Assembly (NCBI RefSeq): GCF_002778325.1
Contig: NZ_NESI01000012.1
Span: forward strand, 1-64,000
Direction of reading: 5' to 3'
DNA: 64,000 nt
Origin: Limnohabitans sp. B9-3
GTDB taxonomy: Bacteria; Pseudomonadota; Gammaproteobacteria; Burkholderiales; Burkholderiaceae_C
A program made the position numbers and the translations under genes. This document shows, piece by piece, positions 1-64,000 of this stretch (its first letter is position 1; each line of letters opens with the position of its first letter). The notes beneath the pieces are model-generated. The model worked only from the letters and a program-made list of their open reading frames with translations. It was not told the origin of the DNA and made no database searches.

Positions 1-1021
1 TCTCCTGTGCCTGCAACCTAGCCAACCCAAGCAGAGCATCGGTAAAAGGCGTTGCCACCCCCACAATCTGCCCCAACTCCCGCACCGCCCCCACCAACGC
101 ATCCAGCTCCACAGCACGCTTGGCCTCCACGTCCTGCAGCATCGAGGTTTTGAAGGCCCCCAGCTTACGCGTGACCGCATGCCGGTCCTCAGGTTGTTGG
201 TCGATGGGAATGCCGATGGCCGCGCCAATCGCCTTGGCCTCCAACATCACCTGCGAGATGAAGCCGCGCACCAGCGGATCGTTCAAAATTTTGTCGGTCG
301 TGGCACCCGTCAACGCACTGACGGGGTTGACCGTCATGTTGCCCCACAGCTTGTACCAAGTGTCCTTTTGAATCTGCGGCGACAGCGTGGCGTCAAACCC
401 TGCGCTTTGCAGCAAAGCATGCAGCGCCTGCACGCGTGGGCTGACCTCGCCCGAAGGTTCGCCAATGATCAGTCCATTCCCAAAGTGATGCTGCACTTCG
501 GCGGGGCCGCGCAGAGAACAACTTGAATGCACCACACAGCCGATGATGTGTTGTGCGGGAATAGCTTGGGCGATGCGGCCTTGCGGGTCCACGCTGGCCA
601 GCGACGTGTTGGCGTGCTCGCCACCAAAGCCTTGCAAAAACCACCACGGCACGCCGTTCATCGCGGTCAGCACCACGGTGTGTGAGCCGATCAGTGGTGC
701 GATGTGTTGCGCGAGCTCGGCCAACGCCGGCGCTTTGACGGCGATGACCACGAGGTCTTGCACGCCTAAATCGGCAGGCTGTGCGCTGGTCTTCACAGGT
801 ACACAAAGTGGGGATGGTTGGGCTGCGGGTGATGAAGAAGCATGAGCACCAGCCACATTGGGCGTCGTCATGTGCAAGCGCAGTCCATGTTGTTGCAACG
901 CCGCCAGCGTGGCACCCCGTGCCACCACCGAGAGTTCTACGCCAGGCTGCTGTGCCAGTCGCGCACCGATCCAGCCGCCAATCGCGCCTGCGCCGTAAAT
1001 ACAAACTTTGGAAAACGTCAT
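1..1021 (-). CDS. Ketopantoate reductase family protein (ApbA/PanE-like), partial
   Basis: This gene runs off the left edge, but about 340 codons are visible, which is nearly the whole protein. The N-terminus reads MTFSKVCIYGAGAIGGWIGA, a Rossmann NADP-binding loop (GAGAIGG). The C-terminal part has the family signature KTSMLQDVEAKRAVELDAL and the earlier stretch MTVNPVSALTG. Enzymes of this family reduce 2-oxo acids such as ketopantoate with NADPH. The ATG overlaps the stop of the class II aldolase gene as ATGA, so the two are translationally coupled at the end of the hpa operon. That setting suggests a catabolic 2-oxo acid or hydroxyacid substrate rather than pantothenate synthesis. This is inference; true PanE activity is possible. 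Confidence 0.8.
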   Translation of the reverse strand, partial: MTFSKVCIYGAGAIGGWIGARLAQQPGVELSVVARGATLAALQQHGLRLHMTTPNVAGAHASSSPAAQPSPLCVPVKTSAQPADLGVQDLVVIAVKAPALAELAQHIAPLIGSHTVVLTAMNGVPWWFLQGFGGEHANTSLASVDPQGRIAQAIPAQHIIGCVVHSSCSLRGPAEVQHHFGNGLIIGEPSGEVSPRVQALHALLQSAGFDATLSPQIQKDTWYKLWGNMTVNPVSALTGATTDKILNDPLVRGFISQVMLEAKAIGAAIGIPIDQQPEDRHAVTRKLGAFKTSMLQDVEAKRAVELDALVGAVRELGQIVGVATPFTDALLGLARLQAQE

Positions 1022-1779
1022 TGTTGGTAGCTCGCGTCGATGCGGTTGACTTGACGGACCAGCGCGTCAAACACGTCCACGCCAGCGCCGCCGTGTTGGT
1101 TGTCGAATTGCAGCGAGTCGCGGGTACATTTGGCAGCCACGGCTTCGGGCACCGCAATAGGCGCGCCCATGCTCAAGGTCGCCAGTTGAATTTCGCAGGC
1201 CCGTTGCAGGGTCCACAAAATGACGAAGGTTTCGGGCACGGTGCTGCCCCATGCCAACAGGCCGTGGTTACGCAAGATCACGGCTTGTTTGCGGCCAATG
1301 CTTTGCAGCACGCGTGGCCCCTCGTCGGCGTGGATGGTGATGCCCTCAAAGTCGTGGTACGCCACCATGTCGTGCAGCTGCGCCGAGTAAAAGTTGCTTT
1401 GCGACAAGCCGCCTTGCAAGCTGGCCACTGCCACACCGGCCGTGGTGTGGGTGTGCATCACGCAGTGCGCACCTTCTAGCCCCGCGTGCAAGGTGGCGTG
1501 CACCACAAAGCCAGCCGGGTTCACGCGGTGGGTGGAGCCGTCAAGCACTTCGCCTTGGAGGTTGATCTTTACCAAGTTGCTGGCGGTCACCTCGCTGTAG
1601 TGCAAACCAAACGGGTTGATCAAAAACTGCTTCTCATCGCCGCTCACGCTGTGCGGCACGCGCACCGTGATGTGGTTGTAGATCATCTCGGTCCAGCCCT
1701 GCATGGCGAAGATTCGGTAGCAGGCCGCGAGCTGCACGCGGGCAGCCCACTCGTCGGGGTGAAAGCGGTGTTCAGACAT
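1018..1779 (-). CDS. Class II aldolase/adducin family protein
   Basis: The product is 253 residues with the class II aldolase fold of fuculose-1-phosphate aldolase and adducin-head proteins. It has the N-terminal MIYNHITVRVP region, a zinc-binding HTHTTAG motif in the middle, and a later ILRNHGLLAWG motif carrying the third metal histidine. I chose the start MSEHRF because an AGGAA ribosome site sits a few bases upstream; an in-frame upstream ATG lacks one. The gene follows hpaI by 41 bases and overlaps the ketopantoate-reductase-like gene. It may cleave or decarboxylate a small hydroxy- or oxo-acid made downstream of the hpa pathway, but the substrate cannot be read from sequence. Confidence 0.8.
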   Translation of the reverse strand: MSEHRFHPDEWAARVQLAACYRIFAMQGWTEMIYNHITVRVPHSVSGDEKQFLINPFGLHYSEVTASNLVKINLQGEVLDGSTHRVNPAGFVVHATLHAGLEGAHCVMHTHTTAGVAVASLQGGLSQSNFYSAQLHDMVAYHDFEGITIHADEGPRVLQSIGRKQAVILRNHGLLAWGSTVPETFVILWTLQRACEIQLATLSMGAPIAVPEAVAAKCTRDSLQFDNQHGGAGVDVFDALVRQVNRIDASYQQ

Positions 1780-1820
1780 GGTGAGTTCCTCGCAATTCAA
1801 GGCAAAGCACAAAGCTTGTT

Positions 1821-2642
1821 TTAGTAAACACGGCCTTTGTCATTGGCGGGGTTGGCCGTTGGCAGGCTGTCTTTGAACTTGGCGGCGAGTGCCGAGGTTT
1901 GACGGGCCAAGATCACCGCGTCCACACCCACGGCGACAAACAAAGCGCCGAGTGACAGGTAGTGACGGGCCAAGGTTTCGTCACCCATCAAGATGCCGGG
2001 GGCCTTGCCTGCTTTGCGGATGCGGGCAATCGCATCTTCAATGGCAGCTTGCACGTCGGGATGCATGGGGTTGCCGATGTGGCCCATGGAGGCCGACAAA
2101 TCGGCGGGGCCGATGAACACGCCGTCCACGCCTTCGGTGGCGGCGATGGCGTCGAGGTTGTTCAGGGCTTCACGGGTTTCGGCTTGCACCAGCACGCACA
2201 CCTGTGCGTTGGCTTCTTTGCCGTAGTTGGGGTAGCGGCCCCAGCGTGCGGCGCGGGTGCCGGCCATGCCGCGGATGCCGCCTTTGCCGTCGTCTTGTGG
2301 GTAGCGGCAGGCTTGGACGATGGCGGCGGCTTGCTCGGCCGTGTCCACCATGGGCACCAACACGGTGGGGGCGCCAATGTCCAAGACTTGTTTCAGCAAC
2401 GCGGGGTGGTCGTGGGGCACGCGCACCACGGGGTTGGCGCCAGGGTAGGCGGCCACGGTTTGCAGTTGCGCGAGCAAGGTGGTCAGGTCGTTGGGGCCGT
2501 GCTCGCCGTCGAGCACCAGCCAATCAAAGCCAGCGCCGGCACAAATTTCGGCGGAGACCGCGTTGCCCAAACCCATCCATAAACCGATTTGGGCTTGCTT
2601 GTTGTGAAGGGCTTGTTTGAAGGCGTTGACAGGTGTTTGCAT
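1821..2642 (-). CDS. hpaI: 4-hydroxy-2-oxoheptanedioate aldolase (HpaI)
   Basis: HpaI is a class II pyruvate aldolase that splits 4-hydroxy-2-oxoheptanedioate into pyruvate and succinate semialdehyde, the last step of homoprotocatechuate meta-cleavage. The 273-residue product matches the HpcH/HpaI family. It shows [11 protein letters not shown] with the catalytic-base histidine near residue 48, VVRVP with the arginine near residue 74, and the metal and substrate segment [15 protein letters not shown]. Length is close to the usual family size. No strong ribosome site is visible before the ATG. It lies 94 bases after hpaH in the same direction. The context of a full hpa operon makes the assignment firm. 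Confidence 0.92.
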
Positions 2643-2736
2643 GGTGTGGCCGTTTCAGTGAAAGTGGGTTGAAAAGTGTGTGAATGGGCGAGAGCGATGG
2701 AGACGTTGGTGATGCGTTGCGTTAGAAAAAGTTGCT

Positions 2737-3552
2737 TCAAACAAAGCGAAATTGCAAGCAGCCCAAAGGGCCGTAGTCTGCCTCAAAGAGGTCGCCCGCC
2801 TTGGCACCCACGGGACGCGTGAACGAGCCCGCCAGCACCACCTCGCCGGCTTGCAGGTGTTCGCCCCAAGGTGCAAGTTTGTTGGCTAGCCACGCCACGC
2901 CAATGGCGGGGTCGCCTTGCACGCCTGCGGCGAGGCCGGTTTCTTCCACCACGCCGTTTTGGCGCAGCACCGCGCCGCACCACGGCAGGTTGGTGGTGTT
3001 GGGGTCGACATGCGCGCCGCCCAGCACGATGCCCGCGTTGGCCGCGTTGTCGCTGATGGTGTCGAACACTTTGCGCATCACTTTGGTCTGGCGGTCGAAT
3101 TGCTCAATGCGTGAGTCGATGATCTCGATCGCGGGCGTCACATAGTCGGTGGCGGCCAGCACTTGGGCCACGGTGACGTTGGGGCCGCGCAGTTCGTGTT
3201 TGAGCACAAAGGCCAGCTCTACCTCGACGCGTGGGGCGATGAAGTTTTTCACCGGAATGTCCAGCACTTGGCCCGGCGTGCAGGTGTAACGCATGTGCTC
3301 CAGCAAGGTGCCGTAGTCGGGCTCGTCGATCTGGCTGGCTTGCTGCATGGCTCGGCTGGTCAGACCAATTTTGTGGCCCATCACGGTGTGGCCCTCGGCG
3401 AGTTTGAGCGCCATCCAAGCGCGGTTGATGCGGTAGCCGTCGTCAATGGTCATGCCAGGAAAGCGCTTGGAGAAGTGCTCAATTTGCACGCCCGATTTTT
3501 CGGACTGGTTCAACTCAGCAGCGAGTTGTTGGATCAAGGAATCATCAAACAT
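2737..3552 (-). CDS. hpaH: 2-oxo-hept-4-ene-1,7-dioate hydratase (HpaH)
   Basis: The 271-residue product belongs to the MhpD/HpaH hydratase family, which adds water to 2-oxohept-4-ene-1,7-dioate to form the substrate of HpaI. The family segment [13 protein letters not shown] is present, as is the acidic metal-binding stretch [12 protein letters not shown]. The C-terminal [20 protein letters not shown] is typical for this group. An AAAGG-like ribosome site precedes the ATG. The gene follows hpaF by about 23 bases and precedes hpaI, the standard order of pathway steps. Length and motifs are normal. Confidence 0.92.
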
Positions 3553-3575
3553 GGAGGGCCTTTGCTGGGGAGGAA

Positions 3576-4049
3576 TCAGGACTTGTTGAACAGGGGGTGC
3601 AGGTTGCTGTGTTTGTTGTCGAACACCTCAGCACCCACGTCCACTTGAAACGTGATGCCGATGTGGCGTTTGGCAAACACGTCGGCCAAGTGCGCATGGG
3701 CAACGTCGGCCAGCGTTTGGCCCGCGCGTTGCAGCGTGGCTTCGGTGCGGCCTCGGCCCACGCGCAGGTTGAGGTACACAAAGGCGTAGTCGCTGGAGTC
3801 GCCCGACGCGTTGGGGCCGCTGTGCGGGTGGTCGTTGAACTGCGCGGCTTCACGGCCTGCCGTGCCGCCATCGGCCACGGCGTAGTGAGCGGCGGGGTAG
3901 GCCAGCACGCGTGTGCCGCCGGTGGGAAACACGGGCTTGCCCGCTTCGTCTTTGACGGTGAGCATGGTGTCTGCCAAGCGGCGACACAGCAGGCCCATGT
4001 CGGTTTCGCGGTCGAGTTGACCGGTGTAGAGGATGACCAAGTGCGGCAT
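3576..4049 (-). CDS. hpaF: 5-carboxymethyl-2-hydroxymuconate delta-isomerase (HpaF)
   Basis: HpaF is a small tautomerase-superfamily enzyme that isomerises 5-carboxymethyl-2-hydroxymuconate using its N-terminal proline. The protein begins [10 protein letters not shown], so Pro2 is in place once the start at 4049 is chosen; longer in-frame extensions would bury it. The body has [15 protein letters not shown] and ends HSNLHPLFN, as in known HpaF. At 157 residues it is longer than the roughly 125-residue enterobacterial enzyme. The extra length lies mainly in a polar, glycine-rich segment around residues 60-85 before DYAF. It sits 13 bases after hpaD and 23 before hpaH. Confidence 0.88.
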
Positions 4050-4062
4050 GTGTGTCTCGTTG

Positions 4063-4986
4063 TTAAAGGCGGTTGACCGCTTGAAAACCTTGGGCTGCGC
4101 TGGCTTGTGCCGCCGGAATGTGTTCGCCGTTTTGTGGTGTGACTGGAAACACGGCATTGAGTTGGCCTGTGCCCGACGCGCCAAAGTACGGCGTGATGAT
4201 TTCGGCGGGTGCGTTGTAGCCCTTCCAGCCCAAAGCACCCAGCAGCATGGCCGTGTCGTGCATGAAGCCTTCGCCGTGGCCTTTGCTGGCGTACTCGGGC
4301 AGCATCTCGCAGAAGGTGGCCCAGTCGCCGCGCTCCCAAATTTCGAGCACGCGTCGGTCGAGCTGTTCTAAAAACGGGCTCCACACCTTGAAGGCAAATT
4401 CAGGCGCCAAGCCGTTTTGGGCGAAGCGGTGGCTCAACGAGCCGCTGGCCAAAAACGCCACCGTGCCGTCGTAATGCTGCTCCACCGCTTGGCGCATGGC
4501 CCAGCCCAAGCGGGCGCTGTCGTTCAAGTAATGCGCTTGGCACAAGGCCGACACCGACACCACCTTGAAGTGCTGGTCCGCATTCATGTAACGCAACGGC
4601 ACCAGCGTGCCGTACTCGGGGGCCAGCGTGGTGGCGTCGTGCGCCAAGGTGTCCACACCCAAGTCGTTGCAGGTTTTCGCCAACAACTTGCCCAGTTCGG
4701 GGTTGCCCGGCGATTCGTAGCCGAGGTTGCTGATGAAGTGCGGCAACTCGTTGCTGGTGTACGTGCCTTTGAAGTGCGGCGCGCAGTTGATGTGGTAACT
4801 CGCGTTCACCAACCAATGCGTGTCAAACACCACCAGCGTGTCCACGCCGAGTTCGCGGCAGCGGCGGCTGATTTCGTGGTGGCCGTCAATCGCGTCTTGG
4901 CGTGACCCAAAGCGCGGCCCCGGCAACTCGCTGAGGTATATCGACGGGACGTGGGTGATTTTGGCGGCGAGGGCAAGTTGTCCCAT
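4063..4986 (-). CDS. hpaD: 3,4-dihydroxyphenylacetate 2,3-dioxygenase (HpaD, LigB-type)
   Basis: HpaD opens the ring of homoprotocatechuate by extradiol cleavage with non-haem iron. The 307-residue product is of the class III LigB-like type. It has HVPSIYLSELPGPRFG with a metal-ligand histidine at residue 12, and LVVFDTHWLVN with His57. It also has FLASGSLSHRF in the middle and the region EIITPYFGASGTGQLNAVF near the C-terminus. An AGGAA ribosome site lies upstream of the ATG. The gene stands between a Bug receptor and hpaF. The match to the enterobacterial-type HpaD, rather than the cupin-type Bacillus or Brevibacterium enzyme, is clear. Confidence 0.93.
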   Translation of the reverse strand: MGQLALAAKITHVPSIYLSELPGPRFGSRQDAIDGHHEISRRCRELGVDTLVVFDTHWLVNASYHINCAPHFKGTYTSNELPHFISNLGYESPGNPELGKLLAKTCNDLGVDTLAHDATTLAPEYGTLVPLRYMNADQHFKVVSVSALCQAHYLNDSARLGWAMRQAVEQHYDGTVAFLASGSLSHRFAQNGLAPEFAFKVWSPFLEQLDRRVLEIWERGDWATFCEMLPEYASKGHGEGFMHDTAMLLGALGWKGYNAPAEIITPYFGASGTGQLNAVFPVTPQNGEHIPAAQASAAQGFQAVNRL

Positions 4987-5000
4987 GGTGTGTTCCTTGT

Positions 5001-5975
5001 TTAGCTCTCGGCGGTGATGGCCGCTTTGCGGATCACTAGCGCATATTTGTCGGTCTCGCTGCGGATGAAGGCCGCAAAGCGCTCAGGGCTGGCAGCCAGC
5101 GACACGATGCCGCCTTCTTGAAAGGCCTGCACCACCGCAGGTGCTTGCAGGGCTTTGTTGATCTCGACATTCAAGCGCTGCACCACCGCATCAGGCGTGC
5201 CGCTGCGCGTGAGGATGCCGTTCCAAGAGTTCGACTCGATCGGCAGACCCTGCTCGGTGAGTGTCGCAATCTGCGGGGCCAGTGGCGAGCGCTTGGCGGT
5301 GGCCATACCTAAAGCGACCAGCTTGCCGCTTTGCACATGCTGGCGAAACTCGGGCCAGTTGCCAAACATCACCGTCACCTGTCCGCCGATCAAATCGTTG
5401 AGTGCGGGGGCCTGGCCCTTGTAGGGCACATGGATCATCTCGATGCCCGCTTGAGATTCAAGCATGGCACCCGCCAAGTGCGCCGAAGTGCCCGCACCGA
5501 AGGATGCATAACTGAGTTTGCCGGGCTGCTTTTTGGCCGCTGCGATCAGGTCGGCGAGGGACTTGAGGTTGCTACCCGGGTGCGTGGCCAGCACATGCTC
5601 GGACATGCCCATGAGACCGACGGGTCGCAAATCGCGCAGCCCGTCGTAGGGCAGATTTTTAACCAGCGTTTGGTTCACGCAAAAGCTGTTGGCCACGGTC
5701 ACCAGGGTGTAGCCATCGGGCGGCGACTTGGCGGCCAGGTCCACGCCCAGCACGGTGCCTGCGCCGGGTTTGTTGTCCACCACCACGCTCTGGCCCAAAG
5801 CCTTGGTCAACTCCGCAGCGACCAGACGCGTCACCACGTCGGTGGTGCCGCCCGGTGGGAAAGGCACGATCAGTCGAATTGGTTTGGTGGGCCAAGCCGC
5901 GTTTTGCGCCCACAACGGTGTGGCGGCGAGCGCAAGGCCCGCCGTCAAGGTTTGCAAACAGCCGCGGCGTTGCAT
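5001..5975 (-). CDS. Bug-family periplasmic receptor within the hpa operon
   Basis: This is a 324-residue tripartite tricarboxylate receptor (Bug/TctC family). A signal peptide ends near LALAATPLWAQ. The family segments follow: PIRLIVPFPPGGTTDVVTR, VVVDNKPGAG, and the ligand-loop region MIHVPYKGQAPALNDLIGGQ. The ATG at 5975 follows the hpaE stop by two bases and the gene ends 14 bases before hpaD, so it is fully embedded in the operon. That placement suggests it captures an arylacetate or a related organic acid in the periplasm. A much longer open frame upstream is only antisense-like read-through of hpaE, so I rejected that start. Partner TctA/TctB membrane genes are not in the window. Confidence 0.9.
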   Translation of the reverse strand: MQRRGCLQTLTAGLALAATPLWAQNAAWPTKPIRLIVPFPPGGTTDVVTRLVAAELTKALGQSVVVDNKPGAGTVLGVDLAAKSPPDGYTLVTVANSFCVNQTLVKNLPYDGLRDLRPVGLMGMSEHVLATHPGSNLKSLADLIAAAKKQPGKLSYASFGAGTSAHLAGAMLESQAGIEMIHVPYKGQAPALNDLIGGQVTVMFGNWPEFRQHVQSGKLVALGMATAKRSPLAPQIATLTEQGLPIESNSWNGILTRSGTPDAVVQRLNVEINKALQAPAVVQAFQEGGIVSLAASPERFAAFIRSETDKYALVIRKAAITAES

Positions 5976-5977
5976 GC

Positions 5978-7450
5978 TCAAACGCCCCAATGCGGAATGT
6001 GGTGACTGCCCAAACTCACCGCCACGTTCTTGGGTTCGCAAAACACCTCGTAGCTCCACGTACCGCCTTCTCGGCCGGTGCCGCTGGCCTTGGTGCCGCC
6101 GAAGGGCTGGCGCAGGTCGCGCACGTTTTGGCTGTTCACGAAGCACATGCCAGCCTCGACGGCGGCGGCCACGCGGTGGGCTTTGCCGATGTTTTCGGTC
6201 CAGACATAGCTGCTCAAACCGTAGGCAATGTCGTTGGCCAATTCGATGGCATGGGCTTCGTCTTTGAACGGGATCAGGCAGGCGACGGGACCAAAAATTT
6301 CGTCTTGTGCGATCTTCATGCGGTTGTCCACATCGGCAAACACGGTGGGCCACACGAAGTTGCCGTTTTTGACGCGGGCTGATAACTCGGGCGCATAGCT
6401 CGGGCGGTCCAAGCCGCCGCACAGCAAAGTGGCGCCTTCTTTGGGGCCGAGCTCGATGTAGCTTTTCACTTTGGCCAAATGCGCTTTGGAGATCATGGGG
6501 CCGACGATGGTTTTTTCGTCCAACGGATCGCCCACGGTGATGCGTTTGGCGCGCTCGGTGAACTTGGCCACAAAGTCGGCGTAGATGCTTTGTTGCACCA
6601 AGATGCGGCTGCCCGCGGTGCAGCGCTCGCCGTTGTTGCTGAAGATCATGAAGATGGCGGCGTTCAAGGCGCGGTCCAAATCAGCGTCTTCAAAAATCAC
6701 GAACGGCGATTTGCCGCCCAGCTCCATGCTGAACTTTTTCAAGCCTGCAGTTTTGACAATGCGGTTGCCCGTGGCCGTGGAGCCGGTGAACGAAATGGCG
6801 CGCACATCGGGGTGCGCTACCAGCGGCTCACCCGTGTCTTGGCCGTAGCCGTGCACAAGGTTGAGCACACCCGCGGGAATGCCGGCCTCCAACGCTAACT
6901 CGCCCAAACGGGCAGCGCTGAGGGGCGACAGCTCGCTCATCTTGAGCACGGCGGTGTTGCCAAAGGCCAAGCAAGGGGCTACTTTCCACGTGGCGGTCAT
7001 GAACGGCACATTCCACGGGCTGATCAGCGCGCACACGCCCACGGGGTGAAACAGGGTGTAGTTCAGGTGCGTGGGCGTGGGGTAGGTGTGGCCGTCCACG
7101 CGGGTGCACATTTCGGCGAAGTAATGGAAGTTGTCGCCGGCACGGGGAATGAGTTGCTTGCCCGTTTGCGAGATGGTTTGGCCGCAGTCGTTGGTCTCGG
7201 TTTGCGCGATCTCGGGCACATGCTGTGCAATCAAGTCGCCAAGTTTTCGCATCAGCTTGGCGCGTTCGGGCGCGGGGGTGTTGGCCCATTTCGGGAACGC
7301 CGCTTTGGCTGCGGCCACTGCGGCGTTGACTTCGTCGGTGCCACCTGCGGCTACGTTGGCCAGCACCTCTTGGGTGGCAGGGTTGATGGTCTCGAACGTC
7401 TGGCTGCTGCTGACGTGTTGGCCGTTGATGAGGTGTTGGATGTGTGACAT
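5978..7450 (-). CDS. hpaE: 5-carboxymethyl-2-hydroxymuconate semialdehyde dehydrogenase (HpaE)
   Basis: HpaE oxidises the semialdehyde made by HpaD to the dicarboxylic acid, using NAD. The 490-residue product has the aldehyde dehydrogenase fold. FTGSTATGNRI forms the cofactor loop, MELGGKSPF carries the general-base glutamate (residue 243), and NNGERCTAGSR carries the catalytic Cys277. The C-terminus keeps GPVACLIPFKDEAHAIELAND and the motif PFGGTKASGTGREGG. It follows hpaG2 by 55 bases and is followed two bases later by the Bug receptor gene. Size and motifs are normal. Confidence 0.92.
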   Translation of the reverse strand: MSHIQHLINGQHVSSSQTFETINPATQEVLANVAAGGTDEVNAAVAAAKAAFPKWANTPAPERAKLMRKLGDLIAQHVPEIAQTETNDCGQTISQTGKQLIPRAGDNFHYFAEMCTRVDGHTYPTPTHLNYTLFHPVGVCALISPWNVPFMTATWKVAPCLAFGNTAVLKMSELSPLSAARLGELALEAGIPAGVLNLVHGYGQDTGEPLVAHPDVRAISFTGSTATGNRIVKTAGLKKFSMELGGKSPFVIFEDADLDRALNAAIFMIFSNNGERCTAGSRILVQQSIYADFVAKFTERAKRITVGDPLDEKTIVGPMISKAHLAKVKSYIELGPKEGATLLCGGLDRPSYAPELSARVKNGNFVWPTVFADVDNRMKIAQDEIFGPVACLIPFKDEAHAIELANDIAYGLSSYVWTENIGKAHRVAAAVEAGMCFVNSQNVRDLRQPFGGTKASGTGREGGTWSYEVFCEPKNVAVSLGSHHIPHWGV

Positions 7451-7505
7451 GGCGGTGTGTCCGTGGGCGTGTGGGTGAGCGTGTGGTTTGGCGTGAGCTT
7501 GGGGT

Positions 7506-8312
7506 TCAGCGTGTGGCGAGCGTGATGGTGTTGGTCAGCGCGCCAATGCCTTCGATCTCGGTGACGATCACGTCGCCGGGCTGGCAGTCCACGATGCCGT
7601 CGGGGGTGCCCGTCAAGATGACGTCACCGGGGTTGAGCGTCATGAAGCGGCTGAAGTAGGCGATGAGGGTGGGCACGTCAAAGATCATGTCGCGCGTGTT
7701 GCCGCTTTGGGTGACTTTGCCGTTGACGGTGGTTTGCAGCGCCAAGTTCATCGGGTCGCCGTAGTGGGCGTGCACATAGGCGGCGTCGACCAGCCAAGGG
7801 CCGATGGGGGTGCAGGTGTCGCGGTTTTTCACGCGCAGGTTGGGGCGGTACCAGTTCTCTAAATAGTCGCGGATGGCGTAGTCATTGGCCACGGTGTAGC
7901 CGCGCACGTAGTCGTAAGCGTCTTCTTTGCTCACGCGGCGGGCGGTGCGGCCGATGACCACCGCCAACTCGCATTCGTAGTGCATGTAGGCCACGTCGGC
8001 GGGGCGCACGGTGAGCTGTTGATGACCGATGAACGACGCTTCGCCTTTGACAAACGCCAAGGGCTCTTTGGGTGGCTCTTTGAAGGCCAGTTCTTTGGCG
8101 TGGTCGGCGTAGTTCAGGCCCAAGGCAATCACGGTGCGGGGGCGTGCGACAGGTGCCAAGGGCGGCAGCCAATGCACTTGGTCAAAGGCGACCAAGCGGC
8201 CGTCGGCCAGCAGCAGTTGGCCGTCTTGTTCGGTGGCGTCAAAGGTGTGGCCTTCAAAGCGCACGCGGGCGTGGCGCGCGGGTTTTTGTGTGGCTGTGGG
8301 TGGGCGGGTCAT
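7506..8312 (-). CDS. hpaG2: Fumarylacetoacetate hydrolase family protein, HpaG2 type
   Basis: The 268-residue product is one of the two FAH-fold proteins that together replace bifunctional HpaG. They decarboxylate 5-oxopent-3-ene-1,2,5-tricarboxylate and isomerise the product. Visible signatures are VIALGLNYADHAKEL, the metal-binding MHYECELAVVIGR, GYTVANDYAIRDYL, and the C-terminal ILTGTPDGI. The ATG at 8312 overlaps the hpaG1 stop as ATGA, and this choice removes a long GC-rich extension that reads antisense-like sequence. Which of G1 and G2 does which half-reaction cannot be told from sequence alone. Confidence 0.88.
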   Translation of the reverse strand: MTRPPTATQKPARHARVRFEGHTFDATEQDGQLLLADGRLVAFDQVHWLPPLAPVARPRTVIALGLNYADHAKELAFKEPPKEPLAFVKGEASFIGHQQLTVRPADVAYMHYECELAVVIGRTARRVSKEDAYDYVRGYTVANDYAIRDYLENWYRPNLRVKNRDTCTPIGPWLVDAAYVHAHYGDPMNLALQTTVNGKVTQSGNTRDMIFDVPTLIAYFSRFMTLNPGDVILTGTPDGIVDCQPGDVIVTEIEGIGALTNTITLATR

Positions 8313-9016
8313 GCGGGCATCTCCAAAGCGGGGGCTGCTACCAAGGTGTGGCGCAAGACGCCCAAGCTGGGTAGGTGCAGCGCTTGAATGTCGATCACGT
8401 CGCCCACGCGGGCACGGGGGCGGTGGCCAGCTTCGGGGCCATCTTGGCAAATGCCGAGTCCCAGCATCAGCACGTCACCGGCTTGCAGGGTCATGAAGTC
8501 GTTCACATCGGCCAGCAAGTCGGGCAGCAGGCGACGCATGTCGGCGAGGTGCACGGTTTGGCGCACCACGCCATTGATGCGGACTTCGAGTTGCAAGGCA
8601 TTGGGGTGCGCCACATCGCTGGCAGGCACCAAGTTGGGGCCGACGCCCAAAAAGCCGTCTAAGCATTTGTATTTCACGGGCGGGCGGTAAAAGCCCTGGC
8701 CTTCGACGCTGTGCGGGATGGACACATCGTTGAGCAACACAAAGCCACGCAGATGCGGTGTGCCTGCGGCGTTGGGCAAACCCAGCACCACGCCCAGTGT
8801 GGCCCCGATTTCTACCTCGGGCACATCAGCGGGCACGGGGATGTTGCTGCCGTTGCTCGACCAGGTGTTGGCGGTTTTGACATACAACACCGGCGCGACG
8901 GGCGGCGCTTTGTACGGGGCCTCGTTCATGTGCGCGCTGGCGCTTTGCCATTCGGCGTTTGAATTCAACAGCACGCCGTAGACGGTGCCGTGAATGGGGA
9001 GTTCGTGGGTGGTCAT
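8309..9016 (-). CDS. hpaG1: Fumarylacetoacetate hydrolase family protein, HpaG1 type
   Basis: This 235-residue protein is the N-terminal-half counterpart of enterobacterial HpaG. It has the FAH-fold entry region HGTVYGVLLN, the acidic metal site PEVEIGATLGVVLG, GFVLLNDVSIPH, the segment YKCLDGFLGVGPNLVP, and LQAGDVLMLGLG near the C-terminus. It works with HpaG2, whose gene it overlaps by four bases, on the carboxymethylmuconate decarboxylation and isomerisation steps. It starts 16 bases after the hpaR stop, so it is the first enzyme gene of the operon. Confidence 0.87.
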   Translation of the reverse strand: MTTHELPIHGTVYGVLLNSNAEWQSASAHMNEAPYKAPPVAPVLYVKTANTWSSNGSNIPVPADVPEVEIGATLGVVLGLPNAAGTPHLRGFVLLNDVSIPHSVEGQGFYRPPVKYKCLDGFLGVGPNLVPASDVAHPNALQLEVRINGVVRQTVHLADMRRLLPDLLADVNDFMTLQAGDVLMLGLGICQDGPEAGHRPRARVGDVIDIQALHLPSLGVLRHTLVAAPALEMPA

Positions 9017-9032
9017 AGGCGGTGCAGGTGCG

Positions 9033-9518
9033 TTATTCGGTGAAGGTGTGGGTGGAGGCGCTATCAGCAGGGGCTTCTAGCGAGATCACCTCGTCGAGCA
9101 ATTCGTAAAGGGCTTGCAGCTTGGCTTTGCCCATGTGCTGTTCCATCCATTGGTAATGCGCCTCAATGGTGGTGGAGAGGGTGGCGACACGCGCTAGCCC
9201 GAGTTCGGTGGCTTGCACCACGGTGCGGCGCTGGTCGTGGGTGGCGCGTGCGCGTTGAATCAAGCCGTCGCGTTCCATACGGGTCAGCACCCCGCTCAGG
9301 CTGGGGCCGATGATGAAGGCTTCGCGGGCAATGCGGCCGGTTTCGACGCCCGTGCCGCCATTGCCATGGTCTTCGCCCAATACACGCAGTACCCGCCATT
9401 GCTGGTCGCTCAGCCCTTGGTCGCGCAGGCTCGGGCGGGTGTGGGTCATCACCGCTTCTCGGGCTTGAAGCAAGAGGCGAGGCAAATTGCGGTGGACAAA
9501 AGGTGTCATAGAGCTCAT
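9033..9518 (-). CDS. hpaR: MarR-family repressor of homoprotocatechuate catabolism (HpaR)
   Basis: The 161-residue product is a winged-helix MarR regulator. It has the HpaR-like N-terminus RNLPRLLLQAREAVMTHTRP, the segment LSDQQWRVLRVLGE, and the wing and recognition region SLSGVLTRMERDGLIQRARA. Known HpaR proteins repress the meta-cleavage genes and are released by 4-hydroxyphenylacetate or its ring-hydroxylated product. Here hpaR is the first gene of the operon it would control, and a perfect palindrome lies only three bases upstream of the first ATG. An alternative ATG at 9509 would start MTPFVHRN. Neither start has a clear ribosome site. Confidence 0.88.
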   Translation of the reverse strand: MSSMTPFVHRNLPRLLLQAREAVMTHTRPSLRDQGLSDQQWRVLRVLGEDHGNGGTGVETGRIAREAFIIGPSLSGVLTRMERDGLIQRARATHDQRRTVVQATELGLARVATLSTTIEAHYQWMEQHMGKAKLQALYELLDEVISLEAPADSASTHTFTE

Positions 9519-9520
9519 TT

Positions 9521-9536
9521 ATTTAACATGTTAAAT
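9521..9536. promoter_or_regulatory. Probable HpaR operator, perfect 16-bp palindrome
   Basis: The sequence ATTTAACATGTTAAAT is its own reverse complement over all 16 bases. It lies immediately upstream of hpaR in an otherwise GC-rich region. MarR-family repressors bind such AT-rich palindromes, often overlapping the -10 region of their own promoter. I infer autoregulation of the whole hpa operon from this one site. Confidence 0.65.
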
Positions 9537-9623
9537 GCTTTTGACGGTGCAAATTCTAGGGTTTACCCGTTTCAAGGCTTTCAGATGAAGAGAAGCATCT
9601 TTTGATTTTTATGAATATTTAAG

Positions 9624-9650
9624 TACTCTTTAAATGGTTATAAAAGAGTA
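9624..9650. promoter_or_regulatory. Inverted repeat upstream of the hybrid histidine kinase gene
   Basis: Arms TACTCTTT and AAAGAGTA are perfect reverse complements separated by 11 AT-rich bases. They sit in the non-coding gap between hpaR and the divergent hybrid kinase gene. It could be an operator or promoter element for the kinase gene. It is not followed by a T-run in the direction of any upstream gene end, so a terminator role is less likely. Confidence 0.35.
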
Positions 9651-9711
9651 ACATTCCGAACTTTTTGACCCATCGGTAAGCACTGCCCCTAGGCGCTTTA
9701 GGCCTCGCCGC

Positions 9712-12459
9712 ATGACCCGCTCCACTATGAAAAATCTGAGTATTCGGCTTCAGTTGTCCTTATCAGCGATTGCGATGGGGTTTGTGTTGTTGTTGGCCCA
9801 ACTTGGCTTGCAGTTTTACGTGCTGCGCAGCGACATCGTGCAACGCATCGAGAAGCATGAGTTCAAACAACTGACCGAGTTTGCGGGCCACTTGGATGAC
9901 AAGTTGCAAGAGAGCATGGGCATGCTCTCCACCGTGGCGTTGAATGCCCCGGTTAAAAACTTGGGCGATGTGGGCAAGATGGAAAGTTTTCTGCAACGTG
10001 AACATGCCTTGCTGACGGTGTTTGATGACCTTTACGTGTTCGATGCCAAGGGCGTGCTGCAGGTAGATTGGCCGATGAAGCCCGGGCGACGTGCCTTAGA
10101 CATGTCCGCGCGAGATTACATCCAAGGCGTGATCAAGACGCGTCAAACCGTGATATCTGCCCCCATCTTGGGCAAGGCAACCAAGCAGCCGATCGTGGTG
10201 GTGGCCGCGCCCATCTTTGACCAAAACAACCAATTGGTGGGCATCATGGGTGGCGTGTTGAACCTGTTCAAACCCAATTTATTGGGCGCCATCGCGAACC
10301 GAAAAAATGGGGACTCTGGTTACTTCTATTTGGTCACCAAAGACCGTGTGCGCATTTCGCACCCAGACCCCAGCTTGGTGCTCAAGGCCATTGCCCCAGG
10401 CAGTGTGAATCTTCCGCTGGAAAGTGCATTTCAAGGATTTCAGGGCACCCAAGAGGGCGTGACGGCGCGCGGCCTGAAAGGCCTGTTCACTTTCAAACAG
10501 TTGGACACCACGGGCTGGATCGTGGCCTCTGTGATTCCCTCGTCTGAGGCGTTTGCGCCAATCAACGACCTCTACCAAAAAATGATCTGGGTCACCGTGC
10601 TGCTCATGCTGACGATCACCCCGCTGATGTGGGCTTTCGTCTCGCGCTTGATTCGCCCCTTGGGCGAGGTGGCCAAGGCCATGCTTGAGACGGCCACGCG
10701 CATGCGCCAGGGGGAAACGGTGGCGCCACTGACCGAGGTCGGCGGCAAAGAAGTCAACACCGTGGTGCATGCCTTTAATGAGTTTGTGGACGCACGCATC
10801 CATGCAGAAAGCGAGTTGTTGCTGGCCCGTGATGCGGCGCAGGCGGCCAACACGTCGAAAGGACACTTTTTGGCCAATATGAGCCATGAGATTCGCACGC
10901 CGATGAACGGGATTTTGGGCATGACCGAGTTGTGCCTGCAAACCCAGATGACAGCCGAGCAGCGCAGTTATTTGGAAATGGTGTCTTTGTCGGCGAATTC
11001 GTTGCTGGCGGTGATCAACGACATCTTGGACTTTTCCAAAATCGAAGCTCAAAAACTGTATTTGGACCCGCATGAGTTTTCGCTCCACGCCTTGATTCGG
11101 CAAGCCACGCGCACCTTGTCCTTGCGGGCTACCGAAAAAGAACTGGAGTTGGTGTGTGATTTGGCACCCGATGTACCCGATCACGTGGTGGGAGACCCCT
11201 TGCGCTTGCAGCAAGTCATCACCAATTTGTTGGGCAACGCCATCAAGTTCACGGGTAAGGGCGAAGTCATGATCAAGGTGGCGAGCTTGAAAAATCCGCC
11301 TAGCGCAGAGGGGGTGTGGTTGGACATTGAAATCTCAGACACGGGGATTGGCATTCCGCCAGACAAACAGGCCTTGATTTTTGATGTCTTCACCCAAGCC
11401 GACTCCAGCACGGCTCGCCGTTTTGGGGGCACGGGTTTGGGCTTGGCCATCAGCCGTAATCTGGTGAAACTGATGGGGGGTGACGTGTCGGTGCGCAGCG
11501 ACGTGGGTCAAGGCAGCACCTTCAGTTTCACCGTTCAATTGCAACGCGCGGGCCTCTCGTCTGCCATGCGCCATCAAGTGCCCGCGAGGTTGGTGGGACA
11601 AACGGTGTTGGTGGTCGACGACAACGCCAGCAGCCGTATGGTGCTGACTCAGCGTCTGACCTGTGCCGGTTTGCATGCCGTGGCCAGTGACAGCGGGGCC
11701 CATGCCCTGCACAGCCCTCATTTGGCGAAAGCACGCTTTGCGTTGATTGATGTCAACATGCCCGATATCGATGGCTACGCCTTGGCCGCTCAGCTCAGAC
11801 AGACCTACAACTCTGAACAGTTGCACATCATCATGCTGGGCGCTTTGAGTGAGCAACAAGGCCAAGATGAGTTGGACCGTTTGGATGTGCAAGGTTTCTT
11901 GGTCAAACCGTTGGATTCGCAAGAGTTGGTGGCAGCGCTCAGCCAGCCGTTCATGCTCGCCCAGGCCAGCGAAGGCCAGACTTTGACCCAGCCGCTGGTT
12001 GTGCCCAAGCTGGTCACCAAACGGGTGTTGCTGGCAGAGGACACCCCCATCAATCAGACCTTGCAAACCATTTTGCTCAACCGCATGGGCTACGAGGTGA
12101 GCATTGCCAACAATGGCTTAGAGGCGGTCGAAGCCTTTCAAAGCGGTGCGTTTGACTTGGTGTTGATGGACATCCAAATGCCAGAAATGGGGGGCTTGGA
12201 GGCCGCGCAGCTGATCCGTGCGTTCGAGGATGAGCGTCAGGCGACGCGCACGCCCATCATTGCGGTGACGGCCAATGCGCTGAAGGGCGATCGCGAGCAC
12301 TACATGGCCTCTGGCGTGGATGGGTATGTGTCCAAACCCATTTCATTCGAGGCCTTGAAGCTGGAAATTCAAGGGCTGTTGGCCTCACCACCGCTGGACA
12401 AATACGCGGAGCAAGGGCGGGTGTCAGATCTTGTTTCAGTGGCACAAAGCAGCAGCTGA
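9712..12459 (+). CDS. Hybrid sensor histidine kinase with two receiver domains
   Basis: This is a 915-residue inner-membrane sensor. A membrane segment at about residues 12-36 is followed by a Cache-like periplasmic sensor to about 280. A second membrane segment lies at 290-310, then a HAMP region. The HisKA box NMSHEIRTPMNGILGM carries the phospho-accepting His392. The ATPase domain shows NLLGNAIKFTGKG and GTGLGLAISRNLVKLMGG. Receiver 1 has LVVDDN with Asp680 and receiver 2 has LLAEDTPINQ with Asp820. No C-terminal HPt domain is seen, so a separate phosphotransfer protein would be needed for a full relay. A second ATG at 9727 is possible. No partner response regulator lies nearby, so the target is unknown. 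Confidence 0.9.
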   Translation: MTRSTMKNLSIRLQLSLSAIAMGFVLLLAQLGLQFYVLRSDIVQRIEKHEFKQLTEFAGHLDDKLQESMGMLSTVALNAPVKNLGDVGKMESFLQREHALLTVFDDLYVFDAKGVLQVDWPMKPGRRALDMSARDYIQGVIKTRQTVISAPILGKATKQPIVVVAAPIFDQNNQLVGIMGGVLNLFKPNLLGAIANRKNGDSGYFYLVTKDRVRISHPDPSLVLKAIAPGSVNLPLESAFQGFQGTQEGVTARGLKGLFTFKQLDTTGWIVASVIPSSEAFAPINDLYQKMIWVTVLLMLTITPLMWAFVSRLIRPLGEVAKAMLETATRMRQGETVAPLTEVGGKEVNTVVHAFNEFVDARIHAESELLLARDAAQAANTSKGHFLANMSHEIRTPMNGILGMTELCLQTQMTAEQRSYLEMVSLSANSLLAVINDILDFSKIEAQKLYLDPHEFSLHALIRQATRTLSLRATEKELELVCDLAPDVPDHVVGDPLRLQQVITNLLGNAIKFTGKGEVMIKVASLKNPPSAEGVWLDIEISDTGIGIPPDKQALIFDVFTQADSSTARRFGGTGLGLAISRNLVKLMGGDVSVRSDVGQGSTFSFTVQLQRAGLSSAMRHQVPARLVGQTVLVVDDNASSRMVLTQRLTCAGLHAVASDSGAHALHSPHLAKARFALIDVNMPDIDGYALAAQLRQTYNSEQLHIIMLGALSEQQGQDELDRLDVQGFLVKPLDSQELVAALSQPFMLAQASEGQTLTQPLVVPKLVTKRVLLAEDTPINQTLQTILLNRMGYEVSIANNGLEAVEAFQSGAFDLVLMDIQMPEMGGLEAAQLIRAFEDERQATRTPIIAVTANALKGDREHYMASGVDGYVSKPISFEALKLEIQGLLASPPLDKYAEQGRVSDLVSVAQSSS

Positions 12460-12501
12460 GACGCACTTTTCCGTTTGGCGATGAGGCACACTTGAGCCCT
12501 T

Positions 12502-13875
12502 ATGGCCAAAGAAAAAACACAGTACATCTGCACCGAATGCGGCGGCACCAGCCCGAAATGGCTGGGTAAATGCCCCAGTTGCAACGCTTGGAACACCTTG
12601 GTCGAAAGCGTGGTCGACGCCGCCGGTGCTACCAAAAACCGATACGCAGGCATGGCAGCACTCGCGCCCAGCGCCGAAGTGGCCACGCTGTCTGACATCG
12701 AAGCTGCCGAAGTGCCACGCACGCCCACAGGGCAAGAAGAGCTGGATCGCGTGTTGGGCGGCGGCATGGTCGAAGGCGGTGTGGTGCTGATTGGCGGCGA
12801 CCCAGGCATAGGCAAATCCACCTTGTTGCTGCAGGCGATGGACGGCTTGCAGCGCAGCGGCATGCGCACCTTGTATGTGACGGGCGAAGAGTCGGCCGCA
12901 CAAGTGGCCCTGCGTTCGCGCCGCTTGGGGCTGGACCACAGTCAAGTGCAGGTGTTGGCCGAAACCTTGCTCGAAAAAGTACTGGCCACGGTGGACAAAT
13001 TGCAGCCGTCGATTGTGGTGATGGACTCCATCCAAACCGTGTATTCCGACCAACTCACCAGCGCCCCCGGCTCGGTGGCGCAGGTGCGCGAATGCGCGGC
13101 GCACCTCACACGCATGGCCAAATCCACTGGCACGGCGGTGGTGCTGGTGGGCCACGTCACCAAAGAGGGCGCATTGGCTGGGCCGCGTGTGTTGGAGCAC
13201 ATGGTCGACACCGTGCTGTACTTTGAAGGCGACACGCATTCCACTTACCGGTTGGTGCGCGCCATCAAAAACCGCTTTGGCGCGGTCAACGAAATTGGCG
13301 TGTTTGCCATGACCGAAAAAGGCTTGAAAGGTGTGAGCAACCCCAGCGCCATCTTTTTGAGCCAACACAGCGAGCCCGTGCCCGGCAGCTGCGTGCTGGT
13401 GACGCTGGAAGGCACGCGACCGATGTTGGTGGAGATTCAAGCCTTGGTGGACAGCGGTGGCCCCTCACCGCGCCGCTTGAGCGTGGGCCTGGACCGCGAC
13501 CGGTTGGCCATGTTGTTGGCGGTGTTGCATCGCCATGCGGGCGTGGCGTGCATGGACCAAGACGTGTTTGTGAACGCCGTGGGTGGTGTGCGCATCAGCG
13601 AGCCTGCGGCTGACTTGGCCGTTTTGCTGGCGATTCAAAGCAGTTTGCGCGGCAAACCGCTGCCCCAAGGCTTCATCGCCTTTGGCGAAGTGGGTTTGGC
13701 GGGCGAAGTGCGTCCGGCACCGCGTGGGCAAGAGCGCCTGAAAGAGGCTGCCAAGTTAGGCTTTACCGTGGCGGTGATCCCCAAAGCCAACGCACCTAAA
13801 AAAGCCATTCCTGGCATGACCGTGCATGCTGTGGAACGGGTGGATGAGGCCATGGGTTTGGTGCGCGGGCTTTAA
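12502..13875 (+). CDS. radA: DNA repair protein RadA
   Basis: RadA is a RecA-like branch-migration ATPase that helps process recombination intermediates. The 457-residue protein has the N-terminal four-cysteine zinc finger (Cys10, 13, 24, 27). The Walker A GGDPGIGKSTLL contains Lys105, and the diagnostic KNRFGAVNEIGVFAM motif follows. The C-terminus is the Lon-protease-like fold, with GGVRISEPAADLA and FGEVGLAGEVRP. Length is normal. It stands alone after the hybrid kinase gene with a 42-base gap, and no specific regulation is visible. Confidence 0.96.
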   Translation: MAKEKTQYICTECGGTSPKWLGKCPSCNAWNTLVESVVDAAGATKNRYAGMAALAPSAEVATLSDIEAAEVPRTPTGQEELDRVLGGGMVEGGVVLIGGDPGIGKSTLLLQAMDGLQRSGMRTLYVTGEESAAQVALRSRRLGLDHSQVQVLAETLLEKVLATVDKLQPSIVVMDSIQTVYSDQLTSAPGSVAQVRECAAHLTRMAKSTGTAVVLVGHVTKEGALAGPRVLEHMVDTVLYFEGDTHSTYRLVRAIKNRFGAVNEIGVFAMTEKGLKGVSNPSAIFLSQHSEPVPGSCVLVTLEGTRPMLVEIQALVDSGGPSPRRLSVGLDRDRLAMLLAVLHRHAGVACMDQDVFVNAVGGVRISEPAADLAVLLAIQSSLRGKPLPQGFIAFGEVGLAGEVRPAPRGQERLKEAAKLGFTVAVIPKANAPKKAIPGMTVHAVERVDEAMGLVRGL

Positions 13876-14008
13876 GCCTTTGGCAATCACGTAGCTTTTT
13901 TTGGCCGTGGTGCCATCGTCTGCCTCTAACACCTGCGAGTCCACAGTTTCGTAACGAACGCCATTCACAAACGATGGCGAAAGTGTGCGTACCTCACATC
14001 AAGACAGC

Positions 14009-14046
14009 CTTAAGGCTCTCTGTGCATGCCTTAAGAAAACCCTAAG
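14009..14046 (+). promoter_or_regulatory. Phased CTTAAG boxes upstream of the SHP/DHC operon (PmrA/QseB-type site)
   Basis: CTTAAG occurs at 14009-14014 and again at 14030-14035. The second copy continues as CTTAAGAAAACCCTAAG, which is two half-sites with a 5-base spacer. Half-site starts are 21 and 11 bases apart, so all three fall on the same helix face. The PmrA/QseB group of response regulators is known to bind CTTAAG-N5-CTTAAG-like boxes. The operon downstream encodes a QseB-like regulator, so I infer autoregulation. A search for the same motif elsewhere in the genome would test this. Confidence 0.6.
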
Positions 14047-14084
14047 ACGCGCTCACTAGCATCGGTTTTGAAAGGCACAAAACC

Positions 14085-14465
14085 ATGCTTCACAAGTTCT
14101 TCGCGCTCCTGCTCTTTGCATCGCTCCACACGATGGCCGCCACACCCGCCGAGTTGCTGACGAGCTACACCGCGCAGGCAGGTCAGCCTGCCAATGTCGC
14201 CAAAGGTGAAGCGTTTTTCAAAGCCAACCACGGCCAAGATTGGCAATGCACCAGTTGTCACGGCAAATCGACCATGACGGGTGGGCGTCATGCCAGCACC
14301 GATAAAGCAATTGAGCCCCTCGCACCTGCAGCCAATGCCAAGCGTTTCACCGACAGCGCCAAAGCCGACAAGTGGTTTCGCCGCAATTGCAAAGATGTGC
14401 TGGCGCGTGAATGCACAGCCGCCGAAAAAGCCGATGTGTTGGCTTGGCTCATTTCTTTGCGTTGA
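14085..14465 (+). CDS. shp: SHP-like monohaem cytochrome c (DUF1924 family)
   Basis: The 126-residue product has a signal peptide ending near HTMAATPAEL and one haem-binding CTSCH motif (Cys55, Cys58, His59). Its size and the pattern KGEAFFKANHGQDW before the haem match the sphaeroides haem protein (SHP) family. Studied SHPs are high-spin cytochromes that bind oxygen and nitric oxide. It is the first gene of a five-gene operon with a dihaem cytochrome, a cytochrome b and a two-component system. The protein is expected in the periplasm and to take electrons from the DHC partner. The symbol follows the family name. Confidence 0.82.
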   Translation: MLHKFFALLLFASLHTMAATPAELLTSYTAQAGQPANVAKGEAFFKANHGQDWQCTSCHGKSTMTGGRHASTDKAIEPLAPAANAKRFTDSAKADKWFRRNCKDVLARECTAAEKADVLAWLISLR

Positions 14466-14477
14466 TTGGAGTTCGTC

Positions 14478-14948
14478 ATGCATTTACCTTCTTCATATTT
14501 AGTGCGCACCTTGGTTGCGACGGCTTTCTTAAGCATCACCGCTTCATGGGCTGACAGTTACAAAGGCCCCAACCCTCCTGCGGTGTACACCCAAGAGTGC
14601 GGCAGTTGTCATTTGGCATTCCCGCCCAACTTGCTGCCTAAGGCGTCTTGGCAGCGCGTGATGAATGGGTTGGACAAACATTACGGCAGCGATGCCTCGC
14701 TGGATGCGGCCACGCAAAAGCAAATTGACACTTGGCTGCAAACCTACGGCGGTCAAGGCAAGCGTGCGCGTGAAGAGCCGCCACAAGACCGCATCACACG
14801 TTCGGCATGGTTTGAGCGCAAGCACCGTGAGGTGAGTGTGGCCACGTTCAAACGTGCGTCCATCAAAAGCCCTGCCAACTGCACGGCGTGCCACCGCGAT
14901 GCCGCGCAAGGCGATTTTGAAGACGACCGTGTGAGGATTCCAAAATGA
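14478..14948 (+). CDS. dhc: Dihaem cytochrome c (DHC family)
   Basis: This is a periplasmic cytochrome of about 156 residues with a signal peptide (LVATAFLSITASWA). It has two haem motifs, CGSCH in the N-terminal half and CTACH near the C-terminus, the layout of the DHC family. DHC is the known electron donor to SHP. The ATG at 14478 has a GGAG site six bases upstream; a TTG twelve bases earlier is less likely. It starts 13 bases after the shp stop and its own stop overlaps the next start as ATGA. Confidence 0.88.
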   Translation: MHLPSSYLVRTLVATAFLSITASWADSYKGPNPPAVYTQECGSCHLAFPPNLLPKASWQRVMNGLDKHYGSDASLDAATQKQIDTWLQTYGGQGKRAREEPPQDRITRSAWFERKHREVSVATFKRASIKSPANCTACHRDAAQGDFEDDRVRIPK

Positions 14949-15553
14949 CCGATAGCGTTTTAAACCCCATCCATTTAGAGCTGCCCGCACCGAGGCCCAC
15001 CCAATGCAAGCCTGTGGTCGATCTTGGTACGCGCATGGCACACGCCAGCATGGCTTTGGCGTTTTTAATCTCTTATGTCACGTCCGAGTCGGAGTACTGG
15101 CGCTTGGTGCATGTGTACAGCGGCTACAGCTTGGCGGGGGTGTTGGCGTTTCGCTTGGTGTGGGGCTGGGTCGGACCGGCTTCGGCGCGTTGGGGTTTGT
15201 TGTTGCGTCGCGTCGCCATGTGGCGGGTGTGGGCTACAAAGATCAAGCAGGGCGAATGGCTGAGCCGTAATTTTTGGGTAGGTGCCAGCAGCTGGGTGCT
15301 GAGCGCTGCGGTGTTGTGCATTTATGTGTTTTGCACAGTGGCCATTGCCAGCGGGTGGGCTACCTACAATGAACTTTTAGGCGATGGTTGGTTGAACGAT
15401 GCTTTGCAAGAACTGCACGAAGGCTTGGGCAACGCGGTCATGGCTGTGGTGTGTCTCCATGTGGGGTTGGTGGTGATGTTGCGCGTATGGCGCGGCCCAC
15501 AAGCCCTGCGACCGATGTGGCGAGGCTATGCGAATACTTCTGGCCGAGGATGA
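14945..15553 (+). CDS. Membrane cytochrome b (b561-like) partner of SHP/DHC
   Basis: The 202-residue protein has four hydrophobic segments and conserved histidines consistent with a bis-haem b561-type cytochrome: GTRMAHASMALAF in the first helix region, LVHVYSGY in the second, and LQELHEGLGN and VCLHVGLVV later. It would carry electrons from the quinol pool through the membrane to DHC and SHP. The start overlaps the dhc stop by four bases, and the end overlaps the response regulator start by 26 bases. That indicates tight co-expression. Confidence 0.85.
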   Translation: MTDSVLNPIHLELPAPRPTQCKPVVDLGTRMAHASMALAFLISYVTSESEYWRLVHVYSGYSLAGVLAFRLVWGWVGPASARWGLLLRRVAMWRVWATKIKQGEWLSRNFWVGASSWVLSAAVLCIYVFCTVAIASGWATYNELLGDGWLNDALQELHEGLGNAVMAVVCLHVGLVVMLRVWRGPQALRPMWRGYANTSGRG

Positions 15554-16184
15554 TGAGCTGCTGGGCAGCGGCCTGCGTGCGGGCCTAGACCAGCGTGGCT
15601 TTCAGGTGGATTGGGTGCGCGATGGCGTGGCTGCCGAGCGCGAGCTCCTCAGCGCCCAGCACCAAGCGGCGGTGCTTGACATTGGTTTGCCCCGCCAAGA
15701 TGGCTTGGCAGTGTTGAAGGCCGTGCGTGCGCGCGGTATCGACACCCCCGTTTTGGTGCTGACCGCGCGCGACACAGTGGCCCAACGCATCGAAGGCCTC
15801 AACCTCGGTGCTGACGACTACGTGGTCAAGCCCGTGGATTTAGACGAACTCTCCGCCCGCTTACATGCCTTGGTGCGACGCGCCCACGGCAAAACACAAA
15901 CCACACTGCAACTGCGCGATGTGGTGATGGACCCCAGCGCACGTCAGGTAAGCCGAGCTGGCAAAGTCATCAACCTGTCAACTCGTGAATTTGATTTGCT
16001 GCAAGCTTTGTTGCTCAACGCAGGGCGCGTCTTGTCGCGCGAACAGCTTGAGCAACACCTGTACCGTTGGGGCCACGAGGTGGAGAGCAACACCATTGAA
16101 GTTCACATTCACCACCTGCGCCGCAAGATGGGTGCGGGGCTGATCGACACCGTGCGCGGTGTGGGTTACATCGTCATGCCTTGA
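15528..16184 (+). CDS. QseB/PmrA-like OmpR-family response regulator
   Basis: The 218-residue product has a receiver domain (MRILLAEDDELLG, with the phospho-acceptor in VLDIGLPRQDG and the KP signature VVKPVD). A winged-helix output domain follows (REFDLLQALLLNAGRVLSR, then IEVHIHHLRRKMG). Residue order and spacing follow QseB closely. It is encoded inside the SHP/DHC/cytochrome b operon, overlapping the cytochrome b gene. Phased CTTAAG boxes upstream of the operon fit the DNA-binding preference of this group, so positive or negative autoregulation is likely. Confidence 0.9.
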   Translation: MRILLAEDDELLGSGLRAGLDQRGFQVDWVRDGVAAERELLSAQHQAAVLDIGLPRQDGLAVLKAVRARGIDTPVLVLTARDTVAQRIEGLNLGADDYVVKPVDLDELSARLHALVRRAHGKTQTTLQLRDVVMDPSARQVSRAGKVINLSTREFDLLQALLLNAGRVLSREQLEQHLYRWGHEVESNTIEVHIHHLRRKMGAGLIDTVRGVGYIVMP

Positions 16185-17539
16185 TGGACGGCGAGAACGC
16201 GATGGCACACCAATTTTCTTTGCAGCAACGCTTGCTCACCCGCACCTTGGGCGCGGTGCTGGTGATCTGGATAGGCACGGCCGCCTTCGTGGGCTATGAA
16301 GCCAAGCATGAGGTGGACGAGCTGTTGGACGCGCACTTGGCCCAATCGGCTGCTTTGCTGGTGGTGCAACAAAACGCCACGCCCGACGATGACGAGCCTC
16401 TGCCTGACGCACCCACGCTGCATAAGTACGCCAACCGCGTGGCCTACCAAGTGTTTGACGAAGACCGCTTGGTCATGCACTCGCCCAACGTGTCGCACAG
16501 ACCGATGGCTCAGCACACGCAAGGGTTTGAGACCTTGACGTTGGCCGACGGCAAATCGTGGCGAATCTTTGCGGCGCCTGGCCAAAGCAGTGATGTGCAA
16601 ATTTACGTGGCCGAGCAATTGGACAGCCGCGATGAAATTTTGAGTGCTGTGCTGCGCGGCTTCTTGCCGCCGCTCACCCTTGCGCTGCCGCTGTTGCTGA
16701 TCGGTCTTTGGTGGAACGTGCGCTCAGGCTTAATGCCTTTGCAGCGCTTGCGCCAGGTGCTGCTCAAGCGCGACACCCAAACGCTAGACCCTGTCAGCCT
16801 GCCCGAAACGCCGCAAGAAGTGCAACCCTTGGTCGATGCCCTGAACGACTTGTTGCAACGCTTGGCCCTGCGCATGGAAACCGAGCGCCGCTTCACCGCT
16901 GATGCTGCGCACGAGTTGCGCACGCCCATTGCGGCCATTCGCGCTCAAGCCCAAGTGGCTTTGAGCGAGGCGACAGACGGCGAAGTGCGTCAACGTGCGT
17001 TGCAAGACACCTTGGTGGGGTGCGACCGTGCTTCGCGCGTGGTCGAACAACTGCTGACCTTGGCCCGAGTTGAGGGCCCACAAGACGTGGCTTCCGAGCC
17101 GTTCCGCCTCGATCAACTGGCGCAACAAGTCTTGGCCGATCTCACGCCCGACGCCCTGCGGCGCGGTCAAACCCTAGAGCTGCTGGCGCCTGAGCACTTG
17201 CAGGTCAAAGGCCAAAGCACGCTGTGGCACATCTTGTTGCGCAACCTCATTGACAACGCGCTGCGTTACAGCCCCAAGGGTGCAACGGTGCGCATTCAGG
17301 CGCAGCGCTTGGAGAACGGTCAGCTGCAAGTGACCGTGCAAGACAGCGGTCCCGGCTTGTTAGCCGAAGACTTGGCCCGGTTGGGCGAGCGCTTTTTCCG
17401 CGTGATGGGCACATCGGGCACGGGCAGTGGTTTGGGCTGGTCCATCGTGCGACACATTGCAGCGTTGCAGCACATTGACGTTCACGTGGGTCAGTCACCC
17501 GATTTGGGTGGCTTGCAAGTCACGCTGCGTTGTCCGTGA
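16184..17539 (+). CDS. QseC-like sensor histidine kinase
   Basis: This is a two-membrane-segment sensor kinase of about 451 residues. The N-terminal segment (RTLGAVLVIWIGTAAFVGY) and a second near LALPLLLIGLWWN flank a periplasmic domain of roughly 130 residues. The HisKA box is DAAHELRTPIAAIRAQ. The ATPase domain has NLIDNALRYSPKG and a shortened GTGSGLGWSIV G-box. The ATG overlaps the regulator stop as TGATG; MAHQFS at 16202 is an alternative. Its signal is probably linked to the adjacent periplasmic haem proteins, for example oxygen, NO or redox state, but this is inference from context. Confidence 0.88.
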   Translation: MDGENAMAHQFSLQQRLLTRTLGAVLVIWIGTAAFVGYEAKHEVDELLDAHLAQSAALLVVQQNATPDDDEPLPDAPTLHKYANRVAYQVFDEDRLVMHSPNVSHRPMAQHTQGFETLTLADGKSWRIFAAPGQSSDVQIYVAEQLDSRDEILSAVLRGFLPPLTLALPLLLIGLWWNVRSGLMPLQRLRQVLLKRDTQTLDPVSLPETPQEVQPLVDALNDLLQRLALRMETERRFTADAAHELRTPIAAIRAQAQVALSEATDGEVRQRALQDTLVGCDRASRVVEQLLTLARVEGPQDVASEPFRLDQLAQQVLADLTPDALRRGQTLELLAPEHLQVKGQSTLWHILLRNLIDNALRYSPKGATVRIQAQRLENGQLQVTVQDSGPGLLAEDLARLGERFFRVMGTSGTGSGLGWSIVRHIAALQHIDVHVGQSPDLGGLQVTLRCP

Positions 17540-17575
17540 CGTCTTGGGCCTTGAGAGCCTGAGACAATCCTAGCC

Positions 17576-18010
17576 ATGACGAACTATCAAAAATTTCTCG
17601 TGCCTATCGGCGCTGTGGGGCTCACCGCTTGGGCTTGGCAAATCAGTGGTTGGATGGGTGTGTTCATGGTGTTCACCGGCGGCGTGATGTGGCTGCTGTT
17701 GTATTTCACCCGTTTGATGCAAATCTTGAAGCGCGCCAACAACCGCCCCATTGGCTTTGTCGACAGCGCGGTCATGCTCAATGCCAAGCTCAAGCCGGGC
17801 ATGAGTTTGATGCACATGATTGCCATGACGCGCGCTTTGGGTCAGCTGGAGACCGAGAAAAATACGCAACCTGAAGTTTTCAGCTGGCGCGATGGCAGCC
17901 AATCGGTGGTGCGCTGCACCTTGGTCAGCGGCAAGCTGCAAAGCTGGACGCTGGATCGCCCGTTCCAAGCCGAAGATGTCGACCCCACCACTGTGTCTGC
18001 CAACGATTGA
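17576..18010 (+). CDS. Conserved membrane protein of unknown function
   Basis: The product is 144 residues. Two hydrophobic stretches near the N-terminus (about residues 7-27 and 28-46) are followed by a soluble part of about 95 residues. I do not recognise a named family. Codon use is like the neighbours and the start is followed by a good open frame, so it is a real gene. It lies between the QseC-like kinase and ilvE and is probably transcribed separately from the haem operon. The C-terminal part (SWRDGSQSVVRCTLVSGKLQ) contains no catalytic motif that I can name. Confidence 0.6.
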   Translation: MTNYQKFLVPIGAVGLTAWAWQISGWMGVFMVFTGGVMWLLLYFTRLMQILKRANNRPIGFVDSAVMLNAKLKPGMSLMHMIAMTRALGQLETEKNTQPEVFSWRDGSQSVVRCTLVSGKLQSWTLDRPFQAEDVDPTTVSAND

Positions 18011-18097
18011 CCTTGTGGCAAACCCGTACGGTTGGCTCGCTAAAATGTGGCCATCTGTCAAATTGGCAACCCCACTTTCAAGTCCAAAGGAAACCCC

Positions 18098-19048
18098 ATG
18101 AGCGTAGTCATCCCTTCCATGTCTGACCGTGACGGCAAAATCTGGATGGACGGCCAGATGGTCGATTGGCGCGACGCCAAGATCCATGTGCTGAGCCACA
18201 CCCTGCACTACGGTTGCGGCGCTTTTGAAGGCGTGCGCGCTTACAAAACCGAACAAGGCACCGCCATCTTCCGTTTGCAAGAGCACACCCAGCGCCTGTT
18301 CAACAGCGCCAAGATTTTGCGCATGGCCATCCCTTTCACCCAAGATCAAGTCAACCAAGCGCAATGCGACGTGGTGCGTGAGAACAACTTAGAGTCCGGC
18401 TACATCCGCCCCCTCACTTGGATTGGCGACAAGAAATTGGGCGTCTCGCCCAAAGGAAACACCATCCATTTGATGGTCGCCGCTTGGACCTGGGGTGCGT
18501 ACCTTGGTGAAGAAGGCATGAAGCGCGGCATCCGCGTCAAAACATCCAGCTACACCCGCCACCACGTCAACATCACCATGACGCAAGCCAAGGCGGTGAG
18601 CAACTACACCAACTCCATCTTGGCCAACATGGAAGTGACCGATGAAGGTTACGATGAAGCCCTGTTGCTCGACACCTCAGGCTTTGTGTCTGAAGGCGCT
18701 GGCGAAAACATCTTTGTGGTCAAAGATGGCGTGATCTACACGCCTGACTTGTCGGCTGGTGCTTTGAACGGCATCACCCGCAACACGGTGTTCCACATCG
18801 CCAAAGATTTGGGCCTCGAGATCGTGCAAAAGCGCATCACCCGTGACGAGGTGTACATCTCTGACGAGGCCTTCTTCACCGGCACCGCCGCTGAGGTCAC
18901 ACCGATCCGCGAACTCGACCGCATTGAGCTGGGCAAAGAAGGCTATGTGGGTAGCCGTGGTCCGATCACCGAAAAAATTCAAAGCGCGTTCTTTGACATC
19001 GTCAACGGCCGCAACCCCAAGTACGCCCATTGGTTGACCAAGGTCTGA
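18098..19048 (+). CDS. ilvE: Branched-chain amino acid aminotransferase (IlvE)
   Basis: IlvE is a PLP enzyme for the last step of leucine, isoleucine and valine synthesis. The product is 316 residues. It has the fold-type IV signatures HTLHYGCGAFEGVRAY, the segment with the PLP lysine MTQAKAVSNYTNSILAN, EGAGENIFVV, and TGTAAEVTPIREL. I moved the start to MSVVIPSMSD because AAAGGA stands seven bases upstream. The longer frame begins in a region that looks like promoter sequence. The zinc-finger gene follows four bases after the stop. Confidence 0.94.
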   Translation: MSVVIPSMSDRDGKIWMDGQMVDWRDAKIHVLSHTLHYGCGAFEGVRAYKTEQGTAIFRLQEHTQRLFNSAKILRMAIPFTQDQVNQAQCDVVRENNLESGYIRPLTWIGDKKLGVSPKGNTIHLMVAAWTWGAYLGEEGMKRGIRVKTSSYTRHHVNITMTQAKAVSNYTNSILANMEVTDEGYDEALLLDTSGFVSEGAGENIFVVKDGVIYTPDLSAGALNGITRNTVFHIAKDLGLEIVQKRITRDEVYISDEAFFTGTAAEVTPIRELDRIELGKEGYVGSRGPITEKIQSAFFDIVNGRNPKYAHWLTKV

Positions 19049-19052
19049 ACAC

Positions 19053-19256
19053 ATGAGCCACCCTATTGAACTTCTGGCCAGTGACCTCAATGGTCACGGC
19101 GGCGTGTTTTGCCCCAGCCCGAAAGCGGACATGAAAATCTGGAACAGCCACCCCAAGGTTTACTTGGATGTGGCCAGCACCGGTGAAGCCAAGTGCCCGT
19201 ACTGCGGCACCGTGTACCAACTCAAAGCCGGCGAACACGTTGGCGGGCACCATTAA
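19053..19256 (+). CDS. Zinc-finger domain protein (zf-CHCC, NDUFS6-like)
   Basis: This small protein of 67 residues has the CHCC zinc-finger pattern. A cysteine lies in GGVFCPSPKAD, histidine in WNSHPKVYLD, and the pair CPYCG near the C-terminus, ending GEHVGGHH. The family occurs widely in proteobacteria and is related to the complex I accessory subunit NDUFS6. Its bacterial role is not established. It begins four bases after ilvE and its end overlaps the likely start of waaF. Confidence 0.85.
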   Translation: MSHPIELLASDLNGHGGVFCPSPKADMKIWNSHPKVYLDVASTGEAKCPYCGTVYQLKAGEHVGGHH

Positions 19257-20322
19257 ACAAGCACTGGCCAAAAACGCGCTGATCATCGCGCCCCAATGGA
19301 TTGGGGATGCCGTGATGACAGAGCCGTTGTTGCGCCGTTTGGCCGCGCGCGGAGAGCGCCTCACCGTGGCTGCGCTGCCTTGGATTGCGCCGGTCTACCG
19401 CGCCATGCCAGGCGTGGCTGAGGTGATTGAGATGCCGTTCAAACACGGCGGTTTGCAGCTCAAGGGCCGTTGGATGCTGGCTCGCCAGCTGCGCGGTCGC
19501 TTTGAGGCGGCTTATGTTTGCCCCAACTCACTCAAAAGCGCCCTGATTCCATGGATGGCGGGCATCCCAAGGCGCATCGGCTACACCGGCGAAATGCGCT
19601 TTGGCTTGCTGACCGACCGACTGGACAACCCCCAACTCGAAGAGCGCCCCCCCATGGTGGAGTGGTATGCCGCCCTGAGTTTGGTGGGCCAGACCTATGC
19701 ACAGCCTGAGCAGCCCATGAAGCTGACGGGCGATTTGCGGCCCATCCTCCAAATGCCCCCCCAGCTGATGGACCAAGCGCTGGAAGAGTTGAGCCGTATT
19801 CCGAGCTTGCCCGTGTTGGCGCGCAACAGCTATGTGGTGTTTGCACCGGGGGCCGAGTACGGCCCTGCCAAGCGCTGGCCGGCCAAACACTTTGCTGAAT
19901 TAGCCACCAAAATTGACCGTCCCGTGTTGGTGTTGGGCTCGGGCAAAGAGCACGACATTGCTGAAGAAATCACCCGAACCGCGAATGCGCAGCAGCCCGG
20001 CCATTGCCACAACTTGGCGGGCAAGACCAACTTGGTGCAAGCGTTTGCCTTGATTGCCAACGCGCAACGTGTGGTCAGCAACGATTCCGGTTTGATGCAT
20101 GTGGCTGCCGCCTTCGGTGTGCCGCAAGTCGCGGTGTATGGCTCGTCCAGCCCTGAGCACACGCCGCCTTTGAACGACCGTGCCCGTGTGGTGTGGTTGC
20201 GCGTGGACCCCAACTATCAGCCGCCGTTGGCCTGTGCGCCTTGTTATGAACGCACTTGTCCGTTGGGTCACACGCGGTGCTTGGAAGACGTGTCGGCCGA
20301 GCGGGTTTACAAACTGCTCTGA
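19240..20322 (+). CDS. waaF: ADP-heptose:LPS heptosyltransferase II (WaaF)
   Basis: WaaF adds the second heptose to the inner core of lipopolysaccharide at the inner face of the cytoplasmic membrane. The GT9-family product of about 360 residues has ALIIAPQWIGDAVMTEPLL at the N-terminus, FAPGAEYGPAKRWP in the middle, and the nucleotide-sugar region NDSGLMHVAAAFGVPQVAVY. No ATG fits the N-terminus. A TTG at 19240 or a CTG at 19264 would give the usual beginning, whereas the ATG at 19168 adds proline-rich sequence read from the overlapping zinc-finger gene. The gene is convergent with the following sensor kinase gene. Confidence 0.9.
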   Translation: MAGTIKQALAKNALIIAPQWIGDAVMTEPLLRRLAARGERLTVAALPWIAPVYRAMPGVAEVIEMPFKHGGLQLKGRWMLARQLRGRFEAAYVCPNSLKSALIPWMAGIPRRIGYTGEMRFGLLTDRLDNPQLEERPPMVEWYAALSLVGQTYAQPEQPMKLTGDLRPILQMPPQLMDQALEELSRIPSLPVLARNSYVVFAPGAEYGPAKRWPAKHFAELATKIDRPVLVLGSGKEHDIAEEITRTANAQQPGHCHNLAGKTNLVQAFALIANAQRVVSNDSGLMHVAAAFGVPQVAVYGSSSPEHTPPLNDRARVVWLRVDPNYQPPLACAPCYERTCPLGHTRCLEDVSAERVYKLL

Positions 20323-20349
20323 TTCAACTTGACGTTGTGTGCCGGTGCT

Positions 20350-21585
20350 TTAGATCGGCAACATCACCACAAAGTTGGCACCGCCACCGCCACGGTCTTC
20401 ACAGTGCACCTCACCCCCATGACGCTGCACGATCGAGCGCACCAGCGCCAAGCCTAAACCCACACCACCTTCGCGTTCACTGGCTCCGGGCAGACGGTAA
20501 AACGGTTCAAAAATGCGCTCGCGCAAATCTGCCGGTACGCCAGGGCCACGGTCGGCCACGTTCAATTGCAGCCAAGACTTGCCGTTGCGTGTCACCCGCG
20601 CCAGTCCAACTTGAATGTCTGAGGTCCCGTAACGCCGTGCGTTTTCGAGCAGGTTGCGCAGCATGCGGCGCAGCAGTTTGGCCACGCCCGGCACGCTCTG
20701 GCTTTGTGGGTGTTCACCTAAATCTAAGGTGGCGTCGAAGCGGGCGCATTCTTCAGTGGCCAAGCCAGTGAGGTCGACCTGTTCAAGGGTGCCCAGATCC
20801 ATCGCTTTGGCGTCGAGGCGACTGGCCAGCAAGATTTCGTCAATCAATTGGTCCAGCTCGCCCACACTGCGCGAGATTTCTGCTTTCATCGCGGGTGAAG
20901 GTGTGTCGCCCATCAGCTCTAGGCCCATGCGAATGCGCGTCAGCGGCGAGCGCAACTCATGTGACGCATTGGCTAGCAGCGACTTGTGTGAGGTCACCAG
21001 TTGTTCTACTTTTGCGGCTGCATGGTTGAAGCGCTGCGCGAGGTAGGTCACTTCGTCATGCCCTTCTTCGGCCACGCGTGCGGACAGATTGCCTGTGCCC
21101 CATTGCTCCACGCCTTTTTGCAAATGTTCCAGGCGGCGTGTGAGACGGCGCACGATGGGGTAGGTGCCCAGTGCCACGGCGATGCCGACGAGCCCAAGGG
21201 TCCAGAAAAAACCGTAGGGCGGGCGGCTCCAAAAACTGCGCGGAGGGCGCGGCAAATGGATGTGCATCAATTCGCCGCTGTGCATGCGCACCATGAATTC
21301 GGGCCCTGTCCCGTAATGCCCTGGGGGGTGCGGCATATCGGGTGCCGTTGGCGGCGGCGCCTCCAAGGGAAAGCCGTCTGGCGGGCGCAGTCGCGCTTGG
21401 CCTTGGCCGACCAAATCACCGTCTACGTTACGGACCATCACATCGCGCAAAGGCGGCTCTGCGGTCACGCGCATGATCCATCCCGCTAGCAGCGTCAACA
21501 TGGCCACTGCCAGCACCACGGCAAACCAAATGCGCACGTACAAGGGCAGGTGCAGCAAACGGCTGCGCGTGGTGAAAAGGGGCAT
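20350..21585 (-). CDS. Sensor histidine kinase (CpxA/EnvZ-like layout)
   Basis: This is an inner-membrane kinase of about 411 residues. A first membrane segment (IWFAVVLAVAMLTLLAGWIM) is followed by a proline-rich periplasmic loop of about 100 residues. A second segment lies near TLGLVGIAVALGTYPIV. HAMP is followed by the HisKA box NASHELRSPLTRIRMG, then the ATPase domain with NLLENARRYG and GVGLGLALVRSIV. It starts four bases after the response regulator gene. The start MPLFTTR was chosen because longer versions run into the regulator coding sequence. The signal is unknown. Confidence 0.88.
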   Translation of the reverse strand: MPLFTTRSRLLHLPLYVRIWFAVVLAVAMLTLLAGWIMRVTAEPPLRDVMVRNVDGDLVGQGQARLRPPDGFPLEAPPPTAPDMPHPPGHYGTGPEFMVRMHSGELMHIHLPRPPRSFWSRPPYGFFWTLGLVGIAVALGTYPIVRRLTRRLEHLQKGVEQWGTGNLSARVAEEGHDEVTYLAQRFNHAAAKVEQLVTSHKSLLANASHELRSPLTRIRMGLELMGDTPSPAMKAEISRSVGELDQLIDEILLASRLDAKAMDLGTLEQVDLTGLATEECARFDATLDLGEHPQSQSVPGVAKLLRRMLRNLLENARRYGTSDIQVGLARVTRNGKSWLQLNVADRGPGVPADLRERIFEPFYRLPGASEREGGVGLGLALVRSIVQRHGGEVHCEDRGGGGANFVVMLPI

Positions 21586-21589
21586 GGCG

Positions 21590-22324
21590 TTAGTCTTGAT
21601 GTTTGGCAAACACATAGCCCACACCCCGCACCGTCAAGATGCGTTTGGGCGATTTGGCGTCGTCTTCAATGGCCGCACGGATGCGGCCCATGTGCACGTC
21701 GATGGAGCGGTCAAAGGCTTCGAGTTCACGCCCGCGTACCGCCTCCATGATTTGGTCGCGGCTGAGCACGCGTCCTGCACGCTCGGCCAATACCCACAAC
21801 AAATCGAACTGGTAGGACGTGAGTTCGCAGGCTTTGCCGTGCACGGTGACGAGACGGGCGTCGCGGTCGAGTTCTAGCGCGCCAAACTTGAGCAACTGAT
21901 GCGATGAGTTGGGGCCGCCATCAGGTGACTCACCGAGTCCATGGCGGCGCAACACCGCACGGATGCGGGCCAATAACTCGCGGGGCTCGAAGGGCTTGGG
22001 TAAGTAGTCGTCTGCGCCAATTTCGAGGCCCACGATGCGGTCCATCGGATCGCCTTTGGCGGTCAACATCAGCACCGGCGTTTGTGCCAAATGGCCGGGC
22101 AAGCCACGGATGCGGCGGCAGACGTCCAAGCCGTCGATGTCGGGCAGCATCAAGTCGAGCAGCACCAACGAGGTGGGTTCGCCACGGCTGTCGGCCTCTT
22201 GCAGCAGGCGCAGCCCGGTCAAGCCATTGGCGGCGTGTTGCACCTCAAAGCCCGATTGCCGCAAGTATTCGCCCACCATGTGGGCTAAGCGGTGGTCGTC
22301 TTCAATCAGTAAGAGTGTGTTCAT
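21590..22324 (-). CDS. OmpR-family response regulator
   Basis: The 244-residue product has a receiver domain (TLLLIEDDHRLAHMVGEYL, phospho-acceptor in VLLDLMLPDIDG, KP pair in YLPKPFEPREL) and a C-terminal winged helix (LTSYQFDLLWVLAERAGR; RSIDVHMGRIRAAIEDD). It resembles RstA/CpxR-type regulators. The start at MNTLLL is chosen because the upstream extension overlaps the AmpG-like gene's end region. The gene lies between the permease gene (10 bases upstream) and its kinase (4 bases downstream), so all three are probably one transcript. Confidence 0.9.
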   Translation of the reverse strand: MNTLLLIEDDHRLAHMVGEYLRQSGFEVQHAANGLTGLRLLQEADSRGEPTSLVLLDLMLPDIDGLDVCRRIRGLPGHLAQTPVLMLTAKGDPMDRIVGLEIGADDYLPKPFEPRELLARIRAVLRRHGLGESPDGGPNSSHQLLKFGALELDRDARLVTVHGKACELTSYQFDLLWVLAERAGRVLSRDQIMEAVRGRELEAFDRSIDVHMGRIRAAIEDDAKSPKRILTVRGVGYVFAKHQD

Positions 22325-22334
22325 GGTGTTGCCA

Positions 22335-23714
22335 TCATGCAGGGAGAACCTTGGCATGCACGGGCAACACCCGTGACGCCAGCCAGACCAACAGCAACAC
22401 CGGTGCGCCCAGCCACGCGGTGTGGGTGAAGAAGTCGGCGTAGCCGTGGGCGTCCACGTACACGCCCGAAAACCCCGCCAGCCATTTGGGCGCGAGCAGC
22501 ATCATGGAGCTGAACAGGGCGTACTGCGTGGCCGAGTAATTGACGTTGGTCAGGCTCGACAAATAGGCAATGAACGCTGCCGAGGCAATGCCGCTGGCCA
22601 AGTTGTCGGCGGAGATGACCCACACCAAGGCCGTTAAATCATGACCGCGCGTGGCCAACCAAGCGAATAACAGGTTGGTCAGCGCGCTCAACACAGCACC
22701 GAGCATCAAGATGCGCATGACGCCCAAACGCATGGACAACACGCCACCAATGAATGCGCCCAGCAACGTCATGATCACACCAAACACTTTGGTCACGGCG
22801 GCCACTTCGTCTTTGGTGTAACCCATGTCCACGTAAAACGGGTTGGCCATGATGCCCATCACCACGTCGCTGATGCGGTAGATGGCGATCAGCCCCAAGA
22901 TGATGGCGGCTTGCCAGCGGTAGCGGCCAATGAAGTCGGCAAACGGCGCGACCAAAGCACTTTGCAACCACTCACGGGTGTTGCGTGCAGGCGCCATGGG
23001 CTGCTGCGCGGGCTCGGGCGACAGCAGCACGGTCAGCACGCCCAAACTCATGGAGGCTGCCATCACCAAATACGCGGCTTGCCACGCAGCGTGTTGGTAG
23101 GCGGTGTCGGCATCTGCGCCGGTGGCGACGCGGGCGGCGATCCACAACACGCCTGCCCCCGCCCAAATCATGGCGAGGCGGTAGCCGGTTTGGTAGGTGG
23201 CTGCGAGCGCCGCTTGGTGCTGCGCATCGGCTGATTCAATGCGAAACGCATCGAGCGCAATGTCTTGTGTGGCCGAGCCAAAAGCCACCAGCAAGGCGCA
23301 CCACACCACGGGCTCCAGCGCGAGTTGCGGGTCCAGCAAGGCCATGCCGACCAAGCCACCCACCACCAACGCCTGTGCGAACAGAAGCCAGCTGCGACGC
23401 CGTCCCAACCAGCGTGTGAGCAGCGGCAGCGGCAAGCGGTCGACCAAGGGTGACCAAACCCATTTAAAGCCGTAGGCCAAACCCACCCAGCTTAAAAAGC
23501 CAATCGTGCTGCGGTCGATGCCCGCTTCGCGCAGCCGAAAACTCAGCGTGCCTAAAACCAACAAAAGTGGCAAACCCGCCGAAAACCCCAAACACAACAT
23601 CCGCCAAGACGCCGGCTCCAAATACACCTTGAACGCGGCCAACCAACTGGGCGTTTGTGATGTGGATTTATCAGGTGAAGTCGTGTCAGCGGGCTGACTT
23701 GTTGTATCGTTCAT
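22335..23714 (-). CDS. AmpG-like muropeptide permease (MFS/PAT family)
   Basis: This is a 459-residue polytopic membrane protein of about 12-14 helices. Its N-terminal signature SAGLPLLLVLGTLSFRLREA and GLAYGFKWVWSPLVDRLPLP are typical of AmpG permeases. AmpG imports GlcNAc-anhydromuramyl peptides for cell-wall recycling. The first residues are polar and threonine-rich, then the helices begin near residue 40. The gene sits just ahead of an OmpR-type two-component system, so envelope or cell-wall stress may be the regulatory link. A divergent M48 protease gene begins 36 bases away. Confidence 0.86.
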   Translation of the reverse strand: MNDTTSQPADTTSPDKSTSQTPSWLAAFKVYLEPASWRMLCLGFSAGLPLLLVLGTLSFRLREAGIDRSTIGFLSWVGLAYGFKWVWSPLVDRLPLPLLTRWLGRRRSWLLFAQALVVGGLVGMALLDPQLALEPVVWCALLVAFGSATQDIALDAFRIESADAQHQAALAATYQTGYRLAMIWAGAGVLWIAARVATGADADTAYQHAAWQAAYLVMAASMSLGVLTVLLSPEPAQQPMAPARNTREWLQSALVAPFADFIGRYRWQAAIILGLIAIYRISDVVMGIMANPFYVDMGYTKDEVAAVTKVFGVIMTLLGAFIGGVLSMRLGVMRILMLGAVLSALTNLLFAWLATRGHDLTALVWVISADNLASGIASAAFIAYLSSLTNVNYSATQYALFSSMMLLAPKWLAGFSGVYVDAHGYADFFTHTAWLGAPVLLLVWLASRVLPVHAKVLPA

Positions 23715-23749
23715 GTCTCTATTTTCAGGCTTTCGAGCCAGGACATGTC

Positions 23750-24583
23750 ATGGTCACCAAACGTGCGTTTCTTTATGGTTGTGTGGGCTGCGCCTGCGGC
23801 CTCGGCTCGGGTGCCTTGTTGGCGCGCGAGGGCGTGGAGGTGGGCAAAGAGTCGGCGTTTGCCAGTTTGGTGCCCGCGGCCGAGGTGGAGCAATCGGCGC
23901 GTCAGCAATACGGCCAAATGCTCAAAGAGGCGGCCAGCAAAAACGCGCTGGGCCCCGACGACCATCCGCAAGTGCAGCGCTTGCGCCGTATTGCCAAGGA
24001 GATCATTCCGCACAGCTACGAATGGAATGCCCGCGCGCGTGAATGGAAGTGGGAAGTGAACCTGATTGGCTCCAACCAGATCAACGCGTTTTGCATGCCT
24101 GGCGGCAAGATCGCGTTCTACACCGGCATCTTGAACCAGCTCAAACTCACGGACGATGAGGTGGCGATGGTGATGGGCCATGAAGTGGCTCATGCACTGC
24201 GCGAACACGCCCGCGAGCGCATGGGCAAAGCCACCGCCACCAACGGTTTGGCGGCGATTGGTAGCACGGTGGCTTCTGTTTTCTTTGGTGTCAACCCGCA
24301 GCTCACTGACTTGGTGGCCAAGCAAGGTGCGGGCTTGTTGAATCTAAAGTTCAGCCGCGACGACGAAACCGAGGCCGATTTGGTGGGCATGGAGTTGGCC
24401 GCGCGTGCGGGTTATGACCCGCGTTCAGGCGTGACCCTGTGGCAAAAAATGAGCGACGCCAACAAAGGTGCGCCGCCTCAGTGGCTCAGCACCCACCCCT
24501 CAGGCACCTCGCGCATTCAAGAAATTCAGGCCAATTTACCGAAGGTGTTGCCGCTGTACGAGCGCGGCAAAAACGGGCAATAG
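23750..24583 (+). CDS. M48-family metalloprotease, exported
   Basis: The 277-residue product carries the zincin motif MGHEVAHALREHARERMG (His144, Glu145, His148) and the third-ligand region SRDDETEADLVGMELAARAG. These are typical of the BepA/LoiP/YggG group of envelope metallopeptidases. The N-terminus MVTKRAFLYGCVGCACGLG is a short hydrophobic signal with several cysteines, so a lipoprotein anchor is possible but no clean lipobox is evident. AGGA upstream of 23750 supports this start. The gene is divergent from the AmpG-like gene and convergent with the MBL hydrolase gene. Confidence 0.88.
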   Translation: MVTKRAFLYGCVGCACGLGSGALLAREGVEVGKESAFASLVPAAEVEQSARQQYGQMLKEAASKNALGPDDHPQVQRLRRIAKEIIPHSYEWNARAREWKWEVNLIGSNQINAFCMPGGKIAFYTGILNQLKLTDDEVAMVMGHEVAHALREHARERMGKATATNGLAAIGSTVASVFFGVNPQLTDLVAKQGAGLLNLKFSRDDETEADLVGMELAARAGYDPRSGVTLWQKMSDANKGAPPQWLSTHPSGTSRIQEIQANLPKVLPLYERGKNGQ

Positions 24584-24616
24584 GTTGTTGAAACGAGGCC
24601 TGCAGCCGCTGCTGCT

Positions 24617-25255
24617 TCAGGTCCCGCCCACGTAAGGGTTGCTGCGACGCTCACGGCCGAACGTGCTTTCAGGGCCGTGGCCAGGGATGAACACCGTGTC
24701 GTCGCCCATGGGCCATAGGCGCTGAGTGATGCTGCTGATCAAGTCGTCGTGGTTGCCTTGCGGGAAGTCGGTGCGGCCAATGCTGCCTGCAAACAGCACA
24801 TCGCCCACAAACGCGCGCTGGATCTCTGGCGAGTAAAAGACCACATGGCCGGGGGTGTGGCCAGGGCAGTGGCGCACTTGAAGCGTGTGCTTGCCTAATG
24901 TGACGGTGTCGCCGTCTTGCAACCAGCGTGTGGGTGTGAAAGCACGCGAAGGCGGAAAGCCATAGTTCGCGGCGGCTTGTGCCAAGCCATCAATCCAAAA
25001 CTGGTCGCCCACATGCGGGCCGACGATGGGCAACTTCAAGTGCTCGGCCAAGTCGGCCGTGCCGCCCGCGTGGTCGATGTGCGCATGGGTGATCCAGATT
25101 TGTTCGAGCGTGACGCCCAGCTGCTTGCACGCGCCAACCAGCAGCTCTAAGTCGCCACCCGGGTCAATGATGGCACCTTGCATCGTTTCATCGTCCCAGA
25201 CGATGGAGCAGTTTTGCTGGAAAGGCGTGACGGGGACGGTTTCGTACTGGAGCAT
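24617..25255 (-). CDS. MBL-fold metallo-hydrolase (glyoxalase II-like, YcbL type)
   Basis: The 212-residue product has the metallo-beta-lactamase motif THAHIDHAGG. Further ligands lie in VRHCPGHTPGHVVFY and in FVGDVLFAGSIGRTDFP, and the terminal histidine in FIPGHGPESTFGRE. It lacks the C-terminal extension of GloB, so it fits the compact YcbL group, some members of which hydrolyse S-lactoylglutathione slowly. No operon partner is evident. Confidence 0.85.
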   Translation of the reverse strand: MLQYETVPVTPFQQNCSIVWDDETMQGAIIDPGGDLELLVGACKQLGVTLEQIWITHAHIDHAGGTADLAEHLKLPIVGPHVGDQFWIDGLAQAAANYGFPPSRAFTPTRWLQDGDTVTLGKHTLQVRHCPGHTPGHVVFYSPEIQRAFVGDVLFAGSIGRTDFPQGNHDDLISSITQRLWPMGDDTVFIPGHGPESTFGRERRSNPYVGGT

Positions 25256-25585
25256 GGCGAGACTTAATTCGTAGGGGCTTGATAACAGTGCATCTGGATG
25301 TTACCTGCCCACGTTGTGCCTGAGCTCAGATGGCCGTGCGACCCAATTGATGGGCGGATTGGATGATGCTGATCTTCAATTCGAGCATTTATATGAGGAA
25401 AGGCTTTTCTATGGAAAATATGGTTATTGAAATATTAAAGCGTATTTTGTGTAGTTAAGAAAAGCAATAAACAGATTAATCACAAAACAGTAGTTCTAGA
25501 ACTAATAGGGCATTGATTTCATCAAAATTAAAAATAGGATAACCACAAAATTCAATAGATTAACTATTAAATAGCTAGTTGTAAA
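25256..25585. other. AT-rich intergenic stretch at the edge of a foreign-looking island
   Basis: There is no convincing gene in these 330 bases. The first 135 bases have normal composition. From about 25390 the sequence becomes strikingly AT-rich and stays AT-poor in neither strand until after 27400. Just before the transition, on the minus strand at 25326-25388, a short frame reads MLELKISIIQSAHQLGRTAI followed by a stop. It resembles the C-terminal end of a bacterial regulator and could be a gene remnant. Promoter elements for the pxpB-like gene probably lie in the AT-rich half, but none stands out. Confidence 0.4.
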
Positions 25586-26344
25586 ATGTTAAATTCAGAA
25601 AAATCAAATAAAAAATTAAACATAAATTATAAAATTCGAGCGCAGGGTGATCGTTGTATCAATGTCGATTTTGGTGAAGCCATAGACCCTGAAATTGGCC
25701 GTATGTGCTTGAGTGCTGCAGCCATGCTCCGCAGAGCACAATTGCCCGGGGTCTTTGAAATTGTGCCATCTTATATTTCAGTTGCTTTGCATTACGCACC
25801 AACCTTTCAACCCACTGCGGGATACAGTGCATTTGAAACACTCGCAATGATGGTAGAAAATTTATTGAGCGCTGGATTAACTGAGCTGACACAAGAATCG
25901 AGAACTATTCAGATACCTATATGCTATGGCGGAGTCCATGGCCCAGATTTATTGGATATCGCTGAGCGAATTAAATTATCGCCAGAAGAGGTGATTGAGC
26001 ATCATACTAAATCTATAGCGATGGTGTACATGCTGGGATTTGCACCCGGTTGCCCTTATGTGGCATTGCTTGATCCCGTTTTTGCAATTCCTCGACGTGA
26101 CATGCCTTTAACCTCTGTACCTGCGGGCTCGGTTGTTGTGGCTAATCGTCAAAATTTAATTTATCCAAGTGCGTTGCCGTGCGGCTGGCATATTTTAGGT
26201 GCGACACCACTCAAAATGTTTGATCTGGATCGAACGCCGCCTGCACTGCTTGCGCCAGGAGACTATTTGGAATTTACATCCATTTGTATGGAAGAGTATG
26301 AACACATTAAAAACTCAGAGGCCGTTCTCGGTGTAAATCCATGA
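25586..26344 (+). CDS. PxpB/KipI-like 5-oxoprolinase subunit (allophanate hydrolase subunit 1 fold)
   Basis: The 252-residue product matches the KipI/PxpB family. It has YKIRAQGDRCINVDFGEAID at the start, IPICYGGVHGPDLLDIAE, and the hallmark MLGFAPGCPYVALLDP, with ATPLKMFDLDRTPPALLAPG near the end. In the characterised PxpABC enzyme this subunit helps hydrolyse 5-oxoproline with ATP. The gene is clearly more AT-rich than its neighbours, with many AAA and ATT codons at the N-terminus, which suggests transfer. It overlaps the pxpC-like gene as ATGA. No pxpA gene is in the window, so the substrate may differ. Confidence 0.82.
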   Translation: MLNSEKSNKKLNINYKIRAQGDRCINVDFGEAIDPEIGRMCLSAAAMLRRAQLPGVFEIVPSYISVALHYAPTFQPTAGYSAFETLAMMVENLLSAGLTELTQESRTIQIPICYGGVHGPDLLDIAERIKLSPEEVIEHHTKSIAMVYMLGFAPGCPYVALLDPVFAIPRRDMPLTSVPAGSVVVANRQNLIYPSALPCGWHILGATPLKMFDLDRTPPALLAPGDYLEFTSICMEEYEHIKNSEAVLGVNP

Positions 26345-27402
26345 GTATTGAAATAATAAAACCAGGAATGCTGACGACATTTCAGGACCTAGGAAGACAA
26401 CAGCACCAAAGTTTGGGAATACCTGTTGCAGGTGCATTGGACGTTAACGCCCATAGGGTCGCAAATCTTCTTGTAGGAAATAATGTCAATGAAGCGACAT
26501 TAGAGGTCACAGTCATCGGTCCAAAAATAAAGTTCAACAAGCCGTGTTGCATCGCTGTCTCTGGCGCAGATTTAACGCCAGCTGTCAACGGCTATGCTGT
26601 GTCTATGAACCGCCCCTTGGTGATTCGCCCTGGAGACATACTTTCTTTTGGCGAACGCAGTCATGGTGCTAGAGCGTATATCGCCATACATGGGGGTTTT
26701 GCACTAAAACCGGTCTTGGGCAGCATGAGCACTTACCTACGAAGTGCTATTGGCGGTTTAGATGGCAGAGCCTTGAGGCCGGGAGATGAAGTTCAATTCA
26801 AAAAATTTCTTGACGAGGTTGATTTAGAAAATCTTGCGCTTGACTTGTGGGCGATCAAATACTGCATGCCTGCTTCGTTGGTGAAATCAAACAGGTCAGA
26901 GTTGCGAATCATAAAAAGTGCGCAGTGGGAAGATTTCAGTACAGAAAGTCGTGTCAATATTCTTACTGAATCATTCAAGGTAACCCCGGTTTCTGATCGC
27001 ATGGGATACCGATTGGAGGGGCCACAGCTTAAATTGAAAGCCCCCCGACAAATGATCTCGGAATCGGTACTATTTGGAACAATTCAAGTTCCTGTTGGTG
27101 GCCAAGCCATTATATTAATGGCAGATAGGCAGACCACGGGCGGATATCCTAAAATTGCTTACGTCGCGAGTATTGATCATCCGTTGTTGGCGCAGATGAT
27201 GCCCGGTGATCGGTTTACTTTTAAGCTGATTGAAATTGGTGATGCTCAATCATTAGATTACAAACGTGAACAAGATTTTGTGGCGCTTTCCAAGCAAACT
27301 GGTCAATTTAAAAAACTCCTTGATGAAGCGTCTAGGCTCGGTCATGAGAGACAAGTAGGCATAGAGTCTGAAAACCTGATGGAATTGGCCGGTATTAGAT
27401 GA
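26341..27402 (+). CDS. PxpC/KipA-like biotin-dependent carboxyltransferase-fold subunit
   Basis: The 353-residue product has the family pattern from the start: EIIKPGMLTTFQDLGRQQHQ, GIPVAGALDVNAHRVANLLVGN, and VSGADLTPAVNG. The middle holds PVSDRMGYRLEGPQL and the C-terminal third QIPV-like VPVGGQAIILMADRQTTGGYP. It pairs with the PxpB-like subunit, whose gene it overlaps, and overlaps the TauE-like gene downstream by four bases. It is AT-rich like its partner. Alternatives are urea-carboxylase or allophanate-hydrolase-related activities. Confidence 0.84.
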   Translation: MSIEIIKPGMLTTFQDLGRQQHQSLGIPVAGALDVNAHRVANLLVGNNVNEATLEVTVIGPKIKFNKPCCIAVSGADLTPAVNGYAVSMNRPLVIRPGDILSFGERSHGARAYIAIHGGFALKPVLGSMSTYLRSAIGGLDGRALRPGDEVQFKKFLDEVDLENLALDLWAIKYCMPASLVKSNRSELRIIKSAQWEDFSTESRVNILTESFKVTPVSDRMGYRLEGPQLKLKAPRQMISESVLFGTIQVPVGGQAIILMADRQTTGGYPKIAYVASIDHPLLAQMMPGDRFTFKLIEIGDAQSLDYKREQDFVALSKQTGQFKKLLDEASRLGHERQVGIESENLMELAGIR

Positions 27403-28154
27403 ATGAAATCTTATTAATAGCACTTGTATTTTTGCTGGCCGGCTATATCAAGGGGGTGGTAGGGATGGGCTTGCCTACCGTCGCAATGGGCTTGCTTGGA
27501 ATACTCATTGAGCCCGTGCAAGCAGCTGCATTATTGGTCATTCCTTCTTTGGTGACTAACATTTGGCAGTTCATGAGCGGTCCATCCCGGCTTGTGATTT
27601 TGAGAAGATTTGGACTGATGATGTTTTCCTTGTGCGTGGGTACAAGTCTTGGCATCCAGTTTTTAACAGCAACAAATAACCACTGGCCAAATATCACGCT
27701 TGGTACGGTACTCGCTATTTATGCAATCGTTGCACTTTTTCATCCGAAATTCAAAGTCTCGCTGCGCTATGAAAAATTAACATCGCCACTCGTCGGCTTG
27801 ACTACAGGCGTTTTGACAGGCGCTACAGGCGTTTTTGTCATACCCGCAGTGCCATATTTCAGCTCAATGGGTTTGACCAAAGATGAGTTGATACAAACGC
27901 TTGGTTTGTCATTCACGATTTCCACCATCGCATTGGGACTCGCCCTTGGTTTTTCGGGAGCCTACTCTGAAGCGAATTTCAAGCTGTCATTGTTTGCCAT
28001 ACTGCCAGCCATTGCCGGCATGTTTCTTGGACAACACAATCGAGACAAGATCGATCCCATAAGATTCAAGGCATACTTTTTCGGCTGCTTATTCTGTCTT
28101 GGAAGTTATATGGCTTTGACGGCTGCCTATAAATACTTCAACGCCCTTTCATAA
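27399..28154 (+). CDS. TauE/SafE-family anion exporter-like membrane protein
   Basis: This is a 251-residue polytopic protein with about eight hydrophobic segments. The family entry LLAGYIKGVVGMGLPTVAMG is followed in the second half by its repeat LTTGVLTGATGVFVIPAVPY. TauE/SafE proteins move sulfur-containing or organic anions; direction and substrate vary. The start overlaps the pxpC-like stop as ATGA, so transport is coupled to the pxpBC-like enzyme. I infer uptake or export of a lactam or a carboxylate related to that enzyme. Confidence 0.83.
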   Translation: MNEILLIALVFLLAGYIKGVVGMGLPTVAMGLLGILIEPVQAAALLVIPSLVTNIWQFMSGPSRLVILRRFGLMMFSLCVGTSLGIQFLTATNNHWPNITLGTVLAIYAIVALFHPKFKVSLRYEKLTSPLVGLTTGVLTGATGVFVIPAVPYFSSMGLTKDELIQTLGLSFTISTIALGLALGFSGAYSEANFKLSLFAILPAIAGMFLGQHNRDKIDPIRFKAYFFGCLFCLGSYMALTAAYKYFNALS

Positions 28155-28243
28155 GCGGGGCGGCCCTCGTAGGGACCGGCTAACACGCCTTTTAGGTTGG
28201 GTGCCAGCCACGTGCCCCGTGCTTGCGGGGGCGCGAAGTTTGA

Positions 28244-29032
28244 TTAAGTTTTCAACACGTAGCCCATCTTGGTAGAAAGCTCAAGGCCTAGCTTTTTCAA
28301 CAAATGTGCGGCCTCACCATCCAAGCTTGCGTTAAAGCTCGGCGACATACCCAGTGTGGTGATGGAGGCAATGGGTTCGCCTGTTTGGTCAAACAGAGGG
28401 ACCGACAAAGCGTTGAGACCCGCACGTCGAGCGCCTAGGGAACTTGCAATTCCATTTCGCTGAATGGCTTCAAAGTTTTTATACACACGGTTGATCTCAC
28501 TGGGTGTGCACCTATTTTTTTCTTCAAGTTCAAGTCGGACCAAAGGCTCTGTCATGGCGCGTGGCCGATGGGCGGCGAGCAGCATGGCCGTCGCCGAAGT
28601 TGTGATGCTGAGGTGAACCCCGGGCTTCATGCGAATAGACAGAGGCGAGTTGCTCTCGAACCATTTCACAATGGTCGGACCGTTGCCAACCCATTGCCCT
28701 ATGCCAACGGCTTGCCCTAGATCAGGATTGGTTAATTTCCCCACAAAATTTTCAAAATAGGGCTCAAGAAAATTGAGCAGTTCTTGACCATGCGTGGCGG
28801 CTTGGCCCAAGCGATACGTCAACAAACCCAAGTCATAGCGACTGCCCATTTGCTGCTTGGAGATCAGCCCAGACTTCGTCATGCTGACCAAATACCTGTG
28901 CAGTTTGGCCGCGTTGATGCCTGTCGCCATTTCCAGCTCTTTGAGGCGAGTCGGGCGTTGTACCTGCAGCATGCCTTGCAAGATGGCGCCGACCGTTTCA
29001 GCGGCATCAACCCCTTTTTGTTCACGTTCCAT
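28244..29032 (-). CDS. IclR-family transcriptional regulator (module A)
   Basis: The product is 262 residues from the start MEREQKGVDAAETVG, which has AAGGA five bases upstream; a longer frame lacks such a site. The N-terminal winged helix reads RLKELEMATGINAAKLHRYLV. The C-terminal effector domain ends NASLDGEAAHLLKKLGLELS. IclR proteins control nearby catabolic genes in response to aromatic acids or related metabolites. It is divergent from a Bug receptor gene, so the 114-base gap between them probably holds the shared regulatory sites. Confidence 0.88.
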   Translation of the reverse strand: MEREQKGVDAAETVGAILQGMLQVQRPTRLKELEMATGINAAKLHRYLVSMTKSGLISKQQMGSRYDLGLLTYRLGQAATHGQELLNFLEPYFENFVGKLTNPDLGQAVGIGQWVGNGPTIVKWFESNSPLSIRMKPGVHLSITTSATAMLLAAHRPRAMTEPLVRLELEEKNRCTPSEINRVYKNFEAIQRNGIASSLGARRAGLNALSVPLFDQTGEPIASITTLGMSPSFNASLDGEAAHLLKKLGLELSTKMGYVLKT

Positions 29033-29085
29033 CGAAATCCTTGCCAATTGGTTTGAGTGAAAACCCGAATGACGACCGTTCAAAG

Positions 29086-29116
29086 TTGACCTAAGATGAA
29101 TTTCACCTGATGTAAT
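29086..29116 (+). promoter_or_regulatory. Possible promoter for the module A operon
   Basis: TTGACC at 29086-29091 and TGTAAT at 29111-29116 resemble sigma70 elements, with a long 19-base spacer. They lie between the IclR gene and the first Bug receptor gene, about 30 bases before its start. The wide spacing fits an activated promoter, but this is only suggestive. Confidence 0.3.
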
Positions 29117-29146
29117 TTATTATTCTATGAGTAATTAAAGGGCTGT

Positions 29147-30127
29147 ATGAAATTCTTCAATGTGAAACATGCGTTGCTTCTTGCTTTGAGCTTTTGGGCA
29201 TGCCATGGTGTGGCGCAAGACGTCAAAAATTACCCCAATCGTTCCGTTAAATTGGTCGTTCCCTTCACCGCGGGATCGACCGTCGATGTGTTGGGGCGTG
29301 CCATTGGCGAAGAATTGCAGGCGGAGTTCAATCAGCCGTTCGTCGTGGATAACCGTGCAGGTGCGAGCACGTTGCTGGCGGCCAAACTGGTGGCCGCTGC
29401 ACCGGCAGATGGCTACACCCTTTTATTTCCAACCGTCACCACACTCAGCTTGGGTCCTCAGTTGATGGCCGCACCTGGGTTTGACCCCTTCAAAGATGTG
29501 TCGATGATTGCCCGGCTCGGATTGACCAACTTTTTCTTAGTGGTCACGCCCTCATTCCCAGCCCGAAACATGAAAGAGTGGATTGAGCTGATTCGGAAAA
29601 ATCCAGGAAAGTACAGCTACGGGTCGTCGGGAAGCGGATCACCGCAGCATATTTTTATGGAGTTGCTCAAGAAAGATTTGAACTTAGACATCGTTCATAT
29701 CCCCTACAAAGGCAGCAACAGCTCGATGATGGATTTGCTGTCAGGCAAAGTGCAAATGGCGTTCCTGGATGGGACCTTGGCCATTCCTCATCTGAAGACA
29801 GAAAAGCTCTTCACGGTGGGAACATCGATGGCCAAGCGTACGGTCTTGATACCGAGTGTGCCGACGATTGCAGATACGGTGCCCGGCTTCGATTGGTCGG
29901 GTTGGATTGCATTTGCGGGTCCTCCCAATATGCCCAGTTCAGTGGTTGACCTGTTGGCTGAAAAAATCAGGCGTTTTCAAGCCACGCCGGCTTACACCAC
30001 CTTGTTGAACAAAGCAGCCATGGAGCCTTCTGAGCCCATGACGCCTGCCATGACCAGTGAGTTTGTGAAAAAAGAATACAAGCGCTGGACCCCTGTGATT
30101 GCGGCGTCAGGCGCAGCCGTGGATTGA
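29147..30127 (+). CDS. Bug-family periplasmic receptor (module A, first)
   Basis: This is a 326-residue receptor. Its signal peptide is MKFFNVKHALLLALSFWACH with cleavage near GVAQD. The family core has RSVKLVVPFTAGSTVDVLGR, VVDNRAGASTLLAAKLV and IVHIPYKGSNSSMMDLLSGK. AAAGGG precedes the ATG. It heads the operon opposite the IclR regulator, and a cupin gene begins 28 bases after its stop. Bug receptors bind carboxylates through backbone contacts in two loops, so ligand identity cannot be predicted. Confidence 0.92.
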   Translation: MKFFNVKHALLLALSFWACHGVAQDVKNYPNRSVKLVVPFTAGSTVDVLGRAIGEELQAEFNQPFVVDNRAGASTLLAAKLVAAAPADGYTLLFPTVTTLSLGPQLMAAPGFDPFKDVSMIARLGLTNFFLVVTPSFPARNMKEWIELIRKNPGKYSYGSSGSGSPQHIFMELLKKDLNLDIVHIPYKGSNSSMMDLLSGKVQMAFLDGTLAIPHLKTEKLFTVGTSMAKRTVLIPSVPTIADTVPGFDWSGWIAFAGPPNMPSSVVDLLAEKIRRFQATPAYTTLLNKAAMEPSEPMTPAMTSEFVKKEYKRWTPVIAASGAAVD

Positions 30128-30155
30128 AACTTTGGATGACGCCAGAAAGAAAACT

Positions 30156-30707
30156 ATGCCACACAGTATTCGCCGCATCGTCACAGGCCATGACGCCTCT
30201 GGCAAAGCCATTGTCGAGATGGATGGACCCGCGCCCAATCAAAAAATAAGAGAAGGCACAGGCTTCATCAGCACGCTGGTGTGGGTGACGGATGAAACAC
30301 CCGCCCGAATGGATTTACGAGCTGACCGGGCTGACAGAACCATGGGCGTACCGCCACCCGCCATGGGCTCGGTGCTTCGGGTGGTGGAGTTTCCTCCCGT
30401 CACGAAGGCCGCTGAGTCGGTGAGCCAAGCGGACATCTTGAAGGTGATGGGCGTCAGCGACAGTGCCACGAATGGACAGCCGGCACGCCACGCGTTCATG
30501 CACCGAACCAAAAGTTTGGACTACGTGTTTGTCATGTCTGGAGAAATTGACATGTTGCTTGACGACTCCGAAGTCCATATGAAAGCTGGAGACATCATGA
30601 TTCAGCAGGGTACCAATCACGCGTGGGTCAATCGCTCCTCAGGCATGTGCCGCATTGCTTTTGTGTTGATCGATGGCATTGATCCCTTGCAAAGTCAGCA
30701 ACAGTAA
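30156..30707 (+). CDS. Cupin-domain protein, paralogue of the one in module B
   Basis: The 183-residue product starts MPHSIRRIVTGHDASGKAIV. A cupin barrel in the second half holds SLDYVFVMSGEIDMLLDDSE, then KAGDIMIQQGTNHAWVNR. The metal-type histidine of GTNHAWVN is present, but the first cupin HxH is replaced by RTKSLDY-like sequence, so catalysis by a standard three-His site is doubtful. The same N-terminal signature and barrel recur in the protein encoded at 56397-56891. Related proteins sit in many Bug/IclR clusters. Its role may be to act on, or bind, the pathway substrate. Confidence 0.8.
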   Translation: MPHSIRRIVTGHDASGKAIVEMDGPAPNQKIREGTGFISTLVWVTDETPARMDLRADRADRTMGVPPPAMGSVLRVVEFPPVTKAAESVSQADILKVMGVSDSATNGQPARHAFMHRTKSLDYVFVMSGEIDMLLDDSEVHMKAGDIMIQQGTNHAWVNRSSGMCRIAFVLIDGIDPLQSQQQ

Positions 30708-30732
30708 AAGCTAATTTGAAAGAAGATGTCCT

Positions 30733-31761
30733 ATGAAATTCGGTGTTTTTGACCATTTGGACCGTGGATCCGTGTCCATCACGGACCATTACGAAAACCG
30801 ATTCAAGTTGGCCGAGATTTACGATCGCGCGGGCTTTCACGCTTATCACATCGCCGAGCACCATGGCACACCGCTTGGGCTGGCCTCTTCACCCAGCGTG
30901 TTTTTGGCGGCACTGGCACAACGTACGAAACGTTTGCGTTTTGGCCCACTCGTCTACACCTTAAGCCTGACGCACCCTCTGCGCATCATTGAAGAGGTGT
31001 GCATGCTCGATCAGATGAGCGGCGGTCGTTTGGAGTTGGGCATTGGTCGTGGCAGCTCGCCCTATGAAATGGGTTATTTCGGCGTCGACGCGAAGAACTC
31101 AGGAAAGCTGTACATCGAGTCCTACGACGTCGTCATGATGGGTTTGACTTCGCAACTGATCAATTTTGAAGGTGAGCATTTCAGCTTCAAAGATGTACCC
31201 GTGGAGTTGACGTGCATCCAAAAACCGCACCCCCCTATCTGGTACGGCATGTCTGCCCCCGCCGCGGTCCCTTGGGCCGCTGAAAACAGTGTGAACATTG
31301 TTTGCAACGGGCCATCGTTGCCTGTCAAAGCCATCACGGACAAATACCGTGAGGTGAGGGCCGACAAGTTTGGTGATGAAAATGACACCCTGCCTTTCAT
31401 GGGGCTAGGACGCCACATCGTCATTGCCGACACTTACAAAGAAGCGTATGAAACAGGTGAGCATGGCTTCAACTGTTGGTACAACAGCCTTCAGCACCTG
31501 TGGCGGGCGAATGGCAATCCGATGAAGAGTTATCCGATTCCGGAAGATTTTTCCGCGGCGGTGAAAGCGGGCATTGTTCTCGTTGGGACACCCGAACAAG
31601 TCACGCACGGGCTTCAGCGCGAGATTGACATTTCAGGCGTCAACTATGTGCTGACCCGCTTTGCATTTGGCGACCTCAGTTATGGGGAGTCTTTGCGCTC
31701 CTTGACGCTTTTCGAGCAAGAGGTGATGCCGCGGTTTGAGCAAGAAGTTGTGTTGGCTTGA
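30733..31761 (+). CDS. LLM-class flavin-dependent monooxygenase (luciferase-like)
   Basis: The 342-residue TIM-barrel protein starts MKFGVFDHLDRGSVSI. It has EIYDRAGFHAYHIAEHHGTP, the flavin-side segment RLRFGPLVYTLSLTHPLRII, and MSGGRLELGIGRGSSPYEMG, all typical of bacterial luciferase-like oxygenases. Such enzymes use reduced FMN supplied by a separate reductase to oxygenate organic substrates. No flavin reductase gene is adjacent here; module B does have one. It follows the cupin by 25 bases and overlaps or abuts the next Bug receptor gene. Confidence 0.88.
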   Translation: MKFGVFDHLDRGSVSITDHYENRFKLAEIYDRAGFHAYHIAEHHGTPLGLASSPSVFLAALAQRTKRLRFGPLVYTLSLTHPLRIIEEVCMLDQMSGGRLELGIGRGSSPYEMGYFGVDAKNSGKLYIESYDVVMMGLTSQLINFEGEHFSFKDVPVELTCIQKPHPPIWYGMSAPAAVPWAAENSVNIVCNGPSLPVKAITDKYREVRADKFGDENDTLPFMGLGRHIVIADTYKEAYETGEHGFNCWYNSLQHLWRANGNPMKSYPIPEDFSAAVKAGIVLVGTPEQVTHGLQREIDISGVNYVLTRFAFGDLSYGESLRSLTLFEQEVMPRFEQEVVLA

Positions 31762-31790
31762 ATCGAACCGATATGACCCCTCATTCCATC

Positions 31791-32747
31791 ATGAAGAAAT
31801 TATTTTTATGGGTTTGTCTGTGCGTGCCGTTTTTAGCAGGGGCACAAGCGCAACCATTTCCTACGCGAGCCATCACCTTGATCGTGCCATTTGCAGCAGG
31901 CGGTCCGGCCGATATTCACACCCGCGCTGTGGTGGAAGAGGCGAGCAAGGCGCTCGGGCAAACCATCGTTGTCGAAAACAAGCCCGGTGCCAGCGGAACA
32001 AATGGCGCATTGACATTGCTTCGCGCACCGGCTGACGGCTACACACTGGCGTTGCTCACGTCCACCCTGTACCGAGAGCCTCACTTGACCAAAGTGAAGT
32101 ACGACCCGTTGAAGGATTTTGCGTACATTCTTTTGATGTCCGATTACACGCAGGGCGTGGCCGTGCGTGCAGATGCACCTTGGAAAACATGGCAAGAGTT
32201 TGTGGCGGATGCCGCACTCAGGCCTAACAAAATCAACGTTGGCGTCAACGGCATTATTGGTGCGCCAAGGATTGTGATGGAAGAGGCCGCTGACGCGAGT
32301 AGTGTGCAGCTCAACATGATTCCCTACAAGGGTGACTCTGAAATCGTCAATGCCTTGCTGGGCGGACACCTGGACGCAGCGCCTTTGTCGGGCATCGCCA
32401 CCGCCTACATTGACGATGGGAAACTTCGCTACTTGGCGCTGTTGACCGAAAACCGCGTCAAGCGTTACCCCACTGTCCCAACCTTGAAAGAAGGCGGCAT
32501 CGATGTGTGGATGAGTTCACCTTATGGTGTGGGTGCGCCCAGCGGCACCGACCCTGCGCGCCTACGAATTCTTCATGATGCTTTCAAGCGCGGACTTGAA
32601 TCACCGGCGAGTCAGCGCGCCATGCAACAGCTCAACCAGCTGATGTATTACCGCAACCAAGAAGACTACCGAAGCTACGTCGTGCAAACGTTTGCGCAAG
32701 AAAAAGTGCGCGTGGAGCGGTTGCGTAAAAAGGGCCTCTTAGATTGA
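31791..32747 (+). CDS. Bug-family periplasmic receptor (module A, second)
   Basis: This is a 318-residue receptor. The start at MKKLFLWVCLCVPFLAGAQA gives a clean signal peptide. An ATG 18 bases upstream is also in frame and neither has a good ribosome site. The family core is RAITLIVPFAAGGPADIHTR, IVVENKPGASGTNGALTLL and MIPYKGDSEIVNALLGGH. The stop region overlaps the upstream frame of the next Bug receptor, giving two receptors in tandem. Divergence between the pair suggests different ligands. Confidence 0.9.
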   Translation: MKKLFLWVCLCVPFLAGAQAQPFPTRAITLIVPFAAGGPADIHTRAVVEEASKALGQTIVVENKPGASGTNGALTLLRAPADGYTLALLTSTLYREPHLTKVKYDPLKDFAYILLMSDYTQGVAVRADAPWKTWQEFVADAALRPNKINVGVNGIIGAPRIVMEEAADASSVQLNMIPYKGDSEIVNALLGGHLDAAPLSGIATAYIDDGKLRYLALLTENRVKRYPTVPTLKEGGIDVWMSSPYGVGAPSGTDPARLRILHDAFKRGLESPASQRAMQQLNQLMYYRNQEDYRSYVVQTFAQEKVRVERLRKKGLLD

Positions 32748-32782
32748 GGTGCGTGACCGTCATTGATCGAAAAGGGGTGCTT

Positions 32783-33745
32783 GTGAAATCACATGTTTTA
32801 TCAGGGCTCATTGCCGCCGCCATATTCGCTGTCTCGCCTGCCATGGCGGATGTATTTCCGTCAAAACCAATTCGCTTGATTGTTTCAAATCCACCCGGCG
32901 GAACGGTTGATCTTTTGCCCCGTATCTTGGCCGACAAGCTTCGGCAACAACTCGGACAGCCCATCGTGATAGAAAACAAGGCGGGTGCTGCGGGCAACCT
33001 TGCTGCGGAGGCTGTGTTTCGCGCTGAGCCTGACGGTTATACGCTGCTCGTGTCGCCGCCGCCTGCCTTGGTGATCAATCAGAGCTTGTATCCCAAGCTT
33101 GCGTTTGATCCCCAGGCCTTCACGCCCGTTTCGGTAATGGCGAAAGTGCCCAATGCGTTGTTGGTGCGTCAAGATTTCCCAGCGAAGAATATTGCAGAAT
33201 TTATCGCCTACGCCAAAGCGCGACCAAAGGCTGTGACCTATGCATCCCAAGGGAATGGCTCTACCAGTCATCTCACGGCTGAGCTGTTCAGCACGATGGG
33301 ATCCATCAGCATGTTGCATGTGCCCTACAAGGGATCCAGTCCTGCACTGAATGATTTGTTAGGCGGACAGGTCCATGCCATGTTTGACAACCTCGGCGCT
33401 TCACTGGAGCACGTCAAGGCGGGTAAGTTGAAAGTGCTTGGGGTAGGCAGTGCCACGCGCGTGCCTTTTCTACCCGATGTGCAAGCCATTTCTGAAACGC
33501 TGACTGGGTTTGAGGCGGTCACTTGGTTTGGCATTGTTGCGCCGCCCAAAACGCCTGCGCAGGTTGTGGAAAAGCTTTCCGCAGCCGTGGCCGATGCGTT
33601 GCGCGATGAAGGCATACGGACTCAATTGGGCAAACTCAGTGCGACGTCGGTTGGCAGCACACCTGTCGAAATGGGTGCCTTCATGAAAATTGAAGCATCG
33701 CAATGGGGTGGCGTCATTCGCAGTGCCAATGTGAAGATTGACTGA
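32783..33745 (+). CDS. Bug-family periplasmic receptor (module A, third)
   Basis: The product is 320 residues. The GTG at 32783 has AAGGGG seven bases upstream and begins a good signal peptide (MKSHVLSGLIAAAIFAVSPA, cleaved near AMADV). An earlier TTG frame would add a charged tail. The core is KPIRLIVSNPPGGTVDLLPR, IVIENKAGAAGNLAAEAV and MLHVPYKGSSPALNDLLGGQ. It is followed by a dehydrogenase gene 40 bases on. It is the third receptor of one operon, an unusual concentration. Confidence 0.9.
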   Translation: MKSHVLSGLIAAAIFAVSPAMADVFPSKPIRLIVSNPPGGTVDLLPRILADKLRQQLGQPIVIENKAGAAGNLAAEAVFRAEPDGYTLLVSPPPALVINQSLYPKLAFDPQAFTPVSVMAKVPNALLVRQDFPAKNIAEFIAYAKARPKAVTYASQGNGSTSHLTAELFSTMGSISMLHVPYKGSSPALNDLLGGQVHAMFDNLGASLEHVKAGKLKVLGVGSATRVPFLPDVQAISETLTGFEAVTWFGIVAPPKTPAQVVEKLSAAVADALRDEGIRTQLGKLSATSVGSTPVEMGAFMKIEASQWGGVIRSANVKID

Positions 33746-33785
33746 GCCCGTGTCCCTACTGAGATTCAGCAACAGGAAATAAAGT

Positions 33786-34754
33786 TTGAAAAAAATTGCC
33801 ATTCTGGATGACTACCAAGGCGTCGCCTTGTCGCAAGGACCTTGGCGTCGCCTTGAGTCTCGGTGTGAAATTCAAGTCTTTCGTGAGCACATGGACTCTG
33901 AAGACGAATTGGTGGCCACGCTTGCTGAGTTTGACATCGTGGTGGCCAATCGCGAGCGCACCCCTTTTCCACGAACCTTGCTGCAACGTTTGCCACGTCT
34001 GCGTCTCATCGCGACCTCGGGAAAGCGCAATGCGTCCATTGATGTAACCGCAGCGCAAGAGTTGGGCATTCTGGTGTGCGGTACGGAAACACTGAGTTAC
34101 CCCACCGTCGAGTTGACTTGGGCGCTGATTCTTGCTTTGTCCCGCGATCTCGTGGCTGAAGTCAATTCGGTCAGGCGTGGTGGCTGGCAACACACCCTAG
34201 GAACAGGCCTGCATGGCAAAGTCTTGGGCGTGATTGGTTTGGGACGGCTTGGCAATGCCGTCGCGAAAATTGGCCTTGCGTTTGGGATGGAAGTCTTGGC
34301 TTGTTCACGCAGCTTGACAGATTCACAAGCCCAAGCACTTGGTGTGCAGGCCGTGTCGCTTGATGAATTGTTAGTGCGATCGGACGTCGTCACGCTCCAT
34401 GTCCCTCTCAACAAACAAAGCGTGAATTTGATGGGTGCAGACCAGTTCAAGCGCATGAAGCCCAGTGCTATTTTGGTCAACACCGCACGCGGTCCTGTGG
34501 TGAATGAAGCTGCACTGATTGATGCGCTGAAAAACCAACTCATTCGCGCTGCTGCTCTGGACGTTTACAACGTGGAGCCCTTGCCGGTGAACCATCCACT
34601 GCGTGAGTGTCCGAATGTTTTGCTGAGCCCGCATTTGGGCTACGTTGTTCAAGAAAACTACCAAGTCGTTTTCGAACAGTCGGTTGAAAACATCACAGCC
34701 TGGTTGGATGGCTGTCCCATCCGCTTGATAGAAGCGCCGGCTCAATCCGCTTAA
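33786..34754 (+). CDS. D-2-hydroxyacid dehydrogenase family protein
   Basis: The 322-residue product has the NAD-binding fold with the dinucleotide loop KVLGVIGLGRLGNAVAKIG. The catalytic trio is the arginine in ILVNTARGPVV, the glutamate in ALDVYNVEPLP and the histidine in VLLSPHLGYV. It would interconvert a 2-oxo acid and a D-2-hydroxy acid. The start codon is TTG with AGGAAA upstream. In this cluster a 2-oxo acid could come from ring cleavage by the neighbouring dioxygenase-like protein, which would make this the next step; that order is inference. Confidence 0.87.
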   Translation: MKKIAILDDYQGVALSQGPWRRLESRCEIQVFREHMDSEDELVATLAEFDIVVANRERTPFPRTLLQRLPRLRLIATSGKRNASIDVTAAQELGILVCGTETLSYPTVELTWALILALSRDLVAEVNSVRRGGWQHTLGTGLHGKVLGVIGLGRLGNAVAKIGLAFGMEVLACSRSLTDSQAQALGVQAVSLDELLVRSDVVTLHVPLNKQSVNLMGADQFKRMKPSAILVNTARGPVVNEAALIDALKNQLIRAAALDVYNVEPLPVNHPLRECPNVLLSPHLGYVVQENYQVVFEQSVENITAWLDGCPIRLIEAPAQSA

Positions 34755-34800
34755 GCATTGCTTCAAACTTCATTAAATCTCTCGGTTACCAGGAGCGACC

Positions 34801-36015
34801 ATGGCCTCTTCGACTCAAAAATCACCCCCCCGAGTGTTGCCAGCAGGCGCACGCGAGGCCATGGAAGCCCTCAATCTAGAAGCTGGACCGCTCAATATTT
34901 GGCTTCGCACACAAGCCAATTCACCCGCGCAACGGCCTTGGTTCAAAGAGACAGAGATTCGAACAGAGGGCGAATTGGCGCAGGGGCGAGTGGGTGTCGC
35001 ACAGATGAAAACACGCGCACACCTTTGGCGCTGGGCGGAGATTTCGCCGTATTTACACAAGATCGCCAAGATCGCTTCAACAGCAGATATCTCACCAATT
35101 GAGTTTGCCGATCGACAGCAGTTTTTGTTGACCAATCCCGGGTTGGGGGGGCGGCTGCAGGTGACCAACTCGATGCGATGCGCGGTGTCCATCTACAACG
35201 AAGGTGACCGTGCGCCGGTCCACGTGCACACACCCAATGCGAGTCGGACGATTCTTTCCGAACGTGGTGGCTACACGATGGTGGAAGGTGAACGTTGTGA
35301 GGCGGCTCGCGGCGATTTGATCTTGACACCCAACGGGACTTGGCACGACCACGGTAACGATGCCGATGAACCCGTGATTTGGATGGATGTCCTTGATTGG
35401 CCCGTCCTTGAATTTCTAGACTGTATTTGGTTAGACGATGGCTTTGAGGGTGAATTTGGAGAACACCCACGGTCACAAAAAATGACCCACACCAATGGCT
35501 ACTCAGCGCGATTCTACGGGGCAGGCGGAATGATGCCAACATTTGCCCCTGCGCAGCGAGGATTTGGCCATGAAACGAGCCCCTTGGTGCATTACAAAGG
35601 TGTGGATATACGGCGTTCCCTCAACGAACTTCGCGGCGAAAAAGGGGATGCCTATGAAGGCGTGGGGCTGCGCTTTGTGAACCCTGTGACGGGCGGCACG
35701 ATTTTTCCAACGATGGACTATGGCGCGCAACTATTACGACCAGGCGAGCAAACACAAGCCAAGCGAGAAACATCAAGCACCCTCTACACCGTGCTCGAGG
35801 GGCGTGGTTACACAGACATTGGCGGTCAGCGCATTGAGTGGGAGAAAAACGACATTTTTGTGGTTCCCAATTTCACGTGGCGTGCACACGGAAATGCCAG
35901 TGCCACAGAGGATGCTGTGCTGTATTCAGTGTCCGATCGGGCGCTGATGCAGCGCATAGGTCAGTACCGCGCTCAAGGACGAGGACCTGACGCGCAAGTC
36001 ATTTCTCTCGCGTAA
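34801..36015 (+). CDS. Gentisate/salicylate 1,2-dioxygenase-like bicupin
   Basis: The 404-residue bicupin has its metal site in the N-terminal barrel. HVHTPNASRTILSERGGYT supplies His141 and His143, and TPNGTWHDHGND supplies His182 (or His184). The C-terminal barrel (STLYTVLEGRGYTDIGGQ) lacks the HxH pair, as in gentisate and salicylate 1,2-dioxygenases. Such enzymes cleave the ring next to the carboxylate without a reductant. AGGAG precedes the ATG. No maleylpyruvate isomerase or fumarylpyruvate hydrolase is nearby, so a plain gentisate pathway is not supported. The substrate could be another hydroxylated benzoate. Confidence 0.8.
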   Translation: MASSTQKSPPRVLPAGAREAMEALNLEAGPLNIWLRTQANSPAQRPWFKETEIRTEGELAQGRVGVAQMKTRAHLWRWAEISPYLHKIAKIASTADISPIEFADRQQFLLTNPGLGGRLQVTNSMRCAVSIYNEGDRAPVHVHTPNASRTILSERGGYTMVEGERCEAARGDLILTPNGTWHDHGNDADEPVIWMDVLDWPVLEFLDCIWLDDGFEGEFGEHPRSQKMTHTNGYSARFYGAGGMMPTFAPAQRGFGHETSPLVHYKGVDIRRSLNELRGEKGDAYEGVGLRFVNPVTGGTIFPTMDYGAQLLRPGEQTQAKRETSSTLYTVLEGRGYTDIGGQRIEWEKNDIFVVPNFTWRAHGNASATEDAVLYSVSDRALMQRIGQYRAQGRGPDAQVISLA

Positions 36016-36035
36016 TTTTCAAAAGGAAATTCCTC

Positions 36036-36815
36036 ATGGATTTGAGAATCAAGGGGCGTGTTGCCCTGGTGTGTGCATCAACCAGTGGCATCGGATTGGC
36101 GTGCGCCACCGCATTAGCACGTGAAGGTGTGAAGGTATTCATCAACGGCCGTGATGAAGCACGGCTCGCGCATGCACAGCAATTCATTCAAAAATCGACG
36201 GGCAACGATGTGTCGACCGTGTGCGCCAACATCAACCTCGCTGAGGGGCGGGCCAAAATTTTTGAGGCGTGCCCAACGCCAGATATCTTGATCAACAACA
36301 ACGCGGGCCCCACGCCTGGAAAGTTTCAGGATTGGGATGAGGCACAGTGGTTGTCTGCATTGAATGGCAATCTGCTCGCCCCCATCTTCATGATTCAAGG
36401 CTACGTGGCAGGCATGCAAGCGCGTAAGTTTGGTCGAATCGTCAATGTGACTTCCGCCATGGTGAAGTCCCCTCGCATTCACCAAGGCTTATCCACCACC
36501 GCACGAACTGGATTGACGGCATTTTGCAAAGCCTTGTCCATTGACGTTGCACGCGATAACGTCACTATCAACAATCTGCTGCCCGAGCGCATTGACACGG
36601 GGCGACTGAAGCAGATGGTCGAGCGCATGGTTGTTTTGGAGTCCATCACCGCCGAAGAAGCACGGCTCAAGATCGCCGACACGATTGCTGCTAAACGCTT
36701 TGGCACGCCTGAAGAGTTTGGTGATGCATGCGCTTTTATTTGCAGCGCGCAAGCGGGCTATATCTCTGGGCAAAACATTCAATTAGACGGCGGCTCTTAT
36801 CCGGGGCTCATTTAA
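36036..36815 (+). CDS. SDR-family protein with altered catalytic motif
   Basis: The 259-residue Rossmann protein begins MDLRIKGRVALVCASTSGIG. The usual TGxxxGIG loop is changed to CASTSGIG. The catalytic serine is present in VNVTSAMVKS (Ser140). The position of the YxxxK motif reads STTAR, with Ser153 and Arg157 replacing Tyr and Lys. The C-terminus AGYISGQNIQLDGGSYPG is typical. Groups of SDR-like proteins with such changes exist, and their reactions are poorly known. AAGGAAA precedes the start. It is the last gene of module A. Confidence 0.82.
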   Translation: MDLRIKGRVALVCASTSGIGLACATALAREGVKVFINGRDEARLAHAQQFIQKSTGNDVSTVCANINLAEGRAKIFEACPTPDILINNNAGPTPGKFQDWDEAQWLSALNGNLLAPIFMIQGYVAGMQARKFGRIVNVTSAMVKSPRIHQGLSTTARTGLTAFCKALSIDVARDNVTINNLLPERIDTGRLKQMVERMVVLESITAEEARLKIADTIAAKRFGTPEEFGDACAFICSAQAGYISGQNIQLDGGSYPGLI

Positions 36816-36874
36816 GTGCGCTCGTAAAAGTTAGGTTGAATTTTTTCCACTTCTTGAGCGTAAGCTCGTGAAAC

Positions 36875-37135
36875 TCAAGACTGTAGGTCTTCAAGTTTCA
36901 CCTTGACCGTTTTGCCACCGGCACGGGCTTTGACGATTTTGGTCAGGGCTGCGTCTTCTAATTTCTTGAGCATGTCCTCATAGGTTGCCGCTGAAATCAA
37001 ATAGGCCGCAGGTTTGTTGTGGTTCAAAACAGCAACAGGGGACTGGGTAGCAACCTCAATCACTTCGGCTGGGTTACGCCGCAATTCGGTCATGCCGACC
37101 GTATTTCGGGCAAAAATGGGTTGAGTGATGGACAT
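36875..37135 (-). CDS. Phd/YefM-family antitoxin, apparently orphan
   Basis: The 86-residue product has the Phd/YefM DNA-binding N-terminus (VGMTELRRNPAEVIEVA). The strand pair PVAVLNHNKPAAYLISAATYE is followed by a helical, lysine-rich C-terminus that would normally bind a toxin. Downstream on its strand there is no RelE, Doc or PIN-like frame; the convergent SDR gene follows after 59 bases. It may be a solitary antitoxin or act on a toxin elsewhere. Confidence 0.85.
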   Translation of the reverse strand: MSITQPIFARNTVGMTELRRNPAEVIEVATQSPVAVLNHNKPAAYLISAATYEDMLKKLEDAALTKIVKARAGGKTVKVKLEDLQS

Positions 37136-37512
37136 AATTTAGCGCTTTAAAAAGCATAGCATTTGATGCGTTTTTTGATGGTGTCAAGTGTCAAACGTAA
37201 TGGTTTTTTTATGAGAAGTGTCTAGAAATATGGGGGAATGCCACATATGAAAACAACGGACAGCGCACTTTTAGGCGCTAGGACTACACAGACTAGCTGG
37301 CGCTGGGTTCAACCGCAGGTCGGCTGATTTCGTGCAAATGCTTAACTTAAGGTTTTCAGCGTGAGCGTAAATCAAATCGACACTCTCCCAGCGCCTGCCA
37401 AAAATAGTCGGCAAACTAGCTTTTACAGAGCCCACAAAGCAAAAACGCACGATGGGTAGATCGTGCGTTTTTGATGAGGTGATCGTATGGCTTAAGCAAT
37501 ACGAATTATTAG
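37136..37512. other. Intergenic stretch, no gene supported
   Basis: Between the antitoxin start and the lipoprotein stop there are about 377 bases. The only clear element is a strong terminator hairpin at 37441-37472. A minus-strand frame at 37271-37525 runs through this terminator and lacks a ribosome site, so I do not accept it. The stretch at 37280-37330 has a T-arm-like GGTTCAACC but no complete cloverleaf. Confidence 0.5.
37441..37472 (-). terminator. Strong intrinsic terminator hairpin
   Basis: AAAAACGCACGAT and ATCGTGCGTTTTT form a perfect 13-bp stem around a six-base loop. The A-run and T-run ends give a U-tract on either strand, so it can work in both directions. It lies 40 bases past the stop of the lipoprotein gene on the minus strand, which is its likely client. 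Confidence 0.88.
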
Positions 37513-37989
37513 CTACTGTTGCCAAGCATTCACCACAGCGGAAGTGACGTTATGAAAAATTTTCCCTGACATTGGCGGACAGTTCTCGGAGTAACCAGAC
37601 CCAGAAACATTAAATAAAGTTTCGTTGGTTTTTACATCGACTAACTCGGCTGTAAGGTGACTAAATCTAAAACCGCCACCAAAACATCTGGTCATCGGGT
37701 CCAGTGGTGCGTAACCATCTATAACCAACACATATCGAGCAGTCGACTCGCTGAACTCTTCAACTTTGCTATCGCTAACTTGCTCACGTACTCGCTTTTG
37801 ACTTGCCCACCGCAATATCTGAAATCCGTTTTGACGCAATCGATTTTCGATTTCAACAACCCATGGAGTTCGGGGTGCGTCAAGCGCGATAACTTTAGGG
37901 CCTTCAATCTTTCGCTCAACAATCACTGTTGACGAGTTGTGGGCGCACCCAACAAGACAGAGAAACAGTAGCAAGCTGAGTAATTTCAT
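37513..37989 (-). CDS. Predicted lipoprotein of unknown function
   Basis: The 158-residue product begins MKLLSLLLFLCLVGCAHNSS, a lipoprotein signal with the lipobox LVGC. The mature part has four further cysteines (one in TRCFGGGFR, one in SENCPP) and a YVLVIDGYAPLD strand. The overall look is of a small outer-membrane-associated lipoprotein, but I recognise no family. It is slightly more AT-rich than the genes around it. A strong terminator follows it. Confidence 0.72.
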   Translation of the reverse strand: MKLLSLLLFLCLVGCAHNSSTVIVERKIEGPKVIALDAPRTPWVVEIENRLRQNGFQILRWASQKRVREQVSDSKVEEFSESTARYVLVIDGYAPLDPMTRCFGGGFRFSHLTAELVDVKTNETLFNVSGSGYSENCPPMSGKIFHNVTSAVVNAWQQ

Positions 37990-38044
37990 TTAATGCTTTC
38001 GAATGGTGATCGTGCGTTGATTGATATGGGCGGGCTAAATCAGC

Positions 38045-38449
38045 TCAACACTCATCCGCTCCATGCCCAGGCGCAGCCTGCGTGGGCACATGGTGTCGCA
38101 AGCCCACTTGCTGGTTCTTCTCATCCACAAACACCAGCTGAGGTTCATGCTTAGCCACTTGATCCTCATGCACTTGCGCAAACGAAGCAATGATCAACAA
38201 GTCACCCACGCTGGCGCGGCGTGCTGCAGAGCCGTTGACCGAAATCATGCCCGAGCCACGCTCGCCTTTGATGGCGTAGGTGATGAATCGTTCGCCGTTG
38301 TTGATATTCCAGATGTGGACTTGTTCGTTTTCACAAATGTTGGCGGCGTCCAGCAGGTTTTCATCGATGGCGCAGGAGCCCTCGTAATGCAATTCGCACT
38401 GGGTGGTGGCTACGCGGTGAATTTTGGATTTGAGCAGGGTGCGGAACAT
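38045..38449 (-). CDS. panD: Aspartate 1-decarboxylase (PanD)
   Basis: PanD makes beta-alanine for pantothenate and is a self-cleaving pyruvoyl enzyme. The 134-residue product starts [20 protein letters not shown] and has YEGSCAID with the Gly24-Ser25 cleavage site at the standard position. It also carries [17 protein letters not shown] and [17 protein letters not shown] chose the ATG at 38449 because it gives the canonical N-terminus; a longer frame adds an unrelated leader. It has no pan neighbours in the window. Confidence 0.95.
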
Positions 38450-38501
38450 GGCAAAACAGGTTGAATCTAACAATCCCGCCATCATAGTGGCCCCCCGCTT
38501 A

Positions 38502-38981
38502 TCAATCAGGGCTGGCTGGGTGTGGCTCAGTGGCCAGTAGGCGGGCGCGTGTGGCCATCACATCGCTCAAGGGGTTGGCCCGTGCTGCCGCAATTTCAAG
38601 GCTTGTGTAGGGCACAAAGGTTTGCGGCGCGATGTCGGTGGCCAAGGTGGTCAGCACCCAGTTGGTGACTTGGGCTACGTCTTTGTCATTCAGGCCTGAA
38701 CCCATCACGCCGGGGACTTGAACCAAAAATTTACGGCCTTCGGGGTGTTGTAAAAATCGGCCTAAGCGCCGCATGTCGGGCACTTGCCCTTGCACAGAGC
38801 CAGAACCATCCATGCCGTGACAGCCTGCGCAGTGCAGCACATAGAGGCTGCGTGGGCTGCTGGTTTTGGCGACCGACTCTGCATGGAGCCGCACAGGGGC
38901 AGCGGTACCCAACACACCCGCGCCGGTCAAAGTGGCACACAGGCTGGTCAGTACTGTCGCAAAGGCGTTGCGCAGTCGCAT
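38502..38981 (-). CDS. Monohaem cytochrome c of the amine dehydrogenase operon (second)
   Basis: The 159-residue product has a signal peptide ([20 protein letters not shown]) and one haem site [12 protein letters not shown] methionine suitable as the sixth ligand lies in [11 protein letters not shown]. It is encoded directly after another cytochrome c gene at the end of the aau operon. It is probably a periplasmic acceptor that passes electrons from the dehydrogenase to the respiratory chain. Confidence 0.86.
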
Positions 38982-39437
38982 TCAGCGTAAGCCCAATAAG
39001 GCTTGTCGTTTTTGGCGCGTTTGAGGTGGGCTACCTGCCGTTTGTCGGGCGGTCGCCAGTTCGGCGGCGGTGTAGGGTGGCTCGCCTTCGGCGCTGTTTT
39101 GCAACACACGCACATGTTGGGCCAGCAATGCTAAGGCCGCATCGTCGAGTTGTGACGCAAAGGCAGGCATGCTGCCCACAAACACTTGACCATTCACCTC
39201 AATTCGACCCGACAGGCCCTTGGTCAAAACGGTGGGCAAGTATTGGCGGTCTTTGCCCAAGGTTGGCCAGTGCGCGCCTTTGAGCGCAGGGGCCAAGCCG
39301 ACCGTGCCGCTGCCGTCGGCTTGGTGGCACGCGCTGCAATGCGCTTCAAACAAGGCAGCCCCTGGGGTTTGTGCCCAAAGGCTTTGACTGGCGAAAGCGC
39401 AGGCGAGTGCGAGCAGACGATGCCGCCACCCCATCAT
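38982..39437 (-). CDS. Monohaem cytochrome c of the amine dehydrogenase operon (first)
   Basis: The product is 151 residues. The start MMGWRHRLLALACAFASQSL gives a signal peptide cleaved near LWAQT. The haem motif is CSACHQADGSG, and VGSMPAFASQLDD supplies a likely axial methionine. Its ATG overlaps the stop of the small-subunit gene (ATGATG), so it is coupled to it. A longer in-frame frame runs antisense-like through the small-subunit gene and was rejected. It is a candidate direct electron acceptor of the TTQ enzyme, in place of azurin or amicyanin, neither of which is encoded here. Confidence 0.87.
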   Translation of the reverse strand: MMGWRHRLLALACAFASQSLWAQTPGAALFEAHCSACHQADGSGTVGLAPALKGAHWPTLGKDRQYLPTVLTKGLSGRIEVNGQVFVGSMPAFASQLDDAALALLAQHVRVLQNSAEGEPPYTAAELATARQTAGSPPQTRQKRQALLGLR

Positions 39438-39970
39438 GCCAACCCCACGATGATTGAGGTGGTGCAGTGGAACATTGAGCTGGTGTTGGCCATGCACCAG
39501 TTGATGTCGTTGTGCACACCCAGCCGGTAGCCGGGGCGTTCGCGCTCGTTGTTGTTGCACAAGCATTCGCCGCACGAGCCTTTGCCGCAACAGTCGTTGT
39601 AAGACACCAAATAGTGGCGTTCGTCTTCTGGGTTCAAGCAGGTGCCTACCCAGCTCACCTTGGACGCTTCGGTGCCCGGCGGGCATTGCGTCAGCGAGCC
39701 ACCGCAGCAGGTGCACAAGTAGCCGTCGAATGCGCAGTAGCGCCAATACTCACATTGCGTAGGGTCTAAGTTGGGTGCGGCCTTTTTGGGTTGCGCCGCG
39801 TTGGTTGACATGAACTGTCCGCTGCGGTCAAACGGCAGCATGGGCAACACCGCACCACCCACCAAGGCAACGCCAATTTTGGCGATGAGGCTGCGTCGTC
39901 CGTGGTTGTGGGCCACGTTGCGCACCGAGCGTTCGGTGAATCGGTCCAGAAGTTTTAAAAGCCATTGCAT
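39434..39970 (-). CDS. aauA: Aromatic amine dehydrogenase small subunit, TTQ-bearing (AauA)
   Basis: This is the catalytic subunit that carries tryptophan tryptophylquinone. The 178-residue precursor has a twin-arginine-type leader (GRRSLIAKIGVALVGGAVLP) and a cysteine-rich mature part. Trp107 (SKVSWVGTC) and Trp158 (NDINWCMAN) are 51 residues apart, as in all TTQ enzymes. Asp126 and Thr170 lie where the catalytic base and active-site threonine of the Alcaligenes faecalis enzyme (Asp128, Thr172) are expected, each with the same offset of two. That supports aromatic rather than methylamine dehydrogenase, though not conclusively. It is located in the periplasm. Confidence 0.92.
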   Translation of the reverse strand: MQWLLKLLDRFTERSVRNVAHNHGRRSLIAKIGVALVGGAVLPMLPFDRSGQFMSTNAAQPKKAAPNLDPTQCEYWRYCAFDGYLCTCCGGSLTQCPPGTEASKVSWVGTCLNPEDERHYLVSYNDCCGKGSCGECLCNNNERERPGYRLGVHNDINWCMANTSSMFHCTTSIIVGLA

Positions 39971-39982
39971 GACCGAACTCCT

Positions 39983-40573
39983 TTATGCGGGCGAGCCGCT
40001 GAGGTATTGCTGAATCGTGGGGGTTTGCATGTCGTGCGCGTTGAGTAAGCTGTCGAGTTGTTCGCGCGAATTCACCAAACCCTTAGACACCACCACGCCT
40101 TGTTTGTCGAGCAACACAGCGTAGGGCAAGCGCGACACGCGGTACTCCATGCCGAGTTGGGTCGACAGCACATAAGGCATGTCGCCCAAACCTTGTTGTT
40201 GCACAAACTGCAAATGCTCAGACGCTTCGCCATCGCTGGCCAAGACGATGCGCAATTGTTGACGCTCGTCCTGTGCGACGGCCTTGAGTACGGGCAGCAG
40301 TTTTTTGCACACAGGGCAAGTGGGCGACAAGAAGAACACCAAGTTGGGTAAGGCTTGGTCGCCACCAATTTGCACCACTTCCGATTGGATGCCCGTCAGC
40401 TGAAACACCGGCGAGGGGGCGCCCACGGGTGGGCCCGAGTCGGTGACTAAGGCACCCATGGGCGCGACGCGCTCAAACAACACACCCACTTGCCGCGAGA
40501 TGGCCCACAACAGCACAGCCAACACCAGCACCGCGACCCACAACAAGACCACAGAAATTGTCAAAGCGTTCAT
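39983..40573 (-). CDS. aauD: Amine dehydrogenase maturation protein (AauD/MauD)
   Basis: The 196-residue protein has an N-terminal membrane segment (ALTISVVLLWVAVLVLAVLL) and a periplasmic thioredoxin-like domain with FFLSPTCPVCKKLLPVLKAV, the CPVC redox pair. MauD-type proteins are needed for correct disulfide formation in the small subunit, which has six disulfides in studied enzymes. The ATG at 40573 shares one base with the aauE stop (TGATG). The longer frame is read-through of aauE and was rejected. Confidence 0.9.
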   Translation of the reverse strand: MNALTISVVLLWVAVLVLAVLLWAISRQVGVLFERVAPMGALVTDSGPPVGAPSPVFQLTGIQSEVVQIGGDQALPNLVFFLSPTCPVCKKLLPVLKAVAQDERQQLRIVLASDGEASEHLQFVQQQGLGDMPYVLSTQLGMEYRVSRLPYAVLLDKQGVVVSKGLVNSREQLDSLLNAHDMQTPTIQQYLSGSPA

Positions 40574-41115
40574 CACAAGCTCCCAGAAAACAGACGCTGG
40601 CGCAGCAAAGCTTGCTGCATCAGTACTTGGTGAATGGCGGTGTAGAGCACCACCATCAGCAACACGGCGGCCACCACCACGCCAAAGTCGACCCAGACCA
40701 ACTCGCGCATGTCGGCGGGTTGACTGGCGGTCCATGCCAAGGCGACCAGCAAAGTGTTTCGCAATACCAACACCCACGACACGGGCAGGGCTTGGCCGCC
40801 ACAGCCGCAGTCGATCACACGGCGTTGCAGCAATTGCAAGGCCATGGCCAAGGCGTAAACGCCCAAGAGCAGTGCGGCCAAGCCAGCGCCTAAGTTGCGC
40901 CATGGCGAAAGAAGTGCCACAGCGCTGAGGCTCTCTAGTGCGATCACCGCGCGTGCCACGATGGCACGTGCGTTCACAGGCACGCCGTAGCCTGCCAAGT
41001 GATGCACCAGTAAATCTAGGTCGGTCACTTTGAGCAGGGCTGCATGGGCAAACAACACGGTCAGTGCCGCTGCTGCAATCACGACCCACAGAGGGTTGTT
41101 CCAGATCATGTCCAT
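40573..41115 (-). CDS. aauE: Amine dehydrogenase maturation membrane protein (AauE/MauE)
   Basis: This is a 180-residue inner-membrane protein with four or five hydrophobic segments. The central RRVIDCGCGGQALPVSWVLV contains the DCGCGG motif of the MauE/DoxX-like group. MauE works with MauD in stabilising or oxidising the small subunit. It follows aauB by nine bases and precedes aauD. Start MDMIWNNPLW is supported by the family length. Confidence 0.9.
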   Translation of the reverse strand: MDMIWNNPLWVVIAAAALTVLFAHAALLKVTDLDLLVHHLAGYGVPVNARAIVARAVIALESLSAVALLSPWRNLGAGLAALLLGVYALAMALQLLQRRVIDCGCGGQALPVSWVLVLRNTLLVALAWTASQPADMRELVWVDFGVVVAAVLLMVVLYTAIHQVLMQQALLRQRLFSGSL

Positions 41116-41124
41116 GTCGTGTTC

Positions 41125-42336
41125 CTAGTCGTGCGATTCAAGGTGCATGGACGACTCGCCCGCCTTGACGACCGTGGTTTGCACGCGCTTGGGGCCGGTG
41201 TCTGACCAGCGCCAAATGGTCATGCCGCCGCGTTCGCCATCTAAGCCCTGCAGACGTTGGCCGTCGCGTGAGAAGGTGAGCGAGATCGTGCCGCGTCCTG
41301 GCACCGTGCTTAGCCGTTTGCCGCTTTGCAGGTCAAAGGTCCACAGCTGTTGGGCAGGGCGCTTGTGTGTGCCTTCGCTGCCTTGGGCGTGCATGGCGAC
41401 AACAAGGCGTTGGCCGCTGGGGTCGACCGCAAAGTTTTGGTAACCGCCCGGACGCCAGCCTTGACGCGCTGCGGCGGCATTGACCAAGGAGCGTGTCTGA
41501 CGCACAACGGCCACGGGGCCGCTGACATCGAGTTCGGTGAGTACGCCTTTAAAAGAGACAAACCAATAACGGTCGCCCACTTGCTCTGCGTGGTGAAACC
41601 ATGCATCCAGATCCGCGTCAAACAGCTGGGCGGTGGTTTGGCGATCCGTCACTTGGCCTTGTTCGTTGAGGGTGACCGTGGCCACTTTGCCGTCGCCGCA
41701 CAGCATCGAAAAACGCATGGCATGTGTGGCCGATGGCAGCACGCCCCAGCAGCCGGGTGTGGCTACTTCGGTCAGTACTTTGCGTTGGTTCAAGTCCACC
41801 ACGGTGATCGAGGTGGCGGGCGTCGCGTTTTGTACCAGCACCCAATTCCCTGTGCTGTTGGTGCGCACCAAGCCTCGGTAGTTGAGGGCTTGGGCACGTT
41901 TGGGCGGCAAGATCACCTCGTACTTAAAGCCCAAGGTTTCGGTGTCGTGCACCTCCAACACATCGGTGCGATCACCGCGTGAACTGCGACTCAGATGTGT
42001 GGTGGCCACGTACAACTCGTGGGCTGCTGGATTGACGGTGAAATTGCCTGCGTAGGCGGTGGACACCATGCCCAAGAACTTGCCCTGCTTGGCGTCAAAC
42101 ACTCGAATGCGGCCGTCAGAAATATGGCCAATCGCGATGTCGGCGACGTACACGCGTTGTGTGGCTTCTGGCGCGATGCGGCTGACTGTCAATGTCTCGG
42201 CAGGCAAGGGCTCCATGGCCACCCGCGCAGCGGGTGCAGCGTGACACAGCAACCCCGCAGCAGCCCACACCGCCCCAAGCGCGCTGTGGGTTAGCCAACG
42301 TGGCGCATGGCGTATGGTGAATATGTGCAAGGTCAC
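41125..42336 (-). CDS. aauB: Aromatic amine dehydrogenase large subunit (AauB)
   Basis: The large subunit is a seven-bladed beta-propeller that holds two small subunits. The product is about 403 residues with a signal peptide (THSALGAVWAAAGLLCHAAP). Propeller segments include TQRVYVADIAIGHISDGRI, HELYVATTHLSRSSRGDRTD and TDVLEVHDTETL. I chose the GTG at 42336 because AAGGAGG lies five bases before it. The in-frame ATGs at 42351 and 42366 lack a site, and the first of them encodes the Shine-Dalgarno itself. It heads the operon B-E-D-A-cytochrome-cytochrome and is divergent from an AraC-type regulator. Confidence 0.9.
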   Translation of the reverse strand: MTLHIFTIRHAPRWLTHSALGAVWAAAGLLCHAAPAARVAMEPLPAETLTVSRIAPEATQRVYVADIAIGHISDGRIRVFDAKQGKFLGMVSTAYAGNFTVNPAAHELYVATTHLSRSSRGDRTDVLEVHDTETLGFKYEVILPPKRAQALNYRGLVRTNSTGNWVLVQNATPATSITVVDLNQRKVLTEVATPGCWGVLPSATHAMRFSMLCGDGKVATVTLNEQGQVTDRQTTAQLFDADLDAWFHHAEQVGDRYWFVSFKGVLTELDVSGPVAVVRQTRSLVNAAAARQGWRPGGYQNFAVDPSGQRLVVAMHAQGSEGTHKRPAQQLWTFDLQSGKRLSTVPGRGTISLTFSRDGQRLQGLDGERGGMTIWRWSDTGPKRVQTTVVKAGESSMHLESHD

Positions 42337-42401
42337 AAGCCCCTCCTTCATCAAAATTTGTTTCATCCTAAGAAGGCGTGGGGCAGAGCCGCTATCGAGA
42401 T

Positions 42402-42429
42402 TTGGCACAGTTGATTCGGGGTTTGTACT
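42402..42429 (+). promoter_or_regulatory. Possible promoter of the AraC-family gene
   Basis: TTGGCA at 42402-42407 and TGTACT at 42424-42429 are spaced by 16 bases, about 26 bases before the regulator ATG. The match is moderate. This 119-base gap also has to hold the aauB promoter and the AraC-type operator, which I could not identify. Confidence 0.3.
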
Positions 42430-42455
42430 AGGGCGCAGCTGACTAAACTCACACC

Positions 42456-43451
42456 ATGTCCAACACTTGTGTTTCTGACCACCGCTTGGGGGGCCCCGCC
42501 ACGCAGCCTTGGTCACGCTTTGTCACCACCCATGATGCGCATGAGCAAGCGCAGGCGCAAGCGGGCTGGTCGCTGCAGTACGACCAAATGTCGTGCGGCA
42601 AATTTGCGGGCCAAGTTCACCTCATGCAATTGCCAGGCGTGAGCTTGGTGCATGAGGGCGCCAACCAGGCCATTCGGCAGCGCGGTGATTTGGGGGACGA
42701 CAGTTATTTGTTTGCCTTGCCAGCTTCGGCAAACGCTGGGTCGGCCTTGTTCTCTGGCGCAACGGTCGGGCAGCACGACATCATGGTCGGCCCTAGCGAT
42801 GGCCTCGATTTGTGCAGCCCTGCCCATTTCAATTTGATTGGCATCGTGGTGGATGCCGAGCTGTTGGAGTCGTTGTGGGCGCGTACCCATCACCCGTCGA
42901 TGGCGGCGTGGGTGTCGCAGCAGCGCGTGGTGTCGATTGGCGCTGACCGAGCGCAGCGTTTGCTGGCTTTGCACCATCAAATTTTTGAATGTAGCCAATC
43001 GGGATTGCCACTGGCTGCCAATACCAAGGCGCTGGAGACTTTGCGTGACGATGTGATTTTGGAATGGGTTGACACTTTGCCCTCGTTTTGCGACTTGTCT
43101 GACGTGCGTGCCACCAGCATGCGCAAAGCCGTGGTGCACCGAGCCTGTGAGTGGATGCTGCAAACCAGCGACGACGAAGCACTGTCCATGCTCGACATTT
43201 GCAAACGTGTGGGCGTGAGCAGCCGCAAGCTCAATTACTGTTTCCAAGAAATTTTGGGCATGAGCCCGATGAAGTACCAGCGCATCACGCGGCTCAACCG
43301 GACGCAGCAAGCGCTCAAGCAAGCCCATGACGGACAAAGCGTGTTTGACATCGCTTCGCGCTGGGGCTTTTGGCACATGGGGCAGTTTTCGCAAGACTAC
43401 AAACGCCTCTTTGGTGAGCTGCCCTCGACCACCTTACGGGCTTCTGCATAA
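42456..43451 (+). CDS. AraC-family regulator divergent from the aau operon
   Basis: The 331-residue product has an N-terminal sensing region of the AraC-binding-domain-like type. A C-terminal double helix-turn-helix follows (LSMLDICKRVGVSSRKLNYC, then SVFDIASRWGFWHMGQFSQD, with YKRLFGELPSTTLR at the end). The layout matches regulators of amine and aromatic catabolism such as those of the EutR/FeaR type. Its position opposite aauB makes it the probable activator of the amine dehydrogenase genes in response to an amine or aldehyde. Confidence 0.88.
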   Translation: MSNTCVSDHRLGGPATQPWSRFVTTHDAHEQAQAQAGWSLQYDQMSCGKFAGQVHLMQLPGVSLVHEGANQAIRQRGDLGDDSYLFALPASANAGSALFSGATVGQHDIMVGPSDGLDLCSPAHFNLIGIVVDAELLESLWARTHHPSMAAWVSQQRVVSIGADRAQRLLALHHQIFECSQSGLPLAANTKALETLRDDVILEWVDTLPSFCDLSDVRATSMRKAVVHRACEWMLQTSDDEALSMLDICKRVGVSSRKLNYCFQEILGMSPMKYQRITRLNRTQQALKQAHDGQSVFDIASRWGFWHMGQFSQDYKRLFGELPSTTLRASA

Positions 43452-43572
43452 CGCCCTTTTGAATTGGGCGCGGGTAATCCCGATCATGAAATTGCCAATT
43501 TTTGATAGCTCTTGCGCCGCGGCGCGGCCATGCTTGGGGTTTTGACACACCTCGTCTTTGCGAAGGACTCTT

Positions 43573-44559
43573 ATGCATTTGTTCACCTCCACCAAACGCG
43601 CGTTCATGTTGGCGGCTTTGAGCGCTGTGGCGCTGTCTTCTTGGGCCCAAAACTACCCCAGCCATTTGCTCACGATGGTGGTGCCTTACCCCGCAGGCGG
43701 TGGTTCTGACTTTGTGGCGCGGCAAATTCAGCCTGAGTTGTCCAAGCAATTGGGGCAGCAGGTGATGGTGGAAAACATTGGCGGCGTGGGCGGCGCTTTA
43801 GGCGTGCAGAAAGTGTTGAGTGCACCCGCTGATGGTTATCAGTTGGTGCTGGGATCCCCCATGGAGTTGATGCTGGCGCCCTTGGCCATGAACGCTGTCA
43901 AGTACAAACCGGAAGACTTGAAGCTAGCGGCTCAATTGGTCACCACCACCATGGTGCTGTTGACCCGCAAAGACTTACCCGCCAACAACGTGAATGAGTT
44001 GATTGAGCTGTCCAAAAAGCCTGGCGCCAAAGAGCTGTCTTACGCCAGCGTGGGACCTGGTTCGCTCTACCACTTGGTGGGCGAGCGCTTCACACAACTC
44101 ACCAAAGCCAAAACCCTGCATGTGCCTTACAAAGGCATGGCACCCATCTTGACCGACTTGATGGGCAGCCAAATCGACATGGTGTTCATGCCTTTGGTGG
44201 GCAACGTGCCTGCCTTGATTCAAGAGGGCAAGGTGAAGGCTCTGGGCATCACCGCCAAGCAGCCTTTGGCCCGCTTTCCACAATTAGAGCCTTTGGCCAT
44301 CAACAAAAACTTAGAGGGCTTTGAATTTGATTTGTGGGCCGGCATTCAAGTGCCCAAAAACACGCCTGCCGATGTGACCGCCAAACTCAACAAGGCCATT
44401 TACGACGGCCTGCAAAACCCAGACATTCGCAAAGCCTACGAAGGGACCGGTAACTCCTTGCCAAAGCCCATGACGCCCGCAGAGTTGGACAAGCTTTACG
44501 TTTCGGAAATTGCGCGTTATCAAGCGATTGCCAAATCGATCAATTTGCAACCTCAGTGA
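43573..44559 (+). CDS. Bug-family periplasmic receptor (amidase cluster)
   Basis: This is a 328-residue receptor. The ATG at 43573 has AAGGA five bases before it and starts a signal peptide (TKRAFMLAALSAVALSSWA, cleaved near AQNYP). The core is LLTMVVPYPAGGGSDFVAR, VMVENIGGVGGALGVQKVL and TLHVPYKGMAPILTDLMGSQ. Two amidase genes follow in the same direction, so its ligand may be an amide or the acid released from one. Confidence 0.9.
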   Translation: MHLFTSTKRAFMLAALSAVALSSWAQNYPSHLLTMVVPYPAGGGSDFVARQIQPELSKQLGQQVMVENIGGVGGALGVQKVLSAPADGYQLVLGSPMELMLAPLAMNAVKYKPEDLKLAAQLVTTTMVLLTRKDLPANNVNELIELSKKPGAKELSYASVGPGSLYHLVGERFTQLTKAKTLHVPYKGMAPILTDLMGSQIDMVFMPLVGNVPALIQEGKVKALGITAKQPLARFPQLEPLAINKNLEGFEFDLWAGIQVPKNTPADVTAKLNKAIYDGLQNPDIRKAYEGTGNSLPKPMTPAELDKLYVSEIARYQAIAKSINLQPQ

Positions 44560-44610
44560 CGCGCTGTTTCAGTCAGACGCTGCCCGCATGAAGCTCAGCG
44601 CGCGACCCTG

Positions 44611-46059
44611 ATGTTTGACACGGCCACCTCGCTGCTGCGTCAACTCAAAGCAGGACAGACCTCCAGCGTGAGGCTGTTAGAGCAGCACATCGCTCGAGTC
44701 GAGCAACTCGACAGTCGCATCAACGCCGTGGTTGTGCGCACTTTTGATGCCGCCCGTGAACGCGCAGCAGAGGCCGACGCGGCGCGGGCTCGGGGCGAAG
44801 ACTGGGGGGCGTTGCACGGCCTACCCATGACCGTCAAGGAAGCGTTCGATCTACCGGGCACGCCCACCTGCTGGGGCTTCCCGGACTACAAGGACAACAT
44901 CGCCCAACAGCCCGCTGTGGCCGTGCAGCGCCTGCTGGACGCAGGAGCCGTGGTCTTTGGCAAGACCAATGTGCCCGTTGCACTGAGTGACTGGCAATCG
45001 TTCAACCCCGTCTATGGCACCACGAATAACCCTTGGGACCTGATGCGCACACCCGGCGGATCGTCTGGCGGAGCCAGTGCCGCGTTGGCCGCAGGCATGA
45101 CTCCGCTGGAGCTGGGTAGCGACATCGGTGCCTCGATCCGCAACCCGGCGCATTACTGCGGTGTGTATGGCCACAAACCCACTTGGGGCGTGGTGCCCAT
45201 GCAAGGCCACCAGCTGCCAAGCGTGCGATGCATCGACAGCCTCGACATTGCCGTGGCTGGGCCACTCGCACGCAGCGCACAAGACCTGCAACTGGCCATG
45301 CAGGTGCTCACCTCGCCGCTAGAGCAGTTCGGCCCGCTGGGCTGGACGCCTGCCCAATGGCGGCATACCGACAGAGCACCTTGGCAATGCCGTGTGGCCA
45401 TCTTCTACGACGATGCCGAGGCGCGTGTCGACAACAGCATTCAGGACCGGCTGAATGCGCTGGCCGATTTTTTGCGCGCACAAGGTGTCACTGTGCTGGA
45501 CGACCATCGCCCAGTGGACAGCGCTCAGTCGCACCGTGTGTACATGCACCTGCTGCGCTCGGCCACGGGGGCCTTGCTGGACGACGCGACCTTTGCCCGC
45601 TTTCAGGCGCTGGCTGCGCAAAGCGCCCCCTCGCTGGACACCATGCGCGAACGCGTCTGGCGCGGCAGCACCTTGACGCACCGTGATTGGGTCGAGTTTG
45701 ACCAGCAACGCGCTGTGCTGCGCGCCCAGTGGCGCAGCTACTTTGAATCGGTGGACCTGCTGATCACTCCGGTAGCCACCTCGCCCGCCTTTTTACACAA
45801 CCAACAGGGCGAACGCTGGGAGCGCATGTTGCAAGTCAACGGGCAAGATCAGCCCCACACCGACAGCCTGTTCTGGGCGGGCTACCCTGGCGTGGTCGGC
45901 CTTCCCGCCACCGCCATTCCCATCGGGAAAAGCTCTGAAGGTCTGCCCGTGGGGGCGCAGATCATTGGCAACACATTTGCCGATCCGCTGTGCTTGAAAA
46001 TGGCCCATTGGCTCGAAAACGAATGGTGCGGTTTTGTTGCACCTGCACACCTTGGATGA
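44611..46059 (+). CDS. Amidase-signature hydrolase (first of a tandem pair)
   Basis: The 482-residue product has the complete Ser-cisSer-Lys triad. Lys76 is in MTVKEAFDLPG, Ser151 in GGSSGGASAALAAG and Ser175 in LGSDIGASIRNPAHYCG, with the exact 75 and 24 residue spacings of the family. It would hydrolyse an amide to an acid plus ammonia. It is not GatA, because gatB and gatC are absent and length and C-terminus differ. It starts 52 bases after the Bug receptor gene. Confidence 0.88.
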   Translation: MFDTATSLLRQLKAGQTSSVRLLEQHIARVEQLDSRINAVVVRTFDAARERAAEADAARARGEDWGALHGLPMTVKEAFDLPGTPTCWGFPDYKDNIAQQPAVAVQRLLDAGAVVFGKTNVPVALSDWQSFNPVYGTTNNPWDLMRTPGGSSGGASAALAAGMTPLELGSDIGASIRNPAHYCGVYGHKPTWGVVPMQGHQLPSVRCIDSLDIAVAGPLARSAQDLQLAMQVLTSPLEQFGPLGWTPAQWRHTDRAPWQCRVAIFYDDAEARVDNSIQDRLNALADFLRAQGVTVLDDHRPVDSAQSHRVYMHLLRSATGALLDDATFARFQALAAQSAPSLDTMRERVWRGSTLTHRDWVEFDQQRAVLRAQWRSYFESVDLLITPVATSPAFLHNQQGERWERMLQVNGQDQPHTDSLFWAGYPGVVGLPATAIPIGKSSEGLPVGAQIIGNTFADPLCLKMAHWLENEWCGFVAPAHLG

Positions 46060-46070
46060 GATGAATTCAT

Positions 46071-47504
46071 ATGACCCATATCACCGACCTTAATGCTTGC
46101 GAACTGTCCGAACTCATTCATCAGCGTCAAGTCTCTTGCGCCGAAGTAATGCAGGCTTACCTATCGCGCATTCATCAACTCAACCCGATCTACAACGCCA
46201 TCGTCAACATGGCACCCGATGACGTTCTGCTCGCACAAGCCGATGTGTGCGACGCAGAATTGGCGGCGGGGCATACGCGGGGGTGGATGCATGGCATGCC
46301 CCAAGCCATCAAAGATACGGGTTCGACGGTCGGATTTCCGACTACTTTTGGTAGCCCTTTGCTGAAAGGTGCGATGGCGCAAAAAGACTGTGTGATGGCC
46401 GCGCGCATGAAAGCGGCGGGCAGCATTGTGGTGGGCAAAACCAACATGCCCGAGTTTGGTTTGGGTTCGCACACCTTCAACGAATTGTTTGGGGCGACTC
46501 CCAACGCGTGGGATCGCCAAGTAAGTGCAGGTGGCAGCAGCGGTGGTGCCGCCGTAGCTTTGGCGCAGCGCATGTTGCCTGTGGCCGATGGTTCGGACTT
46601 CATGGGCTCGTTGCGTAATCCCGCCGGTTGGAACCACATTTTCGGCATGCGGCCCAGCCAAGGCCGCGTGCCGTTTGGCCCCAGCGCCGATGTGTGGTTG
46701 GACCAACTCGGCACCGAAGGTCCGATGGCCCGCAACGTCACCGATTTGGCCAAGCTGCTGCAAGTGCAAGCGGGCCACGACCCACGCGTGCCGTTGTCGC
46801 TGTCGTCGCCATTCAGTGCCGAAGGGTTGGCGTGCGATGCGTCCCGCATGAAGAGCGTGCGCATTGGTTGGCTGGGTGATTTGAATGGCTATCTGGCCAC
46901 CGAGCCCGGCATTTTGGAGGTGTGCGAGCAAGCCTTGCAGCGCATGGAAGCGCAAGGAGCCATCGTCACGCCGCTGTCGCTGGGGTTTGACACAGACCGT
47001 TTGTGGCAATGCTGGCTGGCTTGGCGACGTGCTTTAGCGGGCCAGCGTGTGGGTGAGTTGCTAGCGCTGCCGAATGCGCGTGCGCACATCAAGCCCGAGG
47101 CGCTGTGGGAGTACGACCATTCGCTGACCTTGAACTACACCGATTTCTCCAAAGCCAGCCAAACCCGCACTAGCTTCTACCACCACCTGCTGAGTTTGTT
47201 TGACCAGGTGGACGTCATCGCTTTGCCCGTGGCGCAGGTGTGGCCCTTTGCAATAGAACAGCGTTGGCCCCAACAGATTGGTGAGCGCACGATGGACACC
47301 TACCACCGCTGGATGGAGTCCACCATTTACGCCACCTTGGGTGGCTTGCCGGCCATCAGCGTGCCGGCTGGTTTTCATGCCACACAGCCTTGGCCCATGG
47401 GCTTGCAACTGATGGGCCGTCCGCAAGGCGATGCGGCGTTGCTGCAAGTGGCTGCCGCTTACGAAGCGGCGAATGCAGAGTTGCTGGCCAAACGCCCTGC
47501 TTGA
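46071..47504 (+). CDS. Amidase-signature hydrolase (second of the tandem pair)
   Basis: The product is 477 residues with Lys81 in MPQAIKDTGSTVGFPTTFG, Ser156 in GGSSGGAAVALAQRM and Ser180 in GSDFMGSLRNPAGWN. The triad spacings are again 75 and 24. It is only distantly similar to the first amidase, so the pair probably has different substrates or acts in sequence. It begins 11 bases after the first and ends before a hairpin at 47513-47533. Confidence 0.88.
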   Translation: MTHITDLNACELSELIHQRQVSCAEVMQAYLSRIHQLNPIYNAIVNMAPDDVLLAQADVCDAELAAGHTRGWMHGMPQAIKDTGSTVGFPTTFGSPLLKGAMAQKDCVMAARMKAAGSIVVGKTNMPEFGLGSHTFNELFGATPNAWDRQVSAGGSSGGAAVALAQRMLPVADGSDFMGSLRNPAGWNHIFGMRPSQGRVPFGPSADVWLDQLGTEGPMARNVTDLAKLLQVQAGHDPRVPLSLSSPFSAEGLACDASRMKSVRIGWLGDLNGYLATEPGILEVCEQALQRMEAQGAIVTPLSLGFDTDRLWQCWLAWRRALAGQRVGELLALPNARAHIKPEALWEYDHSLTLNYTDFSKASQTRTSFYHHLLSLFDQVDVIALPVAQVWPFAIEQRWPQQIGERTMDTYHRWMESTIYATLGGLPAISVPAGFHATQPWPMGLQLMGRPQGDAALLQVAAAYEAANAELLAKRPA

Positions 47505-47512
47505 AGCGGGTG

Positions 47513-47533
47513 ACGCCCCCGCTGACTGGGCGT
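47513..47533 (+). terminator. Probable terminator between the amidase pair and the flavoprotein gene
   Basis: ACGCCC and GGGCGT form a six-bp GC-rich stem with a nine-base loop, followed by TTT. It sits seven bases past the second amidase stop, between convergent genes. The T-run is short, so efficiency is uncertain. Confidence 0.4.
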
Positions 47534-47566
47534 TTGAGGCGCGGTTCTAGAGCGCTTTTACCCCGC

Positions 47567-48883
47567 TTATTTCGACAAAAACGCGCTCGCGCCTTGCCCT
47601 GCCAAGCGGCCGCTGGCCAAGCAGGCGGTGAGCAAGTAGCCGCCTGTGGGAGCTTCCCAGTCCAGCATTTCACCGGCCACAAACACGCCGGGTAGGGCCG
47701 TGCTCATCAGCGTGTCGTTCAAGGCTTCCAAGCGCACACCGCCTGCGCTGCTGATGGCTTCGTCGATCGGGCGTGTCGCGGTCAAGGTGACGGGCAAGTG
47801 TTTGATCGCCGCTGCGAGTTGGGCAGGGTCGTTCATGGCTTCTTTGCTCAGCACTTCATGCAACAGCGCCAAGTGCAAGGCCGTGAGGTTGAGGCGGCTT
47901 TTCAAGTGGCTGCTAAGTGAGCGCGAGCCGCGTGGGTGCTTCACTTCGGTCAACACGCGCTCTGCGGTGAAGTCAGGTTTGAGGTCGAGGTGCAGCGTGG
48001 CGTGGCCGTGGCGCTCAATCTCGTCGCGCAGTAAAGCCGATGCGGCGTAAACCAAGTTGCCTTCAATGCCCGTGGCCGTCACCACAAATTCGCCTTTGCG
48101 CTGGAAGCTGTGGCCTTGCGTGTCGGTGAATGACAGTGCCACCGACTTCAAGGGCGTGCCTGCAAATTGGCTCGCTAAGTGCTGGCTCCAGCCTGTGGTG
48201 GCGGTGCCATCTGCGCTGGCGCGACCTTGCACGTCAAAGCCACAGTTGGCGGGGCGCAGCGGTGCCACGTCGACGCCAGCATCTTTGAGCCAAGGCTGCC
48301 AAGCGCCGTCAGAACCCAGCTTGGCCCAGCTGCCGCCACCCAGCGCCAACACCACGGCGTGGGCTTGTGTGGTTTGCGGGCCATTGGGGGTGTCAAAGCT
48401 CAGCTGAAATGCACTGGCTGACGTGGCAGTGTTTGTAGTCGTTTGGGTCAACGCGCCATTCCAACGGTGGCGCATGTGAAACGTGACGGGCGTGCCCTGC
48501 ACGGGGTGGCGCAAACGGTGCAGCCAAGCGCGCAGCAGGGGGGCGGCTTTCATGTCGGTGGGAAATATGCGCTGCGAGCTGCCTACAAAGGTGTCAAGTC
48601 CCAAGCCTTTGACCCATGCACACACGGCCTCAGGACCAAAGGCGTTGAGCCACGCGGCGCAAGCCTCGCTGCGTTCGGCGTAGCGTTGAACGAAATACGC
48701 AAGGGGTTCGGCATGGGTGAGGTTCAAGCCGCCCAAACCGGCCAGCAAGAACTTGCGGCCGACGGAGGGCATGGCGTCATACACATGCACGTTGGCGCCT
48801 GCAGCGCTTAAAATTTCAGCAGCCATGAGGCCGGCTGGGCCTGCGCCAATGATGGCGACTTGGGGTTGGGTGGAGGCGGTCAT
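47567..48883 (-). CDS. HI0933-like NAD(P)/FAD-dependent flavoprotein
   Basis: The 438-residue product starts with the FAD loop VAIIGAGPAGLMAAEILSAA. It has the family pattern GRKFLLAGLGGLNLTHAEPL and, near the C-terminus, RPIDEAISSAGGVRLEALND, LPGVFVAGEMLDWEAPTGGY and LLTACLASGRLAG. This belongs to a group of uncharacterised oxidoreductases related to BaiN and HI0933. The start MTASTQ was chosen because the upstream extension is rich in low-complexity sequence. It is not linked to the adjacent catabolic genes by direction. Confidence 0.85.
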   Translation of the reverse strand: MTASTQPQVAIIGAGPAGLMAAEILSAAGANVHVYDAMPSVGRKFLLAGLGGLNLTHAEPLAYFVQRYAERSEACAAWLNAFGPEAVCAWVKGLGLDTFVGSSQRIFPTDMKAAPLLRAWLHRLRHPVQGTPVTFHMRHRWNGALTQTTTNTATSASAFQLSFDTPNGPQTTQAHAVVLALGGGSWAKLGSDGAWQPWLKDAGVDVAPLRPANCGFDVQGRASADGTATTGWSQHLASQFAGTPLKSVALSFTDTQGHSFQRKGEFVVTATGIEGNLVYAASALLRDEIERHGHATLHLDLKPDFTAERVLTEVKHPRGSRSLSSHLKSRLNLTALHLALLHEVLSKEAMNDPAQLAAAIKHLPVTLTATRPIDEAISSAGGVRLEALNDTLMSTALPGVFVAGEMLDWEAPTGGYLLTACLASGRLAGQGASAFLSK

Positions 48884-48979
48884 TGGAGCGATTGTCGCTG
48901 CAGCGCGCAAGGGTAAGTACTCTTGAGAATGGGCACAAAACAAAAGTAAATATTGCGACCATCAACCAAAGAAAAAAGC

Positions 48980-49945
48980 ATGTCGATATCACGCCGAACC
49001 CTTCTCGCCAGCTTGTCAGCAGTCACAGTCCCACACGTTTGGGCTCAAGGCGCCGCGAGCTTTCCTAATCGGCCGATCAAGATCGTTCCATTCGGTACGG
49101 CGGGTGGCCCGATTGACACCTTGGCCAGAATTTATGGCGACAAATTGCAACAGCGTTGGGGTCAGCCCATCGTTGTGGAGGCACGACCTGGCGCCAGCGG
49201 CATCATCGCCGCAGATTACGTCGCCAAAGCCGCACCCGATGGCTACACAGTCATGATGACGTTGCCCCTCACGCATGTGAACAATGCCATCTTGCAACCC
49301 AAGCTGCCCTATGACCCGGTCAAAAGCTTTACGCCGTTGAGCATGTTGGCCGTTGGCGGGCCGATGGTGGTGGTCCGTGCCAATGCCCCCTTGAACACGC
49401 TCAAAGATTTGCTTGAATTTGCGAAGAAAAAGGGCAGCCTGAGTTATGGAACTTGGGGCAATGGATCGTCTGCCCATCTCTTTGGTGAATTGTTGGCGCA
49501 GCAATCAGGGACAAGCTTGGTCCATGCGGCGTACAAATCAGAAGCTGCCGCACACAACGATTTATTTGGCGAATTGCTCGATTTCGCTTGGGCGAATCCA
49601 TCCACAGCAAAGGCTCAGGTGCAGGGCGGGAAAATGAAGGTTTTGGGCGTCGCCGGTACGCGCAGAGTATCGACCATGCCCCAAATCGCAACTTTTTCAG
49701 AACAAGGATTCAAGGGCTTCGACTTGGACAGTTGGATTGGCATGTACGCGCCTGCCAATCTACCGCTTGAATTGCAAAACACGTGGGTCAATGCGCTGCG
49801 CGAGATCACGGCGATGCCAGACGTGCAAGCCAAGCTCATCAGTTTTGGCTTCGAGCCACTGGGCAACACGCCCCAGCAATTTATGGAGGTCTATAAAACA
49901 GACTATCCAAGGGTTGCTGAGCTGATCAAAGCCGCTGGCGTATAA
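48980..49945 (+). CDS. Bug-family periplasmic receptor (paired with a Rieske oxygenase)
   Basis: The product is 321 residues. The start MSISRRTLLASLSAVTVPHV resembles a twin-arginine-type leader, unlike the other Bug proteins here, and is cleaved near VWAQG. The core is RPIKIVPFGTAGGPIDTLAR, IVVEARPGASGIIAADYV and the less usual LVHAAYKSEAAAHNDLFGE in place of VPYKG. It lies 18 bases before a Rieske dioxygenase gene, so I infer that it binds the oxygenase substrate. Confidence 0.9.
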   Translation: MSISRRTLLASLSAVTVPHVWAQGAASFPNRPIKIVPFGTAGGPIDTLARIYGDKLQQRWGQPIVVEARPGASGIIAADYVAKAAPDGYTVMMTLPLTHVNNAILQPKLPYDPVKSFTPLSMLAVGGPMVVVRANAPLNTLKDLLEFAKKKGSLSYGTWGNGSSAHLFGELLAQQSGTSLVHAAYKSEAAAHNDLFGELLDFAWANPSTAKAQVQGGKMKVLGVAGTRRVSTMPQIATFSEQGFKGFDLDSWIGMYAPANLPLELQNTWVNALREITAMPDVQAKLISFGFEPLGNTPQQFMEVYKTDYPRVAELIKAAGV

Positions 49946-49963
49946 ATCCGCGCAAGTAACCAC

Positions 49964-51181
49964 ATGAGCGATCTACCACCCACTCCATCTCGCACGATTC
50001 CAATCCACGTGGACACAGGAACGGCTTATCACAAGCGTCAAGCAAGCTCCAATTTGGAAATGACCGAAGTTGGTCGCGGAACGCCCATGGGCGAACTAAT
50101 GCGTCGCTATTGGCATCCGGTCGGCGTCAGCGCGGATGCCAACGCTAGGCCGCGACAAGTACGTATCTTGGGCGAAGACCTCATTTTGTTTCGGGACAAA
50201 AAAGGGCGTCCAGGACTGGTCTACCCCCATTGCGCGCACCGCGGGACATCGTTGTTTTATGGCAAGGTGGAGGAAAACGGCATCCGTTGCTGTTATCACG
50301 GTTGGTTGTTTGATGCAGAAGGGCATTGCTTGGAACGCCCTTGCGAGCCAAAGGACGATGAACATCGCCACAAAATAAGGCAGCCTTGGTACCCCGTTCA
50401 GGAACTTTACGGTTTGATTTGGGCTTACATGGGCCCACCGGAAAAGAAACCCGTGCTACCTCGTTATGAGTGCCTTGAAACTCTGGAAGAGGGTGAGTTT
50501 TTGGAGGTCAATGACAACAGCATTGGCGGTGGAGGCCCGCAAATCATTCCTTGCAATTGGCTGCAGCATTACGAAAATTTGGTCGATCCCTTCCACGTTG
50601 TGATTCTGCATTCGTCATTCAGTGGCACTCAGTTTGTGGAACAAATGGCGCTGATGCCAAAGGTGACTTGGGAAACACAAGAGCACAGCGTTCGAACAGT
50701 GTCGCTGCGAGACCTGCCAGACGGCCAAACCTTACTTCGCATCAGCGAAGCCGGATTGCCAACCTTGCGAGTGATCCCCAGTCCACGCATTGGGAAATAT
50801 GGGATGGTTGAATCTTTGGGATGGGTCTTGCCGATTGATGACCATTCCTTCCGCATTTATGTTGTGGGTCGCGTGAAAGAAGAAGGTGAGCTCGTCAAAA
50901 TGCGCTCACGTCTCAATGGCAAGTTGTGGGAAGAGTTGACAGAAGCCGAGCACCAACAATTTCCCGGCGACTACGAGGCTATGGTCAGCCAAGGCGCCAT
51001 TGCCCATCACTCCGAAGAGCACCTTGCGACATCAGACATCGGCATTGTGAAGTTGCGTCGTCTTTTGCAGCAACAACTTCAGCGTGTCAGGGACGGACTT
51101 GATCCCGCTGGCGTGAGCTTTGACCCGCAAAGTGAGCCAGTTAAATTTACGGCAGGTAATTTTTTGGTGACACCCAAGTAA
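49964..51181 (+). CDS. Rieske non-haem iron oxygenase, alpha-subunit type
   Basis: The 405-residue product has a Rieske cluster site Cys90-x-His92 (HCAHRGTSLFYGKV) and Cys109-xx-His112 (CCYHGW). The mononuclear iron site is in NLVDPFHVVILHSSFSG. It resembles the phthalate dioxygenase and vanillate demethylase branch, which acts as an alpha-only oxygenase with a separate reductase. No reductase or ferredoxin gene is beside it. The next gene is convergent xthA. It probably hydroxylates or demethylates an aromatic acid delivered with the help of the preceding Bug receptor. Confidence 0.88.
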   Translation: MSDLPPTPSRTIPIHVDTGTAYHKRQASSNLEMTEVGRGTPMGELMRRYWHPVGVSADANARPRQVRILGEDLILFRDKKGRPGLVYPHCAHRGTSLFYGKVEENGIRCCYHGWLFDAEGHCLERPCEPKDDEHRHKIRQPWYPVQELYGLIWAYMGPPEKKPVLPRYECLETLEEGEFLEVNDNSIGGGGPQIIPCNWLQHYENLVDPFHVVILHSSFSGTQFVEQMALMPKVTWETQEHSVRTVSLRDLPDGQTLLRISEAGLPTLRVIPSPRIGKYGMVESLGWVLPIDDHSFRIYVVGRVKEEGELVKMRSRLNGKLWEELTEAEHQQFPGDYEAMVSQGAIAHHSEEHLATSDIGIVKLRRLLQQQLQRVRDGLDPAGVSFDPQSEPVKFTAGNFLVTPK

Positions 51182-51245
51182 AGCAGCGATGCATCAATCA
51201 CAGCCCCTCGTTGCTTTACACCTACGAAAGGGTGTGAGATGACCG

Positions 51246-52037
51246 TCAGATCAAACCGTTGTAGGTGATGGTGACCGGCGCATGGTCTGAGAACTTCTCG
51301 TCTTTGTAGATGTGCTCTGCATGCGCCTTGGCCGCCACGGCGGGCGTGGCCAAGTGGTAGTCCAAGCGCCAACCCACGTTGTTGGCATAGGCTTGGCCAC
51401 GGTTGCTCCACCAGGTGTAGCAAGCGTCGGTGGTGTTGGGTTGCAGTTGGCGGTACACGTCGACGATGCCACCTTGCGTTGTGAGCTCCGTCATCCAAGC
51501 GCGTTCTTCGGGCAAGAAGCCGCTGTTCTTTTTGTTGCCTTTCCAGTTTTTCAAGTCGGCCTCGTTGTGCGCAATGTTGATGTCGCCGCACAACACAAAC
51601 TCGCGGTCTTGTTTCAAGGCGTTGAGGTGTGGGTAAATGGCGGCCAAGAAACGAAACTTCGCATCTTGGCGCTCAGGACCCGATGATCCGCTGGGAAAGT
51701 AGCTGCTGATGATGGACAGCTTTTGGGTGGGCGTGTCAAAACGCAGCTCAATGTAGCGGCCTTCGGCATCGAACTCGCCGCCGTCAAAACCCACGATCAC
51801 GTCGCTGGGCTCGTGCTTGGTGTACACGCCTACGCCCGAGTAGCCCTTTTTCTCGGCGTAATGAAAGTGGCCTTTCAAGCCTGCCAATGTGTCGAAGTTG
51901 CCCGCGATGTCTGGGGCTTGGGCTTTGATTTCTTGCACGCAAATACAATCAGGGCTGGCTTTTTCGAGCCAAGCTTCCACGCCCTTGCGGGCGGCTGAAC
52001 GAATACCGTTGAGGTTGAGGCTGGTTAGTTTGAACAA
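51246..52037 (-). CDS. xthA: Exodeoxyribonuclease III (XthA)
   Basis: XthA repairs abasic sites and trims 3' ends. The 263-residue endonuclease-fold protein shows LTSLNLNGIRSAARKGVEAW, CVQEIKAQAPDIAGN, VLCGDINIAHNEADL, LDYHLATPA and FSDHAPVTI. The start codon is TTG at 52037 (reading LFKLTSLN), because the nearest upstream ATG is out of frame. The divergent pyrE start is only 11 bases away. Confidence 0.93.
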   Translation of the reverse strand: MFKLTSLNLNGIRSAARKGVEAWLEKASPDCICVQEIKAQAPDIAGNFDTLAGLKGHFHYAEKKGYSGVGVYTKHEPSDVIVGFDGGEFDAEGRYIELRFDTPTQKLSIISSYFPSGSSGPERQDAKFRFLAAIYPHLNALKQDREFVLCGDINIAHNEADLKNWKGNKKNSGFLPEERAWMTELTTQGGIVDVYRQLQPNTTDACYTWWSNRGQAYANNVGWRLDYHLATPAVAAKAHAEHIYKDEKFSDHAPVTITYNGLI

Positions 52038-52048
52038 GGAATTTCCCC

Positions 52049-52747
52049 ATGAGTCAGAGTGCGGCTGCCAACGACGTGTTGGCGCAAGAGTTTGTGCAAT
52101 TTTCGCTGGATTGTGGCGTGCTGAAATTTGGGGAGTTCAAAACCAAAGCGGGCCGCATGAGCCCTTACTTTTTCAATGCGGGTTTGTTTGACGATGGCGC
52201 CAAACTCGGTAAGTTGGCCAGCTTTTACGCGCAGCGCTTGGTGCAAAGCGGCATCGAGTTCGACATGATTTTTGGCCCCGCTTACAAAGGCATTCCGTTG
52301 GGCGCTGCGGTGTCGATTGAGTTGGCGCGCTTAGGCCGTAACGTACCTTTCGCTTACAACCGCAAAGAAGCCAAAGACCACGGTGAAGGCGGCAGCTTGG
52401 TGGGCGCACCGCTCAAAGGCCGCGTGTTGATCGTGGACGACGTGATGAGCGCAGGCACTGCCGCTCGCGAATCGATTGCTCTCATCAAAGCCGCAGGCGC
52501 CACGCCGCATGCGGTGGCAATTGCATTGGATCGCCAAGAAATGGCGACCGAAAAACAAGCCGATGGCACCACCAAAGATGTGCCCTACAGCGCCGTGCAA
52601 TATGTGCGTGAACAAGTCGGCTTGCAGGTGTGTGCGATTGCGGAGCTGAGTGATTTGCTGACGTATTTGAACGCGCAGCCTGACAACGCGATGGGCGAGC
52701 ATTTGGTGCGCACGCAGGCTTATCGCGAGCGCTACGGCGTGAAGTAA
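52049..52747 (+). CDS. pyrE: Orotate phosphoribosyltransferase (PyrE)
   Basis: PyrE converts orotate and PRPP into orotidine monophosphate in pyrimidine synthesis. The 232-residue product has the PRPP loop RVLIVDDVMSAGTAARESI, FDMIFGPAYKGIPLGAAVSI and FAYNRKEAKDHGEGGSLVG. AAGGAA lies eight bases before the ATG and overlaps the opposing xthA start. A hairpin follows three bases after the stop. Confidence 0.96.
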   Translation: MSQSAAANDVLAQEFVQFSLDCGVLKFGEFKTKAGRMSPYFFNAGLFDDGAKLGKLASFYAQRLVQSGIEFDMIFGPAYKGIPLGAAVSIELARLGRNVPFAYNRKEAKDHGEGGSLVGAPLKGRVLIVDDVMSAGTAARESIALIKAAGATPHAVAIALDRQEMATEKQADGTTKDVPYSAVQYVREQVGLQVCAIAELSDLLTYLNAQPDNAMGEHLVRTQAYRERYGVK

Positions 52748-52749
52748 GA

Positions 52750-52769
52750 CGAGCCCCAGAGGGGGCTCG
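52750..52769. terminator. GC-rich hairpin between pyrE and a convergent Bug gene
   Basis: CGAGCCCC and GGGGCTCG form a perfect eight-bp stem with a four-base loop, just past the pyrE stop. There is no T-run after it, so it may act as a transcription barrier or mRNA 3' end stabiliser rather than a classical intrinsic terminator. Confidence 0.5.
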
Positions 52770-52792
52770 CAGTTGGAGAGTTTGCGTTGCTG

Positions 52793-53761
52793 TTAAAGCG
52801 GCTTGAACCCCATGTTTTTCACCACTTTGCCCCAGTTTTCAAAATCCTTGTTCATCAAGTCTGTGAAAAATTCTGGCGGTTCGGTGTGAATTTCTAGGCC
52901 CAGTTTTTTCATACGTTCACGCACATCGGGTTGCTGCAAGGCCCAGTTGACCTCTTTGTTGATGAGGTTCGTGATCTCGCGTGGCACACCGGCCGGGCCG
53001 ATGATGCCAAACCAGCCGCCAGACGCATAACCGGGCACGGTCTCCGCGATGGTGGGGATGTTGGGGTAGTCGGGAGAGCGTGTTGCGCGTGCGATGCCCA
53101 ACAAGCGAAGCTTGCCCGAGTCGATCAAGGGTTGCACAGAAATGAATGAGCCAATCGACGCTGAAATCTCGCCCCCCAACATCTGGGTAAACACAGCACC
53201 CATGTCTCGGTAGGGGACGTGCATGTAGTCAAAGCCTGCCATCATGCGAAATTGCTCGGTCGCAAAGTGCAGGAATGCGCCCTCGCCATTGGTACCGAAC
53301 GTCAATTTACCGGGATTGGCTTTGCCGTAGTCAATCAACTCCTTGACCGTTTTGAAGGGGGTCTTGGGACTGGCCACCAAGGCGACAAAGTTGGAGGCCA
53401 TCATGGCCATGGGCGTGAAATCTTTGCGCGAGTCGTAGGCCACTTTGGCGTAGGCCAAGGGCACGATGACCATGTTGCCGCCTTGACCACAGCCCAAGGT
53501 GTAACCATCGGCAGGTGCTTGCTTGATCAGCGTCAGGCCGAGTTGGCCGGCAGAGCCCGCGCGGTTGTCAATCACAATGGGTTGGCCTAGCCGCTCCGTT
53601 AATTTAGGGGCAATCAGGCGGGACAAAATGTCACAGCTGTCACCAGGCCCCGCAGGGACAATGATGCGAATCGGCCTGTTGGGATAGGCTTGGGCCAGAG
53701 CTTGGCCACCCACACCAGCCAGTAGTGCAGCGGCAATCAGAGATAGCGTTTTTTTCAGCAT
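52793..53761 (-). CDS. Bug-family periplasmic receptor (module B, last in order)
   Basis: This is a 322-residue receptor with signal peptide MLKKTLSLIAAALLAGVGGQ cleaved near ALAQA. The core is RPIRIIVPAGPGDSCDILSR, IVIDNRAGSAGQLGLTLI and YMHVPYRDMGAVFTQMLGGE. The SCD sequence in the ligand loop is unusual. It is the third gene of a minus-strand run that begins with an alpha/beta hydrolase and another Bug receptor gene, 40 bases after that receptor. Confidence 0.9.
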   Translation of the reverse strand: MLKKTLSLIAAALLAGVGGQALAQAYPNRPIRIIVPAGPGDSCDILSRLIAPKLTERLGQPIVIDNRAGSAGQLGLTLIKQAPADGYTLGCGQGGNMVIVPLAYAKVAYDSRKDFTPMAMMASNFVALVASPKTPFKTVKELIDYGKANPGKLTFGTNGEGAFLHFATEQFRMMAGFDYMHVPYRDMGAVFTQMLGGEISASIGSFISVQPLIDSGKLRLLGIARATRSPDYPNIPTIAETVPGYASGGWFGIIGPAGVPREITNLINKEVNWALQQPDVRERMKKLGLEIHTEPPEFFTDLMNKDFENWGKVVKNMGFKPL

Positions 53762-53801
53762 GTTCGAGTTCTTTCAGGTTAGACAAATTCAGGGTTTGAT
53801 T

Positions 53802-54791
53802 TCATTCGGCTTTGATGTTCCCGTCTCGGATCACCTGCCCCCAACGTAGCAATTCAGACTTGATATAGGCCGAAAATTCTTCGATGCCCTCCCCACCGAG
53901 CTCATAGCCCAGGCTTTGCGCATCGGCACGAAACGCGGGTGTGGACATGACGGCTGCCACATCACTTTGCAAACGCTGCACCACGGCACTTGGCGTGCCG
54001 GCTGGGACGAACAAGCCATTCCAACCCGACGCTTCGACATCAGGCAAGCCGGCTTCTGCCAGTGTGGGTACCTCGGGCAGGATTGAAATTCGCTTAGCAC
54101 CCGCAACACCCAAGGCCATCAACTTACCCGAACGGATGTGCTGAGCGACCACCGCAGGCGCTAAATACGCAGCAGTCACATGGCCTGCTATCAAATCGGG
54201 AAGCTCTGCACCAATCGCTTTGTAGGGAATTTCTCGAACCTGAAGCCCCGTCACCATGTTGATCTTGGTGCCCAGTAACTGGGTGATCGAACCCGTGCCA
54301 CCAGAAGCAAACGTCAGAGATTGAGGCTGACTTTTGCCCAGCGCCAAATACTCCTTGAGCGTTTTGACGCCTGTGCCTGGAAACACCACAAATACCAGCG
54401 GTGTGCTGGTGAGTTTGGTGATGGGAATGAGGGCTTCGTTTAGACGACAGCAAGGGTCCTTGGTCAACAAGTCGTTCAGTGAGTTGTTGATATTCGCGTG
54501 AAATAAGGTGTGTCCGTCTGGTGCTGCGCGGGCTGCTTCGCGAGCGCCCAGAGCGCTGTTAGCACCTGGTCTGTTTTCCACCACCACGCTTTGCCCCAGC
54601 CGCTGCGAGAGGCCTTGTGTGAGTTTGCGCGCAAATACATCGACCGCGCTTCCAGGGCCTGCAGGTTCGATGATGCGAATGGTTTTGCTTGGGAAGTTTT
54701 GAGCGTGTACGCAGGGAGAGAGCGGCAACATAAAACTGGCCAATCCCAGCATCAGCGCACGGCCGCTGAACCTTGAAAAATAGGGTTTCAT
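53802..54791 (-). CDS. Bug-family periplasmic receptor (module B, middle)
   Basis: The product is 329 residues. The ATG at 54791 shares a base with the hydrolase stop (TGATG), so it is translationally coupled to it. The signal peptide ends near PCVHAQNF. The core is KTIRIIEPAGPGSAVDVFAR, VVVENRPGANSALGAREAA and VREIPYKAIGAELPDLIAGH. The segment DPCCRLNEALIPITKL contains a rare Cys-Cys pair. Confidence 0.9.
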   Translation of the reverse strand: MKPYFSRFSGRALMLGLASFMLPLSPCVHAQNFPSKTIRIIEPAGPGSAVDVFARKLTQGLSQRLGQSVVVENRPGANSALGAREAARAAPDGHTLFHANINNSLNDLLTKDPCCRLNEALIPITKLTSTPLVFVVFPGTGVKTLKEYLALGKSQPQSLTFASGGTGSITQLLGTKINMVTGLQVREIPYKAIGAELPDLIAGHVTAAYLAPAVVAQHIRSGKLMALGVAGAKRISILPEVPTLAEAGLPDVEASGWNGLFVPAGTPSAVVQRLQSDVAAVMSTPAFRADAQSLGYELGGEGIEEFSAYIKSELLRWGQVIRDGNIKAE

Positions 54792-55654
54792 CAATTGCTG
54801 GCTCCATTCAGTGCGGTGTTGCTCACCGAGTTCATAAAGTCGGCAAAAACAGTGGCGAGCGTCGCTTCATGCGCAGCCCAATCAGAAAACGGCAGCACCG
54901 CAACATCCTGATCTTGGATGGGCAGTTCGTACAAGATGCTGTTGGGAATCAAGGCTGCCGCAGCATGGCCGTTGACGGACGCATGGGTTTTGTCGTTGCC
55001 CGGCACGACGATGGTGGGCACACGAATAGCGCGCATGACATCGTCTTCCATCCCCAGCACGGGTTTTCGCGGTCCTCTGAGAAATATCGAGAGCCAATGT
55101 TGCATCACACGGATGTATTCGGCGGGGTCCATCGCCATCAAGCGCGGTAAATTGGCGGGGTTGGCTTCGATGCGTTCGCGGTATTGGTCGGTCTCGCAAA
55201 CAGCTTGCATGCCGCCTTGTTGTGCTGCCTCAATGAACTGACCGTAATACGTGTGAGGCAAACGTCCCGCCGCAAAGTCGCCGCCGGTGATGCGCATCAG
55301 CACCAGCCCTTTGACCGCTTCCGGATGGCGTTGGTTGAACAACATGGACAACCGTGCACCCGACGAAGTGCCGCCAATAAAGGCAGGCGTGGCGTGCAAT
55401 TGCCTAAGCAACTCGAACAAATCGTCGGCCCAAATTTCTTCTTCGCCATCGTGTCCTGCGATCAAAACATCGGAGGCACCGGTGTTGCGGCGATCGTGCA
55501 GCAACACACGAAACCCTTTTGCTGCTATTTTTTCTGCAAAAGGAATGAACTCATTGAAACCGCGTCGCCCGCCAGTGACCAGCGCCAGCCATGGCCCCGT
55601 GTCACCCATCACTTGGTAGTGAATTCTGACTTCACGAATTTGTAAAAAAGGCAT
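54791..55654 (-). CDS. Alpha/beta hydrolase (module B)
   Basis: The 287-residue alpha/beta hydrolase has the nucleophile elbow FIGGTSSGARLSMLF (serine in GTSSG), the oxyanion-region LALVTGGRRGFNEFIP, and VLLHDRRNTGASD, which is typical of meta-cleavage-product and ester hydrolases. The C-terminal catalytic histidine lies in the AAHEATLATV region. It is followed directly by two Bug receptor genes. It may release an acid from an ester or lactone taken up from outside. Confidence 0.86.
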   Translation of the reverse strand: MPFLQIREVRIHYQVMGDTGPWLALVTGGRRGFNEFIPFAEKIAAKGFRVLLHDRRNTGASDVLIAGHDGEEEIWADDLFELLRQLHATPAFIGGTSSGARLSMLFNQRHPEAVKGLVLMRITGGDFAAGRLPHTYYGQFIEAAQQGGMQAVCETDQYRERIEANPANLPRLMAMDPAEYIRVMQHWLSIFLRGPRKPVLGMEDDVMRAIRVPTIVVPGNDKTHASVNGHAAAALIPNSILYELPIQDQDVAVLPFSDWAAHEATLATVFADFMNSVSNTALNGASN

Positions 55655-55790
55655 TGAACTTGTCTTTCAAAGAGTGACTCAAAAGATGGGCCGCACGGGT
55701 GAGCACGCTATCCCGCACACGACTCTGCGTCCAGGTGCTTGGTGATAAATTGCCCTTACGCATTTTTAAAACCTTAACCAGAGACGCCGA

Positions 55791-56366
55791 ATGAACACGC
55801 CCAAACCTGACCGCCTGCCCGAAATGCCCCGAGAGCAAATGACCGATGCACAGCGTGCTGCGGTGGATGAACTGATCAGTGGACCTCGGGGCAAACTCAG
55901 CGGACCGTTTGTGCCCTTGATGCGCAGTCCGGAGTTGATGCGGCGTTTGCAAAAAGTGGGTGAATACCTGCGCTACGACAACACTGTGGGTTTGCACAAT
56001 TCTGAATTCGCGGTCTTGTTGGTGGCGCGTCATTGGTCGCAGTCGGTGGAGTGGCATATTCACAAGCCGATCGCCATGAAAGCCGGCGTGAGCGAAGAGA
56101 CCTGCGATGCGATTGCCGAAGGTCGCCGCCCACCGCACATGAGCACTGAGGAAACTGTGGTGTACGAGTTTTTGCAAGAGCTGCTGCACAACCAATCGGT
56201 GAGCGACGTCACTTGGGCCGCTGCCCAAAAAATGTTTGGCGACCAAGGCGTCATAGACATGACAGCGCACTGCGGTTACTACAGCTTGTTGGCGATGGTG
56301 CTGAACACCACGCGCCGCGGGTTGCCCGACAACGCGGCACCCGGCATTGCGCCATTTCCTCAGTAA
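55791..56366 (+). CDS. Carboxymuconolactone decarboxylase-like protein
   Basis: The 191-residue helical protein has the CMD/AhpD fold pattern ELMRRLQKVGEYLRYDNTV, ARHWSQSVEWHIHKPIAMKA and LLHNQSVSDVTWAAAQKMFG. It lacks the CxxC pair of AhpD peroxidase-like members, and the histidine pair EWHIHK is kept. This points to the lactone-decarboxylase side of the family, though the substrate is unknown. It is divergent from the hydrolase gene and convergent with the cupin gene. Confidence 0.84.
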   Translation: MNTPKPDRLPEMPREQMTDAQRAAVDELISGPRGKLSGPFVPLMRSPELMRRLQKVGEYLRYDNTVGLHNSEFAVLLVARHWSQSVEWHIHKPIAMKAGVSEETCDAIAEGRRPPHMSTEETVVYEFLQELLHNQSVSDVTWAAAQKMFGDQGVIDMTAHCGYYSLLAMVLNTTRRGLPDNAAPGIAPFPQ

Positions 56367-56396
56367 ATTTTTCGGGTTGCATGCCGGCTTTGTTAC

Positions 56397-56891
56397 TCAA
56401 CCAAAAGCGTTGAGTGTTTGACCCCCAGCTTGAACTGGGTTGGCGTGCACCAAAATCACCGCCATCACACAGGTCTGGGTGCCTCGGTTGATCCAGTTGT
56501 GCACGGTGCCGCGTTGCACCATGACATCGCCTGCTTTGAGGTGCACTTCTTCTCCCGACTCCAACTCCATGTCGATCTCGCCAGACATGACGACGATGTA
56601 ATCGACCGAGTCGGTGCGGTGTACGCGCTGCTGAACACCGGGATGAAAGTCGAGGACACGAAACACACTGCCGTTTTCAATGATCGAAAACTTGCCCTCA
56701 CGTTTGCCTGCATCCACATGGCCATTGTTGTTCGCGGGGCTGGTGTCTGTGGTCCAGACATTACAAACATAACCATTGGGCCGGCCTTGACGGAAATGGC
56801 TGCAGATTTCGTCGATTTCGACGATGGCTTTGCCTTGTTCATCGTGACCTGTCACGACGCGGCGAATGGATGGGTTGATGGATTGAGTCAT
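56397..56891 (-). CDS. Cupin-domain protein, paralogue of the one in module A
   Basis: The 164-residue product starts MTQSINPSIRRVVTGHDEQG, a near match to the module A cupin. The barrel contains SVDYIVVMSGEIDMELESGE and KAGDVMVQRGTVHNWINRGT. It is shorter than its paralogue by about 19 residues, mainly before the barrel. It is encoded 42 bases downstream of a Bug receptor gene on the same strand. Co-occurrence with Bug, IclR and luciferase-like genes in both modules suggests a shared biochemical step. Confidence 0.82.
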   Translation of the reverse strand: MTQSINPSIRRVVTGHDEQGKAIVEIDEICSHFRQGRPNGYVCNVWTTDTSPANNNGHVDAGKREGKFSIIENGSVFRVLDFHPGVQQRVHRTDSVDYIVVMSGEIDMELESGEEVHLKAGDVMVQRGTVHNWINRGTQTCVMAVILVHANPVQAGGQTLNAFG

Positions 56892-56933
56892 ACAAAGGGT
56901 TCCTCAGAAGTGATGCGTTGGTTTGTGTATAGG

Positions 56934-57917
56934 TCAGTTGACGCCGCCTGGGATCTGGGCAGCAATTTGTCGAAGTTTGGCGGTTTCGGTGCGGATTTCT
57001 TGCACCATTTGTTCTGGTGTGCTGCCTACCAAGGTCATCCCCATGCCGTTGAGTTTGCGTTGCACATCAGGTTCTGCCAGTGCAGTTTTGACGGACGCAT
57101 TCAAGCGCGCTTGAATTTCGGGAGGCAGCCCTTTGGGCGCAAAAATTCCGACCCAATAGGTGAGGTCATAGCCCGTTAGGCCACCTTCACTGAGTGTTGG
57201 GATGTCCGGGTAACGTGGATCACGCACAGAACTGGTGGTGCCAATCAGACGGACTTTGTCTGCATCGATTTGCGGTTTGGCTGCGCCATCAAAAATCACT
57301 TGGCAAACGCCTGCCAACACATCTTGCATGCCTGGGCCTGAGCCTTTGTAGGGCACATGTACCATGTCTGTTTTGCCCATGGCATTGAACAGCTCCCCCG
57401 CAAAGTGCAGGCCGCTGCCCATGCCCGACGAGGCATAGTTGATTTTTCCTTTGGTTTTGGCGTCGCGTGCATAAGCCAAAAACTCAGGCAAATTTTTAGC
57501 AGGAACCGAGGGGTTGACCACCATCAGCAAGCCATATTTGCCGACCAATGAGATGGGCGTGAAATCGTTCACAGGGTCGTAAGACAATGACTTTTCCACC
57601 ACCGCCATGTAGGTCTTGGTGCCGTTGGTGGTCATCAGCAACTGATAGCCATCGGGCGTCATTTTGCTCACGGCTTCGCTGCCAATACGTCCTCCGCCAC
57701 CCGCGCGGTTTTCGATCACGATGTTTTGACCCAAGTTGCGAGACATGGCTTCGGCAATCACCCGACTTGCTTGATCTGAAAAGCCGCCAGCGGCATAGGG
57801 CACGATGGCTTTGATGGGGCGCACAGGGTAGCTTTGCGCATGCGCAATACTCGTTAGGCTGACCAATCCAACAAGGCCTAGCCAGGCTAAAAACTTAAGC
57901 TGACAAATCGATCTCAT
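56934..57917 (-). CDS. Bug-family periplasmic receptor (module B, first)
   Basis: The product is 327 residues. The ATG at 57917 begins a signal peptide (LKFLAWLGLVGLVSLTSIAH, cleaved near HAQSYP), with AAGGG upstream. The core is RPIKAIVPYAAGGFSDQASR, IVIENRAGGGGRIGSEAVSK and MVHVPYKGSGPGMQDVLAG. A longer frame starts inside the intergenic region and lacks a ribosome site. It is divergent from the IclR gene, 230 bases away, and the gap includes a short palindrome, TCGAATTTCGA. Confidence 0.91.
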   Translation of the reverse strand: MRSICQLKFLAWLGLVGLVSLTSIAHAQSYPVRPIKAIVPYAAGGFSDQASRVIAEAMSRNLGQNIVIENRAGGGGRIGSEAVSKMTPDGYQLLMTTNGTKTYMAVVEKSLSYDPVNDFTPISLVGKYGLLMVVNPSVPAKNLPEFLAYARDAKTKGKINYASSGMGSGLHFAGELFNAMGKTDMVHVPYKGSGPGMQDVLAGVCQVIFDGAAKPQIDADKVRLIGTTSSVRDPRYPDIPTLSEGGLTGYDLTYWVGIFAPKGLPPEIQARLNASVKTALAEPDVQRKLNGMGMTLVGSTPEQMVQEIRTETAKLRQIAAQIPGGVN

Positions 57918-58147
57918 AAGAAATAGCCCTTCGTCTGTGCGTGTTGACGGGTTGTATTCAGGTGAAAGAAAACGTGCATCGAATTTCGAAAATGAGTATG
58001 CGTGGGCGGTGATGGGTTGGCAATCAGGGTCCGCCCTGTGGTGGCATCTTGGCGACAGCCGCGTGGGAGTCATTCCGAATCATGGAATACTTCATTCGTC
58101 TTCTTGATCCGCCCCACCTTTTTTGTGACCTTTTAAGCACTACCACC

Positions 58148-58990
58148 ATGACCTCATCTGCAAAAAGTGAAGGTGCGCAAAGCATTGCGCGCGCCGCACT
58201 GCTGCTACGCACGCTATCGACCTTTGGGTCACAAGGTGCCGCATTGATGCAAATCAGCGCACTCACCCAGTTGCCCAAGGCCACCGCGCATCGCATCTTG
58301 TCGGCCATGCTGGATGAGCATTTGGTCGAGCGTCCTTGGGGCACCCGCAACTACCGGTTGGGCCCTGAGGTCTATGCGTTTGGCATCTCGGTGCGCCATG
58401 TGTTCGACATCAAGGCCATTGCCCAGCCGACGTTTGAACGACTGGCAAAAGCCACGGGCGAAACGGTGTACTTGGGCATTCGTTGTGGTTATGACGCGGT
58501 GTGCTTGGACAAGCGTCAAGGCCACTTGCCACAAAACGCTGAAATTTTGCAGGTCAACGACCGATGGCCTATGGGCATTGGCTCGTTCAGCTTGGCCATC
58601 TTGGCGCATTTGCCGGACGAAGAAATTGCTGAGATCGTGGCCTTTAATCAATTGCGCAGTCGCGATGACAAGTCGTTCAGCAAGATCTCCACAAGCATTC
58701 AGAAAACGCGCAAGAACGGCTATGCCCTCACAAAAACACGCGCATCCAACGGTATTTCAGGCATCGCCGTGCCTGTGCTTGACCGACGCCGTTACCCCAT
58801 TGGTTCCTTGTGTGCGGTGTCAACGCTTGCGCGCATGACGGGCAGTTACCTCAACGGTCTCGCCTCGACGTTGAAGCATGAGGCTGAAATTTTGTCTGCG
58901 CAGTATGAGCTCGCGCGCATGAACCCCAACCAGTCAGAGACTTGGCGCACCGCGATCAAGGACCCGCAAGCCCCTCGGATTGCTTATTAA
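58148..58990 (+). CDS. IclR-family transcriptional regulator (module B)
   Basis: The 280-residue product has an N-terminal winged helix (ARAALLLRTLSTFGSQGAAL, LPKATAHRILSAMLDEHLVE). The effector domain includes ETVYLGIRCGYDAVCLDKRQ, MGIGSFSLAILAHLPDEEI and ISGIAVPVLDRRRYPIGSL. The start at 58148 gives the usual length; the longer frame adds 33 residues of unrelated leader. It lies between a divergent Bug receptor gene and the monooxygenase operon, so it probably controls both. Confidence 0.88.
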   Translation: MTSSAKSEGAQSIARAALLLRTLSTFGSQGAALMQISALTQLPKATAHRILSAMLDEHLVERPWGTRNYRLGPEVYAFGISVRHVFDIKAIAQPTFERLAKATGETVYLGIRCGYDAVCLDKRQGHLPQNAEILQVNDRWPMGIGSFSLAILAHLPDEEIAEIVAFNQLRSRDDKSFSKISTSIQKTRKNGYALTKTRASNGISGIAVPVLDRRRYPIGSLCAVSTLARMTGSYLNGLASTLKHEAEILSAQYELARMNPNQSETWRTAIKDPQAPRIAY

Positions 58991-59090
58991 TACAAACCCA
59001 TGCAGTTGGGCCATTTCAGCGGCCTTGACCATGGGAATTCCCTTAGTCAAAAATTCCGTATGTTGGAACACCTTGTTAAATTCAATCCGA

Positions 59091-59109
59091 ATCCATTTCT
59101 AGAATGGAT
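59091..59109. promoter_or_regulatory. Likely operator ahead of the monooxygenase operon
   Basis: ATCCATTTCTAGAATGGAT is a perfect inverted repeat with seven-bp arms around a five-base centre, about 44 bases before the monooxygenase ATG. The spacing and dyad shape suit an IclR-family dimer. The gene for such a regulator ends 100 bases upstream. A second, shorter palindrome, GGGAATTCCC, lies at about 59034-59043. Confidence 0.5.
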
Positions 59110-59152
59110 ATACATCTGTTTATCGCTGCCACTCAAACATCAGGACTTCATC

Positions 59153-60295
59153 ATGCGCTTAGGCTACTTCACCATGCCCCTGCACCCCTTTGAAAGGGAC
59201 ACCACAGAAACTTTGCATGAAGACCGTCAGACCATCATCTTGGCGGATAAGTTGGGGTTTTATGACGCCTTTGTGGGTGAGCATTTGACCGACAAAGCGG
59301 AGAACGTCACGAATAGCTTGTTGTTTTTGGCGACCTTGATCCCAGAAACGAAAAACATCATCTTGGGCAGCGGCACCTCCAATTTGTCGCACTCGCATCC
59401 CACGCTGTTGGCATCACAAGCGGCCATGTTTGACCATCTTGCCAAGGGTCGTTTTATTTTGGGCATCAGCCCCGGTGCGCTGGCTTCGGATGCTGAAGCC
59501 CTGGGCATCCTTGACCAAGATCGCAACAAGATGTTTGCGGAAGCCATTGATGTCATTCTGGCGATTTGGGAACGCGAGCCGCCCTACAACATCGACTTCC
59601 CTGACAACCGTTTCAAGGTCACGACGCAAGTGACGTCGGTGCCTGAAATTGGCCGAGGTTTCTTGATGAAGCCTTTTCAAAAACCGCGCCCTGAAATTGT
59701 GGGCACCGTGGTTGCCCCTTTTTCGAAAGGCGTGATTGCCATGGGCAAACGCGACTTCCATCCGATGTCTGCCAACTTCTTGATGGACCACTGGCTCAAC
59801 AGCCATTGGGACAACTATTGCGAAGGCAAAACGGAGGTGGGACAAGTCGCCAATCCGGCGGACTGGCGTGTGGCGCGCACCATTTTTGTCAGCGACGACT
59901 CGACCACGGCTGACCGTTACGGACGCGCAGACGCCAACAGTCCTTACCGTTATTACTACCGTCAGATGTTGACCAAGATGATGATGTCCAAGCGACACGT
60001 CATCTTCAAAAAGCACATGGACGAGGACGACAGCCATGTCACGCTGGACCGTTTGCTGGATGAGTTGGTCATCACCGGCACCGTGAACGAAGTGGTCGAC
60101 AAAATCTTGGCCATGCGCGAGAAGGTCGGGCCTTTTGGCGAAATTGTTTACGCCGGTATGGATTTGGTTGACCCCAAGTTGGGCCATCGTTCGATGGAGT
60201 TGATGGCCAACGAAGTCATGCCGCGTGTGAACCAAGCGTTGGGCTTGGGGTCCACCATCAACGCAAACGCACCCTTAGAAGCCGTGTCGGCATGA
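59153..60295 (+). CDS. LLM-class flavin-dependent monooxygenase, reductase-linked
   Basis: The 380-residue luciferase-like protein starts MRLGYFTMPLHPFERDTTET. It has ADKLGFYDAFVGEHLTDKAE, NIILGSGTSNLSHSHPTLLA and LAKGRFILGISPGALASDAE. The start has AGGA eight bases upstream. It is the oxygenase half of a two-component system, because the flavin reductase gene overlaps its stop by four bases. Substrates of this family include alkanesulfonates, amines, aromatic and terpenoid compounds. Sequence alone does not choose between them, and no sulfonate genes are near. Confidence 0.9.
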   Translation: MRLGYFTMPLHPFERDTTETLHEDRQTIILADKLGFYDAFVGEHLTDKAENVTNSLLFLATLIPETKNIILGSGTSNLSHSHPTLLASQAAMFDHLAKGRFILGISPGALASDAEALGILDQDRNKMFAEAIDVILAIWEREPPYNIDFPDNRFKVTTQVTSVPEIGRGFLMKPFQKPRPEIVGTVVAPFSKGVIAMGKRDFHPMSANFLMDHWLNSHWDNYCEGKTEVGQVANPADWRVARTIFVSDDSTTADRYGRADANSPYRYYYRQMLTKMMMSKRHVIFKKHMDEDDSHVTLDRLLDELVITGTVNEVVDKILAMREKVGPFGEIVYAGMDLVDPKLGHRSMELMANEVMPRVNQALGLGSTINANAPLEAVSA

Positions 60296-60801
60296 ACGCT
60301 CCGTCGTTTCTGCAGTTGATGCGCAGGCATCCAGCGGCGGTGAACATCATTGCCACTGGCAAAGCGCCTCACCGCACGGGCATGACCGTCTCGGCCTTCA
60401 TGTCTGTGAGCGCCGAGCCGCCTACCGTGGTTTGTGCCATCAACCGCAACGCCTTCAGTTACGCGCACATGGCCGACAACCAAGTGTTCAGCGTGAACAC
60501 GCTGACGGTGGACCACATCGAGTTGGCCAAGTTGTTCGCAGGCCAAGCCAAGGTGTCTGGAGATGAGCGCTTTGACCCGCTGCGATGGGATCAGTTTGAG
60601 TCTGGCTCTCCCTGTCTGCGCGATGCGGTCATGAGCTTGGAGTGCCGCCTGATTCAACAAGTCGATCAGGGCACCCACTGCTTGATGGTGGGTGAGGTGA
60701 TCTCAGGCCGTTACAGCGACCTCGCCATGCCTTTGCTCTACCGCGACGGTCAATGGGTCACCACCACGCAAGACCTCATCAAAACGGCCGAGCAAGCTTG
60801 A
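60292..60801 (+). CDS. Flavin reductase family protein, partner of the LLM monooxygenase
   Basis: The 169-residue flavin-binding split-barrel protein has the family pattern GMTVSAFMSVSAEPPTVVCA, NQVFSVNTL and CLRDAVMSLECRLIQQVDQG, with HCLMVGEVISG at the end. It supplies reduced FMN or FAD to the monooxygenase whose gene it overlaps as ATGA. The overlap ties their expression. Length is normal for HpaC-type reductases. Confidence 0.88.
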   Translation: MNAPSFLQLMRRHPAAVNIIATGKAPHRTGMTVSAFMSVSAEPPTVVCAINRNAFSYAHMADNQVFSVNTLTVDHIELAKLFAGQAKVSGDERFDPLRWDQFESGSPCLRDAVMSLECRLIQQVDQGTHCLMVGEVISGRYSDLAMPLLYRDGQWVTTTQDLIKTAEQA

Positions 60802-60808
60802 CGCGCGT

Positions 60809-61528
60809 TTAGCGCGTGGCCAGCCAGTTCAAAAAGCTCGCGGTCACCGCCTCTGGCTTTTCCATCATCATCATGTGCCCCGCACCGACCACGACATCCA
60901 CGGTGGGGCTTGCGGGCACCAAGTCTGCGATGTGTTGGTGTTGCTGCGGGCTGGCCCAGGCGTCGAACTCACCGGCCATCACCAGTGTGGGCACTTTCAC
61001 GTGAGTCAGCACATCGCTCGCGTCGGGGCGTTCTAGCAGAGCCTTGATTTGGCGCTTGAAAACGTCTTCGGATTTGCGCTCAAACATCTGCACGATGTCT
61101 TCAATCAAAGCTGTGTCATTCAACCGAGATGGCGCCACCATGTTTTGCACCCAAGTCCGTGCCATTTGGCGAATGCCTTGGTCGTGAGCAATGTCTAGCA
61201 AGACTTGGCGTTTTCTGACCTCTTCTTCACCGGCAGCGCCCGCTTCTTTGGGGCGAAAGCCCGTGCCCAGCAAGCCCAAGCGCAACACGCGTTCTGGGGC
61301 CAAACGCAGCACTTCTAAAGCCACGCGTCCACCCATGGAGTGGCCTGCCAAATTGAACTGTGCTGGCGCGTTGTCCAAGACTTGCTGCGCCATCGTCACC
61401 AGCGAGTCGGCGTTGCCGTGCGACACCACGCGGCACGGCATGTGCGCTGACAAGGCGGGCAGCACAGGGCCCCATGAGGTGTCGTCGCACATCAGGCCGG
61501 GAACAAGGATTAGGGTAGTTTGAGTCAT
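60809..61528 (-). CDS. Alpha/beta hydrolase, source of the partial duplicate
   Basis: The 239-residue hydrolase has the nucleophile elbow NLAGHSMGGRVALEVL (GHSMG), the start TLILVPGLMCDDTSWGPVL, the acid-residue region LVMAGEFDAWASPQQ, and the catalytic histidine in VVVGAGHMMMMEKP. It is convergent with the flavin reductase gene. The first 130 bases of the gene recur as a broken copy at 63496-63626 next to the YitT-like gene, which shows where the gene originally lay. Confidence 0.88.
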   Translation of the reverse strand: MTQTTLILVPGLMCDDTSWGPVLPALSAHMPCRVVSHGNADSLVTMAQQVLDNAPAQFNLAGHSMGGRVALEVLRLAPERVLRLGLLGTGFRPKEAGAAGEEEVRKRQVLLDIAHDQGIRQMARTWVQNMVAPSRLNDTALIEDIVQMFERKSEDVFKRQIKALLERPDASDVLTHVKVPTLVMAGEFDAWASPQQHQHIADLVPASPTVDVVVGAGHMMMMEKPEAVTASFLNWLATR

Positions 61529-61532
61529 GGTG
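61399..61532. repeat. Direct repeat, copy 1 (hydrolase 5' end)
   Basis: These 134 bases cover the start of the intact hydrolase gene. They match 63496-63630 in the same orientation with, by eye, nine mismatches and one inserted base. The two copies bracket the fic and brnTA genes. Confidence 0.9.
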
Positions 61533-61665
61533 TGTTTCTCGTTGAAAGACCGAAAGAGAGCGACAGCGAATGCATGGGGCAGTTCAAAGATGGAGTGTCT
61601 ACGAAGTTCATGAGTACCCAGTCACGCAGGTGGCCGTGATCGATGCAAGATGCGCAGCAACACGA

Positions 61666-61711
61666 TTTACGCTTCATAAATGGAGCGTAAATCCATAAAA
61701 TACGCTTCATG
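61666..61711 (+). promoter_or_regulatory. Three half-sites overlapping the fic start, likely fic operator
   Basis: TTTACGCTTC at 61666-61675 and GGAGCGTAAA at 61682-61691 form an inverted repeat with one mismatch. A third half-site TACGCTTCAT begins at 61701 and runs into the fic ATG. A -10-like TAAAAT lies just before the third half-site, and no ribosome site is present, so the transcript may be leaderless. The C-terminal winged helix of the Fic protein could bind here for autoregulation. Confidence 0.5.
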
Positions 61712-62830
61712 TACATCTGGCAATCCTCCCACTGGCCCGAATTTCAATTTGATCTGGCCACGCTGCAACCGGTCTTGGCCGCCGCACGCTATGCACAAGG
61801 GCGAGTCATGGGCTTGGCAAGCCACCTGCAATTGATGGACTTCGGGGATTTGCAATTGCAAGGATGGGCCGACGAGGCGATGGCCACGGCCCAGATTGAG
61901 GGGGAGATCCTGCAAATCAACTCGGTGCGTGCCTCCGCCGCTCGGCGGCTGGGGCTGGCCGATGCCAAAGCCATGGAGCGCGATGCACGCACTGAAGCCA
62001 CGCTCGATGTGCTGCAAGCGGCCATTGCGCAAAGCCACCAGCCGTTGTGTCACGAAACCCTGCATGGCTGGCAAGCCGCCTTGTTTCCTAATGGGCGCAG
62101 TGGCATTCAAAAAATACGCACGGGCGCCTATCGCGATCATGCCGAGCCCATGCAGATCGTCACGCTGCGCTTGGGCAAGCCCGACACCGTGCACTACCAG
62201 GCGCCAGATTCAGTTCATGTGCATGCAGAGATGACACGGTTGATTGACTGGTTCAACAACAGCTTAGGCAAAACCGATGGCTTGGTGCGTGCTGCGCTGG
62301 CACATCTTTGGCTGAAGGCCATTCACCCGTATGAAGATGGCAATGGCCGCGTAGGGCGGGCACTGGTCGAAATGGCCTTGGCCCAAGACCTGAAAACTGA
62401 CAAACGTTTGTGGAGTTTGTCGCAGCAGATGTGGCTGGACAGGGTGGGCTACTACGCCCAACTGCAAGCGGCCACGGGTCAAGCGAGCATGGATGTCACG
62501 CAGTGGGTGCAATGGTTCGCAGGATGCATACATAAAGCTGCCGATGCCACTTGGGTACACATGCAAACGGCGATGCAGAAAACTCGCTTTTGGGCCGAAT
62601 TGCGCGCGCAACACCCGCAACTCACGCCCACGCAAACCAAGGCGATCAACAAACTATATGACGTGGGGCCTGAAGGGTTTGTCAACGGCATCAGCACAGA
62701 GAAATACGTGAACCTTTGCCGCGTGTCGCGTGCTACGGCCTACCGCGAACTCACGGCGTTGTGCGATATGGGGGTGCTGGTGCAGACGGGGACGGGGCGG
62801 GGGACTCGGTATCAACTCATCCAACACTGA
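61709..62830 (+). CDS. Fic-domain protein with intramolecular inhibitory motif
   Basis: Fic proteins transfer AMP or other groups to target proteins. This 373-residue protein has the core motif HPYEDGNGRVGR (His206) and an N-terminal inhibitory helix with TAQIEG at residues 60-65, fitting the [ST]xxxE[GN] pattern of class II Fic enzymes. An N-terminal Fic-N region precedes the core. The C-terminus (STEKYVNLCRVSRATAYREL) is a winged helix. The phenylalanine after His-Pro is replaced by tyrosine. The gene is inside a duplication-flanked island with a toxin-antitoxin pair, which suggests horizontal gain. Confidence 0.9.
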   Translation: MYIWQSSHWPEFQFDLATLQPVLAAARYAQGRVMGLASHLQLMDFGDLQLQGWADEAMATAQIEGEILQINSVRASAARRLGLADAKAMERDARTEATLDVLQAAIAQSHQPLCHETLHGWQAALFPNGRSGIQKIRTGAYRDHAEPMQIVTLRLGKPDTVHYQAPDSVHVHAEMTRLIDWFNNSLGKTDGLVRAALAHLWLKAIHPYEDGNGRVGRALVEMALAQDLKTDKRLWSLSQQMWLDRVGYYAQLQAATGQASMDVTQWVQWFAGCIHKAADATWVHMQTAMQKTRFWAELRAQHPQLTPTQTKAINKLYDVGPEGFVNGISTEKYVNLCRVSRATAYRELTALCDMGVLVQTGTGRGTRYQLIQH

Positions 62831-62871
62831 CAGGCCTGTGAGCGCGATCAGTGCTGAGATGCTGCCTATTC

Positions 62872-62892
62872 TGTACATGATGGTAATATACA
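62872..62892. promoter_or_regulatory. Likely brnTA operator
   Basis: TGTACAT and ATATACA form an inverted repeat (six of seven matches) around seven bases, ending five bases before the brnT ATG. BrnA-type antitoxins repress their own operon through such sites. Confidence 0.5.
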
Positions 62893-62896
62893 AGCC

Positions 62897-63199
62897 ATGA
62901 TTGATCTTTCCACCATCGTCGGCTTTGAGTGGGATGCGGGCAACGAACGCAAGAACGACAAGCACGGGGTCAGCATGGCCGAGGCCGAGCAGGTGTTCTT
63001 CAATACCCCGCTGCTTTTGCTGGACGATGTGGCGCACAGCCTAAGCGAGGTGCGGCTTCATGCACTGGGGCAAACAGATGATGGGCGGCAATTGCACATC
63101 ACTTTCACCTTGCGCCGCTCCGGAGAATTGATCCGCGTGATTTCGGCTCGAAACATGCACAGAAAGGAGCGCAGTGTTTATGAACAAGCAGACAGCTAA
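62897..63199 (+). CDS. brnT: BrnT-family toxin
   Basis: The 100-residue product has the BrnT signature FEWDAGNERKNDKHGVSMAE, then AEQVFFNTPL and the C-terminal RVISARNMHRKERSVYEQ. BrnT is a RelE-fold ribonuclease that stops translation when free. The gene precedes and overlaps that of its antitoxin, the toxin-first order typical of brnTA. Confidence 0.9.
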   Translation: MIDLSTIVGFEWDAGNERKNDKHGVSMAEAEQVFFNTPLLLLDDVAHSLSEVRLHALGQTDDGRQLHITFTLRRSGELIRVISARNMHRKERSVYEQADS

Positions 63200-63452
63200 A
63201 CAATCCATCCCCAAGTTTCAGACCGAGGCGCAAGAACGCGCCTATTGGGAATCACATGACTCCACCACGCATGTGGACTGGACAAAAGCGCAAAAGGTGA
63301 AACTGCCCAACTTGCGACCAACGACCAAAACCATTTCGTTGCGTCTGCCCCAGCACTTGCTCGACAGCATCAAGGTTGCAGCCAATGCGCGGGATGTGCC
63401 CTATCAGTCACTCATTAAGGTGTGGTTGCAAGAGAAGTTGCACAGCCATTGA
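63174..63452 (+). CDS. brnA: BrnA/CopG-like antitoxin
   Basis: The product is 92 residues from a GTG start with GGAG four bases upstream; an ATG two codons later is an alternative. The C-terminal part TTKTISLRLPQHLLDSIKVA is a ribbon-helix-helix DNA-binding domain. The N-terminal half (FQTEAQERAYWESHDSTTHV) is the toxin-binding part, in the CopG-antitoxin style often seen with BrnT. It overlaps brnT by 26 bases. Confidence 0.86.
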   Translation: MFMNKQTAKQSIPKFQTEAQERAYWESHDSTTHVDWTKAQKVKLPNLRPTTKTISLRLPQHLLDSIKVAANARDVPYQSLIKVWLQEKLHSH

Positions 63453-63495
63453 GCGACATAGGGTTGTTCTGCTTCATGTGTTGACACCAACGCGT

Positions 63496-63626
63496 CCAGC
63501 GAGTCGGCGTTGCCGTGCGACACCACGTGGCAAGGCATGTGGGCCGACAAGGCGGGCAGCACAGGACCCCCATGAGGTGTCGTCGCACATCAGGCCGGGC
63601 ACAAGGATCAAGGTGGTTTGAGTCAT
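63496..63626 (-). pseudogene. Truncated, frameshifted copy of the hydrolase gene
   Basis: This copy begins with the same ATG context and the same first codons (MTQTTLILVPGLMCDDTS) as the gene at 60809-61528. An extra C in the run at about 63567-63571 shifts the frame, and homology stops abruptly at 63496. The stop of the YitT-like gene is only about six bases upstream, so the original order was probably yitT followed by the hydrolase gene. Confidence 0.88.
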
Positions 63627-63630
63627 GGTG
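63496..63630. repeat. Direct repeat, copy 2
   Basis: This is the second copy of the 134-base repeat at 61399-61532, one base longer. Both copies have the same orientation, which fits a tandem duplication or an insertion with target duplication. Confidence 0.9.
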
Positions 63631-63631
63631 T

Positions 63632-64000
63632 TCAAACCCCGTAGTAACGGTCGGTGCGGTGATTGACGCCAATCACCACGTTCAAGGCCACAGCGCCAAG
63701 GAGTGAGAGCAGCGCTTTTTGAACATCAGAGACGGCAAAGGCGGCGAGCAAGATCACAAAGTCGACAGCCATTTGCACGTTGCCCGCACGCCAGCCGCGT
63801 GTCTTTTGAAAGTAGATGGCCATGATGGTCACGCCGCCGAGGCTGGCGCCGTGACGGATCAAAATCAAAATGCCCGTGCCCGCCAGCAAGCCCGCCATGA
63901 CGGCGGCAAAGACGGGGTTGAGGTGCTCGAACCCGATCCACTGTGGCAACAGCTCCACATAGGCGGCCAGCAGGCCCACGGCGGCAAATGTTTTGACGGT
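63632..64000 (-). CDS. YitT-family membrane protein, partial (runs off right edge)
   Basis: About 122 C-terminal residues are visible, with the N-terminal part beyond the window. The segment AGTGILILIRHGASLGGVTI is the YitT hallmark, and membrane helices flank it (LLAAFAVSDVQKALLSLLGA). YitT proteins are membrane proteins of unknown transport function. The stop is followed within a few bases by the broken hydrolase copy. Confidence 0.82.
   Translation of the reverse strand, partial: TVKTFAAVGLLAAYVELLPQWIGFEHLNPVFAAVMAGLLAGTGILILIRHGASLGGVTIMAIYFQKTRGWRAGNVQMAVDFVILLAAFAVSDVQKALLSLLGAVALNVVIGVNHRTDRYYGV

Follow-up and report, generated by a model that had tools for sequence, protein, structure and literature searches.

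How is TTQ completed in an amine dehydrogenase operon that has no gene for MauG, the di-haem protein that serves as the textbook case of the TTQ-completing oxidation? This question is raised by a stretch of 64,000 nucleotides from Limnohabitans sp. B9-3 (hereafter the window), in which a sequence-only reading had described the gene order B-E-D-A-cytochrome-cytochrome with a divergent AraC regulator. All of these genes were found in their places. Six of them form a compact operon on the minus strand, in which each neighbouring pair overlaps or lies no more than 10 bases apart: AauB (41125–42336), the large, beta-propeller subunit of a TTQ aromatic amine dehydrogenase (AADH; 403 aa; PF06433, Me-amine-dh_H, 1.2e-28), starts with GTG preceded by AAGGAGG and is followed by the AauE/MauE membrane protein (40573–41115; PF07291, MauE, 1.9e-20), a presumed export or folding aid for the small subunit, by the thioredoxin-like disulfide protein AauD/MauD (39983–40573; TIGR02661 3e-60, above its cut-off), by the TTQ small subunit AauA (39434–39970; PF02975, Me-amine-dh_L, 3.2e-55) and by two monohaem cytochromes with one CXXCH each, Cyt1 (38982–39437) and Cyt2 (38502–38981). 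The gene for the AraC-family regulator (42456–43451, plus strand; PF12833, HTH_18, 2.8e-21) diverges from aauB across 119 bases (42337–42455, delimited by the flanking gene ends) that likely hold the promoters. Against NCBIfam models the regulator reached 131.7 bits for EutR, below the cut-off of 319, and 46.4 bits for FeaR; since it is closer to the ethanolamine regulator EutR than to FeaR, the true inducer may differ.

The assignment to the aromatic type was borne out by both subunits. The best solved relatives of AauA are the AADH structures 2agl and 2ojy (∼6e-51; 6.5e-51 for 2agl_D) and that of AauB is AADH 2h3x (3.3e-73), in both cases ahead of methylamine dehydrogenase (MADH). Trp107, Asp126, Trp158 and Thr170 are all present in AauA, and its alignment with 2agl_D runs without gaps across residues 69–178; the sequence-only reading had put these TTQ positions at a constant offset of two from the Alcaligenes numbers. 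Trp107, Trp158 and Asp126 are invariant in 135/135 small subunits and position 170 is T in 118 and S in 17; these 135 loci include some places taken twice and comprise 123 distinct small subunits. The leader of AauA, read by eye, is of the Tat type with an RRS motif, and in one alignment AauA shares 52 to 67% identity with ten other aau-type small subunits. A mau-type methylamine dehydrogenase has its subunit families in common with the enzyme, but this identity is extremely improbable and was rejected: AADH is nearer for both subunits, both MADH equivalog models are missed (TIGR02658 with 111 bits against a cut-off of 454, TIGR02659 with 182 against 197), AauA carries NDINWC instead of the NDI[I/V]WC of the MADH-like copies compared, and the window contains no mauF, mauG or mauC. 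The operon is one more example of the known aromatic amine dehydrogenase (aau) type, and homology suggests an aromatic rather than an aliphatic substrate.

The subunits are like those of the Alcaligenes faecalis aau operon (PDB 2agl, 2h3x). In contrast to that operon, the one in Limnohabitans has a divergent AraC regulator and two cytochromes behind aauA, where one is reported for Alcaligenes. The A. faecalis genes reportedly run B-E-D-A, followed by a gene for a monohaem cytochrome, and mauFGLMN are reportedly missing; the order B-E-D-A-cytochrome, which the Limnohabitans operon shows without mauF or mauG, was also found in relatives. The Paracoccus denitrificans mau cluster has the mauBEDA core in common with it but contains mauF, amicyanin, mauJ, mauG and NapG/NapH-annotated genes, and neither Cyt1 nor Cyt2. 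The earlier observation that azurin, amicyanin, mauF and mauG are missing here was upheld. Searches of the 64-kb window for MauG, MauF, MauJ, MauM, MauN and amicyanin returned nothing (best tblastn E 0.086), and the queries for mauF, mauG and amicyanin do detect these genes in the mau loci L207–L209. Azurin is the electron acceptor of the A. faecalis enzyme, but no small azurin- or amicyanin-like protein was found in the Limnohabitans genome by PF00127; the sole match falls within an open frame of 386 aa in which membrane stretches were seen by eye, on which ground an azurin elsewhere in the genome was rejected. The lack of MauG does not set the operon apart: among 119 distinct small-subunit loci with sufficient flanking sequence, 114 have no linked mauG, in a sample in which methylamine enzymes are under-represented because it was drawn by similarity to AauA. 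The absence of mauF and mauG is normal for the aau kind and no peculiarity of the Limnohabitans locus. A literature search that covered few subscription journals turned up no publication about what might stand in for MauG in aau clusters.

Both cytochromes had been put forward as acceptors. They are likely acceptors, but they are not equivalent. Cyt1 is a relative of Thermus thermophilus cytochrome c552 (2.2e-15) with a Met-Pro ligand loop, the Met being present in 55/56 aligned Cyt1 sequences, and looks like a normal His/Met carrier; it is the favoured electron acceptor, as no small blue-copper protein was found. In the Cyt2 family, separated from Cyt1 starting from the motif C-x-G-C-H, Met occupies the ligand column in only 20 of 100 members and any position of the loop in 28, and the Cyt2 profile leaves 17 residues of Thermus c552 ahead of the ligand loop unmatched. 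The Cyt2 of the window itself does have Met at the ligand column. A haem-free structure model (pLDDT 86.7) matches the Thermus c552 structure 1dt1 with Z 12.5 and rmsd 2.4 over 108 aligned residues; Cyt2 has the class I fold and the one CXXCH of a Thermus c552-type cytochrome, but across the family not the conserved distal Met expected of that type.

Cyt2 is paired with the TTQ enzyme family-wide. Among MauG-less TTQ loci with sufficient flanking sequence, 120 of 126 have Cyt2 behind the small-subunit gene, compared to none of five mauG-linked loci; the counts leave out L081, L099, L104 and L130, where the sequence ends behind aauA, and the Thermomicrobium locus L205. Of the AauA relatives on genome contigs, at least 558 in number, the scan kept the 80 best, and 14 of 31 plasmid records were included. 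As 398 sampled genomes of the phylum held no small subunit above the MADH cut-off, five plasmid loci make up the mauG-linked side. Across 399 genomes of the host's order, 30/30 Cyt2 copies found sit 27–584 bases from a small subunit, where the best first-look candidates per genome were scored with a profile that includes the order's own Cyt2 rows. An all-against-all comparison of the ORFs of 30 loci, noisy from shadow ORFs and with short flanks at several loci, gave five families in at least 28 loci, all inside the B-to-Cyt2 stretch by coordinates; the most widespread family placed outside it was the AraC regulator with 10 loci, and a conserved extra neighbour as maturase was rejected. What is new is the comparison of Cyt2, not the operon, which is an ordinary one of the aau type. 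Cyt2 is a partner dedicated to the TTQ enzyme and has no conserved distal Met.

What could such a partner do? Cyt2 might be the enzyme's dedicated electron acceptor, with TTQ forming by itself or through a general periplasmic oxidant, which we regard as a serious possibility somewhat short of even. The c552 fold, the place in the operon and the strict pairing with the enzyme are consistent with it, and in four mauG-linked loci (L201, L207, L208 and L209) amicyanin lies behind mauA where others have Cyt2, so that the absence of Cyt2 could track amicyanin and not MauG. However, the ligand Met of Cyt2 is unconserved, and L206 has mauG and yet no Cyt2, with amicyanin neither annotated nor found. 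Furthermore, 59 distinct loci keep Cyt2 beside Cyt1, which argues that Cyt2 is not simply redundant. Alternatively, Cyt2 could take the role of MauG: an open-site haem, oxidized by H2O2 or O2, would finish TTQ in pre-AADH, and Cyt1 would be the carrier only. We consider this possible but less likely than not. It would account for the presence of Cyt2 at MauG-less and its absence at mauG-linked loci, for its proximity to the small subunit, and for the ligand-column Met being rare compared with Cyt1 and the 17 residues unmatched. In a quick tree the mauG-linked enzymes group as a single clade, with Cyt2-carrying enzymes as its sister group, but the tree program cautions that long branches connect the mauG branch to the rest, a join that may be false (the tree's label ‘none’ for L048 comes from a position filter; L048 has Cyt2 with 181 bits). 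The Met in the window's own Cyt2 speaks against an open site, as does a Met in the loop of the 28 members, and a role as acceptor explains the operon linkage equally well.

The sequence-only reading had held that maturation must use a distant or a different enzyme and had called for a genome search for mauG-like di-haem proteins. This search, in which PF03150 also gave a match in E. coli as a control, yielded one PF03150 (CCP_MauG) protein, G000:C18, on another contig than the operon. It belongs with BthA and the bacterial cytochrome c peroxidases: it matches BthA at 4e-28 and MauG at 3e-12 over part of the protein, MauG is not its nearest relative and it is unlinked to the TTQ operon. BthA can attain a bis-Fe(IV) state but is reported not to be MauG-like (PMC6405878). 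We consider it unlikely that G000:C18, although it exists as the single such protein of the genome, matures TTQ, also because 8 of 94 carrier genomes (G207, G414, G417, G428, G436, G807, G812 and G813) gave no hit to CCP_MauG at E ≤ 0.001, completeness being unstated for genomes reached through named loci. Among these eight is the carrier of L068, a MAG without given completeness whose small subunit is 86% identical to AauA; the L079 genome lay outside this search. Achromobacter piechaudii NBRC 102461 is a carrier without a PF03150 match. With eight carriers lacking a match, a distant homologue of MauG cannot explain TTQ completion in general and was rejected in that role; the count also speaks for Cyt2 in the role of MauG. 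A different enzyme remains, for which Cyt2 is the best candidate within the operon.

A special di-haem pair was found in 5 of 6 Cyt2-less genomes compared to 1 of 74 others, which would fit Cyt2 as maturase, with the pair in its place where it is missing. The search covered 80 of the 94 carriers, leaving out the eight without PF03150 and G157, G342, G818, G828, G830 and G834; in three of the 74 (G809, G817 and G820) the aau locus ends before the Cyt2 position. In four of the six (G083, G429, G430 and G431) the pair lies within 12 kb of aauA, G083, G430 and G431 matching by construction since profile A3 was built from them; in G804 it lies on a 3.4-kb contig. Cyt2 and the pair are both missing from G803 (L086), which weakens the case for Cyt2 as maturase. 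In the Cyt2-bearing G433 a lone PF03150 gene of another kind lies ∼10 kb from aauA (distances by eye). Fisher's test gave p 1.1e-6 over 85 rows with kinship ignored, but the association amounts to two changes on the tree, or two to three evolutionary events, and an independent-pair test with 2 pairs gave p = 1. Moreover, the pair often adjoins a molybdoenzyme-like gene and is no MauG orthologue. A replacement of Cyt2 by the pair is suggestive but weak.

Taken as a whole, we consider it highly probable that this aau-type operon encodes a periplasmic TTQ aromatic amine dehydrogenase with the following route, within which the readings of Cyt2 are nested. AauA would be exported, folded with the help of AauE and AauD and then paired with AauB; TTQ would be made from Trp107 and Trp158 and completed without MauG, presumably by an operon-encoded factor; amines such as tyramine would be oxidized to aldehyde and ammonia, and single electrons would pass from TTQ to the operon cytochromes, most likely Cyt1. 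In one relative, L140, aauA is followed by no cytochrome gene, so an operon cytochrome is not obligatory.

The comparison makes TTQ completion without MauG a testable question. If Cyt2 is the maturase, a one-haem protein of ∼150 residues would carry out the oxidation of MauG, and MauG would be the exception. Most TTQ amine dehydrogenases would then be finished by Cyt2, which in the methylamine clade di-haem MauG would later have replaced, a generalization that we put forward tentatively and that may well prove wrong. If Cyt2 is an acceptor only, the search would shift to self-processing or general oxidants, because several carriers have no recognisable MauG-family gene.

The six genes of the operon, which encode the large and small subunits of the amine dehydrogenase (AauB, AauA), the accessory proteins AauE and AauD and two monohaem cytochromes, run in the order AauB, AauE, AauD, AauA, Cyt1, Cyt2 from 42336 down to 38502 on the minus strand, with neighbours overlapping or at most 10 bases apart; panD (38045–38449) is next after Cyt2. 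An AraC-family gene, identified by its family match, lies in the opposite direction at 42456–43451, and gene positions and family matches bear out the order B-E-D-A-cytochrome-cytochrome with a divergent AraC regulator described in the sequence-only reading. A model of the ethanolamine regulator EutR covers most of the AraC protein (131.7 bits, under the cut-off of 319). Comparison with solved structures yielded 2agl_D as a relative of AauA (6.5e-51, no gaps across residues 69–178) and 2h3x as a relative of AauB (3.3e-73), methylamine dehydrogenase (MADH) being more distant from both than aromatic amine dehydrogenase (AADH). Because of these relatives and the family matches, the operon is assigned on sequence grounds to the AADH type. 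The active-site residues named earlier, Trp107, Asp126, Trp158 and Thr170, are all found in AauA.

The genome search for mauG-like dihaem proteins that had been proposed was carried out on the source genome (3.40 Mb, given as 100% complete, with the window on its contig 4). Since its single PF03150 (CCP_MauG) protein, on contig 18, matches best the di-haem enzyme BthA (6e1c, 4e-28; MauG 3e-12 with partial coverage only) and its single PF00127 (blue-copper) match lies inside an open frame of 386 aa that by eye contains membrane stretches, these whole-genome searches found no MauG and no small copper protein of the azurin or amicyanin kind. MauF, MauJ, MauM and MauN were not found in the 64-kb window.

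The small subunit is carried by 22 of 399 genomes of the order (31 copies), and at least 558 AauA relatives came up when genome contigs were scanned, the best 80 of which were taken. Together with 29 loci from the order, 12 from a sample of the phylum, 13 from plasmids and the window, these 80 made up a comparison of 135 loci; four end behind aauA. In this sample, which is biased to relatives of the window AauA and has a small mauG side (n = 5), mauG, mauF and mauJ adjoin the small subunit at five loci (L201, L206–L209). Lack of a linked mauG is normal for aau-type loci; the facts of the sequence-only reading were all correct, while the oddity it implied for this locus is the rule in such operons. 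Cyt2 is present at 120 of the 126 remaining loci with enough sequence behind aauA (108 of 114 per distinct small subunit) and missing from L045, L086, L127, L134, L136 and L140; neither Cyt1 nor Cyt2 was found within 7 kb at the five mauG loci. A Chimaeribacter arupi plasmid (L214, Enterobacterales) also carries an aau cluster, in which a multicopper oxidase accompanies Cyt1 and Cyt2. Five aau-type small subunits (L050, L200, L202, L203, L210) lack the usually conserved Cys at positions 88, 89, 133 and 136 (window numbering) and keep the TTQ residues. The Thermomicrobium roseum plasmid locus (L205), excluded from the plasmid set, encodes two small MauA-like proteins (~114 and ~150 residues) outside the usual cluster, one followed by a MauE/DoxX-annotated gene and nothing else of the cluster.

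A PF03150 match at E ≤ 0.001 was obtained in 86 of 94 genomes carrying a TTQ small subunit (by subset 1/1, 20/21, 35/39 and 30/33), 85 of them over cut-off (29 in the last subset). The eight carriers with none comprise G207 (99% complete, 0% contamination; small subunit 248.9 bits against the AADH of 2agl), four genomes without a MAG label (Taklimakanibacter lacteus, Devosia sp. LC5, Achromobacter piechaudii NBRC 102461 and Rhodopseudomonas sp. B29) and three MAGs. Relaxing the search to E up to 10 gave short, weak matches in five of the eight, none over cut-off, and all eight small subunits keep Trp107, Trp158, Asp126 and Thr170. Gene content indicates that MauG-family genes are dispensable for carriers of TTQ enzymes. 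In the genome of L086, a MauG-like gene (L218) lies beside SCO-like and selenium-binding-protein-like genes (by eye), the neighbourhood described for methanethiol oxidase operons in PMC5739008.

A profile of 58 Cyt2 proteins, the order's own copies included, was run on the 399 order genomes (E ≤ 1e-15) and found 30 copies in 21 genomes, each with a small-subunit gene 27 to 584 bases away; G083 is the only genome of the set whose small subunit has no Cyt2. No free-standing copy was found among the best-scored candidates per genome. Cyt2 is tied to TTQ enzymes; an electron carrier of general use should also turn up away from them. This strict pairing, together with the absence of Cyt2 where mauG is present, argues for Cyt2 as the enzyme that finishes TTQ, which we regard as a doubtful but serious possibility.

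Both cytochromes resemble Thermus c552. In Cyt1 the Met-Pro ligand loop is retained, with Met in 55 of 56 sequences, and Cyt2 keeps the haem site, with one Arg in 99 and another in 100 of 100 sequences; however, the 17 residues ahead of the ligand loop of Thermus c552, whose ligand is Met69, are unmatched in the Cyt2 profile. Only 20 of 100 Cyt2 sequences have Met at the ligand column (28 anywhere in the loop), and such an unconserved ligand again favours the TTQ-finishing role. A Met ligand may be possible in the window Cyt2, as it is one of the 20. Its predicted structure (pLDDT 86.7) fits 1dt1 with Z 12.5, and this fold points instead to an electron acceptor, a role that Cyt2 could quite possibly have. 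Amicyanin is also encoded at four of the five mauG loci, so the absence of Cyt2 there could track the acceptor instead. The two readings are close.

In a quick tree built from 123 small subunits, the enzymes with a linked mauG fall into a single supported clade; its sister is a group of nine loci from the order survey (L053–L061), a join to which a long-branch warning applies. In these nine, the small subunits bear the MADH-type motif NDI[I/V]WC and are followed by Cyt2 and a multicopper oxidase (tblastn matches in all nine, Pfam on three) with no mauG near, and a further CXXCH protein lies ~2.1 kb behind in seven. The Cyt2-less loci are scattered over about three places. A tandem di-haem pair was found in five of the six Cyt2-less genomes (profile A3, built from G083, G430 and G431; ≥400 bits, next best 280) and in one of 74 other searched genomes (G832). 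It lies <12 kb from aauA in four Cyt2-less genomes and is adjoined at four places by an aldehyde-dehydrogenase-like or molybdoenzyme-like gene (by eye). The pattern fits a di-haem system replacing Cyt2 and proves nothing; parsimony requires only two changes for the loss of Cyt2. Score and tree rule out the pair as MauG. At L127:1590–4253 the two genes of the tandem pair read through as a single open frame, which contains four CXXCH motifs.

For MADH, PMC7876137 describes the substrate of MauG as a precursor already bearing one Trp hydroxyl, this first hydroxyl being thought autocatalytic. By analogy, the enzyme of this operon would be exported, folded with AauE and AauD and completed in the periplasm; in our view, Cyt1 would take the electrons from TTQ. 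The operon adds another case to a known kind of system. Searches of an open-licence library turned up no published account of the family-wide Cyt2 pattern, and it is in this pattern that the main interest lies.
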